Of a stretch of DNA of 64,000 bases, positions 1-64,000 are shown one piece after another (the stretch's first letter is position 1; every line of letters starts with the position of its first letter). This DNA is from Tepidimonas aquatica. Its GTDB lineage: Bacteria; Pseudomonadota; Gammaproteobacteria; Burkholderiales; Burkholderiaceae_C. The stretch lies in contig NZ_VJNA01000001.1 in NCBI RefSeq assembly GCF_007556585.1, forward strand, positions 62,001 through 126,000. Reading direction: 5' to 3'. The notes under the pieces were generated by a model, which searched no databases, was not told the origin of the DNA, and was given only the letters and a program-made list of their open reading frames with translations. The position numbers and the translations under genes were made by a program.

Positions 1-424
1 CCCGCGGCTGCAGGTCATCGTGGGTGACGCCGCGCACTGGGTGCACCACGGTCCGTGGCAGGGCGCCGTCGACGCCCTCAGCGTCGACCTGTACGACCAC
101 GAAGCCGCCGCGCCCGTGTTGGACAGCGCCGACTTTTACGCGGCCTGCCGCGCACTGCTGACGCCCGATGGCTGCATGAGCGTCAACCTGTTTGGTCGCT
201 GCGCGAGCTTGGCGCGCTCGATGGCGACGCTGCAGCAGGCCTTTGGCGCCCAGGCCCTGTGGGTGTTCAAGCCCACGCGCGAGGGCAACACCGTGGTGCT
301 GGCGCAGCGCCAACCCCAACACCCGCCGCGCGAGGTGCTGCAGGCCCGCGCCGAAACCATCCGCGCGCGCTGGGGGCTGCCCGCCCCGCAGTGGTTGCGC
401 AGCTTGCGCCCCTGGTCGCCATGA
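1..424 (+). CDS. Spermidine synthase-like protein, C-terminal part (5' end outside window)
   Basis: The reading frame is open from the first bases of the window and reads PRLQVIVGDA, the usual strand and acidic loop of the polyamine aminopropyltransferase (SpeE-like) Rossmann fold, followed by DLYD and a helix ending in FYAACRALLTPDGCMSVNL. These are the C-terminal elements of the SAM-type methyltransferase fold in spermidine synthase-like proteins. The N-terminal half lies upstream of the window, so the start and true length are unknown. The stop codon TGA overlaps the ATG of the next gene (ATGA at 421-424), suggesting translational coupling with the EamA exporter. Whether it makes spermidine or is one of the many orphan SpeE-like proteins cannot be decided from this piece. 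Confidence 0.7.
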   Translation, partial: PRLQVIVGDAAHWVHHGPWQGAVDALSVDLYDHEAAAPVLDSADFYAACRALLTPDGCMSVNLFGRCASLARSMATLQQAFGAQALWVFKPTREGNTVVLAQRQPQHPPREVLQARAETIRARWGLPAPQWLRSLRPWSP

Positions 425-1368
425 GTTCCGTTCCGTCCAACGCCGCCACCCACGCCCCGGATGCGCATGCCCAGGCCCGCCAGCGCAGTGGCCTGCTGCT
501 GGCCGCGGCGGGGGCCGTGGCTTTCAGCGGCAAGGCCATCATCGTCAAGCTGGCCTACCGCCACGGGGTGGACGCGGTCACCCTGCTGATGTACCGCATG
601 CTGTTTGCGTTGCCGTTGTTTGCGGCGATGGCGTGGTGGAGCACGCGCCGTGCACACGGTGGCGTGCCGCTGACGTGGCGTGACCGGCTCGGTATCGTCT
701 GGCTGGGGTTCACGGGCTACTACGCGGCCAGCTTTCTGGACTTTTGGGGCTTGCAGTACATCAGCGCGAGCCTGGAGCGGTTGATCCTGTACCTCAACCC
801 GACGCTGGTGCTGCTGCTGGGGTGGCTGCTGCATGGCCGGCGGGTGACGGCGCGCCAGTGGGGCGCCGTCGCGCTGAGCTACGCCGGCGTGCTGCTGGTG
901 TTTGGGCACGAGGTGCGCTTCGACGGCCACGCCACCGTGGTGGGCAGCGCCCTGGTGCTGGCCAGCGCCGTCAGCTACGCGCTGTACCTGGTGCACAGCG
1001 GGCAGATGGTGGCGCGCGTGGGCGCGCTGCGGCTGGTGAGCCTGGCCACGGTGGTGGCGTGCGTGCTGTGCATCGCGCAGTTTGTGCTGTTGCGGCCGCT
1101 GCACGCCGCCGTGGTGCCGGCGCCGGTGCTGTGGCTGTCGGTGGCCAACGCGGTGTTGTGCACGGCCGCGCCGGTGGTGATGGTGATGCTGGCCATCGAG
1201 CGCATCGGCGCCGGTCTGACGGCCCAGACCGGCATGCTGGGGCCGCTGTCCACCCTGGCGCTGGGCGTGCTGCTCCTGGGCGAGCCGTTCAACGTGTGGA
1301 TCGTGGCCGGCACCGCCTTGGTGCTGGCCGGGGTGCTGTGGGTGAGCCGTGCCGGCTCCGGGCGCTAG
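421..1368 (+). CDS. EamA/DMT-family inner-membrane transporter
   Basis: A 315-residue protein with about ten hydrophobic helices and two EamA repeats, the architecture of drug/metabolite transporters. The first repeat begins at GAVAFSGKAIIVKLAYRHG and the second around residue 170 with SALVLASAVSYALYLVHSGQ. The ATG chosen at 421 overlaps the preceding stop codon (ATGA); longer in-frame starts would run through the upstream gene. The substrate cannot be predicted; members export amino acids, nucleosides or drugs. Two more EamA proteins occur in the window (2283-3230 and 49716-50666), but they differ in sequence and are not local duplicates. Confidence 0.85.
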   Translation: MSSVPSNAATHAPDAHAQARQRSGLLLAAAGAVAFSGKAIIVKLAYRHGVDAVTLLMYRMLFALPLFAAMAWWSTRRAHGGVPLTWRDRLGIVWLGFTGYYAASFLDFWGLQYISASLERLILYLNPTLVLLLGWLLHGRRVTARQWGAVALSYAGVLLVFGHEVRFDGHATVVGSALVLASAVSYALYLVHSGQMVARVGALRLVSLATVVACVLCIAQFVLLRPLHAAVVPAPVLWLSVANAVLCTAAPVVMVMLAIERIGAGLTAQTGMLGPLSTLALGVLLLGEPFNVWIVAGTALVLAGVLWVSRAGSGR

Positions 1369-1409
1369 CGGCGCGGTGGGGGGCGGCGGCAACGGAAAGG
1401 AGTGCAACG

Positions 1410-2216
1410 ATGGACTTGGGCATTGCCGGGCGTTGGGCGCTGGTGTGCGGCGCCAGCAAAGGCTTGGGGTGGGGCTGTGCGCGTGCGCTGGCGCGCGAAG
1501 GGGTTAACGTCGTCATGGCGGCGCGCGGCGAAGCGGCGCTGCAGGCTGCCGCCGACGCTTTGCGCGCCGAGCTGCCGGCGGGCGCGGCCACGCGCGTGCT
1601 GACCGTGGCCGCCGACGTCACCGCCGACGCCGGCCGCGCCGCGCTGTGGCGCGTGCCGGGCGGCCCGGGGCGCGACTTCGATATCGTCGTCACCAACGCC
1701 GGCGGCCCGCCGGCGGGCGACTTTCGGCAGTGGGGGCAGGCCGAGTGGATGCAAGCTTTGCAAGCCAACATGCTGGCCCCCATCGAGCTGATCAAAGCCA
1801 CCGTCGACGGCATGGCCGCGCGGGGGTTTGGCCGCATCGTCAACATCACCTCCAGCGCCGTCAAAGCGCCGATCGACATCCTGGGCCTGAGCAACGGCGC
1901 GCGCAGCGGGCTGACCGGCTTCGTGGCCGGCCTGGCGCGCAGCGGCCTGGCCGCCCGGGGCGTGACGATCAACAACCTGCTGCCAGGCAAATTCGACACC
2001 GACCGCCTGCGCGCCACGCTGCAGGCCGCGGCCGAGCGCAGCGGCCGCACGCTGGACGAGGTGCGCGCCGCGCAGCTGGCGCAGATCCCCGCGCGGCGCT
2101 TCGGTACGCCCGAGGAGTTCGGCGCCGTGTGCGCGTTCCTGTGCAGCGTGCAGGCCGGCTACCTCACCGGCCAGAACATCCTGCTCGACGGTGGCGCCTA
2201 CCCGGGGACGTTTTGA
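1410..2216 (+). CDS. SDR-family oxidoreductase lacking the usual Tyr-Lys pair
   Basis: A 268-residue short-chain dehydrogenase/reductase, often named 3-oxoacyl-ACP reductase-like. The cofactor motif GASKGLG is at residues 14-20, NAGG at 96-99, and the C-terminal signature YLTGQNILLDGG is present. A strong ribosome binding site (AAAGGAG, 1396-1402) fixes the ATG at 1410. At the active site Ser148/149 is kept, but the Tyr and Lys of the YxxxK motif are replaced: the region reads GLSNGARSGLTG, with Ser161/Asn162 and Arg165 at those places. A subfamily with this divergent site is widespread in proteobacteria and has no firmly known substrate. It follows the exporter by 41 bases and may be co-transcribed. 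Confidence 0.85.
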   Translation: MDLGIAGRWALVCGASKGLGWGCARALAREGVNVVMAARGEAALQAAADALRAELPAGAATRVLTVAADVTADAGRAALWRVPGGPGRDFDIVVTNAGGPPAGDFRQWGQAEWMQALQANMLAPIELIKATVDGMAARGFGRIVNITSSAVKAPIDILGLSNGARSGLTGFVAGLARSGLAARGVTINNLLPGKFDTDRLRATLQAAAERSGRTLDEVRAAQLAQIPARRFGTPEEFGAVCAFLCSVQAGYLTGQNILLDGGAYPGTF

Positions 2217-2282
2217 AGCTCACCTTCGGTGCGGCGCACGCCGCATGGCGCAAGCCGCCGCCGGCCACCATGCGCCGCACCG

Positions 2283-3230
2283 TCATGCGCGCCGCGCCGA
2301 CACGACGATGCCGGCGACGATCAACACGAACGCCACCGCGTGGTAAGCGCGCGGCGGCTCGCCCAGCAGCAGCGTGGACATCAGCGCCGTGAACAGCGGC
2401 GTGAGGTTGGTGAAAAAGCCCGCCACCGTGGGGCCGGCGCGCTGCACCCCCGCGCCCCAGGCGCGGTAGGCCAACACCGACGGCCCCACCGCCACGAACA
2501 GCACGATGGCCGCCAGCGGCCAGCTCCATGCGATGCGGGTCGGCATGTCCGCCGGCGCGGCCAGCGTCAGCCACGTCCATTCTCCCGCGGTCAACACACC
2601 CGCGGTCAGCAGGCCAAACACCGTTTGCGCCAGCAAAAACGCCGCCCAGTCGGCGCGCACGCGGGGGTCTTCGTCGTGGCGTGTCAGCAGCCAGCTGTAG
2701 CACGACCAGGTGAAGGCGGCGGCCAGCATCCAGGCGTCTCCGGGCACGAAGCGCAGTTGCATCAGGTTGGCCCATGAGCCCTGCGACAGCACCACCAGCA
2801 CGCCCGCCAGCGACAGCACCGCGCCACCCAACTGTGGGCGCTGCACCGGGGCGCCGAAGAACAGCCGCCCCACCAGCATCATCCACACCGGCATGCTGGA
2901 GGCCACCAGCGTCACGTTCAGCGGCGACGAGGTGTGCAGCGCCAGGTATTGCAGCATGTTGTAGCCGGCCACGGCCAGGCTGCCCAGCAGCAGGTAGCGG
3001 CGCCAGTCGTGCCAAACGGGGCTGCTGCGGCGCAGGATCCAGCCGCCCAGCGGCACCAGCAACAACGCCGCCAGCACCCAACGCAGCAGGTTGAACGTGA
3101 TGGGTGGGATCCACGGGGCGGCCACGCGGCCGACGATGGCGTTGCCTGCCCACAGCAACGGTGGCAGGGTCAGCAGCGCGATCGTGGACAGTGTCAGGGC
3201 CGGGTGACGGGGGACGGACGGGGACGGCAT
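2283..3230 (-). CDS. EamA/DMT-family inner-membrane transporter
   Basis: A 315-residue ten-helix protein with two EamA repeats: the first starts at LPPLLWAGNAIVGR near residue 20, the second at GDAWMLAAAFTWSCYSWLL in the middle. The C-terminal HAVAFVLIVAGIVVSAR is typical of the family. I place the start at the ATG at 3230. A GTG at 3272 would add 14 residues without hydrophobic character. Eight bases upstream of the ATG lies TACAGT (3244-3239 on the minus strand), a possible -10 box, so the transcript may be leaderless. It converges on the SDR gene. Substrate unknown. Confidence 0.85.
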   Translation of the reverse strand: MPSPSVPRHPALTLSTIALLTLPPLLWAGNAIVGRVAAPWIPPITFNLLRWVLAALLLVPLGGWILRRSSPVWHDWRRYLLLGSLAVAGYNMLQYLALHTSSPLNVTLVASSMPVWMMLVGRLFFGAPVQRPQLGGAVLSLAGVLVVLSQGSWANLMQLRFVPGDAWMLAAAFTWSCYSWLLTRHDEDPRVRADWAAFLLAQTVFGLLTAGVLTAGEWTWLTLAAPADMPTRIAWSWPLAAIVLFVAVGPSVLAYRAWGAGVQRAGPTVAGFFTNLTPLFTALMSTLLLGEPPRAYHAVAFVLIVAGIVVSARRA

Positions 3231-3364
3231 GCGCCCGTACTGTAGCCGACCGTCGGCGACCCCGGGCGCCACGGGGGTGACAGCGCCCCGGTGGCGGCAA
3301 GCGCCGCCGATGTGGCACCATGCGCGCCCATCACCTTCAACGCGAACGCAAGGAGCATTTCACC

Positions 3365-4357
3365 ATGACCACCACCAGCCGTGCCGTGCTGATCGACGTC
3401 CCCGGCGGCCCCGAGGCCATGCGCCTGGCCGAGGTGCCCGTAGGAGAACCGGGGCCTGGTGAGGTGCGCATCCGCCACCATGCCATCGGCCTCAACTTCA
3501 TCGACGTGTACCACCGCACCGGGCTGTACCCGTTGCCCATGCCGGCCCGCTTGGGGATGGAGGGCGCGGGGGTGGTCGAAGCGGTGGGCCAGGGGGTGAC
3601 CCACCTGCAGGTGGGCGACCGTGTGGCCTACGCCGCCCAGCCGCCGGGCAGTTACTGCGACGTGCGCGTGATGCCGGCGATGAACGTGTGCCGCTTGCCC
3701 GACGCGATTGGGTTTGAGGAGGGCGCGGCGATGATGCTCAAGGGCCTGACGGCGCAGTACCTGCTCAAGCACTGCCGGCCGGTGGAGGGGTTGCAGGCCG
3801 GCGATTGGGTGCTGCTGCACGCCGCCGCCGGGGGCGTGGGGCTGATCGCCTGCCAATGGGCGCGCTCGTTGGGGCTGCGCGTGATCGGCACCGCCGGCAG
3901 TGACGACAAGTGCCGCTTGGCCGAAGCCCACGGTGCCGAGGTGTGCATCAACTACCGCACGCACAACTTTGTCGAGCGCGTCAAGGCCATCACCGGCGGG
4001 CAGGGCGTCAAGGTGGTGTACGACTCGGTGGGCAAGGACACCTGGGAGGGCTCGCTGGACTGCCTGCAGCCATTTGGGCTGATGGTGTCGTTTGGCAACG
4101 CCAGCGGCCCCGTGCCGCCGTTTGCCCCCGGCATTCTCGGGCCCAAGGGGTCGCTGTATGTGACGCGGCAAACGCTGTTCACGCACATTCGCTCGCGCGA
4201 GCGCACCCAGGCCATGGCGGACGATCTGTTCAGCGTGGTGACGTCGGGGCAGGTGCGCATCCACGTCGCGCAGCGCTTTGCGCTGGCCGACGTGCAGGCC
4301 GCGCATCGGGCGCTGGAGGCGCGCCAGACCATCGGCTCGACGATCCTGCTGCCGTGA
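3365..4357 (+). CDS. NADPH:quinone oxidoreductase, zinc-independent MDR family
   Basis: A 330-residue medium-chain dehydrogenase/reductase of the quinone oxidoreductase (QorA) group. It shows the N-terminal GroES-like domain (HHAIGLNFIDVYHRTGLYP, GMEGAGVVEAVG) and the nucleotide-binding motif AAAGGVG around residues 154-160. The cysteines and histidine that hold zinc in alcohol dehydrogenases are absent, as expected for quinone reductases. AAGGAG at about 3350 precedes the ATG at 3365, so the longer in-frame start at 3320 is unlikely. Expected to be a soluble enzyme that reduces quinones or other conjugated carbonyls with NADPH. It stands alone between oppositely oriented genes. Confidence 0.88.
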   Translation: MTTTSRAVLIDVPGGPEAMRLAEVPVGEPGPGEVRIRHHAIGLNFIDVYHRTGLYPLPMPARLGMEGAGVVEAVGQGVTHLQVGDRVAYAAQPPGSYCDVRVMPAMNVCRLPDAIGFEEGAAMMLKGLTAQYLLKHCRPVEGLQAGDWVLLHAAAGGVGLIACQWARSLGLRVIGTAGSDDKCRLAEAHGAEVCINYRTHNFVERVKAITGGQGVKVVYDSVGKDTWEGSLDCLQPFGLMVSFGNASGPVPPFAPGILGPKGSLYVTRQTLFTHIRSRERTQAMADDLFSVVTSGQVRIHVAQRFALADVQAAHRALEARQTIGSTILLP

Positions 4358-4367
4358 CCGGTGAGGG

Positions 4368-4820
4368 TCAGCGCGCGGCAGCGGTCGGGTCGGCAGCGGC
4401 GCTGACCGCCGCCGTGCGCTCGCACCAGTAGCTGAGCGCGTGCCCCCGCGTGGGTTCGCGCACCACCTGCAAACCCGTGAAGCCGTGGGGCGCTACGGTG
4501 GGGCTGCCGGGCAGGTAGTGCGCTTCGTGCAGCAGATAGGTCTGACCCTGCCAGCGCCCCAGTGTGCGCACGGTCACGCCGGCGCCGGGCGCGGGGGGTA
4601 GGCGGTTGACGATTTCCAGCGCGATGCTGGCCCCCTCCAGCAGGGGCTGCACGGGGTCGTCCGGGGCGCTGGGGGCCACGACGAACGAGCGCGCCGCCCC
4701 GGCCCAGGCCACGTGGCACTGCACCGGCTGCGCCGCCACCGGCATGATGGCCAACATCGCCACGCCCAGCGGCACCCACCAGCCCCATGCAGGGCACCAT
4801 GCATCGTTGCTGCGCACCAT
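4368..4820 (-). CDS. Unknown exported protein
   Basis: A 150-residue protein that I do not recognise. With the start at ATG 4820 it begins with a charged stretch and then a hydrophobic segment (VPLGVAMLAIMPVAAQ) that resembles a Sec signal peptide with a cleavage site after AxA. The mature part is mostly beta-prone, with cysteines in QCHVAW and YWCER that could form a disulfide in the periplasm. Its stop lies 10 bases from the convergent quinone oxidoreductase gene. It follows lspA on the same strand with about 97 bases between; the longer frame to 4949 would overlap lspA and is less likely. No function is inferred. Confidence 0.6.
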   Translation of the reverse strand: MVRSNDAWCPAWGWWVPLGVAMLAIMPVAAQPVQCHVAWAGAARSFVVAPSAPDDPVQPLLEGASIALEIVNRLPPAPGAGVTVRTLGRWQGQTYLLHEAHYLPGSPTVAPHGFTGLQVVREPTRGHALSYWCERTAAVSAAADPTAAAR

Positions 4821-4917
4821 GGCTTGGCATTCTACGCACACGCCGGCCTTTCCACCCAGCCCCGCGTGGGGCAGGCTGTGGCGTGTCCGCCACGCGCGTG
4901 GCGATGGCGGGTGCGTG

Positions 4918-5427
4918 TCAGCGGCTGCGCCGCACGCGCCGCAGCTCATCGACGATCAGGCCGATGGCCCCTGCGGTGATGGCCATGTCGGCCACGTTGA
5001 ACGAGGGGTAGTGCCCGCCGGCGAACAGGGGTGCCAGCCAACGGTGGTGAAAGTCCAACATGTCCACCACGTAGCCGTGCAGCGCGCGGTCGATCACGTT
5101 GCCCAGCGCGCCGCCCAGCAGGCACGCCAGCGAAAAGGCAAACAGCTTTTGTTGGTGGTGGGCGCGCAGCAGCCACAGGATGACGGCCACCGCCACGAGC
5201 CCGATGCCGAGGAACAGCCAGCGCTGCCACCCCCCCGCGCCGGCCAGGAAGGAAAACGCTGCGCCGGGGTTGTGCACCCGCACCAGGTTGAAAAAGCTGG
5301 TCACCGGCAGCACCTCGCCGGGGCGAAACAGCACCAGGATCAACCCCTTGGAGGCTTGGTCCAGCAGCACGATGACCGCCGCCAAGCCCAGCCATACCAG
5401 CATGCCGCGCGACGACGCCTTGGCCAT
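4918..5427 (-). CDS. lspA: Lipoprotein signal peptidase LspA
   Basis: A 169-residue four-helix inner-membrane aspartyl protease that cleaves the signal peptide from diacylglyceryl-prolipoproteins, the step after Lgt (lgt is also in this window, at 30723). The family blocks are clear: LDQASK at 22-27, [15 protein letters not shown] at 46-60, GNVIDR at 109-114, VVD with catalytic Asp122, and FNVAD with catalytic Asp147. The gene lies 9 bases after ileS on the same strand, the classic ileS-lspA operon order. Confidence 0.97.
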
Positions 5428-5436
5428 GCGGCACCC

Positions 5437-8355
5437 TCAGGCGGCGTGGCGCGGTTCGCCCGCGCCGTACAGGTTGGCGGTGCAACGGCCACACAGGTGG
5501 GGGTGCGCCGGGTCGTGGCCGACGTCGGCGCGCCAGTGCCAGCAGCGCGCGCACTTGGCGTGCGGCGACGGCGTGACCTGCACCGCCAGCGCCGCCCCCG
5601 GCTGCAGCGTCAGCGCCGACACCAGGAAGACAAAGCGCGCGTCGTCACCCAGTGTGCTGAGCAGCGCGTGGTCTTCGGGCGGCAGCGTCAGCGTCACTTC
5701 GGCCTGCAGCGATGGACCGATGCGCCCGGCGCTGCGTTCGTCCTCGATGGCTTTGTTGACCGCGTCGCGCACCGCCAGAATGCGCTGCCACTTGGCCAGC
5801 AGCGCCTCGTCCGGCGTGGGCAAGGCCAGGTAGGTTTCGGTGAAGATCGACGGGGTGTGTCCGACCAAGGCCCAGGCCTCTTCGGCGGTGAACGACAAAA
5901 ACGGCGCGATCCAGCGCAGCATCGCGTGCGTGATCTGGTGCAGCGCCGTTTGCGCGCTGCGCCGCGCCAGGCTGTTGGGCGCGGTGGTGTAGAGCCGGTC
6001 CTTGAGCACGTCGAGGTAAAAGGCCCCCAGCTCCTCGGAGCAAAATACCTGCACCTTGGCCACCACCGGGTGGAATTCGTAGCGCTGGTAGTGCGCCAGG
6101 ATGTCGGCTTGCAGCTGCGCCGTGCGCGCCAGCGCCCAACGGTCGATTTCCAGCAACTGCGCCGCCGGCACGGCGTCGCGCGCAGCGTCGAAGTCGCTGA
6201 TGTTGGCCAGCAAAAAGCGCAGCGTGTTGCGCATGCGCCGGTAGGCGTCGACCACCCGCGCCAGGATGTTGTCGTCGATGCCCAGGTCACCCGCGTAATC
6301 GGTGGAGGCGACCCACAGCCGAATGATTTCGGCGCCCAGCTTGTCGCTGACCTCCTGCGGGGCCACGACGTTGCCCAGCGACTTGCTCATCTTGCGGCCC
6401 TGGCCGTCGACCGTGAAGCCATGGGTGAGCAGCGCGCGGTACGGCGCGCGGCCGTGCATTGCACACGCCGTCAGCAGCGACGAGTGGAACCAGCCGCGGT
6501 GCTGGTCGTGGCCTTCCAGGTACAGGTCGGCCTCGGGGCCGTCGTCGTGGCCGGCGCCGGCGTGGCTGCCCCTGAGCACCGTGTGGTGCGTGGTGCCGGA
6601 GTCAAACCACACCTCCAGGATGTCGGTGCTCTTGGTGTACTGCGCGGGGTCGGTGGGGTCGCCCAGACGTTGCAGGATGTCGGCCACCGTCAGTTTGCTC
6701 CACGCCTCGACACCGCCCGCTTCGACGACGTCGGCCGCCAGGTCGATGATCTCGGGCGTGCGCGGGTGCGGCTCGCCGCTGTCCACGTGCAGCAGGAAGG
6801 GCAGCGGCACGCCCCACGAGCGCTGGCGGCTGATGCACCAGTCGGGTCGGTGCGCGATCATGTCGCGCAGCCGCGCGCGGCCGCTTTCGGGGTAAAAGCC
6901 GGTTTGCTCGATGGCGTGCAGGGCCAGCTCGCGCAGCGTCTGCGGGGCGGGGTCGGTGGCGAAGATGCCGCGCGTGGCCTCGGTGGGCGCGTCCATGCGG
7001 ATGAACCACTGCGCTGCGGCGCGGTAGATCACCGGCGTTTTGTGGCGCCAGCAGTGCGGGTAGCTGTGCGTGATGGTTTGGGTGGCCAGCAGCCGGTCGG
7101 CGGCGCGCAACGTGTCGATGATCGCGGGCGTGGCCTGCCAGATCGACTGCCCGCCAAACAGCGGCAGGTCGGCTGCGTAGACGCCGTTGCCCTGCACCGG
7201 GTTGAGGATGTCGGCCGCGGCCAGCCCGTGCGCGGTGCACGAGTTGAAGTCCTCCACGCCGTAGGCGGGGGCGCTGTGCACGATGCCGGTGCCGTCGTCG
7301 GCGGTGGCGTAGTCGGCCAGGTACACCGGGCTCAAGCGGTCGTAGCCGGGGTGCACGTGCGCCAATGGGTGGCGGAAGTGGATGCGGTCCAGCACCCGGC
7401 CGGGTGCCACCGCCAGCACCTGGCCGCTCAAGCCGTAGCGCTGCAGGCAGGGCTCGACCAGCGCCTCGGCCAGCAGCAGCAGACCGCGCGGGGTGTCCAC
7501 CAGCGCGTACGGCAGCGCGGGGTTGACGTTGAGGGCTTGGTTGGCCGGGATGGTCCACGCGGTGGTGGTCCAGATGACAGCGTAGATCGGGCGCTGGGCC
7601 AGCGCGGCCAGGTCGGCGTGCGGCAGCGGCGAAGCCGCCGCAAACGCCTGCAACAGCCGCTCGGGCTCGGCGCACAAAAACGCCACGTCCAGCGTCTGGC
7701 TGGCTTTGTCGGCGTACTCGATCTCGAACTCCGCCAGCGACGAGCCGCAGTCGAAGCACCAATACACCGGCTTCAAGCCACGGTACACGAAGCCCCGCTG
7801 CATCACGCGTTTGAAGGCGCGCAGCTCCTCGGCCTCGTTTTTGAAGTCCATCGTGCGGTACGGGTGCTCCCAGTCGCCCAGCACGCCCAGCCGCTTGAAG
7901 TCGGCCATCTGCAGCGCGATTTGCTCGCTGGCAAAGGCGCGCGCTTTGGCCTGCATGTCGTCGCGGCTCAGGCCGCGGCCGTACAGCTTTTCGATGGCGT
8001 TTTCGATCGGCAGGCCGTGGCAGTCCCAGCCCGGGATGTACTGCGCGTCAAAGCCAGCCAACTGGCGGGCTTTGACGATCATGTCTTTGAGCACCTTGTT
8101 GACGGCGTGCCCAATGTGGATGCGGCCGTTGGCGTAGGGCGGGCCGTCGTGCAGGATGAACTTGGGCGCGCCGCGGCGCGCGTCGCGCAGGCGCTGGTAC
8201 AAGCCCTGCTCCTCCCACTGACGCACCCAGCCTGGCTCGCGCTGCGGCAGGTTGCCCCGCATCGGAAACGGCGTCTGCGGCAGGTTCAGCGTGGCGCTGT
8301 AGTCGGGCAGGGACGCGTCGCGCGCGTCGGCGGCAGGGGTGCGGTCAGGCTTCAT
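5437..8355 (-). CDS. ileS: Isoleucyl-tRNA synthetase
   Basis: A 972-residue class Ia aminoacyl-tRNA synthetase that charges tRNA-Ile, with an editing domain against valine. HIGH is at residues 80-83 ([11 protein letters not shown]) and KMSKS at 655-659. The C-terminus has the zinc-binding motif CARCWHWR...CGRC typical of bacterial IleS. The start at ATG 8355 (MKPDR) gives the normal N-terminus [11 protein letters not shown]; an upstream in-frame start would run deep into ribF. The first bases overlap the ribF stop by 11 bases, so ribF, ileS and lspA form one leftward operon. Most of the long open frames on the opposite strand here are shadows of this gene. Confidence 0.98.
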
Positions 8356-9412
8356 GGTGGGCGCTATGCAAGCCACGGGCGGCCCACCAGGCACGGGCGT
8401 CGGCGCAGTCCTGGGCAATGCCAGCCGCCAGGGCATCCAGGCTGGGGTAGCGGAGTTCGTCGTGCAGCTTGTGCAGCAGCTCGACGCGGATGATTCTACC
8501 GTAGGCCTCGCCGGGCACCGCCGCGTGCGCCAGCGCCGCCTGCACGCGTGCCGGCCACGTCAAACAGTGGGTCTCCAGCAGCACGCGGCCGCCGTTGACG
8601 TCGCGCGGGTCGAGCGACGGGCGCACGCCGAGGTTGGCCACCCCCGGCAGCGGCGCGGCGCCGGGGGTTGGGTCCAGGCCGTGCACCTGCACGACAAAAA
8701 TGCCGCTGGCCGCCGGCTTCCAGTGCGAAAAGCGCAGGTTGAGGGTGCGAAAGCCGTCGCCGCGTCCCGTGCCCGACTCGCCCAGCGCGCGCCCCAGCTT
8801 GCGCCCGTGCACCACGTGGCCGCTGATGGCGTAGGGCCGACCGAGCAACGCCGCCGCCGCATCCATGTCGCCGGCGGCCAGCGCCGCACGCACCGCCGAG
8901 CTGGACACACGCTGGCCGTGCACTTCGTAGCTGAGCATGCGCGCGACCTCGAAGCCGCGCGCGCCGCCGGCGGCGTCCAGCAGCGCGTAGTCACCGCGGC
9001 GCCCGGCGCCGAAGCGAAAGTCATCGCCCACCAGCACGTAGCGCACGCCCAGCGCGCCCACCAGCACGTCGTCGATGAACGCCTCGGCCGACAGCGCCGC
9101 CAGCCGCTCGTGGAACGGCAGGATGATGCACTCGTCGATGCCGCAGCGGCGCAGCTCCTCCAGCTTGTCGCGCAGCGTGGCGATGCGCGCCGGGGCCAGC
9201 GCCGGGTTGCGCGCCCGCGCGGCAAAAAAGTCGCGCGGGTGGGGCTCGAAGGTCAGCGCACACGCCGGCAGGCCGCGGTGACGCGCTTCGTTGAGCAGCA
9301 GCGCCAACATGGCCTGGTGCCCGCGGTGCACACCGTCGAAGTTGCCGATCGTCAGCGCCCGGGCGCGCGGGGGCTGGCGCAGCAGGTTGTGCAGGCCGAA
9401 TACGATGTTCAT
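8345..9412 (-). CDS. ribF: Bifunctional riboflavin kinase/FAD synthetase
   Basis: A 355-residue cytoplasmic enzyme that makes FMN from riboflavin and then FAD. The N-terminal adenylyltransferase domain shows [10 protein letters not shown] at residues 23-32. The C-terminal riboflavin kinase domain has HGRKLG and the T-x-N element (FRTLNL), but about a dozen extra residues ([12 protein letters not shown]) sit between them compared with the usual GRxLGFPTAN; I recall this insertion from related Burkholderiales, so it need not be damaging. It overlaps ileS by 11 bases in the order ribF-ileS-lspA. Start at ATG 9412. Confidence 0.95.
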
Positions 9413-9472
9413 GCGGGTGTTGCGCCGAGGTCACACACGGGTCATCAAAGGGCGCTACTATGACACACTGCC

Positions 9473-10030
9473 ATGAGGGTGCTCAAACTCACCGCGCACG
9501 GTTTGCCGCAAGCGTGGCTGACGCTGCAGGAAGCCGTGCTGCACTACGCCGCAGGCGACGTGCGCTGGGTCGCCGGGGGGCGCATCGCCGTCTTTCGCGG
9601 TGGCATCAACGCCCGCACCGGGCGGCAGTCGCGCGTCGAGGTGCATTCGATCATCGGCACGCGCGGGCACGCCGCCGTCAACCCCTTCGATATCGTGCCG
9701 AGCCTGACCAACGCCAAGCTGTTTGCGCGTGACCGCCAGCTCTGCGCGTACTGCGGCGGCCGCTTCGACGAAACGGAGCTGACGCGCGAGCACGTGGTGC
9801 CGCTGGCGCAAGGCGGGCGCGACCATTGGATGAACGTGGTGACGGCGTGCCGCGCCTGCAACCACCGCAAGGGCAACCGTACGCCCGAGCAGGCGCACAT
9901 GCCGTTGCTGTACGCACCGTACGTGCCCAGCCTGTGGGAAGACTTCATTCTGCGCAACCGGCGCATCCTGGCCGACCAGATGGAGTTTTTGATGGCGCAC
10001 CTGCCGCGGCATTCGCGCTTGCACGCGTGA
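9473..10030 (+). CDS. HNH endonuclease-family protein
   Basis: A 185-residue protein with a compact HNH fold of the zinc-stabilised type: CxxC at residues 91-94 (CAYC), EH at 106-107 (LTREHVVPLAQGG), Asn121, and the second CxxC at 126-129 followed by NHRKGN. The N-terminal 80 residues have no recognised domain. Proteins of this layout are common single genes in betaproteobacteria; their role in DNA or RNA cutting is unproven. It is not next to restriction or phage genes, so a defence role is not supported. TACTAT at 9456-9461 lies 11 bases before the ATG with no clear ribosome binding site, hinting at a very short or absent leader. Confidence 0.85.
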   Translation: MRVLKLTAHGLPQAWLTLQEAVLHYAAGDVRWVAGGRIAVFRGGINARTGRQSRVEVHSIIGTRGHAAVNPFDIVPSLTNAKLFARDRQLCAYCGGRFDETELTREHVVPLAQGGRDHWMNVVTACRACNHRKGNRTPEQAHMPLLYAPYVPSLWEDFILRNRRILADQMEFLMAHLPRHSRLHA

Positions 10031-10141
10031 TGGTGTGTGGCGCGGCGGCCACAGGGCGGGGGCGGGCGGTGACGATCGTGGCCCAGGCCGTGCGCCGTGG
10101 CGTTATGATGGCCCAACATCCACCACGAGCAGTGGGCGCCC

Positions 10142-12163
10142 ATGACCAACGCCGCACACACCACCCCACGCCCCTACCGCTGGCGCTTCGTGCGCGTGGG
10201 CGGCGTTGACCAACCCGTGCTGGACAGCGCGGCGGATCTGCAGGCGCTGGCTGCGCTGGACCCCAAGCTGTGGGGGGCGTTGGCGTGCCCAACCCAGGGG
10301 TTGACGATCGACCCGCGCACGCTGGCGTGGCTCGACACCGACGCCGACGGTCGCATCCGCCGCCCGGAGGTGCTGCAGGCCGTGGGCTGGCTGTGCGCGC
10401 GCCTGCGCGACCCGGGCCTCGTGTGGGACGGTGGCGACCAGCTGCCGTTGGCGGCGTTGCGCGACGACGATGACGAGGGGCGCGTGTTGACCGCCGCGGC
10501 CCGGCTGGTGTTGCAGCGGGTGGGTCGCCCGGGCGTCGACGCAGTGGCCGTGGTCGACGTGGCCGACAGCGCCCGGTTGTTTCCGCCGGTGTACCCCAAC
10601 GGCGACGGCGTGGTGCCGGCGGACCTGGTGGCGGACCAGCCGACGCTGGCGCTGTGGGTGCAGCGGCTGGTGCAGGACTACGGCGGGGCGGCGGACCGCA
10701 GCGGCCAGCCCGGCGTGACCGAGGCCATCATCGACCAGGCCGACGCCGATGTGCAGGCGCTGCGGGCGTGGCTGGCGGCCCGCCCGAGCGGTGACCCGGG
10801 GCCATGGCAACGGGCCTGGGACGCCGTGCAAGCCGTGGCGACCAAGGTGGACGACCATTTCGTGCGGTGCCGGCTGGCGGCGTTCGACCCCCGCTTGGTC
10901 GCTGCGTTGGAGCTGGCTGTCGCAACCGTGCCCGAATCCGGCTGGGAGGCTGCCGACTGGCCGCTGGCGCGCCTCACGCCCGAGGCCACGTTACCGTTGG
11001 AGGGCACGGCCGTCAACCCGCTGTGGGCCGAGGCGCTGGCGACCCTGCAGCGCGATGCGGTGGCGCCCCGGCTGGGCGCGCGTGCGGTGCTGAGCGAAGC
11101 CGACTGGCGCGCCCTGCGTGCCGGGTTGCAGCCATGGGGCGATTGGCTGGCGCAGCGGCCCGACGTCCCGGCCGCCGCCTGGGAGGCGGCCTGGTTGGAC
11201 GACTGGCAGCGCGACGGGGTTGCCGACCAGCTGCGCGCCGCTGCGGCGCGCGACCGCGGGTTTGCCGCCGAGGCCGAGGGCATTGAGGCGCTGCGCCGCT
11301 TGCTGCACCTGCGCCGCGACATCGCCACGCTGCTGCGCAACATGGTCAATTTTTTGGACTTTTACACCCGTGCCCAGGCGGCGTTCCAAATCGGCACGCT
11401 GTACATCGACCAGCGCGAATGCCGGCTTTGCTTGCCTGTCGGCGACACGGCGGCGCACGCGCAACTGGCCGCTTACAGTGGCCTGTACCTTCTGTACGGC
11501 CAGTGCGAGCGCGCGGGCGAAACGCCGCAGGCCATGGTCGCCGCGCTGACGGCGGGCGACACGTCGGACTTCATGGTCCCGGGGCGGCATGGTGTCTTTG
11601 TCGACCGCCAAGGGCGCGACTGGCAGTTCACGTTGCAGCGCGTGGTGGAAAATCCTATCAGCGTGCGCGAGGCGTTTTGGCGCCCCTACAAGCGCATCGC
11701 GCGCATGATCGGCGATCAGATCCGCAAGTTCGCGGCGGCGCGCGATCAGGCCGTGGAGGCGCGCGCGGCGCAGCAGGTCAGTCAGGGCGCCGCTGCGGTC
11801 GAGCAAGGCAAGCCCACCGCACCCGCGCAGGCGTTTGATATTGCCAAGTTCGCCGGCGTTTTTGCCGCCATCGGCCTGGCGCTGGGGGCCATCGGCACGG
11901 CGTTGGCGGCGTTGGTGGCGGGCCTGATGCAGCTGGCGTGGTGGCAGGTGCCGCTGGTCGTGTTGGGCGTGATGCTGCTGATTTCGGGCCCGTCGATGCT
12001 GTTGGCCGCGCTCAAGCTGCGCCAGCGCAACATCGGTCCGCTGCTGGACGCCAACGGTTGGGCGGTCAACGCCCGCGCCCGCGTCGGCATTGCCTTTGGC
12101 ACCCGCTTGACCAGCGTGGCCCAACGCCCCAGCGGCAGCCAAAGGGTCAGCGCCGCAGCATGA
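10142..12163 (+). CDS. Large unknown membrane-anchored protein with an EF-hand-like loop
   Basis: A 673-residue protein whose family I do not recognise by name. Residues 65-76 (DTDADGRIRRPE) fit a canonical EF-hand calcium loop: acidic at 1, 3 and 5, Gly at 6, Ile at 8 and Glu at 12. A second, degenerate loop is at about 151-162 (YPNGDGVVPADL). The middle is helix-rich, with many Trp and Ala-Leu repeats. Near the C-terminus two hydrophobic segments (about 570-592 and 599-622) form a hairpin, leaving a short polar tail, so the bulk probably faces one side of the inner membrane. There is no Sec signal peptide, so that side is likely cytoplasmic. Its 3' end overlaps the convergent aldehyde dehydrogenase gene by 17 bases. 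Calcium binding is inference. Confidence 0.7.
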   Translation: MTNAAHTTPRPYRWRFVRVGGVDQPVLDSAADLQALAALDPKLWGALACPTQGLTIDPRTLAWLDTDADGRIRRPEVLQAVGWLCARLRDPGLVWDGGDQLPLAALRDDDDEGRVLTAAARLVLQRVGRPGVDAVAVVDVADSARLFPPVYPNGDGVVPADLVADQPTLALWVQRLVQDYGGAADRSGQPGVTEAIIDQADADVQALRAWLAARPSGDPGPWQRAWDAVQAVATKVDDHFVRCRLAAFDPRLVAALELAVATVPESGWEAADWPLARLTPEATLPLEGTAVNPLWAEALATLQRDAVAPRLGARAVLSEADWRALRAGLQPWGDWLAQRPDVPAAAWEAAWLDDWQRDGVADQLRAAAARDRGFAAEAEGIEALRRLLHLRRDIATLLRNMVNFLDFYTRAQAAFQIGTLYIDQRECRLCLPVGDTAAHAQLAAYSGLYLLYGQCERAGETPQAMVAALTAGDTSDFMVPGRHGVFVDRQGRDWQFTLQRVVENPISVREAFWRPYKRIARMIGDQIRKFAAARDQAVEARAAQQVSQGAAAVEQGKPTAPAQAFDIAKFAGVFAAIGLALGAIGTALAALVAGLMQLAWWQVPLVVLGVMLLISGPSMLLAALKLRQRNIGPLLDANGWAVNARARVGIAFGTRLTSVAQRPSGSQRVSAAA

Positions 12164-13619
12164 AGCGCAACAGCCGCTGCAGCGCCGCCCCGTAGGGGGG
12201 GCGCACCCAGCGGTCGAACACCGCACCCACCAGCGTCGACTGCTCGTACACGCCTTTCAGGTGCGAAAAGCGCTCGAACCCATGCCGCCCGTGGTACGCC
12301 CCCATGCCACTGGCACCCACGCCGCCAAAGGGCAGCGCGTGCTGCGGCTGGTGCAGCATGCAGTCGTTGACAGTGACGCCCCCGCTGACCGTGTGCGCCA
12401 GCACGTGCTCGATGGTGGCGCGGTCGCGCTCGAACAGGTACAGCGCCAACGGGCGCGGGCCGGCGTTGATGTGATCCAAAGCCTGCGGCAGCGTGTCGTA
12501 GGTTAGCACCGGCAGCAGGGGGCCAAAGATTTCCTCCTGCATCAGCGCGCAGGTGGCCGGTGGGTCCAGCACCGCCACCGGGCCGAGCACGGCCGGGCGG
12601 GGTGCGGCTGACTCGGCCGGGGGCGGACCATCCCCCATCAGCGGCACCAACGTGGCGCCGGCCGCGGTGGCCTCGTGCGCCAGGCGCAGCTGGCGCTGCC
12701 ACGCGGTGGCCGACAGCAGGGCCGTGTAGTCGGGGTCGTCCACCCCGCGCGGCCAGCGCCGCTGCACACTGCGCCGCAGCGCCTGCACGAAGGCGTCGCG
12801 CTGCGCGCGCGGCACCAGGCAGTAGTCCGGCGCGATGCAGGTCTGGCCGGCGTTCCAGCCCTTCGCGGTGGCGATGCGGTCGGCGGCCAGCGCAACGTCC
12901 GCACCGGGGCCGACGATGGCGGGTGACTTGCCTCCCAACTCCAACGTCACTGGCGTGAGGTTGGGCGCGGCGGCTTGGGCCACCAGCTTGCCGACGCGGG
13001 TGGAGCCGGTGAACAGCAGGTGGTCCAGCGGCAGCGCCGCCAGCGCCGCGGCCACCGTCGTGCCACCCGTGACGACGCACACGTGGTCCGAGGCAAACGC
13101 TTCGGCCAACACACGCTGCAGCAGCTCGGCCGTGTGCGGGGCCAGCTCGGACGGTTTGAGCAGCACGCGGTTGCCGGCGGCCAGCGCGTCGGCCAGCGGC
13201 GACAGCGTCAATTGCACCGGGTAGTTCCAGGCGCCAATGATGCCCACCACCCCCAGCGGTTGCGGCACGATGCGTGCCCGTGCGGGCCAAAACAGCGGGT
13301 TGACCGGCGCGCGCCGCGGGCGCATCCAGCGCGCCACGTGGCGCAGGTTGTGGCGGATTTGGTCCGCCAGCGGACCCAGTTCCAACAGCCGCGTCTCGGT
13401 GGCGCTGCGGCGGCCGAAGTCGGCGTTCACCGCGCGCACCCAGTCGGCTTCGTGGTCCAATACCGCTTGCAGCAAGCGCCGCAGGTGGGTGCGGCGTTGG
13501 GCCGCGTTGGGCGCGCCGTCGCGCTGCGCGGCTTGGCGCATGCGCTGCAGCTGACCGCGCAGCACGGCGGCCACGTCGTCGGGGTGCAGGGCGGCAAAGT
13601 CGTGGCGCCAGGCGTTCAT
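12147..13619 (-). CDS. Aldehyde dehydrogenase (coniferyl/long-chain aldehyde type)
   Basis: A 490-residue NAD(P)-dependent aldehyde dehydrogenase. Motifs: WNYP at 131-134 with catalytic-site Asn132, Glu227 in LELGG, and nucleophile Cys261 in NAGQTC. The C-terminus is hydrophobic and basic (LQRLLRFMLRR), as in class 3 and fatty-aldehyde enzymes that sit on membranes, and the short layout resembles coniferyl aldehyde dehydrogenases. The start at ATG 13619 (MNAWRH) is preferred over longer in-frame starts that run into the next gene. It is the last gene of a leftward set of four (two acyl-CoA dehydrogenases, GMC oxidoreductase, this gene) and probably oxidises the aldehyde made by the GMC enzyme. 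The natural substrate is unknown. Confidence 0.88.
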   Translation of the reverse strand: MNAWRHDFAALHPDDVAAVLRGQLQRMRQAAQRDGAPNAAQRRTHLRRLLQAVLDHEADWVRAVNADFGRRSATETRLLELGPLADQIRHNLRHVARWMRPRRAPVNPLFWPARARIVPQPLGVVGIIGAWNYPVQLTLSPLADALAAGNRVLLKPSELAPHTAELLQRVLAEAFASDHVCVVTGGTTVAAALAALPLDHLLFTGSTRVGKLVAQAAAPNLTPVTLELGGKSPAIVGPGADVALAADRIATAKGWNAGQTCIAPDYCLVPRAQRDAFVQALRRSVQRRWPRGVDDPDYTALLSATAWQRQLRLAHEATAAGATLVPLMGDGPPPAESAAPRPAVLGPVAVLDPPATCALMQEEIFGPLLPVLTYDTLPQALDHINAGPRPLALYLFERDRATIEHVLAHTVSGGVTVNDCMLHQPQHALPFGGVGASGMGAYHGRHGFERFSHLKGVYEQSTLVGAVFDRWVRPPYGAALQRLLRFMLRR

Positions 13620-13650
13620 CGCAGTCTCCGGTAGGTGCGTCGGCCAAGCG

Positions 13651-15312
13651 TCAGTGTGCCGCAATCGGCGTGCCCACGCCATCCCAGGTGGCCAGGGCTG
13701 GTGGGGGCACCGCGGTCATGGCCCGTTCGGCCAATGCGGTGATGGTCAAGCTGGGGTTGACGCCGAGGTTGGCGCCGATGACCGAGCCGTCGACCAGCCA
13801 CAGGTTGCGCTGCCCAAAAGCGCGCTGCCACGCATCGCACGCCCCCCGCGTGGCGTCGGTGGCCATGACCGCGCCGCCCAGGCAATGCGCCGTCATCGGG
13901 ATGTGAAACAGCACCTGCGGCAGCGAGGCCATCGGCACGCCCCCGGTGGCCGCGGCGGCGGCACGGGCAAACGCGGTGGCCGCGGGGATGTGGTGCGGCA
14001 GCGGGGCCCCGTGGCTGCGCAGCACGTGCCGCCACGGCGCCCACCAAGGGCGCTGCCAGCGCAGCGTCAGCGTGCCGTCCAGCGTTTGCATGCACAGCAA
14101 GATCATCGACTCCCGTGCCCAGCCCTTGGGGCGCAGCAGCCGCCAGGTGGCGCGCGGGGCCGTCAGCAGCCCGCGTGCCAGCGCAGTCGCCCAGGCCAGC
14201 CGTCCGTCGCCGGGCGCCATCACGGTCGACAGCAGCGCCATGGCGTCGGAGCCGGCAGGGTAACGGGTTGCCTCGATGGTGGTGTGCGGGTCGAGCTGGA
14301 TCTTCGAGCCGATGGCCACGCCGCGCGACAGGTCCTCGGCGCAGCCCGGCCAGCGTATGCCGATGAGCGATTCGGCGTTGGTGCGCACGTGCTGCCCCAG
14401 CGTTGGTGACAGGTGTGGCAGGTCACCGCGTTGGCGCGCGGCCATCAGCAAGGCCTGGGTGCCCAGCGATCCGGCGGCGCACACCACGGCCCGGGCACGC
14501 CAGACGCGCGCCCGCCGCCGCCCATCACGGTGTTCGAGCGCGTGCACGGCGTAGCCGTGGCGTCCATCGGGTGCGGGCCCACCGTCGGGGCGCGGCAGTG
14601 GCACGATGCGCACCACCTCGGTTTCGGCGTACAGCGTGGCGCCGCGGCGTTGTGCAAGGTGCAGGTAGTTGCGATCCAGCGTGTTCTTGGCGCCCTCGCG
14701 GCAGCCCACCATGCAGCCACCGCAGCCGGTGCAGGAGCGGCGCGCCGGTCCCTCACCGCCGAAGTACGGATCGGGGTAGTCGCGGTCGCCGCTCAGGTCG
14801 TGGTCATCACCGAAAAAGACCGCCACGCGTGTCGGTTGCCAAGAGTCGCCGACGCCAGCCAGCCGCGCCATCGCGCCCAGCCGCTCGTCGGCCGCCGCCA
14901 GGCGCCGGTTGGTGGTGACCCCCAGCATCTGGCTGGCGCGCGCGTAATGCGCCGGCATCACGCGCGCCCAGTCGTCCAGGCCGGCCCAACTGCCGTGCCG
15001 CCAGACGTCGTCGGGTGGCACCAGCAGCGTGTTGGCGTAGGTGATCGAGCCACCACCGACGGCGTTGCCGTGCAGCACCACGACGTGGCGCAGCAGCCGC
15101 AGGGCGAAAAAACCACGCCAGCCGAGCCCCGGGCGCCACAGCCAACGGCGCCACTGCCAGTTGTCGTGGGGCAGCTCGTGCGGGGGCCAGTGGCGACCCT
15201 GCTCCAGCACCACGACGCGGTAGCCTTGTTCGGCCAGCCGCAACGCGCTGACGCTGCCCCCGAAACCGGAGCCGATGACGACAAAATCCGTGTCGTAGGG
15301 TTGGCCGCTCAT
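13651..15312 (-). CDS. GMC-family FAD alcohol oxidoreductase (cholesterol oxidase-like)
   Basis: A 553-residue flavoprotein. The dinucleotide motif GSGFGG is at residues 14-19, NAVGGGSITYANTLL follows near 100, and the C-terminal GMC part has LGGAVMATDATRGACD and VIGANLGVNPSLTITALAERA. A cysteine-rich element CTGCGGCMVGC lies near residues 194-204; it is usual in this cholesterol oxidase/fatty-alcohol oxidase-like branch. The ATG at 15312 (MSGQPYD) begins just before the FAD motif as expected. It lies 31 bases before the aldehyde dehydrogenase on the same strand, so an alcohol-to-aldehyde-to-acid route is likely. Whether the substrate is a steroid, isoprenoid or long-chain alcohol cannot be told from sequence. 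Confidence 0.88.
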   Translation of the reverse strand: MSGQPYDTDFVVIGSGFGGSVSALRLAEQGYRVVVLEQGRHWPPHELPHDNWQWRRWLWRPGLGWRGFFALRLLRHVVVLHGNAVGGGSITYANTLLVPPDDVWRHGSWAGLDDWARVMPAHYARASQMLGVTTNRRLAAADERLGAMARLAGVGDSWQPTRVAVFFGDDHDLSGDRDYPDPYFGGEGPARRSCTGCGGCMVGCREGAKNTLDRNYLHLAQRRGATLYAETEVVRIVPLPRPDGGPAPDGRHGYAVHALEHRDGRRRARVWRARAVVCAAGSLGTQALLMAARQRGDLPHLSPTLGQHVRTNAESLIGIRWPGCAEDLSRGVAIGSKIQLDPHTTIEATRYPAGSDAMALLSTVMAPGDGRLAWATALARGLLTAPRATWRLLRPKGWARESMILLCMQTLDGTLTLRWQRPWWAPWRHVLRSHGAPLPHHIPAATAFARAAAAATGGVPMASLPQVLFHIPMTAHCLGGAVMATDATRGACDAWQRAFGQRNLWLVDGSVIGANLGVNPSLTITALAERAMTAVPPPALATWDGVGTPIAAH

Positions 15313-15421
15313 GGCAGGATCATCCGCCCCAGCAGCGCGGCGCCGGTTCAGGGTTTGCCCGTGAACCACGCCGCAGCGTGTCGGCCGGGCGACACGCCAC
15401 AGGCATGGTTCGGTGCACGGA

Positions 15422-16537
15422 TCACGCCGTCACGCCGGCGGCGTCGGTCATGCGCGCCGCCACCTCGCCCAGGTGGTGCAGCGTGTCGCCGAAGGTGAGC
15501 TCCAGCTGGGTCAGGCGCTTGAAGCAGTGGCCGACCAGGTATTCGTCGGTGACGCCGATGCCGCCGTGCAACTGCACCGCCTGCTGGCCAACGTAGCGCA
15601 TCGACTGGCCCAGTTGCACCTTGGCGCGCGCCAGCGCCTGGCGGCGTTGCGGCTCGGGTGCGCCGAGCTTGAGCGTGGCGTAGTAGGCCATGCTGCGGGC
15701 CAGCTCCAGCTGCATTTTCATGTCGGCCACCCGGTGGCGCAGCGCCTGGAAGCTGCCAATGGGAACGCCAAACTGCTTGCGTGTTTGCAGGTATTGCACG
15801 GTCAGCGCCAGGGTGCGGTCCATCACACCGACGGCCTCGGCAGCCAGCAGCGCAATGCCCGCGTCCATCAGCCACGCCAGCGCGGCTTCGCCCGCGCGCG
15901 TGACGAGCGTGGCGGGGGCGCCGTCGAGCACCAGGTCGGCGCCGCGGCTGCCGTCTTGCAGCGGGTACCCTTGCATGCGCACCCCAGGGGCGCCGCGCTC
16001 CACCCACCACAGCGCCAGCGTCCCCTCGTGCACGGCGGGCACCAGCCACGCCGCCGCGTGGTCGCCGGCTGGCACCACGTGTTTGACGCCGTACAGGCGC
16101 GCACCGCCTTGGCCGTCGTGGCGCGCTTCGGTGTGGCAACGGTCCCAGCGATGGCGCGCCTGCGCTTCCACGTGCGCCAGCACCACCAGCTCGCCCGCCG
16201 CCAGCCGCGGCAGCCACGCCGCTTGCGCCGCGGCGCTGGCGTGGCGCTGCAGCACGGTGCTGGCCAGGTGGGCGTGCGCCAGCGGCTCCAGCAGCAGCGC
16301 GGCGCCCAGCGCCTCGTGCACCACCATCGCCTCGACCGGCCCCAGCCCCATGCCGCCGTGGACCTCGGGCACGGTCAGGCCGGGCAGGCCCAGGTCGGTC
16401 AGTTCGCGCCAGACACCGGCGTCGAAGCCACCGGCGGCGGCGATGGCGCGGCGCCGCTCGAACGGGTAGCCGCGCTCGGCCCAGCGCTGCACGGCATCGC
16501 GCAGCTGCAGCTGCTCGTCGCTGAAATCAAAATCCAT
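15422..16537 (-). CDS. Acyl-CoA dehydrogenase (second of a pair)
   Basis: A 371-residue FAD-dependent acyl-CoA dehydrogenase. Visible parts: N-terminal helix MDFDFSDEQLQLRDAVQRW, VPEVHGGMGLGPVEAMVVHE in the middle, and the C-terminal domain with QYLQTRKQFGVPIGSFQALRHR and VQLHGGIGVTDEYLVGH. The sequence is shorter and more divergent in its beta domain than its neighbour. It starts 25 bases after the stop of the other acyl-CoA dehydrogenase, and such tandem unlike pairs often act as a heteromer on bulky acyl-CoA substrates (as in pimeloyl-CoA or steroid side-chain degradation). Heteromer formation here is inference. Confidence 0.9.
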   Translation of the reverse strand: MDFDFSDEQLQLRDAVQRWAERGYPFERRRAIAAAGGFDAGVWRELTDLGLPGLTVPEVHGGMGLGPVEAMVVHEALGAALLLEPLAHAHLASTVLQRHASAAAQAAWLPRLAAGELVVLAHVEAQARHRWDRCHTEARHDGQGGARLYGVKHVVPAGDHAAAWLVPAVHEGTLALWWVERGAPGVRMQGYPLQDGSRGADLVLDGAPATLVTRAGEAALAWLMDAGIALLAAEAVGVMDRTLALTVQYLQTRKQFGVPIGSFQALRHRVADMKMQLELARSMAYYATLKLGAPEPQRRQALARAKVQLGQSMRYVGQQAVQLHGGIGVTDEYLVGHCFKRLTQLELTFGDTLHHLGEVAARMTDAAGVTA

Positions 16538-16562
16538 GGTCACCTCCGCGGGTTGTTCGGGG

Positions 16563-17744
16563 TCAGCCCAGCAGCGTCTGGGCCACGATGTTGCGCTGCA
16601 CCTCGTTGCTGCCGCCGTAGATGGTGGTCTTGCGCAGGTTGAAGTAGCGCGGGGCCAACGGCGCCAGGGCGCTGTCGCCACCGGGGTAGGGGCCATCCCA
16701 GCGGCCTTCCAGCGCCGGCTCCAGGTACGGCAGCGTCAGCGGCCCGCCCACCAGCATCATCAGCTCGCTCAAGCGCTGCTGGATTTCGCTGCCGCGGATC
16801 TTGAGCAGCGCGGCAATGTCCAGCGCCGGCTTGCCACTCTTTTCGGCGGCCAGCACGCGCAGCACCAGCATCTCCAGCGCCACGATGTCGACCTCCAGCA
16901 GCGCGATGGCGTCGCGCAGGCGCAGGTCGTCCCACACCCCGCACTGTTGCGCCAGCCGCTTGAGCCGCTTGAGCTCGCGCTTGGCGCGGTTGACGTCGGC
17001 GATGTTGGCGCGCTCGTGGCTCAGCAAGTACTTGGCGTAGGTCCAGCCTTTGTTTTCCTCGCCGATCAGGTTGTCCACCGGCACACGCACGTTGTCGAAC
17101 CAGACTTCGTTGACCTCGTACTCGCCGTCCAGCAATCGGATCGGCCGCACGGTGATGCCGGGTGAGCGCATGTCGACCAGCAAAAAGCTGATGCCTGTTT
17201 GCGGTTTACCCTCGGTGCTGGTGCGCACCAGGCAAAAGATCCAGTCGGCGTGCTGCGCCAGCGTGGTCCAGGTTTTTTGACCGTTGACGACGTAGTGGTC
17301 GCCAGCGCGCTCGGCGCGGGTGCGCAGGCTGGCCAGGTCCGAGCCCGACCCGGGCTCGCTGTAGCCCTGGCACCACCACACCTCGCCGCTGGCGATGCCG
17401 GGCAAAAAGCGGCGCTGCTGCTCGGGCGTGCCAAAGGCCATGATGACCGGCGCCACCATCACAGGGCCGAACGGCAAGATCGGCGGGGCGCCCGCCTCGG
17501 CCAGCGCCTCGTCGAACAGGTGCTGCTGCACCACGCTCCAGCCCGGGCCACCAAACGCGCGTGGCCAGCGGTACGCCAGCCACCCCTGGCGGCCCAGCGT
17601 GCGCGCCCAACCCTGAATGTCGTCCTTGCTCAGGCGCAGCCCGCCGAGCACCTTGGCCGCCAGCGCCGGGTCCAGGTGCTCGCGTATCCAGCCGCGCACC
17701 TCCTCGCGGAAGGCCAGCTCCTCGGGCGTAAAGGCCAAATCCAT
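16563..17744 (-). CDS. Acyl-CoA dehydrogenase (first of a pair)
   Basis: A 393-residue acyl-CoA dehydrogenase starting MDLAFTPEELAFREEVRGW. Diagnostic blocks are QGYSEPGSGSDLASLRTRA, a typical FAD and substrate segment, NGQKTWTTLAQHADW, and at the C-terminus KTTIYGGSNEVQRNIVAQ. A strong AAGGAG lies just upstream of ATG 17744, making this the likely first gene of the leftward operon 17744-12147. With the adjacent second dehydrogenase it would catalyse the first oxidation of an acyl-CoA ring or chain, while the two downstream genes supply the acid from an alcohol. No CoA ligase or hydratase lies next to it in this window. Confidence 0.93.
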   Translation of the reverse strand: MDLAFTPEELAFREEVRGWIREHLDPALAAKVLGGLRLSKDDIQGWARTLGRQGWLAYRWPRAFGGPGWSVVQQHLFDEALAEAGAPPILPFGPVMVAPVIMAFGTPEQQRRFLPGIASGEVWWCQGYSEPGSGSDLASLRTRAERAGDHYVVNGQKTWTTLAQHADWIFCLVRTSTEGKPQTGISFLLVDMRSPGITVRPIRLLDGEYEVNEVWFDNVRVPVDNLIGEENKGWTYAKYLLSHERANIADVNRAKRELKRLKRLAQQCGVWDDLRLRDAIALLEVDIVALEMLVLRVLAAEKSGKPALDIAALLKIRGSEIQQRLSELMMLVGGPLTLPYLEPALEGRWDGPYPGGDSALAPLAPRYFNLRKTTIYGGSNEVQRNIVAQTLLG

Positions 17745-17813
17745 ACCGGACTCCTTGGTGTTGCGATGCAGCCGCGTTTATGCACGAACGCTCGCACGCT
17801 GGCTGTCGGCGGG

Positions 17814-17840
17814 GTGACAGGCGCGGCCGTTGGTTACACT
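17814..17840 (+). promoter_or_regulatory. Possible sigma-70 promoter of purN with almost no leader
   Basis: GTGACA (17814-17819) and TACACT (17835-17840) are separated by 15 bases, and the purN ATG at 17849 lies only 8 bases after the -10 box. No ribosome binding site is visible between them. Transcription would then start at or next to the ATG. The spacer is short of the ideal 17, so the -35 assignment is weak. Confidence 0.35.
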
Positions 17841-17848
17841 GCCGGGCC

Positions 17849-18466
17849 ATGACGTCCGCAGGCGCTACTTCCCCACGACCGCTGGTGATCCTGATTTCGG
17901 GCACCGGCTCCAACATGCAGGCCATCGTGCGCGCCGCCCAGCAGCGCCGCTGGCGCGAGCGCTACCGGGCCGAGGTGGCCGCGGTCATCAGCAACCGCCC
18001 CGACGCCAAGGGCCTGGCGTGGGCGGCCGAGCAGGGCGTGCCCACGGCCGTGGTGGACCACCAGGCCTACCCCAGCCGCGAAGCCTTCGACGACGCGCTG
18101 GCGCAGGCCATCGCACGCTTTGACCCCCACGGCCGCGGTCTGGTGATTCTGGCCGGCTTCATGCGCATCCTCACGCCCGGTTTTGTGCAGCACCATGAGG
18201 GGCGCATCGTCAACATCCACCCGTCGCTGCTGCCGGCGTTCCCCGGCTTGCACACGCACCGGCGCGCCATCGAGGCCGGCTGCCGCTTTGCCGGTGCCAC
18301 CGTGCACCTGGTCACGGCCGAGCTGGACCACGGCCCGATCCTGGAGCAGGCGGTCGTGCCGATCCTGCCGGGCGACACGCCTGAGACGCTGGCGGCGCGT
18401 GTGCTGACGCAAGAACACCTCATCTACCCGCGCGCGATCGAGCGGTTGCTGGGCGCTGGCGTCTGA
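17849..18466 (+). CDS. purN: Phosphoribosylglycinamide formyltransferase
   Basis: A 205-residue enzyme that transfers a formyl group from 10-formyl-THF to GAR in step 3 of purine synthesis. GTGSN is at residues 18-22 for phosphate binding. The catalytic residues Asn122 and His124 (VNIHPSLLP) and Asp160 (LDHGPI) are all in place. The ATG at 17849 (MTSAGAT) is preferred over 17780, which would add a basic stretch without homology. It stands alone between oppositely oriented genes, as is frequent for purN in betaproteobacteria. Confidence 0.96.
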   Translation: MTSAGATSPRPLVILISGTGSNMQAIVRAAQQRRWRERYRAEVAAVISNRPDAKGLAWAAEQGVPTAVVDHQAYPSREAFDDALAQAIARFDPHGRGLVILAGFMRILTPGFVQHHEGRIVNIHPSLLPAFPGLHTHRRAIEAGCRFAGATVHLVTAELDHGPILEQAVVPILPGDTPETLAARVLTQEHLIYPRAIERLLGAGV

Positions 18467-18526
18467 AGTCCAGCGCGGCACACGCCGCCGCCCTAACCGG
18501 TGACACCGCGGCGATGCGCGCTGCAC

Positions 18527-19111
18527 TCAACGCAGCGCGTACGTCAGCGTCGCGCCGACGGCCACCACGGCCACCACCGCCCAGCCGATGCGGTCGATGT
18601 GGCGGCGCAGCAGCGGCTCCATGCGCGCGCCGCCCCAGCGCATCAGCGCGGCCACCAGAAAGAAGCGCGCCCCCCGCCCGACGAGCGAGGCCAGCGTGAA
18701 CGGCAGCAGGGGCATGGCCAGCGCACCGGCGGCGATCGTGAAGACTTTGTACGGAATAGGCGAAAACCCGGCGATGAACACCGCCCACACTCCCCACGTC
18801 TGGAACCAGGTCATCGCCTGCTGGTAGGGGGCCGCGTAACGGCTGGCCAGCAGCCAGGGTTCGATGCTGGCCATGGCCAGCCAGCCGATCAGGTAGCCGG
18901 CCAACCCACCCAGCACCGAGGTCCACGTCGTCAGCCACGCCAGCCGCCAGGCCTGCTGCGGGTTGGCCAGCGCCATCGGCGCCAGCATGACGTCGGGCGG
19001 TACCGGAAAAAACGACGACTCGGCAAAGCTCAGTGCCGCCAGGTAGCGCGGCGCGTGGCGGTGGCGCGCCCAGCGCAGGGCACGTTCGTACAGGGGGGCA
19101 AACAGGCGCAT
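18527..19111 (-). CDS. YqaA-family inner-membrane protein (VTT/DedA-like fold)
   Basis: A 194-residue protein with four to five hydrophobic helices. The sequence FAESSFFPVPPDVMLAPMAL and the later FIAGFSPIPYKVFTIAAGAL are the two reentrant-loop signatures of the YqaA/DedA (VTT) group. DedA relatives act as lipid or undecaprenyl-phosphate carriers, but YqaA-type proteins are not functionally defined. Start at ATG 19111 (MRLFAPLYERALRW). It follows prfC on the same strand with a 22-base gap, so the two may share a transcript. Confidence 0.85.
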   Translation of the reverse strand: MRLFAPLYERALRWARHRHAPRYLAALSFAESSFFPVPPDVMLAPMALANPQQAWRLAWLTTWTSVLGGLAGYLIGWLAMASIEPWLLASRYAAPYQQAMTWFQTWGVWAVFIAGFSPIPYKVFTIAAGALAMPLLPFTLASLVGRGARFFLVAALMRWGGARMEPLLRRHIDRIGWAVVAVVAVGATLTYALR

Positions 19112-19133
19112 GGTGACGGCGGGTTGGGTGCGG

Positions 19134-20750
19134 TCAGGCGCTGTGGAACACCAGGCCAGCGTGCTCGCGCATCGCGTGGAAGCGGATCTTGGGCCAGTTG
19201 CCTTCCACCGCGCGCAGCGTGGCGGCGTGGTCGAGCAGAATGGCGGGCGCGTCCACGGCATCCCACGCCATGCGGTGGATGTTGGCGTCGATGAAGCGCT
19301 TCAGTTCCGCCTCGCCGCCGTTGTCGGGCGGGCAGGTCACCCAGCGTACCACGTGGTAAGGGCTGCCGCTGATGCGCGCCTTGACGCCGTACTCCGTCTC
19401 CAGCCGGTGCTGCACCACCTCGAACTGCAGCTGTCCCACCGCACCCAGCAGCAACACCGAGCCGACCATCGGCCGAAACACCTGGATCGCGCCTTCCTCG
19501 CCCAGTTGCTGCAGGCCGGCGCGCAACTGCTTGGTGCGCAGCGGGTCGGCCACCTCCACGCTGCGGATGATCTCGGGGGCAAAAAACGGCAGCCCCGTGA
19601 ACTGCAGCGCCTCGCCCTCGGTGAGCGTGTCGCCCAACTGCAGCAGGCCGTGGTTCGGGATGCCGATGATGTCGCCGGCGTAGGCCTCCTCCAGCAGCTC
19701 GCGCCGCTGCGACAGGAACGACACCACCGTGTTGGGCTTGAACTCCTTGCCGGTGCGGGTGATGCGCAGCTTCATGCCGCGCTCGAAGCGGCCGCTGGCC
19801 ACGCGCACGAAGGCCACGCGGTCGCGGTGCGCAGGGTCCATGTTGGCCTGGATCTTGAACACCACGCCGCTGAACTTGGGCTCGGTCGGCGCCACCTCGC
19901 GCTGCAGCGCGGGCTTCGGCCCCGGCGGCGGCGCCAGATCGACCAGCGCGTCCAGCACCTCCTTGACGCCGAAGTTGTTGATCGCCGAGCCGAAGAACAT
20001 CGGCGTCTGCGTGCCGGCCAGAAACGCCGCGTGCTCGAACGGCGGGGTGGCGCCATCGACCAGCTCCAGCTCGTCCAGCGCCTGCTGCCACTCCAGCCCA
20101 AAGCGCTGCGCGATGGCAGGGTTGTCGCGGCCAGCCAAAATCTCCTCGTCGCCGCCGCGGCGGTCTTCGCCGGGCGCAAAGACGCGCATCTGGTCGGCGC
20201 GGCGGTCCCACACGCCGTGGAACAGCTTGCCCATGCCGACCGGCCAGGTGAACGGCACCACCGTCATGCCCAGCTCGCGCTCGATCTCGTCCAGCAGATC
20301 CAGCGGTGCCTTGACCTCGCGGTCCATCTTGTTGATGAAGGTCAGAATCGGTGTGTTGCGCGCGCGGCAGACCTGCAGCAGCCGCCGCGTCTGCGGCTCC
20401 ACGCCGTTGCCGGCGTCGATCACCATCAGCGCCGCATCCACGGCGGTCAGCACGCGGTAAGTGTCCTCGCTGAAGTCCTGGTGGCCAGGGGTGTCCAGCA
20501 GGTTGATGACGCAGTCGCGGTACTCCATCTGCATGACCGAGCTGGCCACCGAGATGCCGCGCTGCTTTTCGATCTCCATCCAGTCACTGGTGGCGTGCCG
20601 CGCGGCCTTGCGCGCCTTGACGCTGCCGGCGATATGGATGGCGCCGGAAAACAGCAGCAGCTTTTCGGTCAGCGTGGTCTTGCCGGCGTCGGGGTGGGAG
20701 ATGATGGCAAACGTGCGCCGCCGGCGCACTTCGGAAGCAATGTCGGGCAT
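19134..20750 (-). CDS. prfC: Peptide chain release factor 3
   Basis: A 538-residue translational GTPase that recycles RF1 and RF2 from the ribosome. The GTPase motifs are SHPDAGKTTLTEK near the N-terminus, SDWMEIEKQRGIS (switch region), LDTPGH and INKMD. The C-terminal domain has LLLGAVGQLQFEVVQHRLE, typical of RF3. ATG 20750 is preceded 8 bases upstream by GATAAT on the minus strand and no ribosome binding site, so the mRNA may be leaderless. It diverges from the methyltransferase gene at 20814, and the two upstream regions are mirror images (see the inverted repeat at 20752-20813). Confidence 0.97.
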   Translation of the reverse strand: MPDIASEVRRRRTFAIISHPDAGKTTLTEKLLLFSGAIHIAGSVKARKAARHATSDWMEIEKQRGISVASSVMQMEYRDCVINLLDTPGHQDFSEDTYRVLTAVDAALMVIDAGNGVEPQTRRLLQVCRARNTPILTFINKMDREVKAPLDLLDEIERELGMTVVPFTWPVGMGKLFHGVWDRRADQMRVFAPGEDRRGGDEEILAGRDNPAIAQRFGLEWQQALDELELVDGATPPFEHAAFLAGTQTPMFFGSAINNFGVKEVLDALVDLAPPPGPKPALQREVAPTEPKFSGVVFKIQANMDPAHRDRVAFVRVASGRFERGMKLRITRTGKEFKPNTVVSFLSQRRELLEEAYAGDIIGIPNHGLLQLGDTLTEGEALQFTGLPFFAPEIIRSVEVADPLRTKQLRAGLQQLGEEGAIQVFRPMVGSVLLLGAVGQLQFEVVQHRLETEYGVKARISGSPYHVVRWVTCPPDNGGEAELKRFIDANIHRMAWDAVDAPAILLDHAATLRAVEGNWPKIRFHAMREHAGLVFHSA

Positions 20751-20751
20751 G

Positions 20752-20813
20752 GGGCGCGATTATCCGGCACGGCGCGTGCGTGGCCAGCGTGTCGGTGGCG
20801 CACAATCGCGCCC
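20752..20813. promoter_or_regulatory. Divergent prfC/rsmB-like promoter region with 10-bp mirror repeat
   Basis: GGGCGCGATT (20752-20761) and AATCGCGCCC (20804-20813) are perfect inverted copies, each directly before a start codon. Each carries a -10-like hexamer 7-8 bases before its ATG: GATAAT on the minus strand (20764-20759) for prfC and CACAAT (20801-20806) for the methyltransferase. Neither gene has a ribosome binding site. The repeat could be shared promoter sequence rather than an operator. Confidence 0.45.
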
Positions 20814-22169
20814 ATGGCACACCGGCACGCCTCACGCCCGACGCGCTCGTCAGCGCCCACGCCACCGCTGGCCTTGGCGGGCACCCTGTTGCAGCGCACC
20901 CTGCGGTTTGCTGAGCCGCCCGAGGCGGTGCTGGCGCGCACCCTGAGCGGCGCGAACCGCGTCGGCCAGCGCCTGCGCCACGCGCTGGCCGATGCCCTGT
21001 ACGGCGCGCTGCGCGCGCTGCCGCAGCTGCACTGGCGTTGGCAGCGCTTGCAGGGTGGCACGCCAGCCCCGCTGGACGTGGCGGCGTTGCGCGACGACGC
21101 GCCGGCGTGCCAGGCCCTGATGGCGCTGGCGTGGCCCATCGATGCGGCGCCGTGGCTGGCGCAGGCCGACGCCACGTCGGCCGAGGTGGTGGCCGAATGG
21201 CAAGCCCGGGCGCAAGCGGTGTCGCTGGACGACGCCCCCGAGGCGGTGCGCCTGGGGCTGCCCGAGTGGCTGGTGCCGCGCTTGCAGGCGCAGGTGGGTG
21301 GGGAGCTGCCGCTGCTGGCGGCGGCGCTGCGGGCCCCGGCGCCGGTGGACCTGCGGGTCAACCTCCTCAAGGCCCGCCCCGCCCAGGCGCGCGAGGCGCT
21401 GCAACAGGCGCTGGGCGGCACCGTGTCGACCACCCCGTACGCGCCGCACGGCCTGCGCCTGCCGGGGCGCACCCGGCTGTCGGGCGTGCCTGCTTACGAG
21501 CAAGGCTGGGTCGAGGTGCAGGACGAAGGCTCGCAACTGATCGTGGCGCTGGTCGGCGCACGGCGCGGCGAGACGGTGGTGGACTTTTGCGCCGGGGCCG
21601 GGGGCAAAACGCTGGCGCTGGGGGCCGAGATGCGCGACAGCGGCCGCCTGTACGCTTTCGACACGGTGGCGCGGCGGCTGCTGGCGCTGCCCGCGCGCCT
21701 GGCCCGTGCGGGGCTGACCAACGTGGTCACGATGCAACTGCGCGACGAGCAGGACGAGCGTCTGGAGCGCTTGGCGGGCAAGGTCGACCGTGTGCTGGTG
21801 GATGCGCCTTGCACGGGCCTGGGCACGGTGCGGCGTCACCCCGAGCTGCCGTGGCGGCACGACCCCGCCTCGGTGGCGCAACACGCCGCGCTGCAGCAGC
21901 GCATCGTGGCGGCCGCCGCACGCCTGGTGCGCCCCGGCGGCAGCCTGGTGTACGCCACCTGCAGCCTGCTGCGCGAAGAAAACGAAGACGTGGCCGCGGC
22001 GTTCACCGCCCACCATCCCGACTTTGTCGTGCAACCCGCCGCCGAGCGGCTGGCTGCGGCCCGCGTGCCGCAAGCGCAGGCGCTGGTGCAGGGGCCGTAC
22101 CTGCGTCTGTGGCCGCACCGCCACGGTTGCGATGGCTTTTTTGCCGCCGTGTGGCAGCGTCGCGGCTGA
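20814..22169 (+). CDS. RsmB/NOP-family RNA cytosine-C5 methyltransferase
   Basis: A 451-residue SAM-dependent m5C methyltransferase. After an N-terminal NusB-like or PUA-poor region of about 200 residues comes the catalytic domain: the SAM loop DFCAGAGGKTLAL, DAPCTGLGTVRRHPE with Cys333, and YATCSLLREENE with Cys383, the two cysteines that act in catalysis and product release. The N-terminus is not that of a typical RsmB located beside fmt, so it may be a second paralogue that modifies 16S or another RNA. ATG 20814 sits directly after the divergent promoter; the long upstream in-frame extension is a shadow of prfC. Confidence 0.88.
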   Translation: MAHRHASRPTRSSAPTPPLALAGTLLQRTLRFAEPPEAVLARTLSGANRVGQRLRHALADALYGALRALPQLHWRWQRLQGGTPAPLDVAALRDDAPACQALMALAWPIDAAPWLAQADATSAEVVAEWQARAQAVSLDDAPEAVRLGLPEWLVPRLQAQVGGELPLLAAALRAPAPVDLRVNLLKARPAQAREALQQALGGTVSTTPYAPHGLRLPGRTRLSGVPAYEQGWVEVQDEGSQLIVALVGARRGETVVDFCAGAGGKTLALGAEMRDSGRLYAFDTVARRLLALPARLARAGLTNVVTMQLRDEQDERLERLAGKVDRVLVDAPCTGLGTVRRHPELPWRHDPASVAQHAALQQRIVAAAARLVRPGGSLVYATCSLLREENEDVAAAFTAHHPDFVVQPAAERLAAARVPQAQALVQGPYLRLWPHRHGCDGFFAAVWQRRG

Positions 22170-22183
22170 CGGTGGCGCGACCG

Positions 22184-22272
22184 TGGTGCGGGTGGCGGGA
22201 CTCGAACCCGCACGGCCCGGTGGGGCCTCAGGATTTTAAGTCCTGTATGTCTACCGATTCCATCACACCCGC
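22184..22272 (-). tRNA. tRNA-Leu (anticodon TAA), CCA encoded
   Basis: Read on the minus strand from 22272, the acceptor stem GCGGGTG pairs with CACCCGC, followed by A and an encoded CCA (22186-22184). The anticodon stem CAGGA/TCCTG encloses the loop CTTAAAA with anticodon TAA. A long variable arm, as expected for tRNA-Leu, and the T arm GCGGGTTCGAGTCCCGC are present. It reads UUA codons, which are rare in this GC-rich genome. It lies between the methyltransferase and the acidic protein gene on the opposite strand to both. Confidence 0.96.
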
Positions 22273-22374
22273 GGTGCAGCGCGTCATTGTAGGCGCTGTG
22301 CGGGGGCACCCCGCCGCCGGGCGACGACCGCCCCGGGTCGTACAATGCGGCTTTTGACGTGATGGGTGGCGAGC

Positions 22375-22986
22375 ATGAGCCAGGACAACCCGCCTTTTGA
22401 GATCCACGTGCACGGCGACGTGCCCCTGCGCGACGACGTGGACTTTCCGCAGATCCAGGAGGCGCTGCGGCCCCTGTGGCAATACGTGGGCGCGCGCTCG
22501 CTGGTGGATGCGGCCACCAGCAACTACGAAGAAGAACCCGGCATCCGCTTCGACCCCAAGGCCCATCTGTTGCAGATGTGCTGGACCATCGAGGGCGACG
22601 ACGACTTTCGTCTGGCCATCGAAGAAGCGTGCATGGGCCTCAACGAAATCAGCGCCATGGGCGCGGCCATCGAGGTGTCGTTCTACGATCTCGAGTTCGA
22701 CGAAGACGAGGCCGAGCCTGGCACGGAAGCGCGCGACGACTTCCTGATGTGCTTCGTCGGCCCGACCCCGGCGGCCATCATGCAGGTGCAGCGTGACATG
22801 CTGGTGCACGACGTCGTGCAGTTGATGGAGCGCCATTTTGACGCCTCCGAGCTAGGGGGCGTCATCCAGGCCATCGATCAGCTGTTTGCCAACCGCTTCG
22901 ATGCCATGGTCAACTCGCTGCAGTTGGGCAAACCGCCGCGCGGCGGTGGCCATGGCGGGCCGCGCAAGCCGCGCCATTTGCACTGA
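22375..22986 (+). CDS. Uncharacterised acidic protein (possibly DUF6806)
   Basis: A 203-residue soluble acidic protein that starts MSQDNPPFEIHVHGDVPL. The body is rich in Asp and Glu (YDLEFDEDEAEPG), and the tail is Gly-, Arg- and His-rich (PPRGGGHGGPRKPRHLH), a possible metal- or nucleic-acid-binding end. It resembles a family conserved in Comamonadaceae that I recall as DUF6806; that name is from memory. TACAAT at 22341-22346 may be its -10 box. I use ATG 22375; a GTG at 22366 is an alternative. No function is known. Confidence 0.75.
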   Translation: MSQDNPPFEIHVHGDVPLRDDVDFPQIQEALRPLWQYVGARSLVDAATSNYEEEPGIRFDPKAHLLQMCWTIEGDDDFRLAIEEACMGLNEISAMGAAIEVSFYDLEFDEDEAEPGTEARDDFLMCFVGPTPAAIMQVQRDMLVHDVVQLMERHFDASELGGVIQAIDQLFANRFDAMVNSLQLGKPPRGGGHGGPRKPRHLH

Positions 22987-23111
22987 CCCTTGTTGGCACA
23001 CTGGCCCGGCCCGGTGCGGGCGGCCGTGGCCGCGCACGTGTCGGGCTGCACGTGCCTGCAGCGGCCGCACGCGCCACCACGTGTTCGGGTGGCACCGCAG
23101 CCACGTGCGGC

Positions 23112-24662
23112 TTACGCCGCCGCGATGGCGATGCCCTTGAACTCGCCGCGGGCGATGCGCTGGCGCCACTCGGCCGGGCCGGTTTCGTGCACGCTGGTGC
23201 CGGTGGCGTCCACCGCCACCGTGACCGGCATGTCGCGCACCTCGAACTCGTAAATCGCCTCCATGCCCAGGTCCTCAAACGCCACCACGCGCGCGCTCTT
23301 GATGGCTTTGGCCACCAGGTAGGCCGCGCCGCCCACCGCTATCAAGTAAGCGCTGCGGTTGTCGCGGATCGCCTCGATCGCCGCCGGCCCGCGCTCGCTT
23401 TTGCCGATCATCGCGATCAGGCCGGTTTGCTCCAGCATCATGCGCGTGAACTTGTCCATGCGCGTGGCGGTGGTGGGGCCGGCGGGGCCGACCACCTCGT
23501 CGCGCACCGGGTCCACCGGGCCCACGTAGTAAATCACGCGGTTGGTGAAGTCCACCGGCAGCTTCTCGCCCTTGGCCAGCATGTCGGCAATGCGCTTGTG
23601 CGCGGCGTCGCGGCCGGTCAGCATCTTGCCGTTCAGCAGCAGCTTGTCGCCCACCTTCCAGGTGGCCACTTCGTCTTTGGTCAGCGTGTCCAGGTTGACC
23701 CGGCGCGCGCTCTTCGTGTCGGGGGTCCAGGTGACCGCCGGCCAATCCTCCAGGCGCGGCGGCTCCAGCGTGGCCGGTCCGCTGCCGTCCAGGTGGAAGT
23801 GCACATGCCGCGTGGCGGCGCAGTTGGGGATCATCGCCACCGGCAGGCTGGCCGCATGCGTGGGGTAGTCCAGGATCTTGACGTCCACCACCGTGGTCAG
23901 GCCGCCCAGCCCTTGCGCGCCAATGCCCAGCGCGTTGACCTTATCGTACAGCTCCAGGCGCAGTTCCTCCACGCGGGTGAGCTTGTCACCCCGGCGTGCG
24001 CGGTCGATCAGGTCGTGGATGTCGACCGGCGCCATCAGCGCTTCCTTGGCCATCAGCATGGCTTTTTCGGGCGTGCCACCGATGCCGATGCCCAGGATCC
24101 CCGGCGGGCACCAGCCCGCGCCCATCGTCGGCACGGTCTTGAGCACCCACTCGACGATCGAGTCCGACGGGTTGAGCATCACCATCTTGGACTTGTTTTC
24201 CGAGCCGCCGCCTTTGGCGGCGCAGATCACCTCGATGCCGTCGCCGGGCACGATTTCGTAGTGCACCACGGCGGGCGTGTTGTCCTTGGTGTTTTTGCGC
24301 GCGCCGGCCGGGTCGGCCAGCACCGAGGCGCGCAGCGGGTTGTCGGGGTTGGTGTATGCGCGGCGCACCCCTTCGTTGACCATCTCCTGCACGCTCATCG
24401 TGGCGTCGGGCCAGGTCACGTTCATGCCGACCTTCAGGAACACCACGGCGATGCCGGTGTCTTGGCAAATCGGGCGGTGCCCCTCGGCGCTCAGGCGCGA
24501 GTTGGTCAGGATTTGCGCGATGGCGTCCTTGGCGGCGGGGCTTTGCTCACGCTCGTACGCCTTGCCCAAAGCCTGGATGTAGTCCAGCGGGTGGTAGTAG
24601 CTGATGTACTGGAAGGCGTCGGCGATCGACTGGATCAGGTCTTCCTGGCGAATGGCGGTCAT
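23112..24662 (-). CDS. Class I fumarate hydratase
   Basis: A 516-residue [4Fe-4S] fumarase of the FumA/FumB type, interconverting fumarate and malate in the TCA cycle. The N-terminal alpha domain has ICQDTG with Cys66, followed by GWCPPGILGIGIGGTPEKAMLMAKE and PNCAATRHVHF, which hold the other cluster cysteines. The beta domain follows in the same chain with GPTTATRMDKF and the C-terminal FKGIAIA. The length matches class I enzymes. Class I fumarases are oxygen-sensitive. It faces the DUF6806-like gene convergently. Confidence 0.96.
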   Translation of the reverse strand: MTAIRQEDLIQSIADAFQYISYYHPLDYIQALGKAYEREQSPAAKDAIAQILTNSRLSAEGHRPICQDTGIAVVFLKVGMNVTWPDATMSVQEMVNEGVRRAYTNPDNPLRASVLADPAGARKNTKDNTPAVVHYEIVPGDGIEVICAAKGGGSENKSKMVMLNPSDSIVEWVLKTVPTMGAGWCPPGILGIGIGGTPEKAMLMAKEALMAPVDIHDLIDRARRGDKLTRVEELRLELYDKVNALGIGAQGLGGLTTVVDVKILDYPTHAASLPVAMIPNCAATRHVHFHLDGSGPATLEPPRLEDWPAVTWTPDTKSARRVNLDTLTKDEVATWKVGDKLLLNGKMLTGRDAAHKRIADMLAKGEKLPVDFTNRVIYYVGPVDPVRDEVVGPAGPTTATRMDKFTRMMLEQTGLIAMIGKSERGPAAIEAIRDNRSAYLIAVGGAAYLVAKAIKSARVVAFEDLGMEAIYEFEVRDMPVTVAVDATGTSVHETGPAEWRQRIARGEFKGIAIAAA

Positions 24663-24742
24663 GGTGTGGCTCCAGTGCAGGGCGACGGGTCGGCCGCAGG
24701 TCAGGTCCGGCCGGCGGCCTGGTGCGGTGGCTGGCGGCGTGC

Positions 24743-25348
24743 TCAGTGCGCGCCGTCGTCCTCGTCACCCGGGTGGTGAATCAGTTTTTCGGTCAAGGCA
24801 ATGGCCAGGGCGCTGAGCAAAAACACCGCGTGGATGACGGTTTGCCACAGCAACACCTTGTCGGTGTAGTTGGCCGCGTTGATGAAGGTTTTCAGCAGGT
24901 GGATGCTGGAAATGCCGATGATGGCCGTGGCCAGCTTGACCTTCAACACCCCGGCGTTGACGTGGTTGAGCCACTCGGGCTGGTCGGGGTGGCCTTCCAG
25001 GCGCAAGCGGCTGACAAAGGTCTCGAAGCCGCCGACGATGACCATGATCAGCAGGTTGCTGATCATGACCACGTCGATCAGTGCCAGCACCACCAGCATG
25101 ATGATGGTCTCGTTGAGGCCGTCCAGCGGCGCGCTGGGCACGTAGCCGATGCTGGTGACGAGCTTTTCCAGTGCCACGCGGTTGCCAAACGCCGCCTCGA
25201 TCAGGTGCACCAGCTCCACCCAGAAGTGGTACACATACACCGTTTGGGCCACGATCAGGCCGATGTACAGTGGCAACTGCAGCCAGCGGCTGGCAAAGAT
25301 CAGCCGCGGCAGCGGGGCGATGGGTTTGAGGTGCTGGGGAGCTTGCAT
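24743..25348 (-). CDS. UPF0114/YqhA-family membrane protein
   Basis: A 201-residue inner-membrane protein with four helices. It carries the family blocks [39 protein letters not shown] and [19 protein letters not shown]. The start at ATG 25348 (MQAPQHLKP) removes an Arg-rich in-frame extension. On the minus strand TACAAT at 25389-25384 is a plausible -10 box. It lies 80 bases before the fumarase gene on the same strand and could be co-transcribed. The role of the family is unknown. Confidence 0.9.
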
Positions 25349-25520
25349 CGTGGGTCGACGCTGGGGTACAAAATGGACGCCCCATTGTAGTGGCTGGCGG
25401 GGCACGCGGCCCGAGGCCCGCTGCGTAAGGGCCTCGTCAGCGCGCAGCGGCACAGTAACCGATCATCAACCGCCCCGCGGTTTGTCCCGTTGTTTGTGTC
25501 ACCCGAGGAGTAACAACATC

Positions 25521-27515
<1,995 letters not shown>

Positions 27516-27568
27516 ACCCAGCTCCGCGCCGCCGGCCTCGTCGGGCGGCACCGGGGCGACCCACAAGC

Positions 27569-27600
27569 AAAAGCCCGCCATGGAGGCGGGCTTTCGTCGT
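27569..27600. terminator. Bidirectional Rho-independent terminator between acs and cytochrome c
   Basis: AAAGCCCGCC (27570-27579) pairs perfectly with GGCGGGCTTT (27585-27594) around a 5-base loop. Flanking A and T runs serve both strands. It sits between the convergent acs (ending 27515) and cytochrome c (ending 27657) genes. Confidence 0.9.
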
Positions 27601-27656
27601 TTAGGCCGGGCAAGGATCTGGCGCGGCGGCGCGTCCCGGGGCCAACGGGGCTCAGA

Positions 27657-27962
27657 TCACTTCAGGCTCAGCACCCACTGGGCCAGCTTCTTGGCTTCCG
27701 CGGCGCTGACCTGCGGGTTGGCCGGCATCGGGATCGCGCCCCACACGCCCGAGCCGCCTTTTTGGATCTTGGTGGCCAGCATGTCGACCGCCTTGGCATC
27801 GCCGGCGTATTTCTTGGCGACGTCCTTGTACGCGGGGCCGACGAGCTTTTTGTCGGTGGCGTGGCAGGCCATGCAGTTCTTGGCCTTGGCCAGGGCTTCG
27901 TCGGCCAGGGCGGGGCCGGCCACGGCAGCGGTGGCGGCGAGGATCAGCAGTGCGCGCTTCAT
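27657..27962 (-). CDS. Periplasmic cytochrome c-551/c-552-type protein
   Basis: A 101-residue class I c-type cytochrome. A Sec signal peptide ([20 protein letters not shown]) is followed by the heme motif CMACH at about residues 30-34. The axial Met is in [10 protein letters not shown], and the C-terminal helix [12 protein letters not shown] is typical of the small c-551 group. Such cytochromes carry electrons from the bc1 complex to terminal oxidases, and the cbb3 oxidase genes are a few kilobases away, so it is a candidate donor. On the minus strand TTGTGC and TAGAAT precede the gene. Confidence 0.95.
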
Positions 27963-28004
27963 GGTGTGTTCCTCCAGGAGGGTTGACGGACGGTGTTCCG
28001 TGCC

Positions 28005-28032
28005 ATTCTAGCCTCGCCACCATACGGCACAA
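28005..28032 (-). promoter_or_regulatory. Possible sigma-70 promoter of the cytochrome c gene
   Basis: On the minus strand TTGTGC (28032-28027) and TAGAAT (28010-28005) are 16 bases apart. The -10 box lies about 42 bases before the ATG at 27962, and a clear GGAGG-type ribosome binding site stands in between (CCTCC on the plus strand). Confidence 0.5.
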
Positions 28033-28119
28033 TGCATGTTTACACCTTGTTGCAACGGATACTGAACGGGCGTAGGCGGTCGGTTGGACGGGCCCGGCGT
28101 GGTTTGGGAGAGAGATGCC

Positions 28120-28356
28120 ATGGCGCTGCTTGTGTTGGGTTTGGTCCTGGTGACGCTGAAGCTGCTGGCGTGGCCGCCGGTGGCCGACTGGGGCTGGACC
28201 TGGGTGCTGGCGCCGTTTGCGCTGGCGGCGTTGTGGTGGTGGTGGGCCGACTGGTCCGGCTACACGCGGCGCAAGGCCATGGAAAAGGAAGAGGCCCGCA
28301 AAGCCGCCCGTTTGGCCAAGGCCCGCAGCCAGCTGCGGCCGCCCAGTCAGCGTTGA
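28120..28356 (+). CDS. Small Trp-rich membrane protein (TIGR04438 type)
   Basis: A 78-residue protein with two closely spaced hydrophobic segments ([20 protein letters not shown] and [18 protein letters not shown]), then a basic, Ala- and Lys-rich tail ([20 protein letters not shown]) likely in the cytoplasm. The WWWWADW cluster matches the family described as small Trp-rich protein in Burkholderiales. GGGAGAGAG precedes ATG 28120. Function unknown. It may share a transcript with ilvD, 140 bases downstream. Confidence 0.85.
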
Positions 28357-28496
28357 CCATGTTGGCCCGCAGCGTGCGCGGGTGCTGTTACCATCGTCGG
28401 GACGGTGCGGCGTACCTGCCAGCGCAGCCGATGCTTGCTCTCGCGGCGTGCGAGCCTGCACCCTGTCGTAGACCCCACCTCATCACCGCAAGCACC

Positions 28497-30356
28497 ATGC
28501 CCACCTACCGTTCCCGCACCACCACGCACGGCCGCAACATGGCTGGCGCGCGCGCCTTGTGGCGCGCCACCGGCATGAAGGACGGCGACTTCGACAAACC
28601 CATCATCGCGGTGGCCAACAGCTTCACGCAGTTCGTGCCGGGTCACGTGCACCTGAAGGACCTAGGTCAACTGGTGGCGCGCGAAATCGAAGCCGCCGGT
28701 GGGGTGGCCAAGGAGTTCAACACCATCGCGGTGGACGACGGCATCGCCATGGGGCACGATGGCATGTTGTACTCGCTGCCCAGCCGCGAGCTGATCGCCG
28801 ACAGCGTCGAGTACATGGTCAACGCGCACTGCGCGGATGCGTTGGTGTGCATCTCCAACTGCGACAAGATCACGCCCGGCATGCTGATGGCCGCGATGCG
28901 GCTCAACATCCCGGTGGTGTTCGTCTCCGGCGGCCCCATGGAGGCCGGCAAGGTGCGCCTGGCCGTGCCCGGCGAGCAGGCGGTGCAGATCAAAAAGCTC
29001 GACCTGGTCGACGCCATGGTCATGGCCGCCGACCCGCACGTGGACGACGCCACGGTGGCCGAGGTCGAGCGCTCGGCCTGCCCGACCTGCGGTTCGTGCT
29101 CGGGCATGTTCACCGCCAACTCGATGAACTGCCTGACCGAAGCGCTGGGCCTGAGCCTGCCGGGCAACGGCACGCTGCTGGCCACGCACGCCGACCGCGA
29201 GCAATTGTTCCGTCGCGCCGGGCGGTTGATCGTCGAGTTGGCGCGGCGCTACTACGAGCAGGGTGACGCGTCGGTGCTGCCGCGTGCGGTGGGCTTCAAG
29301 GCGTTCGAAAACGCCATGGCGCTGGACATTGCGATGGGCGGCTCCACCAACACCATCCTGCACCTGCTGGCGGTGGCTCAGGAAGCGGGCATTCCCTTCA
29401 CGATGGCCGACATCGACCGCCTGTCGCGTCAAATTCCGCAGCTGTGCAAGGTGGCGCCCAACACCAACAAGTACCACATCGAAGACGTGCACCGCGCCGG
29501 CGGCATCATGGGCATCCTGGGCGAGCTTGCGCGCGCCGGCAAGCTGCACCTGGATGTGCCGACCGTGCACAGCCCGACGCTGGGCGACGCGCTGCGCCAG
29601 TGGGACATCATGCAAACCCCCTCGGAAGAGGTGCGTACTTTCTACCGCGCTGGGCCAGCGGGCATCCCGACGCAGCAGCCGTTCAGCCAGGATACGCGTT
29701 GGCCGTCGCTGGATGATGACCGTCGCCAGGGCTGCATCCGTTCGGTCGAGCACGCGTACTCCGCCGAAGGGGGCTTGGCGGTGCTGTACGGTAACCTCGC
29801 CCCCAACGGTTGCGTGGTCAAAACCGCCGGCGTCGATGAAAGCATCCTGGTCTTTGAAGGGGTTGCGCATGTGGTCGAATCGCAGGACGAAGCGGTCGAG
29901 CACATCCTGGGCGACCGCGTCAAGCCAGGCGAGGTGGTGGTCGTGCGCTACGAAGGGCCGCGTGGTGGCCCCGGCATGCAGGAAATGCTGTACCCGACCT
30001 CGTACCTGAAGTCCAAGGGGTTGGGCAAGGTGTGCGCGCTGCTGACCGACGGGCGCTTTTCCGGCGGTACCTCGGGCCTGTCGATTGGTCACGTGTCGCC
30101 GGAAGCGGCGGCGGGCGGTCCGATTGGTCTGGTCCGTGACGGCGACCGCATCCGCATCGACATCCCCAACCGCCGCATCGACGTGCTGGTCAGCGACGAA
30201 GAACTGGCGCGCCGCCGCGCCGAGCAAGACCGGCTGGGCTGGAAGCCGGCCAAGCCGCGCGCGCGCAAGGTCTCGGCCGCGCTGCGTGCGTACGCGCTGC
30301 TTGCGCAAAGCGCCGACAAGGGCGCGGTGCGCGACCTGTCGCGTTTCGAGGGGTGA
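28497..30356 (+). CDS. ilvD: Dihydroxy-acid dehydratase
   Basis: A 619-residue Fe-S enzyme that converts dihydroxy acids to 2-oxo acids in valine, leucine and isoleucine synthesis. Cluster ligands are expected at Cys122 ([10 protein letters not shown]) and Cys195 ([11 protein letters not shown]). The later [20 protein letters not shown] is a family block. The start at ATG 28497 ([19 protein letters not shown]) is the normal N-terminus; the longer frame upstream has no homology. Confidence 0.97.
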
Positions 30357-30408
30357 AGCGCGCGGGCGCTGCCTGGGATCCGTTGCGCGTGTGCCGCTGA
30401 CCGCTGGG

Positions 30409-30642
30409 TCAGCCACCGAGTCGTCTGCGTGTCCATGCGGCACGCAGCGCGACGGACAGCACCAGCACCTCTTCCTGCCTCAGATCTGGGAGATGCTCCC
30501 GCAACCGCAATGGAACCTGCCGGTCCAGGGCGTGGCCATTGAGACCTTGCCCGGGGTCGAGCAACGGTGTGCACAAGACAAACGCCTCGTCGAAAATGGC
30601 ACGCAAGCGCGTGTTGTGCCGTCGTTCGGTGCCGGGGTGCAT
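30409..30642 (-). CDS. Small hypothetical protein between ilvD and lgt
   Basis: A 77-residue protein (MHPGTERRHNTRLRAIFDEAF...) without a recognised domain. It looks helical and soluble, with a basic end (RAAWTRRRLGG). The ribosome binding site GGAGGAG directly before ATG 30642 is among the best in the window and argues that it is real; an in-frame start at 30687 lacks one. It is oriented against ilvD and divergent from lgt. I recall similar short proteins in Comamonadaceae, without a known role. Confidence 0.6.
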   Translation of the reverse strand: MHPGTERRHNTRLRAIFDEAFVLCTPLLDPGQGLNGHALDRQVPLRLREHLPDLRQEEVLVLSVALRAAWTRRRLGG

Positions 30643-30722
30643 GCTCTCCTCCGTCTGCCCGTTGAGTGGGTACGCGGCAGCCATCATACGACGGCGGCGC
30701 CGCGATGGGTTAGCATCGCGCC

Positions 30723-31544
30723 ATGCTGATCCACCCTGAGTTTGATCCCGTCGCGCTGCGCGTCGGGCCGCTGGCGGTGCACTGGTATGGGCTGATGTAC
30801 CTGGCCGGGTTCGTGGCGTTCGTCCTGCTGGGGCGGTGGCGCTTGCAACACGAGCCGTACCGCAGCCTGGGCTGGCAGCCGCGCGACGTCGAGGACATGC
30901 TGTTCTGGGGCGTGCTGGGCGTCATCCTGGGCGGGCGGCTCGGCTATGTGTTGTTCTACAAGCCGGATGTGTACCTGGCCGAGCCCTGGCGGGTGTTCGC
31001 CGTGTGGGAAGGTGGCATGAGCTTCCACGGCGGCCTGCTGGGCGTGCTGCTGGCCATGGCGTGGTGGGCGCGGCGTCAGCGGCGCCCGTGGCTGCAGGTG
31101 ATGGATTTTGTGGCGCCCTGCGTGCCGGTGGGGCTGGCGCTGGGTCGCATCGGCAACTTCATCAACGGCGAGCTTTGGGGGCGGCCGGCGCCGCCCGAAC
31201 TGCCCTGGGCGATGGTGTTTCCCGAGGCGGGGCCGCTGCCGCGCCACCCGTCGCAGCTGTACCAGTTCGCGCTGGAAGGCGTGCTGCTGTTCGTGCTGCT
31301 GTGGCTGTACGCGCGCCGGCCGCGGCGCACAGGGCAGGTGTCGGCTGCGTTTTTGCTGGGTTACGGCGCGACGCGTTTTGTGGCCGAGTATTTCCGTGAG
31401 CCTGACGCGCACCTGGGCCTGCTGTCGCTGGGCCTGAGCATGGGCCAGTGGCTGAGCCTGCCGATGGTGCTGGCCGGGCTGGCCCTGGGTTGGTGGGCTC
31501 AGCGTCGCCCCGCAAGCCAAGAGAACGACCATGCCCGAGCCTGA
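30723..31544 (+). CDS. lgt: Prolipoprotein diacylglyceryl transferase
   Basis: A 273-residue seven-helix inner-membrane enzyme that attaches diacylglycerol to the lipobox cysteine, the step before LspA (gene at 4918). Signatures: [24 protein letters not shown] at the N-terminus (in part), [23 protein letters not shown], and the Lgt motif [14 protein letters not shown] with the catalytic-loop arginine and asparagine. RHPSQLYQF follows. TAGCAT ends 6 bases before the ATG with no ribosome binding site, another candidate for a leaderless start. Its end overlaps the next gene by 14 bases. Confidence 0.97.
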
Positions 31545-33096
31545 CGTGCGCAACCTGTACGCGGCGCTGCGTGCCGCGTTTCCTGCCGACTTGGACCGCA
31601 CCGCGATCGAGACCGACACCGGGCTGCACTACACCTGGCGCGACCTGGAGCGCGGCAGCGCCATGATCGCGCAGGAGTTGCTGAGCCGCGGGTTGCAGCC
31701 GGGCGAGCGCGTCGTGGCGCAGGTGGACAAATCGGTCGAGGCGTTGATGCTGTACCTGGCCGTGCTGCGCGCGGGGCTGGTGTACGTGCCGCTCAACACC
31801 GCCTACCCGGACGCCGAGGTCGAATACTTCGTGCGCGACGCCGAGCCGGCCGCGGTGGTGTGCGTACCGCAACGTTTTGGCCGCATCAGCGCACTGGCGT
31901 TTGCGGCCGGGGCGCGCTTCGTGTACACGCTGGGCGCCGACCGCAGCGGCACGCTGCTGCAGCGCGCCGCGCACCGCCCGGACCAGCACGATCCGGCGCC
32001 GGTGGGGCTGGACGCGCTGGCGTCGATCATCTACACCAGCGGCACCACCGGGCGCAGCAAGGGGGCCATGTTGACGCACGGCAACCTGCTGGCCAACGCG
32101 CGGGTGCTGCACGGCTACTGGGGCTGGCGGCCCGACGACGTGCTGATCCACGTGCTGCCGATCTTTCACGTGCACGGGCTGTTCGTGGCCGTGCACGGGG
32201 CGCTGCTGAGCGGCAGCCCGATGCTGTGGGCGGCCAAATTCGACCCCACCACCGTGCTGCGCTGGCTGCCGCGCGCCACCGTCTTCATGGGGGTGCCAAC
32301 GCTGTACAGCCGGCTGCTGGCCGAGCCCGAGCTCACCGCGCAGCGCTGCGCCTCGATGCGTCTGTTCATCTCGGGCTCGGCCCCGCTGCTGATCGACACC
32401 TTCACCCAGTGGCAGCAGCGCACCGGGCACACCATCCTGGAGCGCTACGGCATGAGCGAAACCATCATGCTGACCTCCAACCCTTACCGGCCCGATCCGC
32501 GCTTCGGGCACCAGGACGAACGTCGCGGCGGTACGGTGGGCTTTCCCTTGCCCGGGGTCGAGGTGCGCATCGCCGACGCGCACGACCAACCGCTGCCGGT
32601 GGGCGAGGTGGGAGGCGTGCAGGTGCGTGGCCCCAGCGTGTTCGCCGGCTACTGGCGCATGCCCGACAAAACCCGCGCCGAATTCACCGCCGACGGCTGG
32701 TTTCGCACCGGCGACGTCGGGCTGTTCGACACGCGCGGTTACCTGACGCTGGTGGGGCGCAGCAAGGACCTGATCATCAGCGGTGGCTACAACGTCTACC
32801 CGGCCGAGGTCGAAGGTGCGATCAACGAGCTGCCCGGTGTGGCCGAGAGCGCGGTGATCGGCGTGCCGCACCCCGACTTTGGCGAGGTCGGCGTGGCGCT
32901 GGTGGTGCCGCGCGCTGGCGCGCCGCTGGACCCCGAGGCGATCCTGGCCGCGCTGCGCCAGCGCCTGGCCAACTACAAAATCCCCAAACGCTGCGCCATC
33001 GTGGCGGAGCTGCCACGCAACACCATGGGCAAGGTGCAAAAAAACGTGCTGCGCCAGCAGTGGCGCGACACCTTCATCGCCCAGCCGGGCGGCTGA
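31531..33096 (+). CDS. Malonyl-CoA synthetase-like AMP-forming ligase (MatB type)
   Basis: A 521-residue acyl-CoA ligase. The P-loop [15 protein letters not shown], the substrate region [36 protein letters not shown], and the C-terminal hinge [16 protein letters not shown] with NTMGKVQKN are as in malonate-CoA ligases (MatB). It would make malonyl-CoA from malonate, or methylmalonyl-CoA. No malonate transporter or decarboxylase is next to it. The start overlaps lgt by 14 bases, so the two genes are probably coupled in translation, although they have no known functional link. Confidence 0.85.
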
Positions 33097-33104
33097 GGAG
33101 GCCG

Positions 33105-33203
33105 TCAGCGCAGCACCCACACCGGCGTGTGCGCGTGTGTCAGCGCCTGCCGCACCTCGCCGCCCAACAGCAACCTTTTCAGGCCGCGGTGCTTTGACTT
33201 GGG
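33105..33203 (-). pseudogene. Remnant of a universal stress protein (UspA) C-terminus
   Basis: On the minus strand a 32-codon frame ends in a TGA at 33107-33105 and reads KHRGLKRLLLGGEVRQAL then HTPVWVLR. This matches the end of UspA proteins: the Gly-rich ATP phosphate loop (GLxRLLLGxVxxxV) and the last strand VPVxVxR. A stop codon lies directly before it, and the ccoI FNR box (33194-33207) overlaps its first codons, so the rest of the gene is gone. Usp genes are commonly found beside cbb3 and FNR-controlled loci, which fits a decayed neighbour. It is too short for certainty. Confidence 0.6.
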
Positions 33204-33207
33204 TCAA
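33194..33207. promoter_or_regulatory. FNR box upstream of ccoI
   Basis: TTGACTTGGGTCAA is a perfect TTGAC-N4-GTCAA dyad and fits the FNR/ANR consensus TTGAT-N4-ATCAA with one change per arm. Its centre is about 41.5 bases before the ccoI ATG at 33242. For a class II FNR promoter (site at -41.5) this would put the transcription start at or beside the ATG. Confidence 0.85.
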
Positions 33208-33241
33208 GCCCCCGTGCGCCGCGATCGGTTAAGGTGACACG

Positions 33242-35641
33242 ATGCCGACGTCTGCCTCCAACGACCTGCAACCCGCGCCGCCTCAACGGCCGCTGGGGGC
33301 GAGCGCGCTGTGGACGGGACACCGTGGCCCGCTGCAGGTGGACGACGACTTCACCGTGCTGGACGACCCGCTGGAGCAGCAAGACTTCACGGTCGTGCAT
33401 GACGAGGGCGCGCAGCGGGTGTGCGAGTCCACCCTGGTCGTGCAAGGCATGTACTGCGCCGCGTGCGCCGACACCGTGGAGACCGCGTTGGCCGGGCGGT
33501 CCGGTGTGCTGGACGCCCAAGTGCACGCCGCCACGCGGCGTCTGACGCTGCGCTGGGACCCGGCACGCGCGCGCCTGTCGGAGCTGGCCGCTGCGGTGGG
33601 CCGTGCGGGCTACCGGCTGCTGCCGATGCAGCAAGCCTGGGCGGTGAGCCAGCGCACGCGCGAGACGCGCACGATGCTGTGGCGGCTGTTCGTGGCCGGC
33701 TTTTGCATGATGCAGGTGATGATGTACACGTGGCCCGAGTACGTCACCGAGCCGGGGCAAATCCCGCCCGACATCGTGCAGCTGTTGCGTTGGGCCTCGT
33801 GGGTGCTGAGTGTGCCGGTGCTGCTGTTTGCCAGCGGACCGTTTTTTGCTAGCGCCTGGCGCGACCTGCGCCTGCGGCGCATCGGCATGGACGTGCCGGT
33901 GGCGCTGGGCATCCTGATCACCTTCGTGGTGAGCACCTTGGCCACGTTCGACCCCGCCGGGCCGTGGGGGCACGACATTTGGTACGACTCGCTGACGATG
34001 TTCGTATTTTTCCTGCTCGGCGGGCGCTACCTGGAGCACAAGCTGCGCGACCGCACCGCGGGGGCGCTGGACGTGTTGATGAACCGGCTGCCCGAGCGCG
34101 TGCAGCGCGAGCGCCCCGATGGCACGCTGGAGCCCGTCTCGATCAAGCGGCTGCAGCCGGGCGATGTGGTGTGGGTGCACGCGGGGCAAGCGTTCCCGGG
34201 CGACGGCGAGGTGCTGAGCGACGCCGCCACCGTGGACGAGGCGTTGCTGACCGGTGAATCGCACCCGGTGACGCGGCGCCGCGGCGAGCAGGTCGTCGCG
34301 GGCAGCCACAACCTGGCCGGCAGCGTGCGCGTGCGGCTGCAGCGCGTGGGGCGCGAGACCCGTTTTGCCCAGATCGTGGCGCTGATGGAGCAGGCCAGCA
34401 CCGACAAGCCGCGGCTGGCGCGGCTGGCCGATCGCATCGCGGCACCGTTTTTGGCCGCGGTGCTGATCGCGGCGGGGTTGGCCGCGCTGTACTGGTGGCC
34501 GCTGGACCCCAGTCGGGCCTTGGCGGTGGCGGTGGCGGTGCTGATCGTCACCTGCCCGTGCGCGTTGTCGCTGGCCACGCCGGCGGCCATGCTGGCCGCA
34601 GCCGGCGCCTTGGCGCGCCGCGGGGTGCTGACACGCCGCCTGCAGGCGCTGGAGGCTTTGGCGACCATCGACACCGTCGTGTTCGACAAGACCGGCACGC
34701 TGACGCAGGACCGTGTCGTCGTGCGCCAGGTGTGGACGCGCGACGGCATTGCGCCCGAGCAGGCCCTGCAAGCGGCGGCGGCGCTGGCCCGGGTGTCGCT
34801 GCACCCGGTGTCGCGGGCCATCGTCGGCGCGGCGGGGCCGATGGACAACACGCCGCACCTTGCGGTGCAGGAAGTGCCCGGCCGCGGCCTCGTGGCCACC
34901 GACGATGCCGGCCGCACCTGGCGGCTGGGTTCGCCGGCCCACTGCGGCCTCGACGCCGCCGCCAGCGCGGGGCAGGGCGTGCGCTTGCCCGCCGACGCAC
35001 CGTGCGCGTGCCTGTGCGACGAGCAAGGCTGGATGGCCACCTTCGTGCTGGACGAAGGCATCCGGCCCGAAGCGCGCGCGGCCATCGAGGCGCTGCGCGC
35101 GCTGGGGCTGCGCGTGCGGCTGCTGTCGGGTGACCGCGCCGGGGCGGCGGCCCGGGTGGCGGCGGCGCTGGGCATCGACGACGTCGTCGCCGACGCCAGC
35201 CCGGAGGCCAAGCTGGCCGCCCTGCAACGCTGGCAGCAAGCGGGCGAACGGGTGGCGATGGTCGGCGACGGGCTCAACGATGGCCCGGTGTTGGCGCGCG
35301 CCGACGTCGCGTTTGCGCTTGGGCACGGCGCGCCGCTGACGCAGACGCGCGCCGATTTCGTCGTGCAAAGTGGTCGGTTGACCGAGGTCGTGCAGGTGGT
35401 GCGGCTGGCGCGCGACACGCTGAAGGTGGTGCGCCAAAACCTGGCCTGGGCCGCCGCCTACAACCTGTTGGCGGTGCCGCTGGCGGTGGCTGGTTACATG
35501 CCGCCCTGGGCGGCGGGGCTTGGCATGGCGGCCAGTTCGTTGGTCGTCATCGGCAACGCGATGCGGCTGGGCGGCTGGCGCGGTGGTGCCGCACCTGGGC
35601 GCGACGCGCTGGCGGCGGCGCCCGCGCCCGCGGCCGGTTGA
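33242..35641 (+). CDS. ccoI: Copper-translocating P-type ATPase for cbb3 oxidase assembly (CcoI)
   Basis: A 799-residue P1B-type ATPase that moves copper needed to build cbb3 oxidase. An N-terminal heavy-metal domain carries GMYCAAC (Cys72, Cys75). Eight membrane helices include the metal site CPC at 438-440 (VTCPCALSLATPAA). DKTGT starts at Asp482, with LTGES and GDGLNDGPVLARADVAFALG further along. The first 60 residues, with a Cys at 61, precede the metal domain, as in other CcoI/FixI proteins. AAGGTG stands just before ATG 33242. It begins the cluster ccoI-ccoS-ccoN-ccoO-ccoQ-ccoP-ccoG and has its own FNR box. Confidence 0.95.
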   Translation: MPTSASNDLQPAPPQRPLGASALWTGHRGPLQVDDDFTVLDDPLEQQDFTVVHDEGAQRVCESTLVVQGMYCAACADTVETALAGRSGVLDAQVHAATRRLTLRWDPARARLSELAAAVGRAGYRLLPMQQAWAVSQRTRETRTMLWRLFVAGFCMMQVMMYTWPEYVTEPGQIPPDIVQLLRWASWVLSVPVLLFASGPFFASAWRDLRLRRIGMDVPVALGILITFVVSTLATFDPAGPWGHDIWYDSLTMFVFFLLGGRYLEHKLRDRTAGALDVLMNRLPERVQRERPDGTLEPVSIKRLQPGDVVWVHAGQAFPGDGEVLSDAATVDEALLTGESHPVTRRRGEQVVAGSHNLAGSVRVRLQRVGRETRFAQIVALMEQASTDKPRLARLADRIAAPFLAAVLIAAGLAALYWWPLDPSRALAVAVAVLIVTCPCALSLATPAAMLAAAGALARRGVLTRRLQALEALATIDTVVFDKTGTLTQDRVVVRQVWTRDGIAPEQALQAAAALARVSLHPVSRAIVGAAGPMDNTPHLAVQEVPGRGLVATDDAGRTWRLGSPAHCGLDAAASAGQGVRLPADAPCACLCDEQGWMATFVLDEGIRPEARAAIEALRALGLRVRLLSGDRAGAAARVAAALGIDDVVADASPEAKLAALQRWQQAGERVAMVGDGLNDGPVLARADVAFALGHGAPLTQTRADFVVQSGRLTEVVQVVRLARDTLKVVRQNLAWAAAYNLLAVPLAVAGYMPPWAAGLGMAASSLVVIGNAMRLGGWRGGAAPGRDALAAAPAPAAG

Positions 35642-35668
35642 ACCTTGCGCAGCAAGGAGAGTGTGGCG

Positions 35669-35806
35669 ATGGAGATTTTGTACTTGCTGATCCCGCTGTC
35701 GGTGGTGCTGGTGCTGCTGATCATTGGGGTGTTCTGGTGGGCGCTGCAGTCCGGCCAGTTCGACAACATCGAGCGCGAGGGCGAGCGCATCCTCAAGCAC
35801 GATTGA
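35669..35806 (+). CDS. ccoS: cbb3-type oxidase assembly protein CcoS
   Basis: A 45-residue protein: [20 protein letters not shown] then [20 protein letters not shown] and ILKHD. This is the standard CcoS: one transmembrane helix ending in FWWA, then the conserved SGQFD and the acidic tail. CcoS is required to insert heme b and CuB into CcoN. AAGGAG at about 35654 precedes ATG 35669, 28 bases after ccoI. Its stop codon lies inside the FNR box of ccoN, so the end of this gene and the promoter of the next operon overlap. Confidence 0.95.
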
Positions 35807-35816
35807 CATAAGTCAA
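35803..35816. promoter_or_regulatory. FNR box upstream of ccoNOQP
   Basis: TTGACATAAGTCAA is a perfect TTGAC-N4-GTCAA dyad. CATACT at 35839-35844 would serve as -10 box; a start near 35851 then places the dyad centre at -41.5, as for class II FNR activation. The site includes the TGA stop of ccoS. Confidence 0.9.
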
Positions 35817-35882
35817 GGGCGGCGGACGGCCGTTTGGCCATACTGCACCCCGGGTAGGTTTTTGCACAACAGGAGCGTCTCT

Positions 35883-37319
35883 ATGTCTGCAACCACGGCG
35901 GCCCCTGCGACGGGGGTCTATAACGACAAGGTCGTGAGGCAGTTCGCCATCATGACCGTGGTGTGGGGCATCGTCGGCTTTCTGGTCGGCGTCATCATTG
36001 CCGCACAACTGGCGTGGCCGGAGCTCAACTTCGGCATCGAGTACCTGACGTACAGCCGGCTGCGCCCGCTGCACACCAGCGCGGTGATTTTTGCTTTCGG
36101 CGGCTCGGGCCTGTTCGCCACTGCCTATTACGTGGTGCAGCGTACCTGTCAGACGCAATTGTTTGCGCCGGCACTGGCCTCGTTCACGTTCTGGGGCTGG
36201 CAGGCCGTCATCGTGCTGGCGGCGATCACCTATCCGCTGGGCTACACCCAGGGCCGTGAATACGCCGAACTGATCTGGCCGATCGACCTGCTGGTGGCCG
36301 TGGTGTGGGTGGCGTTCGCCATCGTCTTTTTCGGTACGGTGGGCACGCGCAAGGTCAAGCACATCTATGTGGCCAACTGGTTCTACGGCGCCTTCATCAT
36401 CGCCGTGGCGATGCTGCACATCGTCAACAACATCCAGATCCCGACCAGCCTGACGCACTCGTACTCGGTGTATGCCGGTGTGCAGGACGCCATGGTGCAG
36501 TGGTGGTACGGCCACAATGCGGTGGGCTTCTTCCTGACCGCGGGCTTCCTGGGCATGATGTACTACTTCATCCCCAAGCAGGCCGAGCGACCGGTGTACT
36601 CCTACCGGCTGTCGATCGTGCACTTCTGGGCGCTGATCTTCACCTACATGTGGGCGGGTCCGCACCACCTGCACTACACCGCGCTGCCGGACTGGGCGCA
36701 GTCGCTGGGCATGGTGTTCTCGCTCATTCTGCTGGCGCCGTCGTGGGGCGGCATGATCAACGGCATCATGACGCTGTCGGGCGCCTGGCACAAGCTGCGT
36801 GACGACCCGATCCTGCGCTTCCTGATCGTGTCGCTGTCGTTCTACGGCATGTCCACGTTCGAAGGGCCGATGATGTCGATCAAGACCGTCAACGCCCTGA
36901 GCCACTACACCGACTGGACCATCGGCCACGTGCACTCCGGCGCGCTGGGCTGGGTCGGCTTGGTGACCATGGGCTCGCTGTACTACCTGATCCCGCGCCT
37001 CTTCGGTCAGACCAAGATGTACAGCGTCAAGGCCATCGAGCTGCACTTCTGGATCGCCACCGTGGGCATCGTGCTGTACATCGCCGCGATGTGGATTGCC
37101 GGCGTCATGCAAGGCCTGATGTGGCGCGCGGTCAACCCGGACGGCTCGTTGACCTACACCTTCGTCGAGTCGGTCAAGGCGTCGTACCCATTCTACGTGA
37201 TCCGTTTGCTGGGCGGTCTGTTGTACCTGGGCGGTATGTTGGTGATGGCGTGGAACGTCTGGAAGACCGCGCAGCAAGGCAAGGTCGTCCCGGTGGCCAT
37301 CCCAGCGCCCGCGCACTGA
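35883..37319 (+). CDS. ccoN: cbb3-type cytochrome c oxidase subunit I
   Basis: A 478-residue twelve-helix catalytic subunit that reduces O2 at the heme b3-CuB centre and pumps protons. CuB ligands: His211 (YGHNAV), His261 and His262 (GPHHLHY). Tyr255 in TYMWAGPHH is the cbb3-specific cross-linked tyrosine. Low-spin heme ligand His64 (PLHTSAVIF) and the [10 protein letters not shown] element near residue 360 are also present. AGGAG precedes ATG 35883. First gene of the operon ccoNOQP behind an FNR box, as expected for a high-affinity oxidase used at low oxygen. Confidence 0.98.
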
Positions 37320-37339
37320 ACGTTTGAGGGAGAACCGAC

Positions 37340-38035
37340 ATGGCTCAACACGATCACAAGCCCAGCGGTCACGAGCGCATCGAGACCAACAACTTCCTGA
37401 TGATCATCCTGATCACCCTGGTGGTGGCGGTGGGTGGTCTGGTGGAAATCGTGCCGCTGTTTTTCCAGCACTCGACCACCAAGCCGATCGAGGGCGTCAA
37501 GCCCTACACGGCGCTGCAACTGGCCGGCCGCGACATCTACATCCGCGAGGGCTGCTACGTGTGCCACTCGCAGATGGTGCGCCCGTTCCACGCCGAAACG
37601 CTGCGCTACGGGCCGTACTCGGTGGCGGGCGAGTTCGTCTACGACCACCCGTTCCAGTGGGGCTCCAAGCGCACCGGCCCGGACCTGGCGCGTGTGGGTG
37701 GCCGCTACTCGGACGAATGGCACCGCATCCACCTGAATAACCCGCGTGACCTGGTGCCCGAGTCCAACATGCCGGCCTACCCGTGGTTGGAGCGTCGGGA
37801 GGTGCAGGCCGACGCAATGCCCGGCCGCATGGCGGCGCTGCGCAAGCTCGGTGTGCCCTACACCGACGAAGAGATCGCCAAAGCCGCCGATGAGGTGCGT
37901 GGCAAGACCGAGATGGAGGCCTTGATTGCGTACTTGCAAGGCTTGGGCACCGCGCGTTCGTGGGACAAGCTGGTACAGCAAGCCGCCCAAACCGCGCAAG
38001 CGCCCGCCCAGCCGGCGGCCAGCAGCGCCCAGTGA
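37340..38035 (+). CDS. ccoO: cbb3-type oxidase subunit II (mono-heme cytochrome c)
   Basis: A 231-residue protein with one N-terminal membrane helix ([24 protein letters not shown]) and a periplasmic heme domain. The heme motif CYVCH is at residues 72-76, followed by SQMVRPF. MPAYPWL carries the likely axial Met. The C-terminal Ala-, Gln- and Pro-rich tail is usual in Burkholderiales. It passes electrons from CcoP to CcoN. It starts 20 bases after ccoN behind a GAGG ribosome binding site. Confidence 0.97.
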
Positions 38036-38058
38036 CCACGACCAACGGGGATTTCACC

Positions 38059-38196
38059 ATGGACATCAACGATATGCGCGTCATCGTCACGGTGCTCAGC
38101 TTCGTGACTTTTGTCGGCATTTGGGTGTGGGCGTGGTCGCGCAAGAACCAGCGCCGTTTCGAAGAAGCTGCCCAGTTGCCGTTCCAGAGCGAGTGA
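38059..38196 (+). CDS. ccoQ: cbb3-type oxidase subunit CcoQ
   Basis: A 45-residue single-helix protein (MDINDMRVIVTVLSFVTFVG, then IWVWAWSRKNQRRFEEAAQL) that helps keep the cbb3 complex stable. The WAWSRKNQRRFEEAA end after the helix is the usual CcoQ/FixQ signature. It lies between ccoO and ccoP with gaps of 23 and 21 bases. I use the inner ATG at 38059; a longer in-frame start at 37960 would overlap ccoO. Confidence 0.95.
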   Translation: MDINDMRVIVTVLSFVTFVGIWVWAWSRKNQRRFEEAAQLPFQSE

Positions 38197-38217
38197 GTCC
38201 CCATCCGGAGAACCATC

Positions 38218-39123
38218 ATGAGTGACTTCACGAGCGATTTCTGGCACCTGTTCGTGGCGGGCCTCACCGTCATCAGCATCCTGGTGTGCGCCTTCTTCCT
38301 GTGGGTCAGCGGCAAGGCCCGCGTCATGCCCGCCGCCGACAACACCACCGGCCACGTGTGGGATGGCGACCTGCGCGAGTGGAACAACCCGCTGCCGCGC
38401 TGGTGGGTGTACCTGTTCATCATCACGGTGCTGTTTGCATTGGGCTACGGCTTGCTGTACCCGATGTTCGGCCAGTGGCAAGGGGTGCTGAAGTGGTCGT
38501 CGCACGAGCAGTGGGCGGCCGAGCGGGCCAAGGCGTTGGCGGCGGTGGAACCGTTGTACGCCAAGTTCCGCGGCACCGACCCGAAGGATCTGGCCAAGGA
38601 CGCCAACGCGATGGCGGTGGGTGAGCGCCTCTACATGAACTACTGCGCGCAGTGCCACGGCTCCGACGCGCGCGGCAGCAAGAGCTTCCCCAACCTGACC
38701 GACAACGACTGGCTGGGCGGTGACGGCGGCCCCGAGTACATCAAAACCACCATCACGCAGGGCCGCGTGGGTGTGATGCCGCCGATGGCCGCCGCGGTGG
38801 GTGGCCCGGAAGACGTGCGCAACTTGGCCCACTACGTGCTCAGTCTGTCGGGCAGCCCGCACGACAGCGTGCGTGCGGCGCAAGGGGCACCCAAATTCGC
38901 GGCGTGCGCGGCCTGCCACGGGCCGGACGGCAAGGGCATGCATGCCACCGGGGCGCCCAACCTCACCGACCAGATCTGGCTGCACGGCTGGGGCGAGGAG
39001 GCCATCGTCCGCGCCATCAACCAGGGCTTCAACAACGTGATGCCGGCGCAAAGCGCGTTGTTGACGCAAGACCAGATCCACGTGCTGACCGCCTACGTCT
39101 GGAAGTTGTCGCACGCGCAGTGA
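38218..39123 (+). CDS. ccoP: cbb3-type oxidase subunit III (di-heme cytochrome c)
   Basis: A 301-residue protein with two N-terminal membrane helices (about residues 9-30 and 63-81). Two cytochrome c domains follow with heme motifs CAQCH at 143-147 and CAACH at 230-234. The axial-Met regions GVMPPMA and NVMPAQ are present. CcoP takes electrons from soluble cytochromes. It closes the ccoNOQP operon and is followed directly by a strong terminator at 39153. Confidence 0.97.
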   Translation: MSDFTSDFWHLFVAGLTVISILVCAFFLWVSGKARVMPAADNTTGHVWDGDLREWNNPLPRWWVYLFIITVLFALGYGLLYPMFGQWQGVLKWSSHEQWAAERAKALAAVEPLYAKFRGTDPKDLAKDANAMAVGERLYMNYCAQCHGSDARGSKSFPNLTDNDWLGGDGGPEYIKTTITQGRVGVMPPMAAAVGGPEDVRNLAHYVLSLSGSPHDSVRAAQGAPKFAACAACHGPDGKGMHATGAPNLTDQIWLHGWGEEAIVRAINQGFNNVMPAQSALLTQDQIHVLTAYVWKLSHAQ

Positions 39124-39152
39124 TGCGGTTTGCGTAACATCAAGGCGCTGAT

Positions 39153-39191
39153 ACCGGCCCGGGTACTACAATAGGTTCCGGGCCGGTTTTC
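39153..39191 (+). terminator. Rho-independent terminator after ccoP
   Basis: ACCGGCCCGG (39153-39162) pairs perfectly over 10 bases with CCGGGCCGGT (39178-39187) around a 15-base loop and is followed by TTTCTC. It lies between ccoP (ending 39123) and ccoG (39212), so ccoG is either read through at a lower level or has its own promoter; TACAAT at 39167-39172 in the loop is a possible -10 but has no good -35. Confidence 0.8.
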
Positions 39192-39211
39192 TCATTTGTG
39201 GAGTGCATCCC

Positions 39212-40624
39212 ATGGGCAGCAACCCGAACCCCACCGCCATGACCGACCAAGAGGTCGAAGTCTCACTCTACGCGGCGCGCCAAAAAATCTACCCCCGTTC
39301 CGTTTCGGGGCTGTTTGCCAAATGGCGCTGGTTTTTCGTGTGGCTGACGCAGCTTGTGTTTTATGGGCTGCCATGGCTGACGTGGGGTGAGCGCCAGGCG
39401 GTGCTGTTTGACCTGGAAGCACGGCGTTTCTACATTTTTGGTCTGGTGTTGTACCCGCAGGACTTCATTTACCTGACGGGTATTTTGGTGGTGTCGGCGC
39501 TGTTGCTGTTTTTGTTCACCGCCATCGCTGGGCGGCTGTGGTGTGGGTACGCCTGTCCTCAAACCGTGTACACCGAGATCTACCTGTGGCTGGAAAAGCT
39601 GTTCGAGGGTGATCGCTCGGCACGCATGCGGCTGGACCAGGGGCCGTGGAACGCCAACAAGATCGTGCGCAAGACCGGCAAGCAACTGGCGTGGATCGCG
39701 GTGGGGCTGTGGACCGGGTTTACCTTTGCCGGTTACTTCACCCCGATACGCGAGCTGGGCCAGGCGCTGCTGACGTGGGACCTGGGGCCGTGGCAGACGT
39801 TCTGGATTTTCTTCTACGGCTTTGCCACCTACGGCAACGCCGGCTACATGCGCGAGCAGGTGTGCAAATACATGTGCCCGTACGCGCGCTTCCAGGGCGC
39901 TATGTTCGACAAGGACACGATGATCGTGACCTACGACGCGGCGCGCGGGGAACCCCGTGGGGCCCGCAAGCGCTCCGCCGACCCCAAGGCGCTGGGCTTG
40001 GGCGACTGCATCGATTGCACGCTGTGCGTGCAGGTGTGCCCCACCGGCATCGACATCCGCAACGGCTTGCAGTACGAGTGCATCAGCTGTGGGGCGTGCG
40101 CCGACGTGTGCGACGAGGTGATGGAGAAAATGGGTTACCCGAAGGGGCTGATCAAATACTCCACCCAAAACGGCATGACCCATGGCTGGACGGGGGCGCA
40201 GATGATCCGGCGCGCGTTTCGGCCTCGGGTGTTGGTCTACAGCGCCATTTTGCTCACCATCGTGGCGGCGCTGGGCGTGAGCCTGTGGCTGCGCGTGCCG
40301 CTGAAGGTGGACGTGATCCGCGACCGCGGCGCGCTGGCGCGGCTGGTCGAGATGGGCCGCATCGAAAACGTGTACCGCGTGCAGATGATGAACGCGTCGG
40401 AACACGAGCGTGAATTGCTGGTCTCGGCGGAAGGGTTGCCCGGCATCGAGGTGGTGTCCGACCGGACGGTGCACCTGCTGCCGACCGAGGTGCGTTCGGT
40501 GGCGGTGCGGGTGCAGGTGCCGCCCGGGCTGGCCAGCGGCACCCACCCGATCGTGTTGCGCTTGCGCAACGCCGATGGCAGCATCGACGTGAAAGAAAAA
40601 ACCACCTTCCTGGTGCCGCGCTGA
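39212..40624 (+). CDS. ccoG: cbb3 oxidase accessory protein CcoG (FixG), ferredoxin-like
   Basis: A 470-residue inner-membrane protein with about five helices and polyferredoxin motifs. CGYACPQTVYTE is the first cysteine pair; DCIDCTLCVQVCPTGIDIRNG and CISCGACADVCDEVM form two [4Fe-4S] sites. The C-terminal periplasmic domain is Ig-like. CcoG reduces copper before it is inserted in cbb3 oxidase. I use ATG 39212 (MGSNPNP) with a TGGAG site 10 bases upstream; a GTG nine bases earlier is possible. It is separated from ccoP by a terminator. Confidence 0.95.
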   Translation: MGSNPNPTAMTDQEVEVSLYAARQKIYPRSVSGLFAKWRWFFVWLTQLVFYGLPWLTWGERQAVLFDLEARRFYIFGLVLYPQDFIYLTGILVVSALLLFLFTAIAGRLWCGYACPQTVYTEIYLWLEKLFEGDRSARMRLDQGPWNANKIVRKTGKQLAWIAVGLWTGFTFAGYFTPIRELGQALLTWDLGPWQTFWIFFYGFATYGNAGYMREQVCKYMCPYARFQGAMFDKDTMIVTYDAARGEPRGARKRSADPKALGLGDCIDCTLCVQVCPTGIDIRNGLQYECISCGACADVCDEVMEKMGYPKGLIKYSTQNGMTHGWTGAQMIRRAFRPRVLVYSAILLTIVAALGVSLWLRVPLKVDVIRDRGALARLVEMGRIENVYRVQMMNASEHERELLVSAEGLPGIEVVSDRTVHLLPTEVRSVAVRVQVPPGLASGTHPIVLRLRNADGSIDVKEKTTFLVPR

Positions 40625-40689
40625 CGCGTGCATCGGCGGCGGCATGCGGGTTGTCACGCATACCGCCGATACCCATGAGGGCATATACT

Positions 40690-40989
40690 ATGCAAACGAT
40701 GAACCCCGTTGCCGCATCGCCTGCCGTGCGCCGCCCCTGGTACCGCGAGCCCATGATGTGGCTCGTGGTCGGGGGGCCGCTGGTGGTGGTGGTGGCCTCG
40801 CTGATCACGGTGTGGATCGCGGTGCGCAACGCCGACACGGTGTTGCCGCGCGAGGCCGCGCCGGCGCGCGTGGCGCAACCGCTGGACGCGCTGTCGGCCC
40901 AAGAGCGGTTGCAGGTCGAAAAAGCGGTGCTGCCAGCCGGGCAGGCGCGCAACCACGTGGTGTCGCCCACGTTGCCGCGCGAGCGCTGA
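40690..40989 (+). CDS. FixH-family protein of the cbb3 locus
   Basis: A 99-residue protein with one membrane helix (MMWLVVGGPLVVVVASLITVWIAV) after a proline- and arginine-containing start, and a short periplasmic or polar tail. Its place directly after ccoG and the RRPWYREPMMWLVVGGP element match the short FixH/CcoH-like proteins of Burkholderiales, which take part in cbb3 oxidase assembly. GAGGG lies 10 bases before ATG 40690; the longer frame from 40651 has no such site. Family assignment rests mostly on context. Confidence 0.75.
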   Translation: MQTMNPVAASPAVRRPWYREPMMWLVVGGPLVVVVASLITVWIAVRNADTVLPREAAPARVAQPLDALSAQERLQVEKAVLPAGQARNHVVSPTLPRER

Positions 40990-41044
40990 CCGACGCTGGG
41001 GCGGGGTTCACAAGGTTTGCCCAACGATACCGAGGAGACCCCCG

Positions 41045-41365
41045 ATGGCCCGTGTCCAACGTGTGCTGTGGATCGCCTGGCCGGCGTTCTTGATGGCCGC
41101 CTTGATCGAGATGGTCGTGTTCGCCTTTGTCGATCCGAACGAGCTGCACTGGGCTGGCGAAACGCTGGGTTGGTCGCGGCAGGCGGTTTACACGCTGGCG
41201 TTCTTTGTCTTTTGGGCGTTGACGATGGCCTCCAGCGCCCTGACCATGCTGCTGTCGATGTCGTCGTGGGAGATCAACCGCTGCCCCGTGCCGCCCGATC
41301 AGCGGCCCGCGGACTGCGTCAAACAGCCCGGCTCGGGGGCGCAGGGTTGTCAGGGCTGCGGTTGA
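41045..41365 (+). CDS. Small membrane protein of the cbb3 locus, Cys-rich tail
   Basis: A 106-residue protein with two membrane helices (about residues 8-30 and 46-70) and a polar tail that has four cysteines: NRCPVPP, DCVK and a terminal GCQGCG. GAGGAG stands before ATG 41045. It follows the FixH-like gene by 55 bases on the same strand and is the last gene of the cbb3 cluster before the foreign segment. Its helices suggest contact with the oxidase or its assembly factors; the CQGC end could bind metal. No named family is known to me. Confidence 0.75.
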   Translation: MARVQRVLWIAWPAFLMAALIEMVVFAFVDPNELHWAGETLGWSRQAVYTLAFFVFWALTMASSALTMLLSMSSWEINRCPVPPDQRPADCVKQPGSGAQGCQGCG

Positions 41366-41416
41366 ACGCGGGCGGCTGAGCAGCGCACGGCGCTCGTCGT
41401 CGCCACTCCCCCTCCT

Positions 41417-41540
41417 TTTGTTGCATCGCAATATCGAATGATGATGCGATGAACGTTTGTTATCGTATGAAGGAGATACTAGAGGAAGTTCAACCCGGGG
41501 TCAAGAGGGTCTGGTCGAAGGAGATTTGTTGCATAGCAAC
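41417..41540. promoter_or_regulatory. Orphan sigma-70 promoter flanked by two TTGCNATGCAA operators
   Basis: On the minus strand TTGACC (41504-41499) and TAGTAT (41481-41476) are exactly 17 bases apart. Two near-identical dyads flank it: TTGCATAGCAA (41529-41539) upstream and TTGCATCGCAA (41421-41431) downstream; the 15-base context TTTGTTGCATnGCAA matches at 14 of 15 positions. Beyond the second dyad is AAAGGAGG and then a GTG that opens a frame of only 17 codons. It looks like the control region of a gene whose coding part was cut off at the left edge of the foreign segment. Confidence 0.5.
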
Positions 41541-41545
41541 GAGGC

Positions 41546-41968
41546 TCACACCTTGCCGGCCGCCTGCAAGGCGGCATATTCTTCATCAGTAAAAAGCCGA
41601 GAACGCACGAGGAAGCGCACTCCTTCGCCATTTTCCAGGGAGAACATGCCGCCCCGGCCGGGCACGACGTCGATGATGAGCTGCGTGTGTTTCCAGTACT
41701 CGAACTGCGGCTTGCTGATGTAGAACGGCGCCCCGCCGATCTCGCCGAGCAGCACATCGTTGTCTCCGACGAGGAACTCCCCCTGCGGATAGCACATGGG
41801 GGAAGAGCCGTCGCAGCAGCCACCGGATTGATGAAACATCACGGGTCCGTACTTCTCCTGGAGCCTTTTGATGAGCTCGAGCGCGGCCGGCGTGGCGATC
41901 ACTTGGGGCGGTGCTTGCATCGGAGGGCGTTCCTCGGATGCAGTTTGTGTGGACATTTCTGCAGCCAT
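41546..41968 (-). CDS. DUF779 protein linked to aldehyde dehydrogenase
   Basis: A 140-residue soluble protein. After a variable first 22 residues comes the DUF779 core: MFHQSGGCCDGSSPMCYP with Cys51, Cys52 and Cys59, GEFLVGDNDVLLGEIGGAPFY, then IIDVVPGRGGMFSLENGEGVRFLVRSR. The GGCCDGSSPMC block suggests metal or redox chemistry, but no activity is known for the family. DUF779 genes regularly accompany NAD-dependent acetaldehyde-type dehydrogenases, as here: it follows the dehydrogenase by 90 bases on the same strand. GGGAGG precedes ATG 41968. Likely co-transcribed from the sigma-54 promoter at 43660. Confidence 0.9.
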   Translation of the reverse strand: MAAEMSTQTASEERPPMQAPPQVIATPAALELIKRLQEKYGPVMFHQSGGCCDGSSPMCYPQGEFLVGDNDVLLGEIGGAPFYISKPQFEYWKHTQLIIDVVPGRGGMFSLENGEGVRFLVRSRLFTDEEYAALQAAGKV

Positions 41969-41989
41969 CGTATCCTCCCAGACAAAAGC

Positions 41990-42048
41990 GCCAGGGGATG
42001 CCCCTGGCACCCAGCACAATCGAATGGAAGGGAGGGAATTTCCCTCCC
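41990..42048. other. Two tandem hairpins between aldehyde dehydrogenase and DUF779 genes
   Basis: GCCAGGGG (41990-41997) pairs with CCCCTGGC (42001-42008) over a 3-base loop, and GGGAGGGA (42030-42037) pairs with TCCCTCCC (42041-42048) over a 3-base loop. On the minus-strand transcript the second hairpin to be made is followed by GCTTTTG, which resembles a weak terminator. They could lower expression of DUF779 relative to the dehydrogenase or protect the mRNA end. Confidence 0.6.
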
Positions 42049-42058
42049 CCTATCCCTA

Positions 42059-43579
42059 TTAGAAGAAACCGAGTTTCTTCGGCGAGTAGCTCACCAGTAG
42101 GTTCTTCGTCTGCTGATAATGCTCCAGCATCATCTTGTGGTTCTCACGGCCGATGCCGGACTGCTTGTAACCGCCGAAGGCGGCGTGCGCCGGATAGAGG
42201 TGGTAGCAGTTGGTCCACACCCGACCGGCTTGGATGCCGCGGCCCATGCGATAGGCCCGGCTGCCGTCGCGCGTCCACACGCCCGCGCCAAGGCCGTAGA
42301 GCGTGTCGTTGGCGATCGAGAGCGCTTCGGCTTCGTCCTTGAAGGTGGTCACGGCCAGCACGGGGCCGAAGATCTCCTCCTGGAAGATGCGCATCTTGTT
42401 GTGCCCTTTGAAGATCGTGGGCTTGACGTAGTAGCCGCCGGCGAGTTCCCCGGGCAATTTGGCCTGTTCGCCACCGATGAGGCACTGCGCCCCCTCTTGC
42501 CTGCCGATGTCGAGGTAGGAGAGGATTTTCTCCAGCTGTTCGGAGGAAGCCTGCGCCCCGATCATCGTCGTCGGATCGAGCGGGTTGCCCTGCTTGATCG
42601 CCTTGACGCGTTCCAGGGCGCGCGACATGAATTTGTCGTAGATCGACTCCTGGATGAGGGCGCGCGAAGGACAGGTGCACACTTCGCCTTGGTTGAGGGC
42701 GAAGAGCACCATGCCTTCGATTGCCTTGTCAAAGAAGTCGTCGTCGGCCGCGGCCACGTCCTCGAAGAAGACGTTGGGCGATTTGCCGCCGAGCTCCAGC
42801 GTGACCGGGATGAGATTCTGGCTGGCATACTGCATGATGAGCCGGCCGGTGGTGGTCTCGCCGGTGAAGGCGATCTTGGCGATGCGCGGGCTGGTGGCCA
42901 GGGGCTTGCCCGCCTCGAGACCAAAGCCGTTGACGACGTTGACCACGCCCGGCGGAATGATGTCGGCGATGAGCTCCATGAGCACCATGATGCTCACGGG
43001 CGTCTGCTCGGCGGGCTTGAGCACCACGCAGTTGCCAGCCGCCAGCGCCGGGGCGAGTTTCCAGGCCGCCATCAGGATGGGGAAGTTCCAGGGAATGATC
43101 TGACCGACCACGCCCAGCGGCTCGTGGAAGTGGTAGGCGACGGTATTTTCGTCGATCTCGGAGAGCGTCCCTTCTTGGGCGCGGATGCAGCCGGCGAAGT
43201 AGCGGAAGTGATCGACGGTGAGCGGAATGTCGGCCGCAAGGGTTTCGCGGATCGGCTTGCCGTTGTCCACCGTGTCGGCGTAGGCGAGTTTTTCCAGGTT
43301 CTGCTCGAGCCGATCGGCAATCGCGAGCAACACCTGGGCGCGTTGCGCCGGCGGGGTCTTGCCCCATTTTTCCTTGGCGGCATGCGCGGCATCGAGCGCG
43401 AGCTCGATGTCTTCGGCCGTGGAGCGCGCCGCTTGGCAGAACACCTTGCCAGTGATGGGCGTGATGTTGTCGAAGTACTGCCCCTTGACGGGCGGCACCC
43501 ATTTGCCGCCGATGAAGTTGTCGTACTTGGCCTTGAACTGGACCGGGGCGGACGGATCGCCAGGGAACGGATAAGTCAT
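42059..43579 (-). CDS. NAD-dependent aldehyde dehydrogenase (acetaldehyde type)
   Basis: A 506-residue aldehyde dehydrogenase of the ExaC/AcoD/AldB group. Motifs: PWNFP with Asn165, LELGGKSPN with Glu262, and [11 protein letters not shown] with nucleophile Cys301. [25 protein letters not shown] near the C-terminus is typical of the group. AGGAG precedes ATG 43579; the longer frame upstream crosses the promoter. Expected to oxidise acetaldehyde (or similar short aldehydes) to acetate, which the acs product at 25521 could activate. It is expressed from a consensus sigma-54 promoter and diverges from the AcoR-like activator. It belongs to the segment 41.4-46.7 kb that interrupts the cbb3/FNR locus. 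Confidence 0.94.
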
Positions 43580-43659
43580 GTGCTGCTCTCCTCTTCTGAT
43601 GGTAGGAAACCGATGGAAAACTCCATGCGCCCTTGCCAAGGCGCAGGCAAGACGAGATT

Positions 43660-43674
43660 GCAAGCATCGTGCCA
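43660..43674 (-). promoter_or_regulatory. Sigma-54 (-24/-12) promoter of the aldehyde dehydrogenase gene
   Basis: On the minus strand the sequence is TGGCACG-ATGC-TTGC, an exact match to the -24/-12 consensus TGGCACG-N4-TTGC. The predicted transcription start is near 43648, leaving a leader of about 70 bases before ATG 43579. An activator gene of the sigma-54 type lies on the other side of the gap. Confidence 0.92.
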
Positions 43675-43726
43675 ATCCTGAAACGAACCTCTTTATCCAT
43701 TGATCCAAGGATTTTTTTGCTATGCT

Positions 43727-43775
43727 GTCTCAGCGAGACGTCGCAAAATGAGACATCGACCGTCTCATCGTCTCA
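43727..43775. promoter_or_regulatory. Enhancer cluster (UAS) for the AcoR-like activator
   Basis: Five half-sites lie within 49 bases: GTCTCA (43727-43732) facing GAGAC (43735-43739), TGAGAC (43749-43754) facing GTCTCA (43762-43767), and a further GTCTCA (43770-43775). The middle pair extends to the perfect dyad ATGAGAC-N7-GTCTCAT (43748-43768). The centres are about 85-110 bases upstream of the predicted sigma-54 start, the usual distance for an enhancer, and 60-110 bases before the activator gene, allowing autoregulation. Confidence 0.8.
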
Positions 43776-43833
43776 GATTCGACGAATCAACAAGAAAAAC
43801 AGTCATACAAGCATGGAAAAGGAGGGACGAAGG

Positions 43834-45753
43834 ATGACCATGCTGACTCCATCGCTGGAATCGGTCGCACTCGCCCGTCAGACGTTCATCGAACGGGGAG
43901 AGCTCACCGCGCTGCACCTGGCACCCGAGATCGTGCGCTCGTGGCAGCGCTGCCGTGCAAAAGGCCTTTCATGCGATCGACATCCTGATGTCAAGGAGAG
44001 TCTGGTCGATACGCCTCGACTCACCACCGCCCGCGAACGATTGGAAGAATGGCTGCGCTACGCCCGCCCGGTATTCGAGAGCGTCTTCTGGGATCTCGGC
44101 GCTGGACGCAGCATCCTCGTACTGGCCGACCCAGAGGGCGTCATCGTCGAGACGAGCGGCGATCCGCGCTTCCTCGAACGCGCGCAACGGGTCCACCTGG
44201 CCCGCGGTGCGATCTGGCACGAAGGCGTGCGCGGCACCAACGCCGTGGGTACGGCGATCGCCGAAGGGGCGCCGGTCGAGGTGCTGGGGCCGGAGCATTA
44301 TCTGAGCTGCAACGAATTTCTCGCCTGCACCGCCGCCCCCATCTTCGACGGCACTGGCCGCTTGGTGGCGGTGCTCGACGTCTCCTGCGATTGGCACGAC
44401 CACCATCCGCACACCCGCGCCTTGGTCAATACCGCGGTTCGCCTCATCGAGAATCACGCCATCGCCGCCCGCCACCGCGGCCTGCGCATCCATTTGCATC
44501 GCGATGCGCACGCCCTGGGCAGCTTCGTCGATGACGCCATCGTCTGCGTGGACGACGACGGTCGCGTGGTGGCAGCCAATTCCGCTGCCCGCCGCCTTTT
44601 TTCTCTACGGCACGAGGAGCTTGGTGCGGTGCCACTGGAACGGCTCTTCCGCCGCGCCGCCCCCGTGCCGCGCGGCGACGAACCGGTGCTGCTGTACGAT
44701 CCGCAGGGCAATCCCCTCTATGCGCGCTTCGAAGGACGCCGCGCGCGCGTCGTGATCCGCCGCGCCGATCCTGCACCGGCCAACGATGCCTTGGCCGAGC
44801 TCGACACCGGCGACGAGGCGCTGCGCCGGGTCATCGCCCAGGCCCGTCGGGTGCTCGACAAGGACATCCCCATCCTGCTGCGCGGCGAGAGCGGCGTGGG
44901 GAAGGAACTCTTCGCCCAAGCCCTCCATCGCAGCTCGCCGCGGCGCGACAAACCGTTCGTGGCAGTCAATTGCGCCGCGTTACCGGAAGCGCTCATCGAG
45001 GCCGAGCTCTTCGGCTATGCCCCCGGCGCCTATACCGGCGCGCGCCGCGAGGGGAGCCTCGGGCGCATCCGCGAGGCGCACGGCGGCACGCTCTTTCTCG
45101 ACGAGATCGGCGACATGCCGCTCGCGCTGCAGGGGCGACTGCTGCGGGTGCTGGAGACGAAGGAGGTCGTGCCTCTGGGCGGAAAACCGGTGCGCGTCGA
45201 GTTTGCGCTCATCGCGGCCACACACCGCGACCTGCCAGCAGAAGTCGAGGCGGGGCGATTCCGTGCCGATCTCTACTATCGGCTGGCGGGTCTGACGCTC
45301 ACCTTGCCGCCGCTGCGCGAGCGCAGCGATCTACCCGTGCTGGTGGAGCGCATCCTGCGCGCCTGCGCGCCGGACCGGGACCTGAGGCTCGCGCCCGAGG
45401 TGGCCGCCGCGTTCGCGGCCTATTCCTGGCCGGGCAACGTGCGGGAACTGGCGCAGGCACTGCGCGTGGCCGCGGCCTTGGTGGATGAGGAAGAAATGGC
45501 GATCGGCTGGGAAGCGCTGCCCGAAGGGCTCGCGGCGGCGCTGAAACGATCGCCCGGAACGACGCCGCTCACTTCCCCCGCAGGGGAAGAAGCGTTCGAA
45601 CTGGCAACCCTGTCACGCGCCGCGATCGAGCGGGCGCTCGTCGCAAGCCGCGGCAACCGCACGGCGGCGGCGAGGCGCCTGGGCATCAGCCGCGCCACGC
45701 TCTACCGCAAATTGCGCGAGATGGGCAGCCCCCCCGCGCAAGCGGCGGGTTGA
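43834..45753 (+). CDS. AcoR-family sigma-54-dependent transcriptional activator
   Basis: A 639-residue regulator with three parts. The N-terminal GAF-like sensor domain (about 60-210) has the AcoR hallmarks RGAIWHEGVRGTNAVGTA and HYLSCNEFLACTAAPIFD; a PAS-like segment covers about 232-300. The AAA+ domain has Walker A GESGVGKE at 351-358, the sigma-54 contact loop GAYTGA at 398-403 (Tyr instead of the usual Phe, common in AcoR) and Walker B LFLDE near 420-424. A Fis-type helix-turn-helix (NRTAAARRLGISRATLYRKL) ends the protein. GGAGGGA precedes ATG 43834. It likely activates the divergent aldehyde dehydrogenase-DUF779 operon in response to a small carbonyl or alcohol. The inducer is not known. 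Confidence 0.93.
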   Translation: MTMLTPSLESVALARQTFIERGELTALHLAPEIVRSWQRCRAKGLSCDRHPDVKESLVDTPRLTTARERLEEWLRYARPVFESVFWDLGAGRSILVLADPEGVIVETSGDPRFLERAQRVHLARGAIWHEGVRGTNAVGTAIAEGAPVEVLGPEHYLSCNEFLACTAAPIFDGTGRLVAVLDVSCDWHDHHPHTRALVNTAVRLIENHAIAARHRGLRIHLHRDAHALGSFVDDAIVCVDDDGRVVAANSAARRLFSLRHEELGAVPLERLFRRAAPVPRGDEPVLLYDPQGNPLYARFEGRRARVVIRRADPAPANDALAELDTGDEALRRVIAQARRVLDKDIPILLRGESGVGKELFAQALHRSSPRRDKPFVAVNCAALPEALIEAELFGYAPGAYTGARREGSLGRIREAHGGTLFLDEIGDMPLALQGRLLRVLETKEVVPLGGKPVRVEFALIAATHRDLPAEVEAGRFRADLYYRLAGLTLTLPPLRERSDLPVLVERILRACAPDRDLRLAPEVAAAFAAYSWPGNVRELAQALRVAAALVDEEEMAIGWEALPEGLAAALKRSPGTTPLTSPAGEEAFELATLSRAAIERALVASRGNRTAAARRLGISRATLYRKLREMGSPPAQAAG

Positions 45754-45757
45754 CCGT

Positions 45758-46606
45758 TCAGGCCCGCACGCCCAGGCGTTCGAGCAGGCCCTCGAGCGTG
45801 TCGTCGTCGGCGAAGGAGATCTCGAGCGTGCCGCGCCCGTCGCGGCGGCGCTTGATGAGGACTGGCGCGCCGAAGTGTTCGGAAAGCGCCTCTTCCAGCC
45901 GCCGCCAGTCGGGGTCTTTCACCGCTTCGGGTTTGGGCGCGGGCGGAGCAAGCAGCGCCTGCACGGCGCGCTCGGTCTGGCGCACCGACCAGCCCTGCAC
46001 CGCAGCGCGGCGGGCGAGTTCCACCTGTTGCGGCACGGCAAGCGCGAGCAGTGCCCGGGCGTGGCCCATTTCGAGCGCCCCCTCCATCAGCAGCTCGCGC
46101 ACCGGCTCGGCCAGTTGCAGCAGGCGAAGCAGGTTGGTGACCGCCGAGCGGCTGCGCCCGACGGCCTCGGCCGCCTGCTGGTGGGTCATGCCGAATTCGT
46201 CGATGAGCCGCTGCAGCCCTTGAGCTTCTTCGAAGGGGTTGAGGTCTTCACGCTGGAGGTTCTCGATGAGGGACATCGCCAGCGCCGCCTCGTCCGGAAT
46301 CTCGCGCACGAGACAGGGTACTTCCAGCAGACCCGCCATGCGGGCGGCACGCCAGCGCCGCTCGCCGGCGATGAGCTCGTAGCGCTCGCCCACGGGGCGC
46401 ACCAGCAGCGGCTGCATCACGCCCTGGGCGCGGATCGAGGCAGCGAGCTCTTGCAGCGCCTGAGGGTCCATGCGCGTGCGCGGCTGGTAGCGGCCGGGGT
46501 CGATGCAGTCGATGTCGACGCTGCGCAGCGCCTCTTCCACCGCCGTCGGCGCGCCCAGCAGTGCGTCCAGCCCGCGCCCCAGCCCCTTGCGCTTGCCCGC
46601 CGCCAT
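45758..46606 (-). CDS. parB: Chromosome-partitioning protein ParB
   Basis: A 282-residue ParB/Spo0J protein. It starts [14 protein letters not shown], the ParA-stimulating peptide, and has the CTP-binding patches [10 protein letters not shown] and [13 protein letters not shown] with [14 protein letters not shown], then the helix-turn-helix ([24 protein letters not shown]) and a C-terminal dimer domain. It is complete, but the parA gene that should precede it is reduced to about 30 codons (46606-46698). The parA stop and the parB ATG overlap as TGATG. No parS site (TGTTTCACGTGAAACA) is visible in the window. It converges on the activator gene with 4 bases between. It is probably an imported copy beside the host's own parAB, which should lie elsewhere. 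Confidence 0.92.
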
Positions 46607-46698
46607 CAGTGCGCCTCCGCGAGCGGGGCGGCCACGCCCAGGCGCCGCTCCAGCTCGGCGGCGAACTCGAGGTAGGCGAGGGCGCCCCGAGAGCGGGG
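46606..46698 (-). pseudogene. parA 3' remnant (about 30 codons)
   Basis: Read on the minus strand, the frame just before parB is PRSRGALAYLEFAAELERRL followed by GVAAPLAEAH and a TGA at 46608-46606. SRGAxAYLxxAxEL is the conserved C-terminal end of ParA/Soj proteins. Upstream of 46698 the similarity stops, and by 46733 the end of fnr is reached, so more than 200 codons are missing. The breakpoint therefore lies between 46699 and 46733. This is the right edge of the foreign segment. Confidence 0.78.
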
Positions 46699-46733
46699 AG
46701 GGGCGACGGCGTGCTGGGCCGGCCGCGCGGCGC

Positions 46734-47453
46734 CTACAGCGGCTCGCCCTGGTTGACGATGGCCTGCAAGGCCTGCGGCTCTAGGATGCGCACGTAGCGC
46801 TGGCGCACCTCGATGATGCCTTCGTCCTGAAAGCGCGAAAACGTGCGGCTGACCGTCTCCAGCTTCATGCCGAGGTAGCTGCCGATCTCCTCGCGCGTCA
46901 TGCGCAGCACCAGCTCGGAGCGCGAAAAGCCCCGCGCGTGCAGCCGCTGCACCAGGTTGAGCAAAAACGCCGCCAGCCGCTCCTCGGCGCGCATGCTGCC
47001 CAGCAGCAACATCACGCCTTGGTCACGCACGATCTCGCGGCTCATGATGCGGTGCACGTGGTGCTGCAGCGTGCTGAATTCGCGCGACAACGCTTCCAGC
47101 TTGTCAAACGGCAGCACGCACACTTCGGCGTCTTCCAGCGCCACCGCCGAGCACGAGTGCTTGTCCTGCACGATGCCGTCCAGCCCCAGGATTTCACCGG
47201 CCATCTGAAAGCCCGTGACCTGGTCGCGTCCGTCGGCCGTGTTGATGACGGTTTTGAAAAACCCTGAGCGCACCGCGTACAACGACGTGAACGCGTCCCC
47301 GGCGGCAAACAGCGTCGCGCCTCGGCGCACGCGGCGCCGGGTGCTGATCAGGTCATCCAGCTGCGCCATCTCATCGGTCGACAGGCCCACGGGGATGCAC
47401 AGCTCGCGCAGGTTGCAGCTGGAACAGGCGACTTTGATCGAATGCAGGTCCAT
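46734..47453 (-). CDS. fnr: FNR-type oxygen-sensing transcriptional regulator
   Basis: A 239-residue CRP/FNR protein. The N-terminal cysteines Cys10, Cys13 and Cys19 (CSSCNLRELC, spacing C-x2-C-x5-C) and Cys101 (HSCSAV) are the four ligands of the oxygen-labile [4Fe-4S] cluster. The cNMP-like beta barrel is followed by the helix-turn-helix EEIGSYLGMKLETVSRTFSR, with the E-x2-SR residues that read TTGAC/TTGAT boxes. Start at ATG 47453 (MDLHSIKVACSSC). It diverges from hemN, and the FNR box between them suggests it also controls its own region. Its targets here should include ccoI, ccoN and hemN. Its 3' end abuts the foreign segment. Confidence 0.96.
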   Translation of the reverse strand: MDLHSIKVACSSCNLRELCIPVGLSTDEMAQLDDLISTRRRVRRGATLFAAGDAFTSLYAVRSGFFKTVINTADGRDQVTGFQMAGEILGLDGIVQDKHSCSAVALEDAEVCVLPFDKLEALSREFSTLQHHVHRIMSREIVRDQGVMLLLGSMRAEERLAAFLLNLVQRLHARGFSRSELVLRMTREEIGSYLGMKLETVSRTFSRFQDEGIIEVRQRYVRILEPQALQAIVNQGEPL

Positions 47454-47553
47454 GGGCGCAGCGGTGGCGAACGTTGGTGGGATGATAACCGTGATCGCTG
47501 CCTTGTGCCGCCGCAGCGCCACCGACCTTGGGCGCGGCGCCGTGGCAGGCTGT

Positions 47554-47567
47554 TTGACCCACGTCAA
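47554..47567. promoter_or_regulatory. FNR box between fnr and hemN
   Basis: TTGACCCACGTCAA is a perfect TTGAC-N4-GTCAA dyad, the third of this form in the window. Its centre is about 61 bases before the hemN GTG at 47622; a class II start would fall near 47602. It lies about 107 bases upstream of the fnr start on the other strand. Confidence 0.88.
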
Positions 47568-47621
47568 CAGGCCCCGTGGGGCGCTGCGGCACAGTTCATA
47601 CCCCAAGGAGTCGTACTTGTT

Positions 47622-49001
47622 GTGAAACACGTCATCGAGCCCAGCCTGCTGCGCCGCTTCGATATTCCAGGTCCGCGCTACACGTCGTACCCGACCGCGG
47701 ACCGTTTTGTCGAGGCGTTTGGCGAGCGGGACTACATCCAGGCACTGCAGCAACGGCGCGCCGGGTCGTTGGCGCTGCCGCTGTCGGTGTACGTGCACAT
47801 CCCGTTTTGCGCGTCGTTGTGCTACTACTGCGCGTGCAACAAGATCATCACGCGCCACCACGAACGTGCCACCGAGTACCTGCGCTACCTTGGGCATGAG
47901 TTGGAGCTGCAAACCCGCCATCTCGGCCGGGGGCACCGCGTCAGCCAGTTGCACCTGGGTGGTGGCACCCCGACGTTTTTGTCGGACGACGAGCTGGCCG
48001 ATTTGATGGGGATGTTGCAGCGCCACTTCGAGCTGGTGCCGGGCGGCGAGTACTCGATCGAGATCGATCCGCGCACGGTGACGCAGCAGCGGTTGGCGCA
48101 CCTGCAGCGGCTGGGGTTCAACCGCCTGAGCTTCGGGGTGCAGGATTTCGACCCAACGGTGCAAAAAGCGGTGCACCGCGTGCAGCCCGCCGAGCAGGTG
48201 TTTGCGTTGATGGCGGCGGCGCGCGAGCTGGGGTTCGAGTCGGTCAACGTCGACCTGATCTACGGGCTGCCGCAGCAAACGCCGGAATCGCTGCGGCGCA
48301 CGTTGGAGCAGGTGCAGCAGCTGCGTCCCGACCGCATCGCGCTGTACGCTTACGCGCATCTGCCGGCGCGCTTCAAGCCGCAGCGGCGCATCGTGGCGGC
48401 GGAGCTGCCCAGCGCCGCCGACAAGCTGGCCATGTTGGCGCTGGCGCTGGACATGCTCAGCGCCGCCGGCTACGAGTACATCGGCATGGACCACTTCGCG
48501 CTGCCCAACGACGCGCTGGCCGTGGCCAAGCGGCAGGGGCGGCTGCACCGCAACTTCCAGGGCTACAGCACGCAGCCCGACTGCGACCTGATCGCGCTGG
48601 GGGTGTCGGCCATCGGACGGGTGGGGGCCACCTACAGCCAAAACACCAAAACGCTGGAGGAGTACTACGACGCGCTCGACCAGGGGCAGCTGCCCATCAT
48701 CCGCGGCATCGTGCTGAGCCGCGACGATGTGCTGCGCCGCAGCGTCATCATGGCCATCATGTGCCAAGGGCTGGTGGACTTCGAGTCGATCAACCTGGCG
48801 CACCTGGTGGACTTCCGGGTCTATTTCGCCCGTGAGTTGGAGCAGCTGCGCGAGATGGCCGAGTGGGGACTGGTGCGGGTGCACGACACGCACCTTGAGG
48901 TGACGCCGACCGGCTGGTACGTCGTGCGCGCGATTGCGATGGTGTTCGACCGCTACCTGCAGCTGGACCAGGACCGCGCGCGCTTTTCCAAGATCATTTG
49001 A
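47622..49001 (+). CDS. hemN: Oxygen-independent coproporphyrinogen III dehydrogenase
   Basis: A 459-residue radical-SAM enzyme that makes protoporphyrinogen IX without O2. HIPFCASLCYYCAC contains the cluster cysteines 63, 67 and 70. LHLGGGTPTFLSDDEL and GFNRLSFGVQDFDPTVQKAV are HemN blocks. AAGGAG at 47605-47610 points to the GTG at 47622 (VKHVIEPSLLRRFDIPGPRYTSYP), and the N-terminal stretch RFDIPGPRYTSYPTA is typical. Under FNR control it would supply heme for cbb3 oxidase when oxygen is low. Confidence 0.96.
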   Translation: MKHVIEPSLLRRFDIPGPRYTSYPTADRFVEAFGERDYIQALQQRRAGSLALPLSVYVHIPFCASLCYYCACNKIITRHHERATEYLRYLGHELELQTRHLGRGHRVSQLHLGGGTPTFLSDDELADLMGMLQRHFELVPGGEYSIEIDPRTVTQQRLAHLQRLGFNRLSFGVQDFDPTVQKAVHRVQPAEQVFALMAAARELGFESVNVDLIYGLPQQTPESLRRTLEQVQQLRPDRIALYAYAHLPARFKPQRRIVAAELPSAADKLAMLALALDMLSAAGYEYIGMDHFALPNDALAVAKRQGRLHRNFQGYSTQPDCDLIALGVSAIGRVGATYSQNTKTLEEYYDALDQGQLPIIRGIVLSRDDVLRRSVIMAIMCQGLVDFESINLAHLVDFRVYFARELEQLREMAEWGLVRVHDTHLEVTPTGWYVVRAIAMVFDRYLQLDQDRARFSKII

Positions 49002-49075
49002 CAGCGGCCCGCGCGGCGCGGGGGCATCCGCGGCGAGGCCGCCCTGCCCAGCGCCGCTGCATTACGATCCCAGCC

Positions 49076-49750
49076 ATGCTTGCTTCGATGACCGTATCCG
49101 CGCTGGTGATGGGCCTGGTAGGGGGGCCGCACTGCGTGGCCATGTGCGGGGCCGCGTGCGCCGGCATCGCGCGCGCGGCCGGGCCGCACCCGCAGCGTGC
49201 GCTGTGGACGTGGCAGGCCAGCCGGGTGGCTGGCTACGCGCTGCTGGGGGCGCTGGCCGGGGGCACCGTGCAAGGCATGGGCTGGCTGGGGCAAAACACC
49301 GTGGTGCTGCGCCCCTTGTGGACCATGCTGCACGTGGCGGCGTTGCTGTTGGGGCTGGCGCTGGTGGTGCAGGCGCGCCAGCCGGCGTTCGTCGACGGCT
49401 GGGCGCAGGCCGTGTGGCGGCGTGCTCGGCCGGTGCTGGCGCGTCTGGGGCCGCGTGCGCCGGTGGTGTTGGGTGTGGGGTGGGCGTTGATGCCATGCGG
49501 GTTGCTGTATTCGGCGCTGCTGGTGGCCTCGTTGTCGGCGTCGGTGTGGCAGGGGGCGCTGATCATGGCCAGCTTTGCGCTGGGCACGGCGGTGTCGCTG
49601 GCCGCGGGGCCTTGGCTGCTGCTGCGGTTGACCCAGGCGCGCTCCGGTGGCTGGGGCATTCGGCTGGCCGGCTTGGCGTTGGCGGCCACGTCGGGCTGGG
49701 CGCTGTGGATGGGGATCACCCAGCCGACCGGTCTGTGGTGCGCGACGTAA
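49076..49750 (+). CDS. SafE/TauE-like membrane protein of the cbb3 locus
   Basis: A 224-residue protein with six hydrophobic helices. The first carries VMGLVGGPHCVAMCGAACAGI; the HCxxMCG element is conserved in this branch and suited to bind copper. The second half has LGVGWALMPCGLLYSALL, a matching conserved Cys. In Burkholderiales such proteins accompany cco, hemN and fnr genes and are annotated as sulfite exporter TauE/SafE family; a role in metal supply for cbb3 is more likely than sulfite export. ATG 49076 (MLASMTV). Its 3' end overlaps the convergent EamA gene by 35 bases. Confidence 0.85.
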   Translation: MLASMTVSALVMGLVGGPHCVAMCGAACAGIARAAGPHPQRALWTWQASRVAGYALLGALAGGTVQGMGWLGQNTVVLRPLWTMLHVAALLLGLALVVQARQPAFVDGWAQAVWRRARPVLARLGPRAPVVLGVGWALMPCGLLYSALLVASLSASVWQGALIMASFALGTAVSLAAGPWLLLRLTQARSGGWGIRLAGLALAATSGWALWMGITQPTGLWCAT

Positions 49751-50666
49751 CGCGGTCCGGCCACGTGGCTGCGACGAGGCCGACCAGCGCCAGCGCGAAA
49801 GCACCCCATTGCACCGGCGTGAGGCGTTCGCCCATCACCAGCACGCCGATCGTGGCGGCGCTGATCGGCAGCATCACGGTGAACACACCGGCGCGGGCTG
49901 CGGGCACGTGGCGCAGGCCGGTCATCCACAGCCACACGCTCCATACGCTGGCCGCCAGCGCGTAAAACACCAGCAGCGCCCACAACGGCAGGCTCATGCG
50001 GCTCCAATCGTAGCTCCATGCCGCCCAGGCACCCAGCGGCGTCATCAACACCAGCCCCCACAGGTTGATCAGCGCCGCAATGCGCTTGGGGGCCAGCCGC
50101 CCGGTGAGGCGTTTGCCAATGACGACGTAGGCCGCCTCGCACGCCACTGCCGCCAGCACCAGCAGGTTGCCCCACAGCGGCAGCGGTACCCCGAGCCAGG
50201 TGCCTTGTGCGGCAGCGGGCGTGGCGGCGCCTTTGTCCAGCGAAAACAACCCGATGCCCAGCGCCGCCAGCGCGATCGCGCCCAGCGAGCGCGCGTCGAG
50301 CCGCTCGCGCAGCAACCACCATGATTGCAGCGCCACCATGGCGGGGATGGCGGCCATGATGACGCCGGCGGCGCTGGCGGTGGTCAGCCGCACACCGTAC
50401 AGCATGCACAGGGTGAACAAAAAATTGCCCAGCAACGCTTGCACGAACAGCAGCGCGTGGGTGTGCGGCGTCAGCGGCGGCTCGTGCGCCGGGCGGCGCA
50501 ACCAGTGGAGCATGGCGGCCGCACCGATCAGGTAGCGCAGCCAGGCCAGCACGAACACCGGCATCGCCGCCAGCAGCGGTTTGGACAGCGCCACGTAGCT
50601 GCCCACCAGCGCCATGCTGGCGGCCAGGGCGCCGTAGGCCGTCCAGGGGGTGCGCGGGGGTGTCAT
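49716..50666 (-). CDS. EamA/DMT-family inner-membrane transporter
   Basis: A 316-residue ten-helix protein with two EamA repeats (GSYVALSKPLLAAMPVFVLAW at the start; AVACEAAYVVIGKRLTGRLAPK in the second half, ending in MGERLTPVQWGAFALALVG). Its ATG overlaps the nadB stop (ATGA at 50666-50663 on the minus strand), so it is coupled to nadB and may be co-regulated with it. Substrate unknown; the tight link to NAD synthesis is suggestive but not evidence. Confidence 0.87.
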   Translation of the reverse strand: MTPPRTPWTAYGALAASMALVGSYVALSKPLLAAMPVFVLAWLRYLIGAAAMLHWLRRPAHEPPLTPHTHALLFVQALLGNFLFTLCMLYGVRLTTASAAGVIMAAIPAMVALQSWWLLRERLDARSLGAIALAALGIGLFSLDKGAATPAAAQGTWLGVPLPLWGNLLVLAAVACEAAYVVIGKRLTGRLAPKRIAALINLWGLVLMTPLGAWAAWSYDWSRMSLPLWALLVFYALAASVWSVWLWMTGLRHVPAARAGVFTVMLPISAATIGVLVMGERLTPVQWGAFALALVGLVAATWPDRVTSRTTDRSAG

Positions 50667-52273
50667 CGGGGGTCGGGCACCAGGATGGTGGGGCGGGCCT
50701 CGGGCAGGGTATAGGGGTAGTCGCGGCTGTAGTGCAGGCCGCGGCTTTCCTTGCGCTGCTGGGCCGAGCGCACGATCAGGTCCGCCACCTGCACCAGGTT
50801 GCGCAGCTCCAGCAGGTCGCGCGTGACGTGGAAGCGCGCGTAGAACTCGTGGATTTCGCTGCGCAGCAGCTCGATACGATTGGCCGCGCGTTCCAGCCGC
50901 TTGTCGGTGCGCACGATGCCGACGTAGTCCCACATGAAGCGGCGCAGCTCGTCCCAGTTGTGGCTGATGACGACTTGCTCGTCGGCGTCGCTGACGCGGC
51001 TGTCGTCCCACGGGCGCACGGTGATGGGCGGTGGCGCCGGGTGCGCGACCATGTCCTGCGCGGCGGCGCGGGCAAACACCAGGCACTCCAGCAGCGAGTT
51101 GCTGGCCAGGCGGTTGGCGCCGTGCAGCCCGGTGTAGCTGGCTTCCCCGACGCAGTACAGGCCCGGCAGGTCGGTGCGCGCGCGCAGGTCGGTCACCACG
51201 CCGCCGCAGGTGTAGTGCGCCGCCGGCACCACGGGGATCGGCTCGCGCGTGATGTCGATGCCCAGCTCGGCGCAGCGCTTGAGGATGTTGGGGAAGTGCT
51301 CGTGCAAAAAGGCCGACGGCTGGTGCGAGATGTCCAGGTACACGCACGGGATGCCGTGCTTCTTCATCTCGAAGTCGATCGCGCGCGCGACGATGTCGCG
51401 CGGGGCGAGTTCGGCGCGCGGGTCGTGGTCCGGCATGAAGCGGCGGCTGCCCAGGTGCGGCGGCAGCTTCAGGATGCCGCCTTCGCCCCGCACGGCCTCG
51501 CTGATCAAAAAGCTCTTGGCCTTGGGGTGGTACAGGCACGTGGGGTGGAACTGGATGAACTCCATGTTGGCCACGCGGCAGCCGGCGCGCCAGGCGGCGG
51601 CGATGCCGTCGCCGGTGGCGGTGTCGGGGTTGGAGGTGTACAGGTACACCTTGCCGGCACCGCCGGTGGCCAGCACGGTGTGCGGGGCGACGAACACGTC
51701 CACTTCGTCGCGCGCTTCGTCCAGCACGTAGGCGCCCAGCACGCGGCGCGGGTGCTCGGGCACGGTGGCATGGCGGTCGCTCAGCACCAGGTCGACCAAC
51801 ACATGTGTCTCGAACACGTCGATGTTGGGGGCGGCACGCACGCGCTCGATCAGGGTCTGCTGCACCGCCGCGCCGGTGGCGTCGGCGGCGTGCACGATGC
51901 GCCGGTGGCTGTGGCCGCCTTCGCGCGTCAGGTGCAACCGGTCGCCTTCCTGGGTGAAGGGGGTGCCCAGCGCGCGCAGCCAGCCGATGGCTTCGGGCGC
52001 GTGTTCAACGACGAAGCGTGTGGCCCGCTCGTCGCACAGCCCGGCGCCGGCCACCAGGGTGTCGCGCACGTGGTCTTCGAAGCTGTCGCCTTCGCCCAGC
52101 ACGGCCGCAATGCCGCCCTGCGCCCAGCCGCTGGAGCCGTCGGCGATACCGCGCTTGGTGACGATGGCCACGCGCCAGTGCGGCGGCAGCAGCAGCGCCG
52201 TCGACAGGCCGGCCAAGCCGCTGCCGATGATGAGGGCGTCGTAAACGTGGGTGGTCGTGGCCTGGGTGTTCAT
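50663..52273 (-). CDS. nadB: L-aspartate oxidase
   Basis: A 536-residue FAD enzyme that oxidises aspartate to iminoaspartate, the first step of de novo NAD synthesis. GSGLAG at residues 17-22 is the FAD motif; SSGWAQGGIAAVL, GGHSHRRIVHAADATG, EFIQFHPTCLY and YTCGGVVTDLRARTDLPGLYCVGE follow in the normal order and carry active-site His and Arg residues. Start at ATG 52273. A 16-base perfect palindrome (52287-52302) lies 13 bases upstream. Neither nadA nor nadC is next to it. Confidence 0.96.
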   Translation of the reverse strand: MNTQATTTHVYDALIIGSGLAGLSTALLLPPHWRVAIVTKRGIADGSSGWAQGGIAAVLGEGDSFEDHVRDTLVAGAGLCDERATRFVVEHAPEAIGWLRALGTPFTQEGDRLHLTREGGHSHRRIVHAADATGAAVQQTLIERVRAAPNIDVFETHVLVDLVLSDRHATVPEHPRRVLGAYVLDEARDEVDVFVAPHTVLATGGAGKVYLYTSNPDTATGDGIAAAWRAGCRVANMEFIQFHPTCLYHPKAKSFLISEAVRGEGGILKLPPHLGSRRFMPDHDPRAELAPRDIVARAIDFEMKKHGIPCVYLDISHQPSAFLHEHFPNILKRCAELGIDITREPIPVVPAAHYTCGGVVTDLRARTDLPGLYCVGEASYTGLHGANRLASNSLLECLVFARAAAQDMVAHPAPPPITVRPWDDSRVSDADEQVVISHNWDELRRFMWDYVGIVRTDKRLERAANRIELLRSEIHEFYARFHVTRDLLELRNLVQVADLIVRSAQQRKESRGLHYSRDYPYTLPEARPTILVPDPR

Positions 52274-52286
52274 GGTCGGCAAGGCT

Positions 52287-52302
52287 GCGATGCTAGCATC
52301 GC
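52287..52302. promoter_or_regulatory. 16-bp perfect palindrome before nadB
   Basis: GCGATGCTAGCATCGC reads the same on both strands. It lies in the 41-base gap between scpA and nadB and holds TAGCAT, which could be the nadB -10 box. A repressor bound here would block the promoter. No repressor gene is next to it. Confidence 0.45.
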
Positions 52303-52314
52303 CGGCCCGTGGCA

Positions 52315-53163
52315 TCAGGTGGGGGTATAGGTCAGGCGCACGTAGATGGGTGCGTAGGGCTCGGCCTGCGTCAGTTCCACCAGCCCCTCCTTGCCCAGCT
52401 CCAGCAACGCGACGAAGGTGACGACGGCCACCGCCACGCCGCGCGCGGGCCCGAACAGGGCGTCGAATTCGACGAAGCGCTGGCCTTGCAGCCGCCGCAG
52501 CAGCTGGCTCATCGTCTCGCGCACCGACAAGGCCTCACGCTGGATGGTGTGGTGCCGCACCAGGCGCGCGCGGCGCACCACCGCGGCCCAGGCCGCGCGC
52601 AGCTCGTCAACCTCGACCTCGGGCCAGCTCGGGGCGGTCGACGGCGCCCACGGCACATGCGCGCACCAAAAGTCGCGTCCGTGTTGCGGCAGGGTTTCCA
52701 GCGCTTGCGCGGCGAGTTTGATGCGCTCGTACTCCAGCAGCCGGCGCACCAGTTCGGCGCGTGGGTCTTCAGGCTCGTCCTCGCCGTCCTCACGCGGCGC
52801 AGGGGGCAGCAGCAGGCGCGACTTGATCTCCAGCAGCATGGCCGCCATCAGCAGGTATTCGGCGGCCAGCTCCAGGTTGCGCTGGCGGATCTGTTCCACG
52901 TAGCCGAGGTACTGGCGCGTGACCTCGGCCATCGGGATGTCGAGGATGTTGAAGTTTTGTCGCCGGATCAGGTACAGCAGCAGGTCCAGCGGCCCCTCGA
53001 AGGCCTCCAGAAAGACCTCCAGCGCGTCGGGGGGGATGTACAGGTCCTGCGGCAGCGCGAACAAGGGCTCGCCGTACAGGCGCGCCAAAGCCACTTGGTC
53101 GACGGTGGCGACCGTCGCACCCTCATCGTGGGTGGGGGGCAGGGTGGCGTCGCCGCCGTTCAC
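52315..53163 (-). CDS. scpA: Segregation and condensation protein A
   Basis: A 282-residue kleisin of the SMC-ScpAB condensin. The N-terminal block FEGPLDLLLYLIRRQNFNILDIPMAEV (in part) and LELAAEYLLMAAMLLEIKSRLLLP are the family signatures; a winged-helix C-terminus follows with FVEFDALFG and AVVTFVALLELGKEGLVELTQAEPYAPIYV. The GTG at 53163 overlaps the stop of the DUF3460 gene (GTGA), so the two are translationally coupled. The longer frame upstream runs through that gene and is rejected. scpB is not in the window. Confidence 0.92.
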   Translation of the reverse strand: MNGGDATLPPTHDEGATVATVDQVALARLYGEPLFALPQDLYIPPDALEVFLEAFEGPLDLLLYLIRRQNFNILDIPMAEVTRQYLGYVEQIRQRNLELAAEYLLMAAMLLEIKSRLLLPPAPREDGEDEPEDPRAELVRRLLEYERIKLAAQALETLPQHGRDFWCAHVPWAPSTAPSWPEVEVDELRAAWAAVVRRARLVRHHTIQREALSVRETMSQLLRRLQGQRFVEFDALFGPARGVAVAVVTFVALLELGKEGLVELTQAEPYAPIYVRLTYTPT

Positions 53164-53372
53164 CGCAACGACGGTTCGGTCTGGTACACGTAGGGTTTTT
53201 GCGGTACCCGCGCCGCCTGGGCCTGGCGGGCAAAGTCGCGGTCTTGCGGACGGTCCCACAGCAGCGCGCGGCCGGCGCGTTGCTCGGCCTCCAACTGCGG
53301 CTTGGCGCGCTTGAGCTCGTTGAGAAACTGGGTGGCGTCGGAGACGTAGTCAGGCAAACCGAGCAGGTTCAT
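53160..53372 (-). CDS. DUF3460 protein
   Basis: A 70-residue protein beginning MNLLGLPDYVSDATQFLNEL and containing KRAKPQLEAEQRAGRALLWD then RPQDRDFARQAQAARVPQKP. This is the DUF3460 family of betaproteobacteria, soluble and helical, usually just before scpA. Its stop overlaps the scpA GTG. Function unknown, but the strict pairing with scpA hints at a role around condensin. Confidence 0.9.
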   Translation of the reverse strand: MNLLGLPDYVSDATQFLNELKRAKPQLEAEQRAGRALLWDRPQDRDFARQAQAARVPQKPYVYQTEPSLR

Positions 53373-53407
53373 GGCACAGGTCGTGAAGGGGTTGAGGTGT
53401 GCAGCCA

Positions 53408-55126
53408 TCATTCTAGGGGCGCGGCACGATCGTCGGCTGGGGTGGCCGCATGCGGCGTCGGGTCGGCGGCGCGGGCCGGACGCTGCCAAGCCGACCAGGC
53501 GTGCAGGCGATCCAGAAAACCGCTGCGGCGCATCAGCGACAGCGGCTGCTCGTGCAGGCCGTCGATGGACAAGCGGCCGCCGCAGCGTGCGATGGCTTGT
53601 TGCACCCCCTCCAGCGCGTCCAGCCCCGTGGTGTCGAGCAACTGCAGATCGCTGGCGTCGAGCCGCACGTCCACGCCGTCGGCGGCCTGCTCCACCGCGT
53701 CGGTCAGCGCGTCCAGCTTGGTGACGGCGCCAAAAAAGAGCGAGCCGTACAGGTGGGCCTCGATGCGGCCAGGGCTGACGCGGTTGAGCGTGACGCGAAA
53801 CAGGCTGCTTTGCCGCCGTACGAACAGCGCCACCGCCAGCACCAGCCCCAGCTCCACCGCCACCGTGAGGTCGAAGATGACCGTCACGGCAAAGGTGCTC
53901 AGCAGCATCAGGCGGTAGTGGTGGCTGAAGTGCTTGAGGCGCGCAAACTCGCGCCACTCGCCCATGTTCCAGGCGACGAACAGCAAGATGCCGGCCAGCA
54001 CGGCCAGCGGCACATGGCGCGCCAGGGGTGCGGCCAGCAGCACGATGGCCGCCAGCGTCGCCGCGTGCACCATGCCCGCGACGCCGCTGGTGGCCCCGCC
54101 GCGGATGTTGGTGACCGTGCGCGCGATGGTGCCCGTGGCCGGCATGCCACCGATGAACGGCACCACCGCGTTGGCGATGCCCTGCGCCATCAGCTCCTGG
54201 TTGGGGTCGTGCTTGCGGCCGCCGTGCAACTGGTCGGCCACCCGCGCGCACAGCAGCGACTCGATCGCGCCCAGCAAGGCGATGGTCAGCGTCGGGGTGA
54301 CGAGCTGGCGCACGGTTTGCCAGGACACGTCGGGCCACACCAGCGCGGGCAGCCCCTGCGGGATGCTGCCAAAGCGGCTGCCGATCGTGTCCACCGGCCA
54401 CTGCAGCGCCCAGGCCAGCAGCGACAGGGTGACCAGGGCCACCACTGGCGCCGGCAGACGCGAGGTGGCGCGCAGCGCGCTGACGCCCTCCAGCGCGTCC
54501 AGCCGCTGGCGAAAGGCCGAATCCGTGGCCCACAGCCGCGGCCACACGAACAGCCCCAGCACGCACAGGCTCGCCAGCGCCACCGAGTACGGGTTGACCG
54601 TGGACAGCGCCCCACCCACCGTGTGCAGGATGCCGAAAAAATCCGCCGGCATCTTGGCCACTTGCAGCCCCAGCGCGTCGCGCAACTGCGACAGCCCAAT
54701 GAGCACCGCGATGCCGTTGGTAAAGCCGATGACGACGCTGACCGGCACGAAGCGCACCAGCACCCCCAGGCGCAGCCAGCCCATGGCAAACAGCAGCAGC
54801 CCCGCGCAGAAGGTGGACACCAGCAGCCCGCCGACGCCGTGCCGCTCGACGATGCCATAGACGATGACGATGAAGGCGCCCGCCGGACCGCCGATTTGCA
54901 CCGACGTGCCGCCCAGCAGCGCGATGATCAGGCCCGCCACGATGGCGGTCCACAGGCCGGCCTCGGGGGGCAGACCGCTGGCGATGGCAAACGCCATGGC
55001 CAGCGGCAGCGCAACGACGCCGACGGTTACACCAGCGCCCAGGTCGCGCAGCAGGCGCGCGCGGTTGTAGGTGCGCAGGTCATCAAGTAGGCGGGGGTGA
55101 AAGGGATGCAGTGCCCAGCGGGCCAT
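53408..55126 (-). CDS. SulP-family anion transporter with STAS domain
   Basis: A 572-residue protein with 10-12 membrane helices and a C-terminal STAS domain. Signatures: VGVVALPLAMAFAIASGLPPEAGLWTAI in the first helices, GGTSVQIGGPAGAFIVIV, and AQGIANAVVPFIGGMPATGTIARTVTNIRGG in the middle. The STAS part (about 440-545) has VRLDASDLQLLDTTGLDALEG. SulP proteins move sulfate, bicarbonate or dicarboxylates; nothing here fixes which. GGAGG precedes ATG 55126. A large hairpin (55211) lies between it and metG. Confidence 0.92.
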   Translation of the reverse strand: MARWALHPFHPRLLDDLRTYNRARLLRDLGAGVTVGVVALPLAMAFAIASGLPPEAGLWTAIVAGLIIALLGGTSVQIGGPAGAFIVIVYGIVERHGVGGLLVSTFCAGLLLFAMGWLRLGVLVRFVPVSVVIGFTNGIAVLIGLSQLRDALGLQVAKMPADFFGILHTVGGALSTVNPYSVALASLCVLGLFVWPRLWATDSAFRQRLDALEGVSALRATSRLPAPVVALVTLSLLAWALQWPVDTIGSRFGSIPQGLPALVWPDVSWQTVRQLVTPTLTIALLGAIESLLCARVADQLHGGRKHDPNQELMAQGIANAVVPFIGGMPATGTIARTVTNIRGGATSGVAGMVHAATLAAIVLLAAPLARHVPLAVLAGILLFVAWNMGEWREFARLKHFSHHYRLMLLSTFAVTVIFDLTVAVELGLVLAVALFVRRQSSLFRVTLNRVSPGRIEAHLYGSLFFGAVTKLDALTDAVEQAADGVDVRLDASDLQLLDTTGLDALEGVQQAIARCGGRLSIDGLHEQPLSLMRRSGFLDRLHAWSAWQRPARAADPTPHAATPADDRAAPLE

Positions 55127-55210
55127 AGGGAACCTCCACATGCGTGCAATACCAACGGAGGGCGATGTTGGCCCGCGCGTGGAGGTCCGCAATGACGCAG
55201 CCGCGTGATG

Positions 55211-55248
55211 AACCGGCGCCGCGCGGTCAGTCCGCGCGGCGGCTGGTT
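55211..55248. other. Strong hairpin between metG and the SulP gene
   Basis: CGCCGCGCGG (55217-55226) pairs perfectly with CCGCGCGGCG (55232-55241) around TCAGT, and AACC/GGTT extend it outside with a small bulge. On the minus-strand transcript it follows the metG stop by about 55 bases. There is no T run, so it is not a standard terminator, but it could stall polymerase or protect the metG mRNA. Confidence 0.5.
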
Positions 55249-55303
55249 GCGGTGCTGGGGGCACGCGGTCGTCACGGTGTCCCAAGTATACGCCCGCGCG
55301 CCG

Positions 55304-57424
55304 TCAGCGCACGCGCATGCCCGGCTCGGCGCCCGGGTGGGGCTCCAGGATGTACAGCCCGGGGTGGGCGGCGCCATCGGCGTGGCTGGCGGCCAGCACC
55401 ATGCCCTCGCTGAGGCCAAACTTCATCTTGCGCGGCGCGAGGTTGGCCACCAGCACGGTGAGCTTGCCGACGAGCTGCTCGGGCGCGTAGGCGCTGGCGA
55501 TGCCGGAAAAGACGTTGCGTGTGCGCCCCTCGCCGACGTCCAGCGTTAGCCGCAGCAGCTTGGTGGAGCCCTCCACACGCTCGCAGGCCACGATGCGCGC
55601 GATGCGCAGATCGACCTTGGCAAAGTCGTCGATCGTGATGGTGGGGGCGATGGGCTCGCCACCCGGCGTGGCCGCCGCCGTGTCGCCGCCGGACGCTGGC
55701 ACCATGGGCGGGTTGGGTGGCGCGGGCGGTTCGAACAGCGCTTGCAGCGCCTGCGCGTCCACGCGCTGCATCAGGTGCTGGTACGGCGCGATCGTGTGCC
55801 CGGCGCCCAGCGGCTGGCCGGCGTTGGCAAAGTCCAGCGGCGCGCAGCGCAGGAAGGCCTCCACCCGCTCGGCGGTGGCGGGCAGCACCGGCTTGAGCAT
55901 CGCGGTCAGCACGCGAAACGCCTCGATGCAGGTCGTGCACACGTCGTGCAGCCGCTCCTGCAGCTCGGGCTGTTTGGCCAGCTCCCACGGTTTGTTGGTG
56001 TCCACATAGGCGTTGACGCGGTCGGCCAGTTGCATGATCTCGCGCACGGCCTTGCCGTACTCGCGCTCGGCCCACAGCTCGGCCACGGCGGGCAGCGCCG
56101 ACTGCAGCGTGTCCAGCAGCGCTTCGCCGTCGGGCGAGATGGCGCCCAGCCGCCCGTCAAAGCGCTTGCTGATGAAGCCGGCGGCGCGCGCGGCGATGTT
56201 GACGTATTTGCCCACCAGGTCGCTGTTGACGCGCGCCACGAAGTCGTCCGGGTTGAAGTCGACGTCTTCGACGCGCGGGTTGAGTTTGGCGGCCAGGTAG
56301 TAGCGCAGCCACTCGGGGTTGAGGCCCAGCTTCAGGTAGCGCAGCGGGTCGATGCCGGTGCCGCGGCTTTTGGACATCTTGGCGCCGCTGACCGTGATGA
56401 AGCCGTGCACGAACACGTGCGTGGGTGTTTTGCGGCCGGCAAAGTGCAGCATCGCCGGCCAAAACAGCGTGTGGAAGTAGGCGATGTCCTTGCCAATGAA
56501 GTGGATTTGCTCCACCGCCGGGTCGGCGATGAACTCCTCGAAGCTCTGGGTGGTGCGCGAGGGCGGGTGCCAATGCGAGGCGGCCTGCCCCTTGTCGAAG
56601 TGGTTTTTCAGGCTGGCCAGGTAGCCGATCGGGGCGTCGAGCCAGACGTAGAAGTATTTGCCCGGAGCGTCGGGAATTTCGATGCCGAAGTACGGCGCGT
56701 CGCGTGAGATGTCCCAATCGCTCAGACCCACGCGCCCGTCGTCGCCGACGGTGAACCACTCGCGAACTTTGTTGACCACTTCGGGCTGCAGCCGCCCGGG
56801 GGTGCTGGTCCATTCCTCCAAAAACTGCACGCAACGCGGGTCGGACAGTTTGAAGAAAAGGTGCTGCGATTGGCGCAGCTCGGGCGTGGCGCCCGACAGC
56901 GTCGAGGTCGGGTTGCGCAGCTCGGTGGGGCTGTACACGGCGCCGCAGGCTTCGCAGGCGTCGCCGTACTGGTCGGGCGCACCACAGTGCGGGCATTGGC
57001 CCTTGATGTAGCGGTCCGGCAAGAACATCCCCTTGACCGGGTCGTAAAACTGCTCGATCGTGCGCAGCTCGATCAGGCCGGCCGCTTTGAGGGCGAGGTA
57101 AATCGATTGCGCCAACGCGTGGTTTTCAGGCGCGTCGGTGCTGTGCCAGTTGTCAAAGCGGATGTGAAAGCCGTCCAGGTACTGCGCGCGCCCGGCCACG
57201 ATCTCGGCCACGAACTGCTGGGGCGTTTTGCCGGCTTTTTCGGCGGCGATCATGATCGGGGCACCGTGCACGTCGTCGGCGCCAACGAAGTGCACCTCGT
57301 GGCCCAGCAGGCGCTGTGTTCGAACCCAAACGTCGGCCTGGATGTACTCCATGATGTGGCCGATGTGGAAGTGGCCGTTGGCGTAGGGCAGCGCGGCGGT
57401 GACGAACAGACGGCGGTGGCTCAT
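55304..57424 (-). CDS. metG: Methionyl-tRNA synthetase
   Basis: A 706-residue class Ia synthetase. HIGH is at 20-23 ([19 protein letters not shown] in part), the zinc knuckle CPHC...CEAC at about 140-160, and KMSKS in the middle ([15 protein letters not shown]). The last 110 residues form the tRNA-binding OB domain ([41 protein letters not shown]) as in the dimeric E. coli type. Start at ATG 57424 ([17 protein letters not shown]). It diverges from the apbC gene, as is usual in proteobacteria. Confidence 0.98.
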
Positions 57425-57565
57425 GGACAGCACGCAAGGGGCTAGTGAAAGAATCCCGGATTGTACTGAGGGCATCCGCGGGCTGAGCCCCGGAGACCTG
57501 CGGTGCCAGCGGCTAGACTATTCCTTTCGCAACCATCCATCACCCACGCGAGGAGCGAGGCATCC

Positions 57566-58657
57566 ATGAGCATCGACACCCAGGCCCTGCTGCAGGCGCT
57601 GCAAGCTGTGGTCGATCCCAACACCGGCAAAGACTTCGTGACCACCAAGGCGCTGACAAACCTGCAGGTCCACGGCGATGAGGTGGCGTTCGAGGTCGAG
57701 TTGAGCTACCCGGCGCGCAGCCAGCACGACGCGCTGCGCTGCCAGCTGGTGGCGGCAGCGCGTGGCGTGCCGGGGGTGGGCAACGTGTCGGTGCAAATCA
57801 CCACCCGCATCCAGGCGCATGCGGTGCAGCGCGGCGTGGCGTTGTTGCCGCAGGTGCGCAACGTGGTGGCGGTGGCCTCGGGCAAAGGGGGCGTGGGCAA
57901 AAGCACCACGGCCGTCAACCTGGCGCTGGCGCTGGCGGCCGAAGGCGCCCGCGTGGGCCTGCTCGACGCCGACATCTACGGCCCCAGCCAGCCGATGATG
58001 ATGGGCATCGAAGGTCGCCCCGAAAGCCTCGATGGGCAGACGATGGAGCCGCTGGTCAACTACGGCGTGCAGGTCATGTCGATCGGCTTTTTGGTGGACA
58101 AGCACGAAGCCATGATCTGGCGCGGCCCCATGGCCACGCAGGCGCTGGAGCAACTGCTGCGCCAGACGAACTGGCAGGACCTGGACTACCTGATCGTGGA
58201 CATGCCACCCGGCACCGGCGACATCCAGCTCACGCTGAGCCAGCGCGTGCCGCTCACTGGCGCGGTGATCGTGACGACCCCGCAAGACATTGCGCTGCTC
58301 GACGCGCGCAAGGGCATCACGATGTTCCAAAAGGTCAACGTGCCGATTTTGGGCATCGTCGAAAACATGGCCGTGCACGTGTGCCCGCAGTGTGGGCACG
58401 CCGAACATATTTTTGGCGCCGAGGGTGGCAAGCGCATGGCCGCCGAGCTGGGGGTGCCGTACCTGGGGGCCTTGCCGCTCAACCGCAGCATCCGCGAGCA
58501 GGCCGACAGCGGCCGCCCCACCGTCGTGGCCGACCCGGACGGCGAGCTGGCCGCGCAGTACAAGGCGGTGGCGCGCCAGGTGGCGCTGGCGGTGGCCGCG
58601 CGCGCCAAGGATTATTCAAGCAAGTTCCCCACGATCACCATCAGCCGTGCCACCTGA
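57566..58657 (+). CDS. apbC: Mrp/ApbC-family Fe-S cluster carrier ATPase
   Basis: A 363-residue protein. The N-terminal MIP18/DUF59 domain (about 5-85) is followed by a P-loop NTPase with GKGGVGKST at 106-114, and the CxxC motif Cys273 and Cys276 (VCPQCGH) binds the bridging [4Fe-4S] cluster of the dimer. GAGGAG lies upstream of ATG 57566. It assembles and transfers Fe-S clusters; the window holds several clients (fumarase, IlvD, HemN, FNR). Divergent from metG. Confidence 0.94.
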   Translation: MSIDTQALLQALQAVVDPNTGKDFVTTKALTNLQVHGDEVAFEVELSYPARSQHDALRCQLVAAARGVPGVGNVSVQITTRIQAHAVQRGVALLPQVRNVVAVASGKGGVGKSTTAVNLALALAAEGARVGLLDADIYGPSQPMMMGIEGRPESLDGQTMEPLVNYGVQVMSIGFLVDKHEAMIWRGPMATQALEQLLRQTNWQDLDYLIVDMPPGTGDIQLTLSQRVPLTGAVIVTTPQDIALLDARKGITMFQKVNVPILGIVENMAVHVCPQCGHAEHIFGAEGGKRMAAELGVPYLGALPLNRSIREQADSGRPTVVADPDGELAAQYKAVARQVALAVAARAKDYSSKFPTITISRAT

Positions 58658-58696
58658 GGTCGGTCGGCTGTCAAGTCGACCCCCTCCTATCCCTCC

Positions 58697-58702
58697 TATA
58701 AT
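58697..58702 (+). promoter_or_regulatory. Consensus -10 box of galE
   Basis: TATAAT at 58697-58702, in the 114-base gap after apbC, is a perfect -10 hexamer. No good -35 is seen 16-18 bases upstream (AGTCGA). The galE ATG is 70 bases downstream. Confidence 0.4.
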
Positions 58703-58771
58703 GACCCGCACGAACGTCACACACAGCCGCAGCAGGCCGTGATGGCGCGGTCGCGGCAGGGGAAGGCAGGT

Positions 58772-59791
58772 ATGAACATTTTGCTCACCGGGGGGACCGG
58801 CTACATCGGCAGCCACACCGCCGTCGTGTTGGCCGAGGCTGGGCACCAGGTTGTTTTGCTGGACAACCTCGCCAACAGCCAGGCCGGTGTGGCGCAGCGC
58901 CTCGGCGCCCTCATCGGCCAGACCCCGCCGCTGGAAGTGGTGGATGTGCTCGACACCGTGCGCGTGCGCATGGTGTTGCGGCATTACCGCATCGAGGCGG
59001 TGGTGCACTTCGCCGGGCTGAAAGCGGTGGGCGAGTCGGTGGCGCAGCCGCTGACGTACTACCACAACAACGTGGCGGGCACCGTGAGCCTGCTGCAGGC
59101 CATGCAGGCTGAGGGGGTGCGCCAGCTTGTCTTTTCCAGCAGCGCCACCGTCTATGGCCAGCCGCAGTACCTGCCGTTGGACGAAGATCACCCCACCGGG
59201 GCCACCAACCCGTACGGCCGCACCAAGCTGCACATCGAGCACATGCTGCAGGACCTGGCGGCCAGCGACCCCTTGTGGCGGATCGCCATCCTGCGCTACT
59301 TCAACCCGGTGGGCGCGCACCCCAGCGGCCTGATCGGCGAGGACCCCAACGGCATTCCCAACAACCTGATGCCCTACATCGCGCGGGTGGCAGCGGGGCG
59401 GTTGCCACACCTCAACGTCTGGGGTGACGACTACCCCACGCCCGACGGCACCGGCGTGCGGGACTACATCCATGTGATGGACCTGGCCGAAGGTCATCGC
59501 GCGGCGCTGGACCACCTGGCGCGCAGCCCGCAGCCGTGCGAGGTGTTCAACCTTGGCACCGGACAGGGCACCAGCGTGCTACAAATGGTGCGCGCGTTCG
59601 AGCAGGCCAGCGGGCAGCGTGTGCCGTACCGCATCGCGGCGCGGCGGCCCGGGGACGTGGCCGCGTGCTGGGCCGACCCGGCCAAGGCGCAGCGCGTGCT
59701 GGGCTGGCGCGCCACGCACGACGTGCACGACATGTGCGCCAGTGCGTGGGCCTACGTGCGCACCAGCGCGGCGGCGGCGCTGGTGGCGTAG
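58772..59791 (+). CDS. galE: UDP-glucose 4-epimerase
   Basis: A 339-residue extended SDR enzyme that interconverts UDP-glucose and UDP-galactose for surface sugars. GGTGYIG at 7-13 binds [11 protein letters not shown] holds the catalytic Ser, and Tyr148 and Lys152 (NPYGRTK) complete the active site; [27 protein letters not shown] is a GalE block. GGAAGG precedes ATG 58772. It stands without other sugar genes. Confidence 0.95.
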
Positions 59792-59819
59792 CGCGCCGAC
59801 CGTGCGCCCGGCCCCGCGG

Positions 59820-59849
59820 GTCCACGGCCCGTGGACGCCCGCCTACAAT
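59820..59849 (+). promoter_or_regulatory. Palindrome and -10 box before metH
   Basis: GTCCACGG (59820-59827) and CCGTGGAC (59829-59836) form an 8-base dyad, directly followed by TACAAT (59844-59849), a likely -10 hexamer. The dyad would cover the -35 region, so it could be an operator. It does not match the MetR or SAM-riboswitch patterns I know. Confidence 0.35.
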
Positions 59850-59874
59850 GGCATGTTTTGACCAACGTGCGGCC

Positions 59875-62619
59875 GTGACTGCGGTGTCTTCCGAATTCCC
59901 TTCGTCCCCTGCGGTGCCCCCGATGATCCTGGCTGGCCTGGAGCCACTGGTCATCGGGCCGGGCAGTCTGTTCGTCAACATTGGCGAGCGCACCAACGTG
60001 ACCGGCTCGCGCGCGTTTGCGCGCATGATTCTGGAGGGCCGCTTCGAGGATGCGTTGGCCGTGGCGCGCCAGCAGGTGGAGGCCGGCGCCCAGATCATCG
60101 ACGTCAACATGGACGAGGCCATGCTCGACAGCAAGGCCGCGATGGTGCGCTTCCTCAACCTCATCGCCAGCGAGCCCGACATTGCGCGCGTGCCGGTGAT
60201 GATCGACTCGTCCAAGTGGGAGGTGATCGAGGCGGGCCTGAAGTGCCTGCAAGGCAAGGGCGTGGTCAATTCGATCAGCCTCAAGGAGGGGGAGGCCGAA
60301 TTCAAGCGCCAGGCCCGGCTGATCCGGCGCTACGGCGCCGCCACCGTGGTGATGGCGTTCGACGAGCAGGGCCAGGCCGATACCTTACAGCGGCGCATCG
60401 ACATCTGCGCACGCGCCTACCGCATCCTGGTGCAGGAGGTGGGCTTTCCGCCCGAAGACATCATCTTCGACCCCAACATCTTTGCAATCGCCACCGGCAT
60501 CCCGGAGCACGACCGCTACGCGGTGGACTTTATCGAGGCCACGCGCTGGATCAAGGCCAACTTGCCCGGCGCCAAGGTCTCGGGCGGGGTGAGCAACGTC
60601 AGCTTCAGCTTTCGCGGCAACGAGCCGGTGCGCGCGGCCATCCACACGGTGTTTTTGTACCACGCCATTCGCGCCGGCATGGACATGGGCATCGTCAACG
60701 CGGGGCAAATCGGGGTCTACGACGAGCTGGATCCCGAGCTGCGCGAACGCGTCGAAGACGTGGTGCTGGCGCGCCGGCCGGACGCCACCGAGCGCTTGCT
60801 GGCGCTGGCCGAGCACGTCAAAGGCGCGGCCAAGGACGACAGCGCCCGCCTGGCTTGGCGCGCGCTGCCGGTGGAGCAGCGGCTGCAGCACGCGCTGGTG
60901 CATGGCATCACCGACCACATCGTCGACGACACCGAAGCGTGCTGGCGCGCCATCGAAGCGCGCGGCGGGCGGCCGCTGGAGGTGATCGAAGGCCCGTTGA
61001 TGGCGGGCATGAACACGGTGGGCGACTTGTTTGGCGCGGGCAAGATGTTTTTGCCGCAGGTGGTCAAAAGCGCGCGCGTGATGAAGCAGGCGGTGGCCCA
61101 CCTGGTGCCGTACATCGAGGCGGAAAAGGCCCAGATGCTGGCCGCCGGGGCTGAGGTCAAGCCCAAGGGCACGATCGTCATCGCCACCGTCAAGGGCGAC
61201 GTGCACGACATCGGCAAAAACATCGTCAGTGTGGTGCTGCAGTGCAACAATTTCAACGTCGTCAACATGGGTGTCATGGTTCCGTGCCACGACATCCTGG
61301 CCAAAGCCAAGGAGGTGGGCGCCGACGCGGTGGGGTTGTCGGGGTTGATCACCCCTAGCCTGGACGAGATGCAGCACGTGGCCGCCGAAATGGACCGCGA
61401 CCCGTGGTTCGTTGAGCGCGGCGTGCCGCTGTTGATCGGGGGCGCGACGACCAGCCGCGTGCACACCGCGGTCAAGATCGCGCCCAAGTACCGCGGGCCG
61501 GTGGTGTACGTGCCGGATGCCTCGCGCGCGGTGGGGGTGGCGCAGGCGCTGCTGGGCGAGCAGCGCGCCGCGTTCGTGGCCGAGGTGCAGGCCGACTACG
61601 AGCGCGTGCGCCAGCAACACGCGGCCAAAAAGCCCGTGGCGCTGTGGCCCCTGGCCAAGGCGCGTGCCAACCGCACCCCCATCGACTGGGGAGCGTGGCA
61701 GCCGCCGCGCCCGGCGCTGCTGGGGCGGCGCGTGCTGCGCAACCTGAACCTGGAGGAACTGGCGCGCTACATCGACTGGACGCCGTTTTTCCAGACCTGG
61801 GACCTGGCAGGTCGCTACCCGGACATTTTGCAGGACGAGGTGGTGGGCGAGCAGGCGCGCAAGGTGTTCGACGACGCGCAGGCGATGCTGCGGCGGCTGA
61901 TCGACGGACGCTGGATCAGCGCGCATGCGGTGGTGGGGCTGTGGCCGGCCAGTGGCGAGGGCGACGACATCGTGCTGTACGCCGATGAAGCGCGCACGCA
62001 GCCGCTGATGACCTGGTACAACCTGCGCCAGCAAACGCCCAAAGAGGTGATCGACGGCGTGATGCGCCCGAGCCGCTGCCTGGCCGACTTCGTGGCGCCG
62101 CTGGCCAGTGGTGTGGCCGACTACGCCGGCGCGTTTGCCGTGACCGCCGGTGTGGGGGCCGACGAGCGCGCCGCCGCGCTGGAGGCGGCGCACGACGACT
62201 ACGGCGCCATCATGCTCAAAGCGCTGGCCGACCGCCTGGCCGAGGCTGCCGCCGAATGGCTGCACGAGCGCGTGCGCAAAGAACTGTGGGGCTACGCCCC
62301 GCACGAGGCGCTGACCAACGAGGCGTTGATCGCCGAGCGCTACCAGGGTATCCGGCCCGCACCGGGCTACCCCGCCTGCCCGGACCACACGGTCAAGACG
62401 GACTTGTTCGCGCTGCTGGGGGCGCACGAGGTTGGCATGGAGCTGACGGAAAGCCTGGCGATGACCCCGGCGGCCAGCGTCAGCGGCTTTTACCTGGCGC
62501 ATCCGCAAGCCACGTACTTCAACGTCGGCCGCATCGGGCACGATCAGTTGGAGGATATGGCGCGCCGCCGTGGCATGCCGGTGGAGGAACTGGCGCGCTG
62601 GTTGGCGCCGTTGCTGTAG
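59875..62619 (+). CDS. metH: Cobalamin-dependent methionine synthase lacking the homocysteine domain
   Basis: A 914-residue protein (from GTG 59875) with three of the four MetH modules. The pterin-binding domain comes first ([41 protein letters not shown]), then the B12 domain with DVHDIGKN (cobalt-ligand His444) and [13 protein letters not shown], then the SAM reactivation domain ([33 protein letters not shown]). The N-terminal homocysteine/zinc domain of about 330 residues is missing; upstream is galE, not a homocysteine S-methyltransferase. Split MetH is known in Burkholderiales, but the other half is normally adjacent. The start is uncertain: ATG 59848 overlaps the -10 box, so I prefer the GTG. 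Confidence 0.9.
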
Positions 62620-62633
62620 TCCGCCGTCGGGGC

Positions 62634-64000
62634 TTACTGCGCCGTGCTGGCGCGGATCTCATCGATCGTGGTCAAGCCCTGCAGGGCCTTGACGATGCCG
62701 TCGTGCCGCAGCGTGCGAAAGTGTCCGTGCTGCGTGACCGCGTGCGCCAGCGCTTCGGCCGGGGCGCGGGTCTGGATCAGGCGGCGCACCGGTGCGTCGA
62801 CCATCAGCAGCTCGTGCAACCCAAGCCGTCCCCGGTACCCGGTGTGATCGCACTGGGGGCAGCCGGTGGGGGTGACCCACAGCGGCTCGGCACCCTGCAG
62901 GCTTGCCGCCCACTCGGCCAGCACCGCCTCGGGGCTGGGGCGCAGGTCCTCGGGGAACAGGTGGCGGTAGTCTTCGATGAGTTCGTCGCGCTGCGCGTCC
63001 TGCAGGGGCTGGCGCTGGGCGCAGTGCGGACACGCACGCCGCACCAGCCGCTGCGCCAGCACGGCGGTGAGCGAATCGGCGAAGTTGAACGGGTCCATGC
63101 CCATGTCCAGCAGGCGCACGACCGTCTCGGGCGCGCTGTTGGTGTGCAGCGTGGACAGCACCAGGTGCCCGGTGAGGCTGGCCTCGATGGCCATTTGCGC
63201 GGTTTCGGTGTCGCGGATTTCGCCCACCATGATGACGTCGGGGTCAGCGCGCAAAAATGCCCGCAGCGCTTGGCCGAACGTCCAGCCGATTTTGGGGTTG
63301 ACCTGCACCTGGCGCAGCTCGGGGTTGGTGATTTCGACCGGGTCTTCGGCGGTCCAGATCTTGCGCTCCGGCGTGGCGATGTGCTGCAGCAGCGCGTGCA
63401 GCGTGGTGGTTTTGCCGCTGCCGGTGGGGCCCACGCACAACACCATGCCGTGCGGGCGTTGCACGGCTTGCTCCAACCGGCTGAGGATGGACGTCTGCAG
63501 CCCCAGCTCGTGCAGCGGCATGGCACGCGCACTGGACAGCAGGCGCAGCACCACGTCCTCGGCACCGCCGTAAGTCGGGATGGTTGCAACACGCAGGTCG
63601 ATGGGATACTGAGGAGCAAACTTAGCAAAGTCGATCTTGCCGTCCTGCGGCTTGCGACGCTCGGAAATGTCGAGGTCGCACATGATTTTTAGGCGCGCCA
63701 CCAGCGCCGCGCGGTAGGTGTGCGGCAGCTCCATGTAGGGCCGCAGGCGCCCGTCTTTGCGCAGGCGGATGCGCACCTTGCGCTTGCCGGGAAAGGTCTC
63801 GACGTGGATGTCGGAGGCGCCCTGGTGGTAGGCCTCGATGATGATCGAGTTGATCAGCCGCACCAGCGAGTTGTCCGACTGCTCCACCGGTGCCAGCGCT
63901 TCGCCGTCGTCGTCGCTGCTGCCTTCCTCCAGCGAAGCCAGCAACGCCTCGGCGCTGGTGGCCTCGGCCCCGCCGGTGGGCTCGGGTGGCAGGGGCTCGG
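62634..64000 (-). CDS. GspE/PilB-family secretion or pilus ATPase (N-terminus outside window)
   Basis: The C-terminal 455 codons of a type II secretion/type IV pilus assembly ATPase; the frame is still open at the window end. It has the N2-like start region (INSIIIEAYHQGASDIHVE), Walker A GPTGSGKTTT, the Asp box TAEDPVEI, Walker B DPDVIMVGEIRD and the His box LVLSTLHTNSAPE. A tetracysteine zinc motif (CPHC and CPQC) lies 50-60 residues apart near the end, as in GspE/PilB. An acidic linker (PLPPEPTGGAEATSAEA) precedes the shown part. The GspE and PilB types cannot be separated without the N-terminus and neighbours. Confidence 0.9.
   Translation of the reverse strand, partial: EPLPPEPTGGAEATSAEALLASLEEGSSDDDGEALAPVEQSDNSLVRLINSIIIEAYHQGASDIHVETFPGKRKVRIRLRKDGRLRPYMELPHTYRAALVARLKIMCDLDISERRKPQDGKIDFAKFAPQYPIDLRVATIPTYGGAEDVVLRLLSSARAMPLHELGLQTSILSRLEQAVQRPHGMVLCVGPTGSGKTTTLHALLQHIATPERKIWTAEDPVEITNPELRQVQVNPKIGWTFGQALRAFLRADPDVIMVGEIRDTETAQMAIEASLTGHLVLSTLHTNSAPETVVRLLDMGMDPFNFADSLTAVLAQRLVRRACPHCAQRQPLQDAQRDELIEDYRHLFPEDLRPSPEAVLAEWAASLQGAEPLWVTPTGCPQCDHTGYRGRLGLHELLMVDAPVRRLIQTRAPAEALAHAVTQHGHFRTLRHDGIVKALQGLTTIDEIRASTAQ

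Follow-up and report, generated by a model that had tools for sequence, protein, structure and literature searches.

We consider it quite likely that a 64,000-nt stretch of the Tepidimonas aquatica genome, hereafter called the window, carries an acetaldehyde-responsive switch of the EatR/AcoR type, that this switch combines a main control site at positions 43739-43755 with a sigma-54 promoter, and that it arrived as a unit on a foreign 5.3-kb piece of DNA. The type of switch is ordinary and already known, and its probable role is to induce, in the presence of acetaldehyde, an enzyme that removes aldehydes. The insertion is more unusual than the mechanism. It seems that the complete module came from another bacterium in a recent insertion, so that regulator, enhancer, promoter, and target moved together into one genome while ten other examined members of the genus are without them.

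The gene at the output end of the switch is ald (42059-43579, minus strand), whose 506-aa product passes the curated NCBIfam equivalog cut-off for the ExaC-type acetaldehyde dehydrogenase (NF050026; 968.4 bits versus a cut-off of 900). This agrees with a preliminary description of the locus, which had named an aldehyde dehydrogenase as the target. A gene for a DUF779 protein (41546-41968, minus strand; PF05610) probably belongs to the same operon. Across a gap of 254 bases lies an acoR/eatR-like gene (43834-45753, plus strand) for a sigma-54 activator of 639 aa, in which a domain search found a GAF domain, PAS-like matches, an AAA+ sigma-54 interaction domain, and a Fis-type helix-turn-helix (HTH). 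Its GAFTGA-type loop reads GAYTGA, which is also the case in one ortholog (L016). Among the matches listed for the activator (the best 25 of 30), none reached a curated NCBIfam cut-off. The domain content and the conserved divergent arrangement with ald bear out the earlier proposal that the sensor is an AcoR-type activator. Sigma-54 is encoded in the same genome, and an Rfam search of 41300-46800 returned no match.

Comparative evidence came from 118 loci, including the window. Three sources were used: 100 genomes of the family, 30 of which (window included) had matches at E 1e-100 or better; 399 genomes of the order, 11 of which (window included) matched at 1e-160; and 79 named loci taken from the best 80 of at least 590 relatives. 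Both the family and the order collections are samples of larger groups. An ald gene is located divergently upstream of the activator gene in 61 of the 118 loci, again counting the window. The other 57 were set aside because the available flank, which covered 1.5 kb or as much as 3 kb and in some cases ran into a contig end, contained no divergent ald, and four of these have ald in some other arrangement. Removal of two near-duplicate gaps (L056 and L082) gave a collection of 58 non-redundant orthologous gaps, with the window left out. The loci are related to one another, and therefore the counts of dyads and sites given below are not independent.

The putative promoter of ald (TGGCACGATGCTTGC; 43660-43674, minus strand) had been described as an exact match to TGGCACG-N4-TTGC, and this is confirmed by a score of 16/16. 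The pattern occurs once in the 64-kb window (mean of 0.14 in shuffled sequences, with at least one copy in 13 of 100) and five times in the 2.67-Mb genome, compared to two occurrences of a reversed control pattern. Similar boxes are widely conserved: 60 of the 61 divergent ald/acoR loci, window included, have one scoring at least 13/16 before ald, versus 11.6% of shuffled gaps. Scores of at least 15 were obtained for 25 loci and a score of 16 for four. At L032 and L075, the best box falls far outside the usual range of 39-114 bp before ald. Given the GG and GC at -24/-12, their proper spacing, and their conservation upstream of ald, the element is predicted with confidence to be a sigma-54-dependent promoter.

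A candidate binding site for the activator emerged from a palindrome search by expectation maximisation, conducted on the 58 orthologous gaps with the window held out. The resulting de novo motif is 17 bp wide (TGTccCAaatTGggACA) and is estimated to be carried by ~96% of the loci. Its log-likelihood is 398, whereas the same search on six shuffled sets gave values of 51-62. Widths of 19 and 21 yielded higher values (435 and 454) with an unchanged core, and widths of 15, 16, and 18 yielded lower ones. In the held-out window gap, the sequence CGTCGCAAAATGAGACA at 43739-43755 scores 16.9 bits, compared to -5.4 for the next best position, and none of 2000 shuffles reached this score. It is also the top match of the entire 64-kb window, where the runner-up scores 11.4 bits. 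Its score is below the ortholog median of 19.8 bits. Sites above 9 bits are present in 54 of the 58 orthologs and absent in L026, L075, L126, and L131. The orthologs therefore give a readable and testable code for a switch of the acetaldehyde type: a 17-bp dyad, doubled in 24 of the 54 loci with a strong site, that lies between back-to-back promoters, with an IHF-like site often at a set place. The second dyad (score above 0) is located 18-19 bp toward ald, and only one of the 54 loci has it on the opposite side.

The preliminary description had assigned the enhancer function differently, to a group of five GTCTCA/TGAGAC half-sites within 49 bases. Five GTCTC/GAGAC 5-mers do begin at 43727, 43735, 43750, 43762, and 43770, which places them within 48 bases, but only four are full 6-mers because the second copy reads CGAGAC. 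The two dyads that had been pointed out are both there. One is the 13-base dyad GTCTC-AGC-GAGAC (43727-43739), the sole GTCTCNNNGAGAC in the genome, and the other is the 21-base palindrome ATGAGACATCGACCGTCTCAT (43748-43768), the left portion of which doubles as the right arm of the 17-bp site. Two tandem GTCTCA copies (43762-43775, plus strand) occur only at this locus among those compared.

The repeats are too closely packed to be easily attributed to chance, as more than three GTCTC/GAGAC 5-mers in 49 bases never occurred when the gap was dinucleotide-shuffled 20,000 times. This clustering, and the resemblance of the copies to the ortholog half-site TGTCNC, favor the view that the five half-sites are themselves an enhancer to which the activator binds cooperatively. 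So does a peculiarity of the activator, at a position that we take to be part of its recognition helix. Among the 45 readable helices (14 of 59 were unreadable), only that of the window has Ala here and the others have Asn, Gln, Ser, or Thr, so the preference of the activator could have shifted. Some clustered 5-mer is, however, less exceptional among real gaps, because 6 of the 58 orthologous gaps also reach five copies (as do 61 of 3000 shuffles, or 2%). The half-sites were expected to recur at orthologous loci if they formed an enhancer, and they do not: the largest GTCTC cluster has no copies in 13 of the 58 gaps, one in 41, and two in four, which rules out the array as a conserved enhancer. 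Many of the single copies, read by eye, lie near a start codon as TGTCTCC or GGAGACA and thus resemble Shine-Dalgarno sequences. The spacings of the arms in the window (compact, everted, and tandem direct) are also unlike that of the 17-bp dyad, and the only site that fits the conserved model, 43739-43755, includes just one of the five repeats.

We therefore regard a five-half-site enhancer as quite unlikely. Judged by sequence conservation, the main control site is probably the 17-bp palindrome at 43739-43755 and not the set of five repeats. The enhancer assignment at this locus is hereby corrected: of the full module originally read from the sequence, the sensor, promoter, and target stand on conservation and domain content, and the enhancer was probably misplaced, on an array that is not conserved. 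The repeats may mean that binding here differs from that in the orthologs. No activator more than 54% identical to that of the window is present among the matches listed, and the repeats may have been gained locally and recently. For the compact dyad TGTCTCAGCGAGACG (43726-43740), which is the 13-base dyad plus its flanks, a more specific origin can be suggested. Its arms have the same order as those of the neighboring ald-side dyad in orthologs, but are 2 bp closer together, and it overlaps the main site and has no positive matrix score. It may be a degenerate survivor of the second dyad. The tandem GTCTCA copies at 43762-43775 have no counterpart in the orthologs, and could possibly serve as extra half-sites or in autoregulation. 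Cooperative binding and autoregulation, both suggested earlier, are likewise possible.

The distance between the main site and the promoter is shorter than the ortholog median. From the site centre to the G at -24, it measures 74 bp in the window, compared to a median of 106 bp for 54 ortholog sites, 26 of which lie at 102-107 bp. Distances and intervening sequences were studied in the 50 orthologs in which a good site and a good box are separated by 20-160 bp (the remaining 8 of the 58 were excluded). The consensus sequence for IHF is YAANNNNTTGATW. Matches to eight or nine of its nine letters were found in 12 of the 50 orthologs; the opposite strand gave such matches in 3 of 50, and shuffled sequences did so in 2.1%. 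All 12 begin 15-18 bases from the sigma-54 box. The window has a weak IHF-like site, TTATCCATTGATC (43693-43705, plus strand), that matches seven of the nine letters when counted by hand and is offset 18 from the box. This site is only suggestive because a match of seven letters occurs somewhere in 19% of shuffles, and because the scan gave a different seven-letter match for the window gap.

On the activator side, -10-like hexamers of the orthologs are concentrated 57-60 bp from the site centre, with 19 hits in 18 loci (47-49 loci were scored per offset). The corresponding hexamer in the window is CATACA (43804-43809, plus strand), which is 57 bp from the site centre and may mark a weak acoR promoter; it matches at three of six positions and fails the filter used on the orthologs. 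A general promoter scan of 43560-43860 found none. Another candidate for acoR, a sigma-70 -35/-10 pair at 43700-43726, was rejected because its TTGATC occupies the position of the IHF-like site of the orthologs, whose -10 elements lie beyond the dyad.

Because the offsets of both the IHF-like and the -10-like elements match those of the orthologs, the window seems to follow the common arrangement, minus ~31-33 bp in the interval from the IHF-like site to the main dyad. Such a length is close to three helical turns, but this is arithmetic and not evidence. A helical-phase law for the distance between dyad and promoter was also discarded: outside the 100-108 bp cluster (n=24), periods of 10.0 and 10.5 bp are unsupported (p ~0.53 and ~0.64), and a period of 11.0 bp gave p ~0.025 as one of three periods tried. 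When all 50 distances are used, p falls to 0.003, 0.010, and 0.00004 at 10.0, 10.5, and 11.0 bp, mainly due to the 100-108 bp cluster. A bolder reading is that the enhancer has been remodelled after transfer on a slice of foreign chromosome, with the loss of these 31-33 bp and the gain of extra GTCTC half-sites accompanying the change of Asn/Gln/Ser/Thr to Ala in the recognition helix, such that the activator and its enhancer would be evolving jointly and departing from the ancestral 17-bp code. We judge this to be distinctly improbable.

The position of the extra repeats relative to a possible acoR promoter is also relevant to another proposal, namely that those at 43727-43739 and 43762-43775 are operators through which AcoR or another regulator represses acoR. 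They do lie beside the conserved site or between that site and the acoR -10-like hexamer. But they are not conserved in orthologs, ParB is the only second regulator among the genes seen on the insert, and the acoR promoter is itself weakly supported here, which makes operators of this kind unlikely.

With the 17-bp palindrome as the main site, the switch could operate as follows. An aldehyde, most likely acetaldehyde if EatR is a fair guide, would be detected through the GAF region at the activator's N-terminus. The activator would bind chiefly to the dyad at 43739-43755, ~74 bp upstream of the -24 element, possibly aided by the compact dyad beside it. Bending of the DNA, perhaps by IHF near 43693-43705, would then allow it to contact sigma-54 polymerase at 43674-43660, which would start transcription of ald and the DUF779 gene. 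A weak promoter for the activator itself possibly lies ~57 bp to the other side of the site.

The proposed ligand is taken from a known relative. In a review (PMC5821096), EatR is described as working with sigma-54, as sensing acetaldehyde and not ethanolamine, and as being encoded divergently from an operon that includes eutBC and an ExaC-like gene. The EatR (PA4021)/PA4022-eat-eutBC system of Pseudomonas aeruginosa, which is the nearest to the window among those that have been studied, shares with the window a divergent sigma-54 activator, an ExaC-like aldehyde dehydrogenase, and a -24/-12 promoter (PMC5821096). The two systems differ in that the window activator is only 40% identical to an annotated EatR carried on a P. 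aeruginosa plasmid (CP109682.1), where the neighboring ald product is 71% identical to the window enzyme. The eatR gap of this plasmid also lacks the 17-bp palindrome (best score -3.0 bits) and was ruled out as a carrier of the same site. At this level of identity and with the palindrome missing, the window activator does not qualify as an EatR ortholog with the same binding site, and the acetaldehyde ligand is therefore borrowed from a relative with a different one. Other forms of control over eut and eatR loci exist as well. A short eut locus of Klebsiella pneumoniae is described as NtrC-dependent in one report (PMC11101070), which means that short eut loci need not use EatR, and repression of eatR by PvrA is described in another (PMC13415123). 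For this reason, acetaldehyde is best called a likely inducer by analogy.

A likely supplier of acetaldehyde, an ethanolamine ammonia-lyase, is encoded in the recipient genome without linkage to the switch. A permease-eutB-eutC cluster lies on contig C67 (L200:6084-9789); it would produce this compound and so could possibly feed the switch. Its location on a contig other than that of ald and acoR differs from the arrangement of PA4022-eat-eutBC in P. aeruginosa. A 16-kb stretch containing the cluster has no relative of ald, and the cluster was rejected as a second target of the activator because scores within the stretch reach no higher than 8.4 bits for the site and 13.5/16 for the box.

In Ralstonia eutropha (Alcaligenes eutrophus), the acoD gene for acetaldehyde dehydrogenase II is under the control of an AcoR-type activator. 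The window resembles this system in pairing an aldehyde dehydrogenase with such an activator, but no acetoin-cleavage genes are among those seen on the insert. A plasmid of Comamonas sp. C11 (NZ_CP101744.1; L183) carries genes for a DUF779 protein, ald, and the activator, likewise in a mobile setting, and its copy of the same 17-bp dyad scores 22.5 bits. In contrast to the window, this cassette has an extra alcohol dehydrogenase gene and is flanked by two IS1071 transposases, whereas the window insert has a parA end and parB and no transposase was seen. Among the titles listed in a literature search that covered few subscription journals, none dealt with the binding site of the ald-linked activator family.

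The segment that holds the whole module extends from 41397 to 46700 and is evident from an exact empty site. The counterparts of window positions 41396 and 46701 directly adjoin in the nearest congener (G024, 94% identity), and in the nine other congeners the two flanks are 28-165 bp apart on the same contig. The segment is thus absent from this place in all ten. An activator match extending beyond the AAA+ and HTH part is lacking in all ten (eight have such a partial match and two have none at 1e-60), and none has an ald match at 1e-180. The neighbors of the insert are oxidase genes of the fixO/ccoG type on one side and a Crp/Fnr-like gene, named by eye, on the other.

Beyond the activator gene, the insert carries a complete parB gene (45758-46606, minus strand) that looks foreign, being 52-61% identical (BLAST) to the parB of nine congeners and to the other parB of its own genome. 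It is preceded by the probable 3' end of a parA gene (46605-46700, minus strand) that is cut at the insertion boundary. This in-frame stretch matches 14 of 19 residues at the C-termini of the parA genes that immediately precede parB in L191 and L192 (E 1e-5), with weaker matches in other relatives among those listed. A search with this parB for the donor in the 399 genomes of the order did not find it, the best match besides the window being 66% identical. One genome, G373, holds both the best activator match in the order set (54%) and the third-best parB match. With a parA-like end, a parB of this divergence, and activator and parB matches that meet in a single genome, the insert is most simply viewed as a slice of a related chromosome outside the sampled ones. 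The module would thus have travelled in one piece, within 5.3 kb of foreign chromosome. Neither a target-site duplication, searched for by eye, nor a transposase was seen at the insert.

The recipient genome has two parB genes of the chromosomal type, at 45758-46606 of the window and at 103041-103715 of contig C67, and the former is foreign-looking and accompanied by only the tail of parA. The copy on contig C67 is presumably the genus's own, because its score against the window parB is identical to that of the G024 copy.

A foreign-looking parB and a missing target-site duplication are also what an assembly chimera or a contaminant might produce. In addition, the pieces covering 40-48 kb have the lowest tetranucleotide fit (0.83) to the genome's other contigs among 16 pieces. 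The G+C content is of little use in this regard, because it is 0.61 at 42-44 kb and has a similarly low value of 0.63-0.64 in native DNA at 36-42 kb. Against such an artifact, the DNA on either side of the insert is native and runs collinear with that of the nearest congener (94%), the whole window fits the sampled other contigs with a correlation of 0.97, and two joins at one place would be needed. A contaminant contig, which the second parB had raised as a possibility, was set aside given the native flanks, and we give little credence to any explanation without a true insertion. The left end of the insert (41417-41539) contains a 15-base direct repeat, TTTGTTGCATCGCAA / TTTGTTGCATAGCAA, with its copies 108 apart, and a short hairpin.
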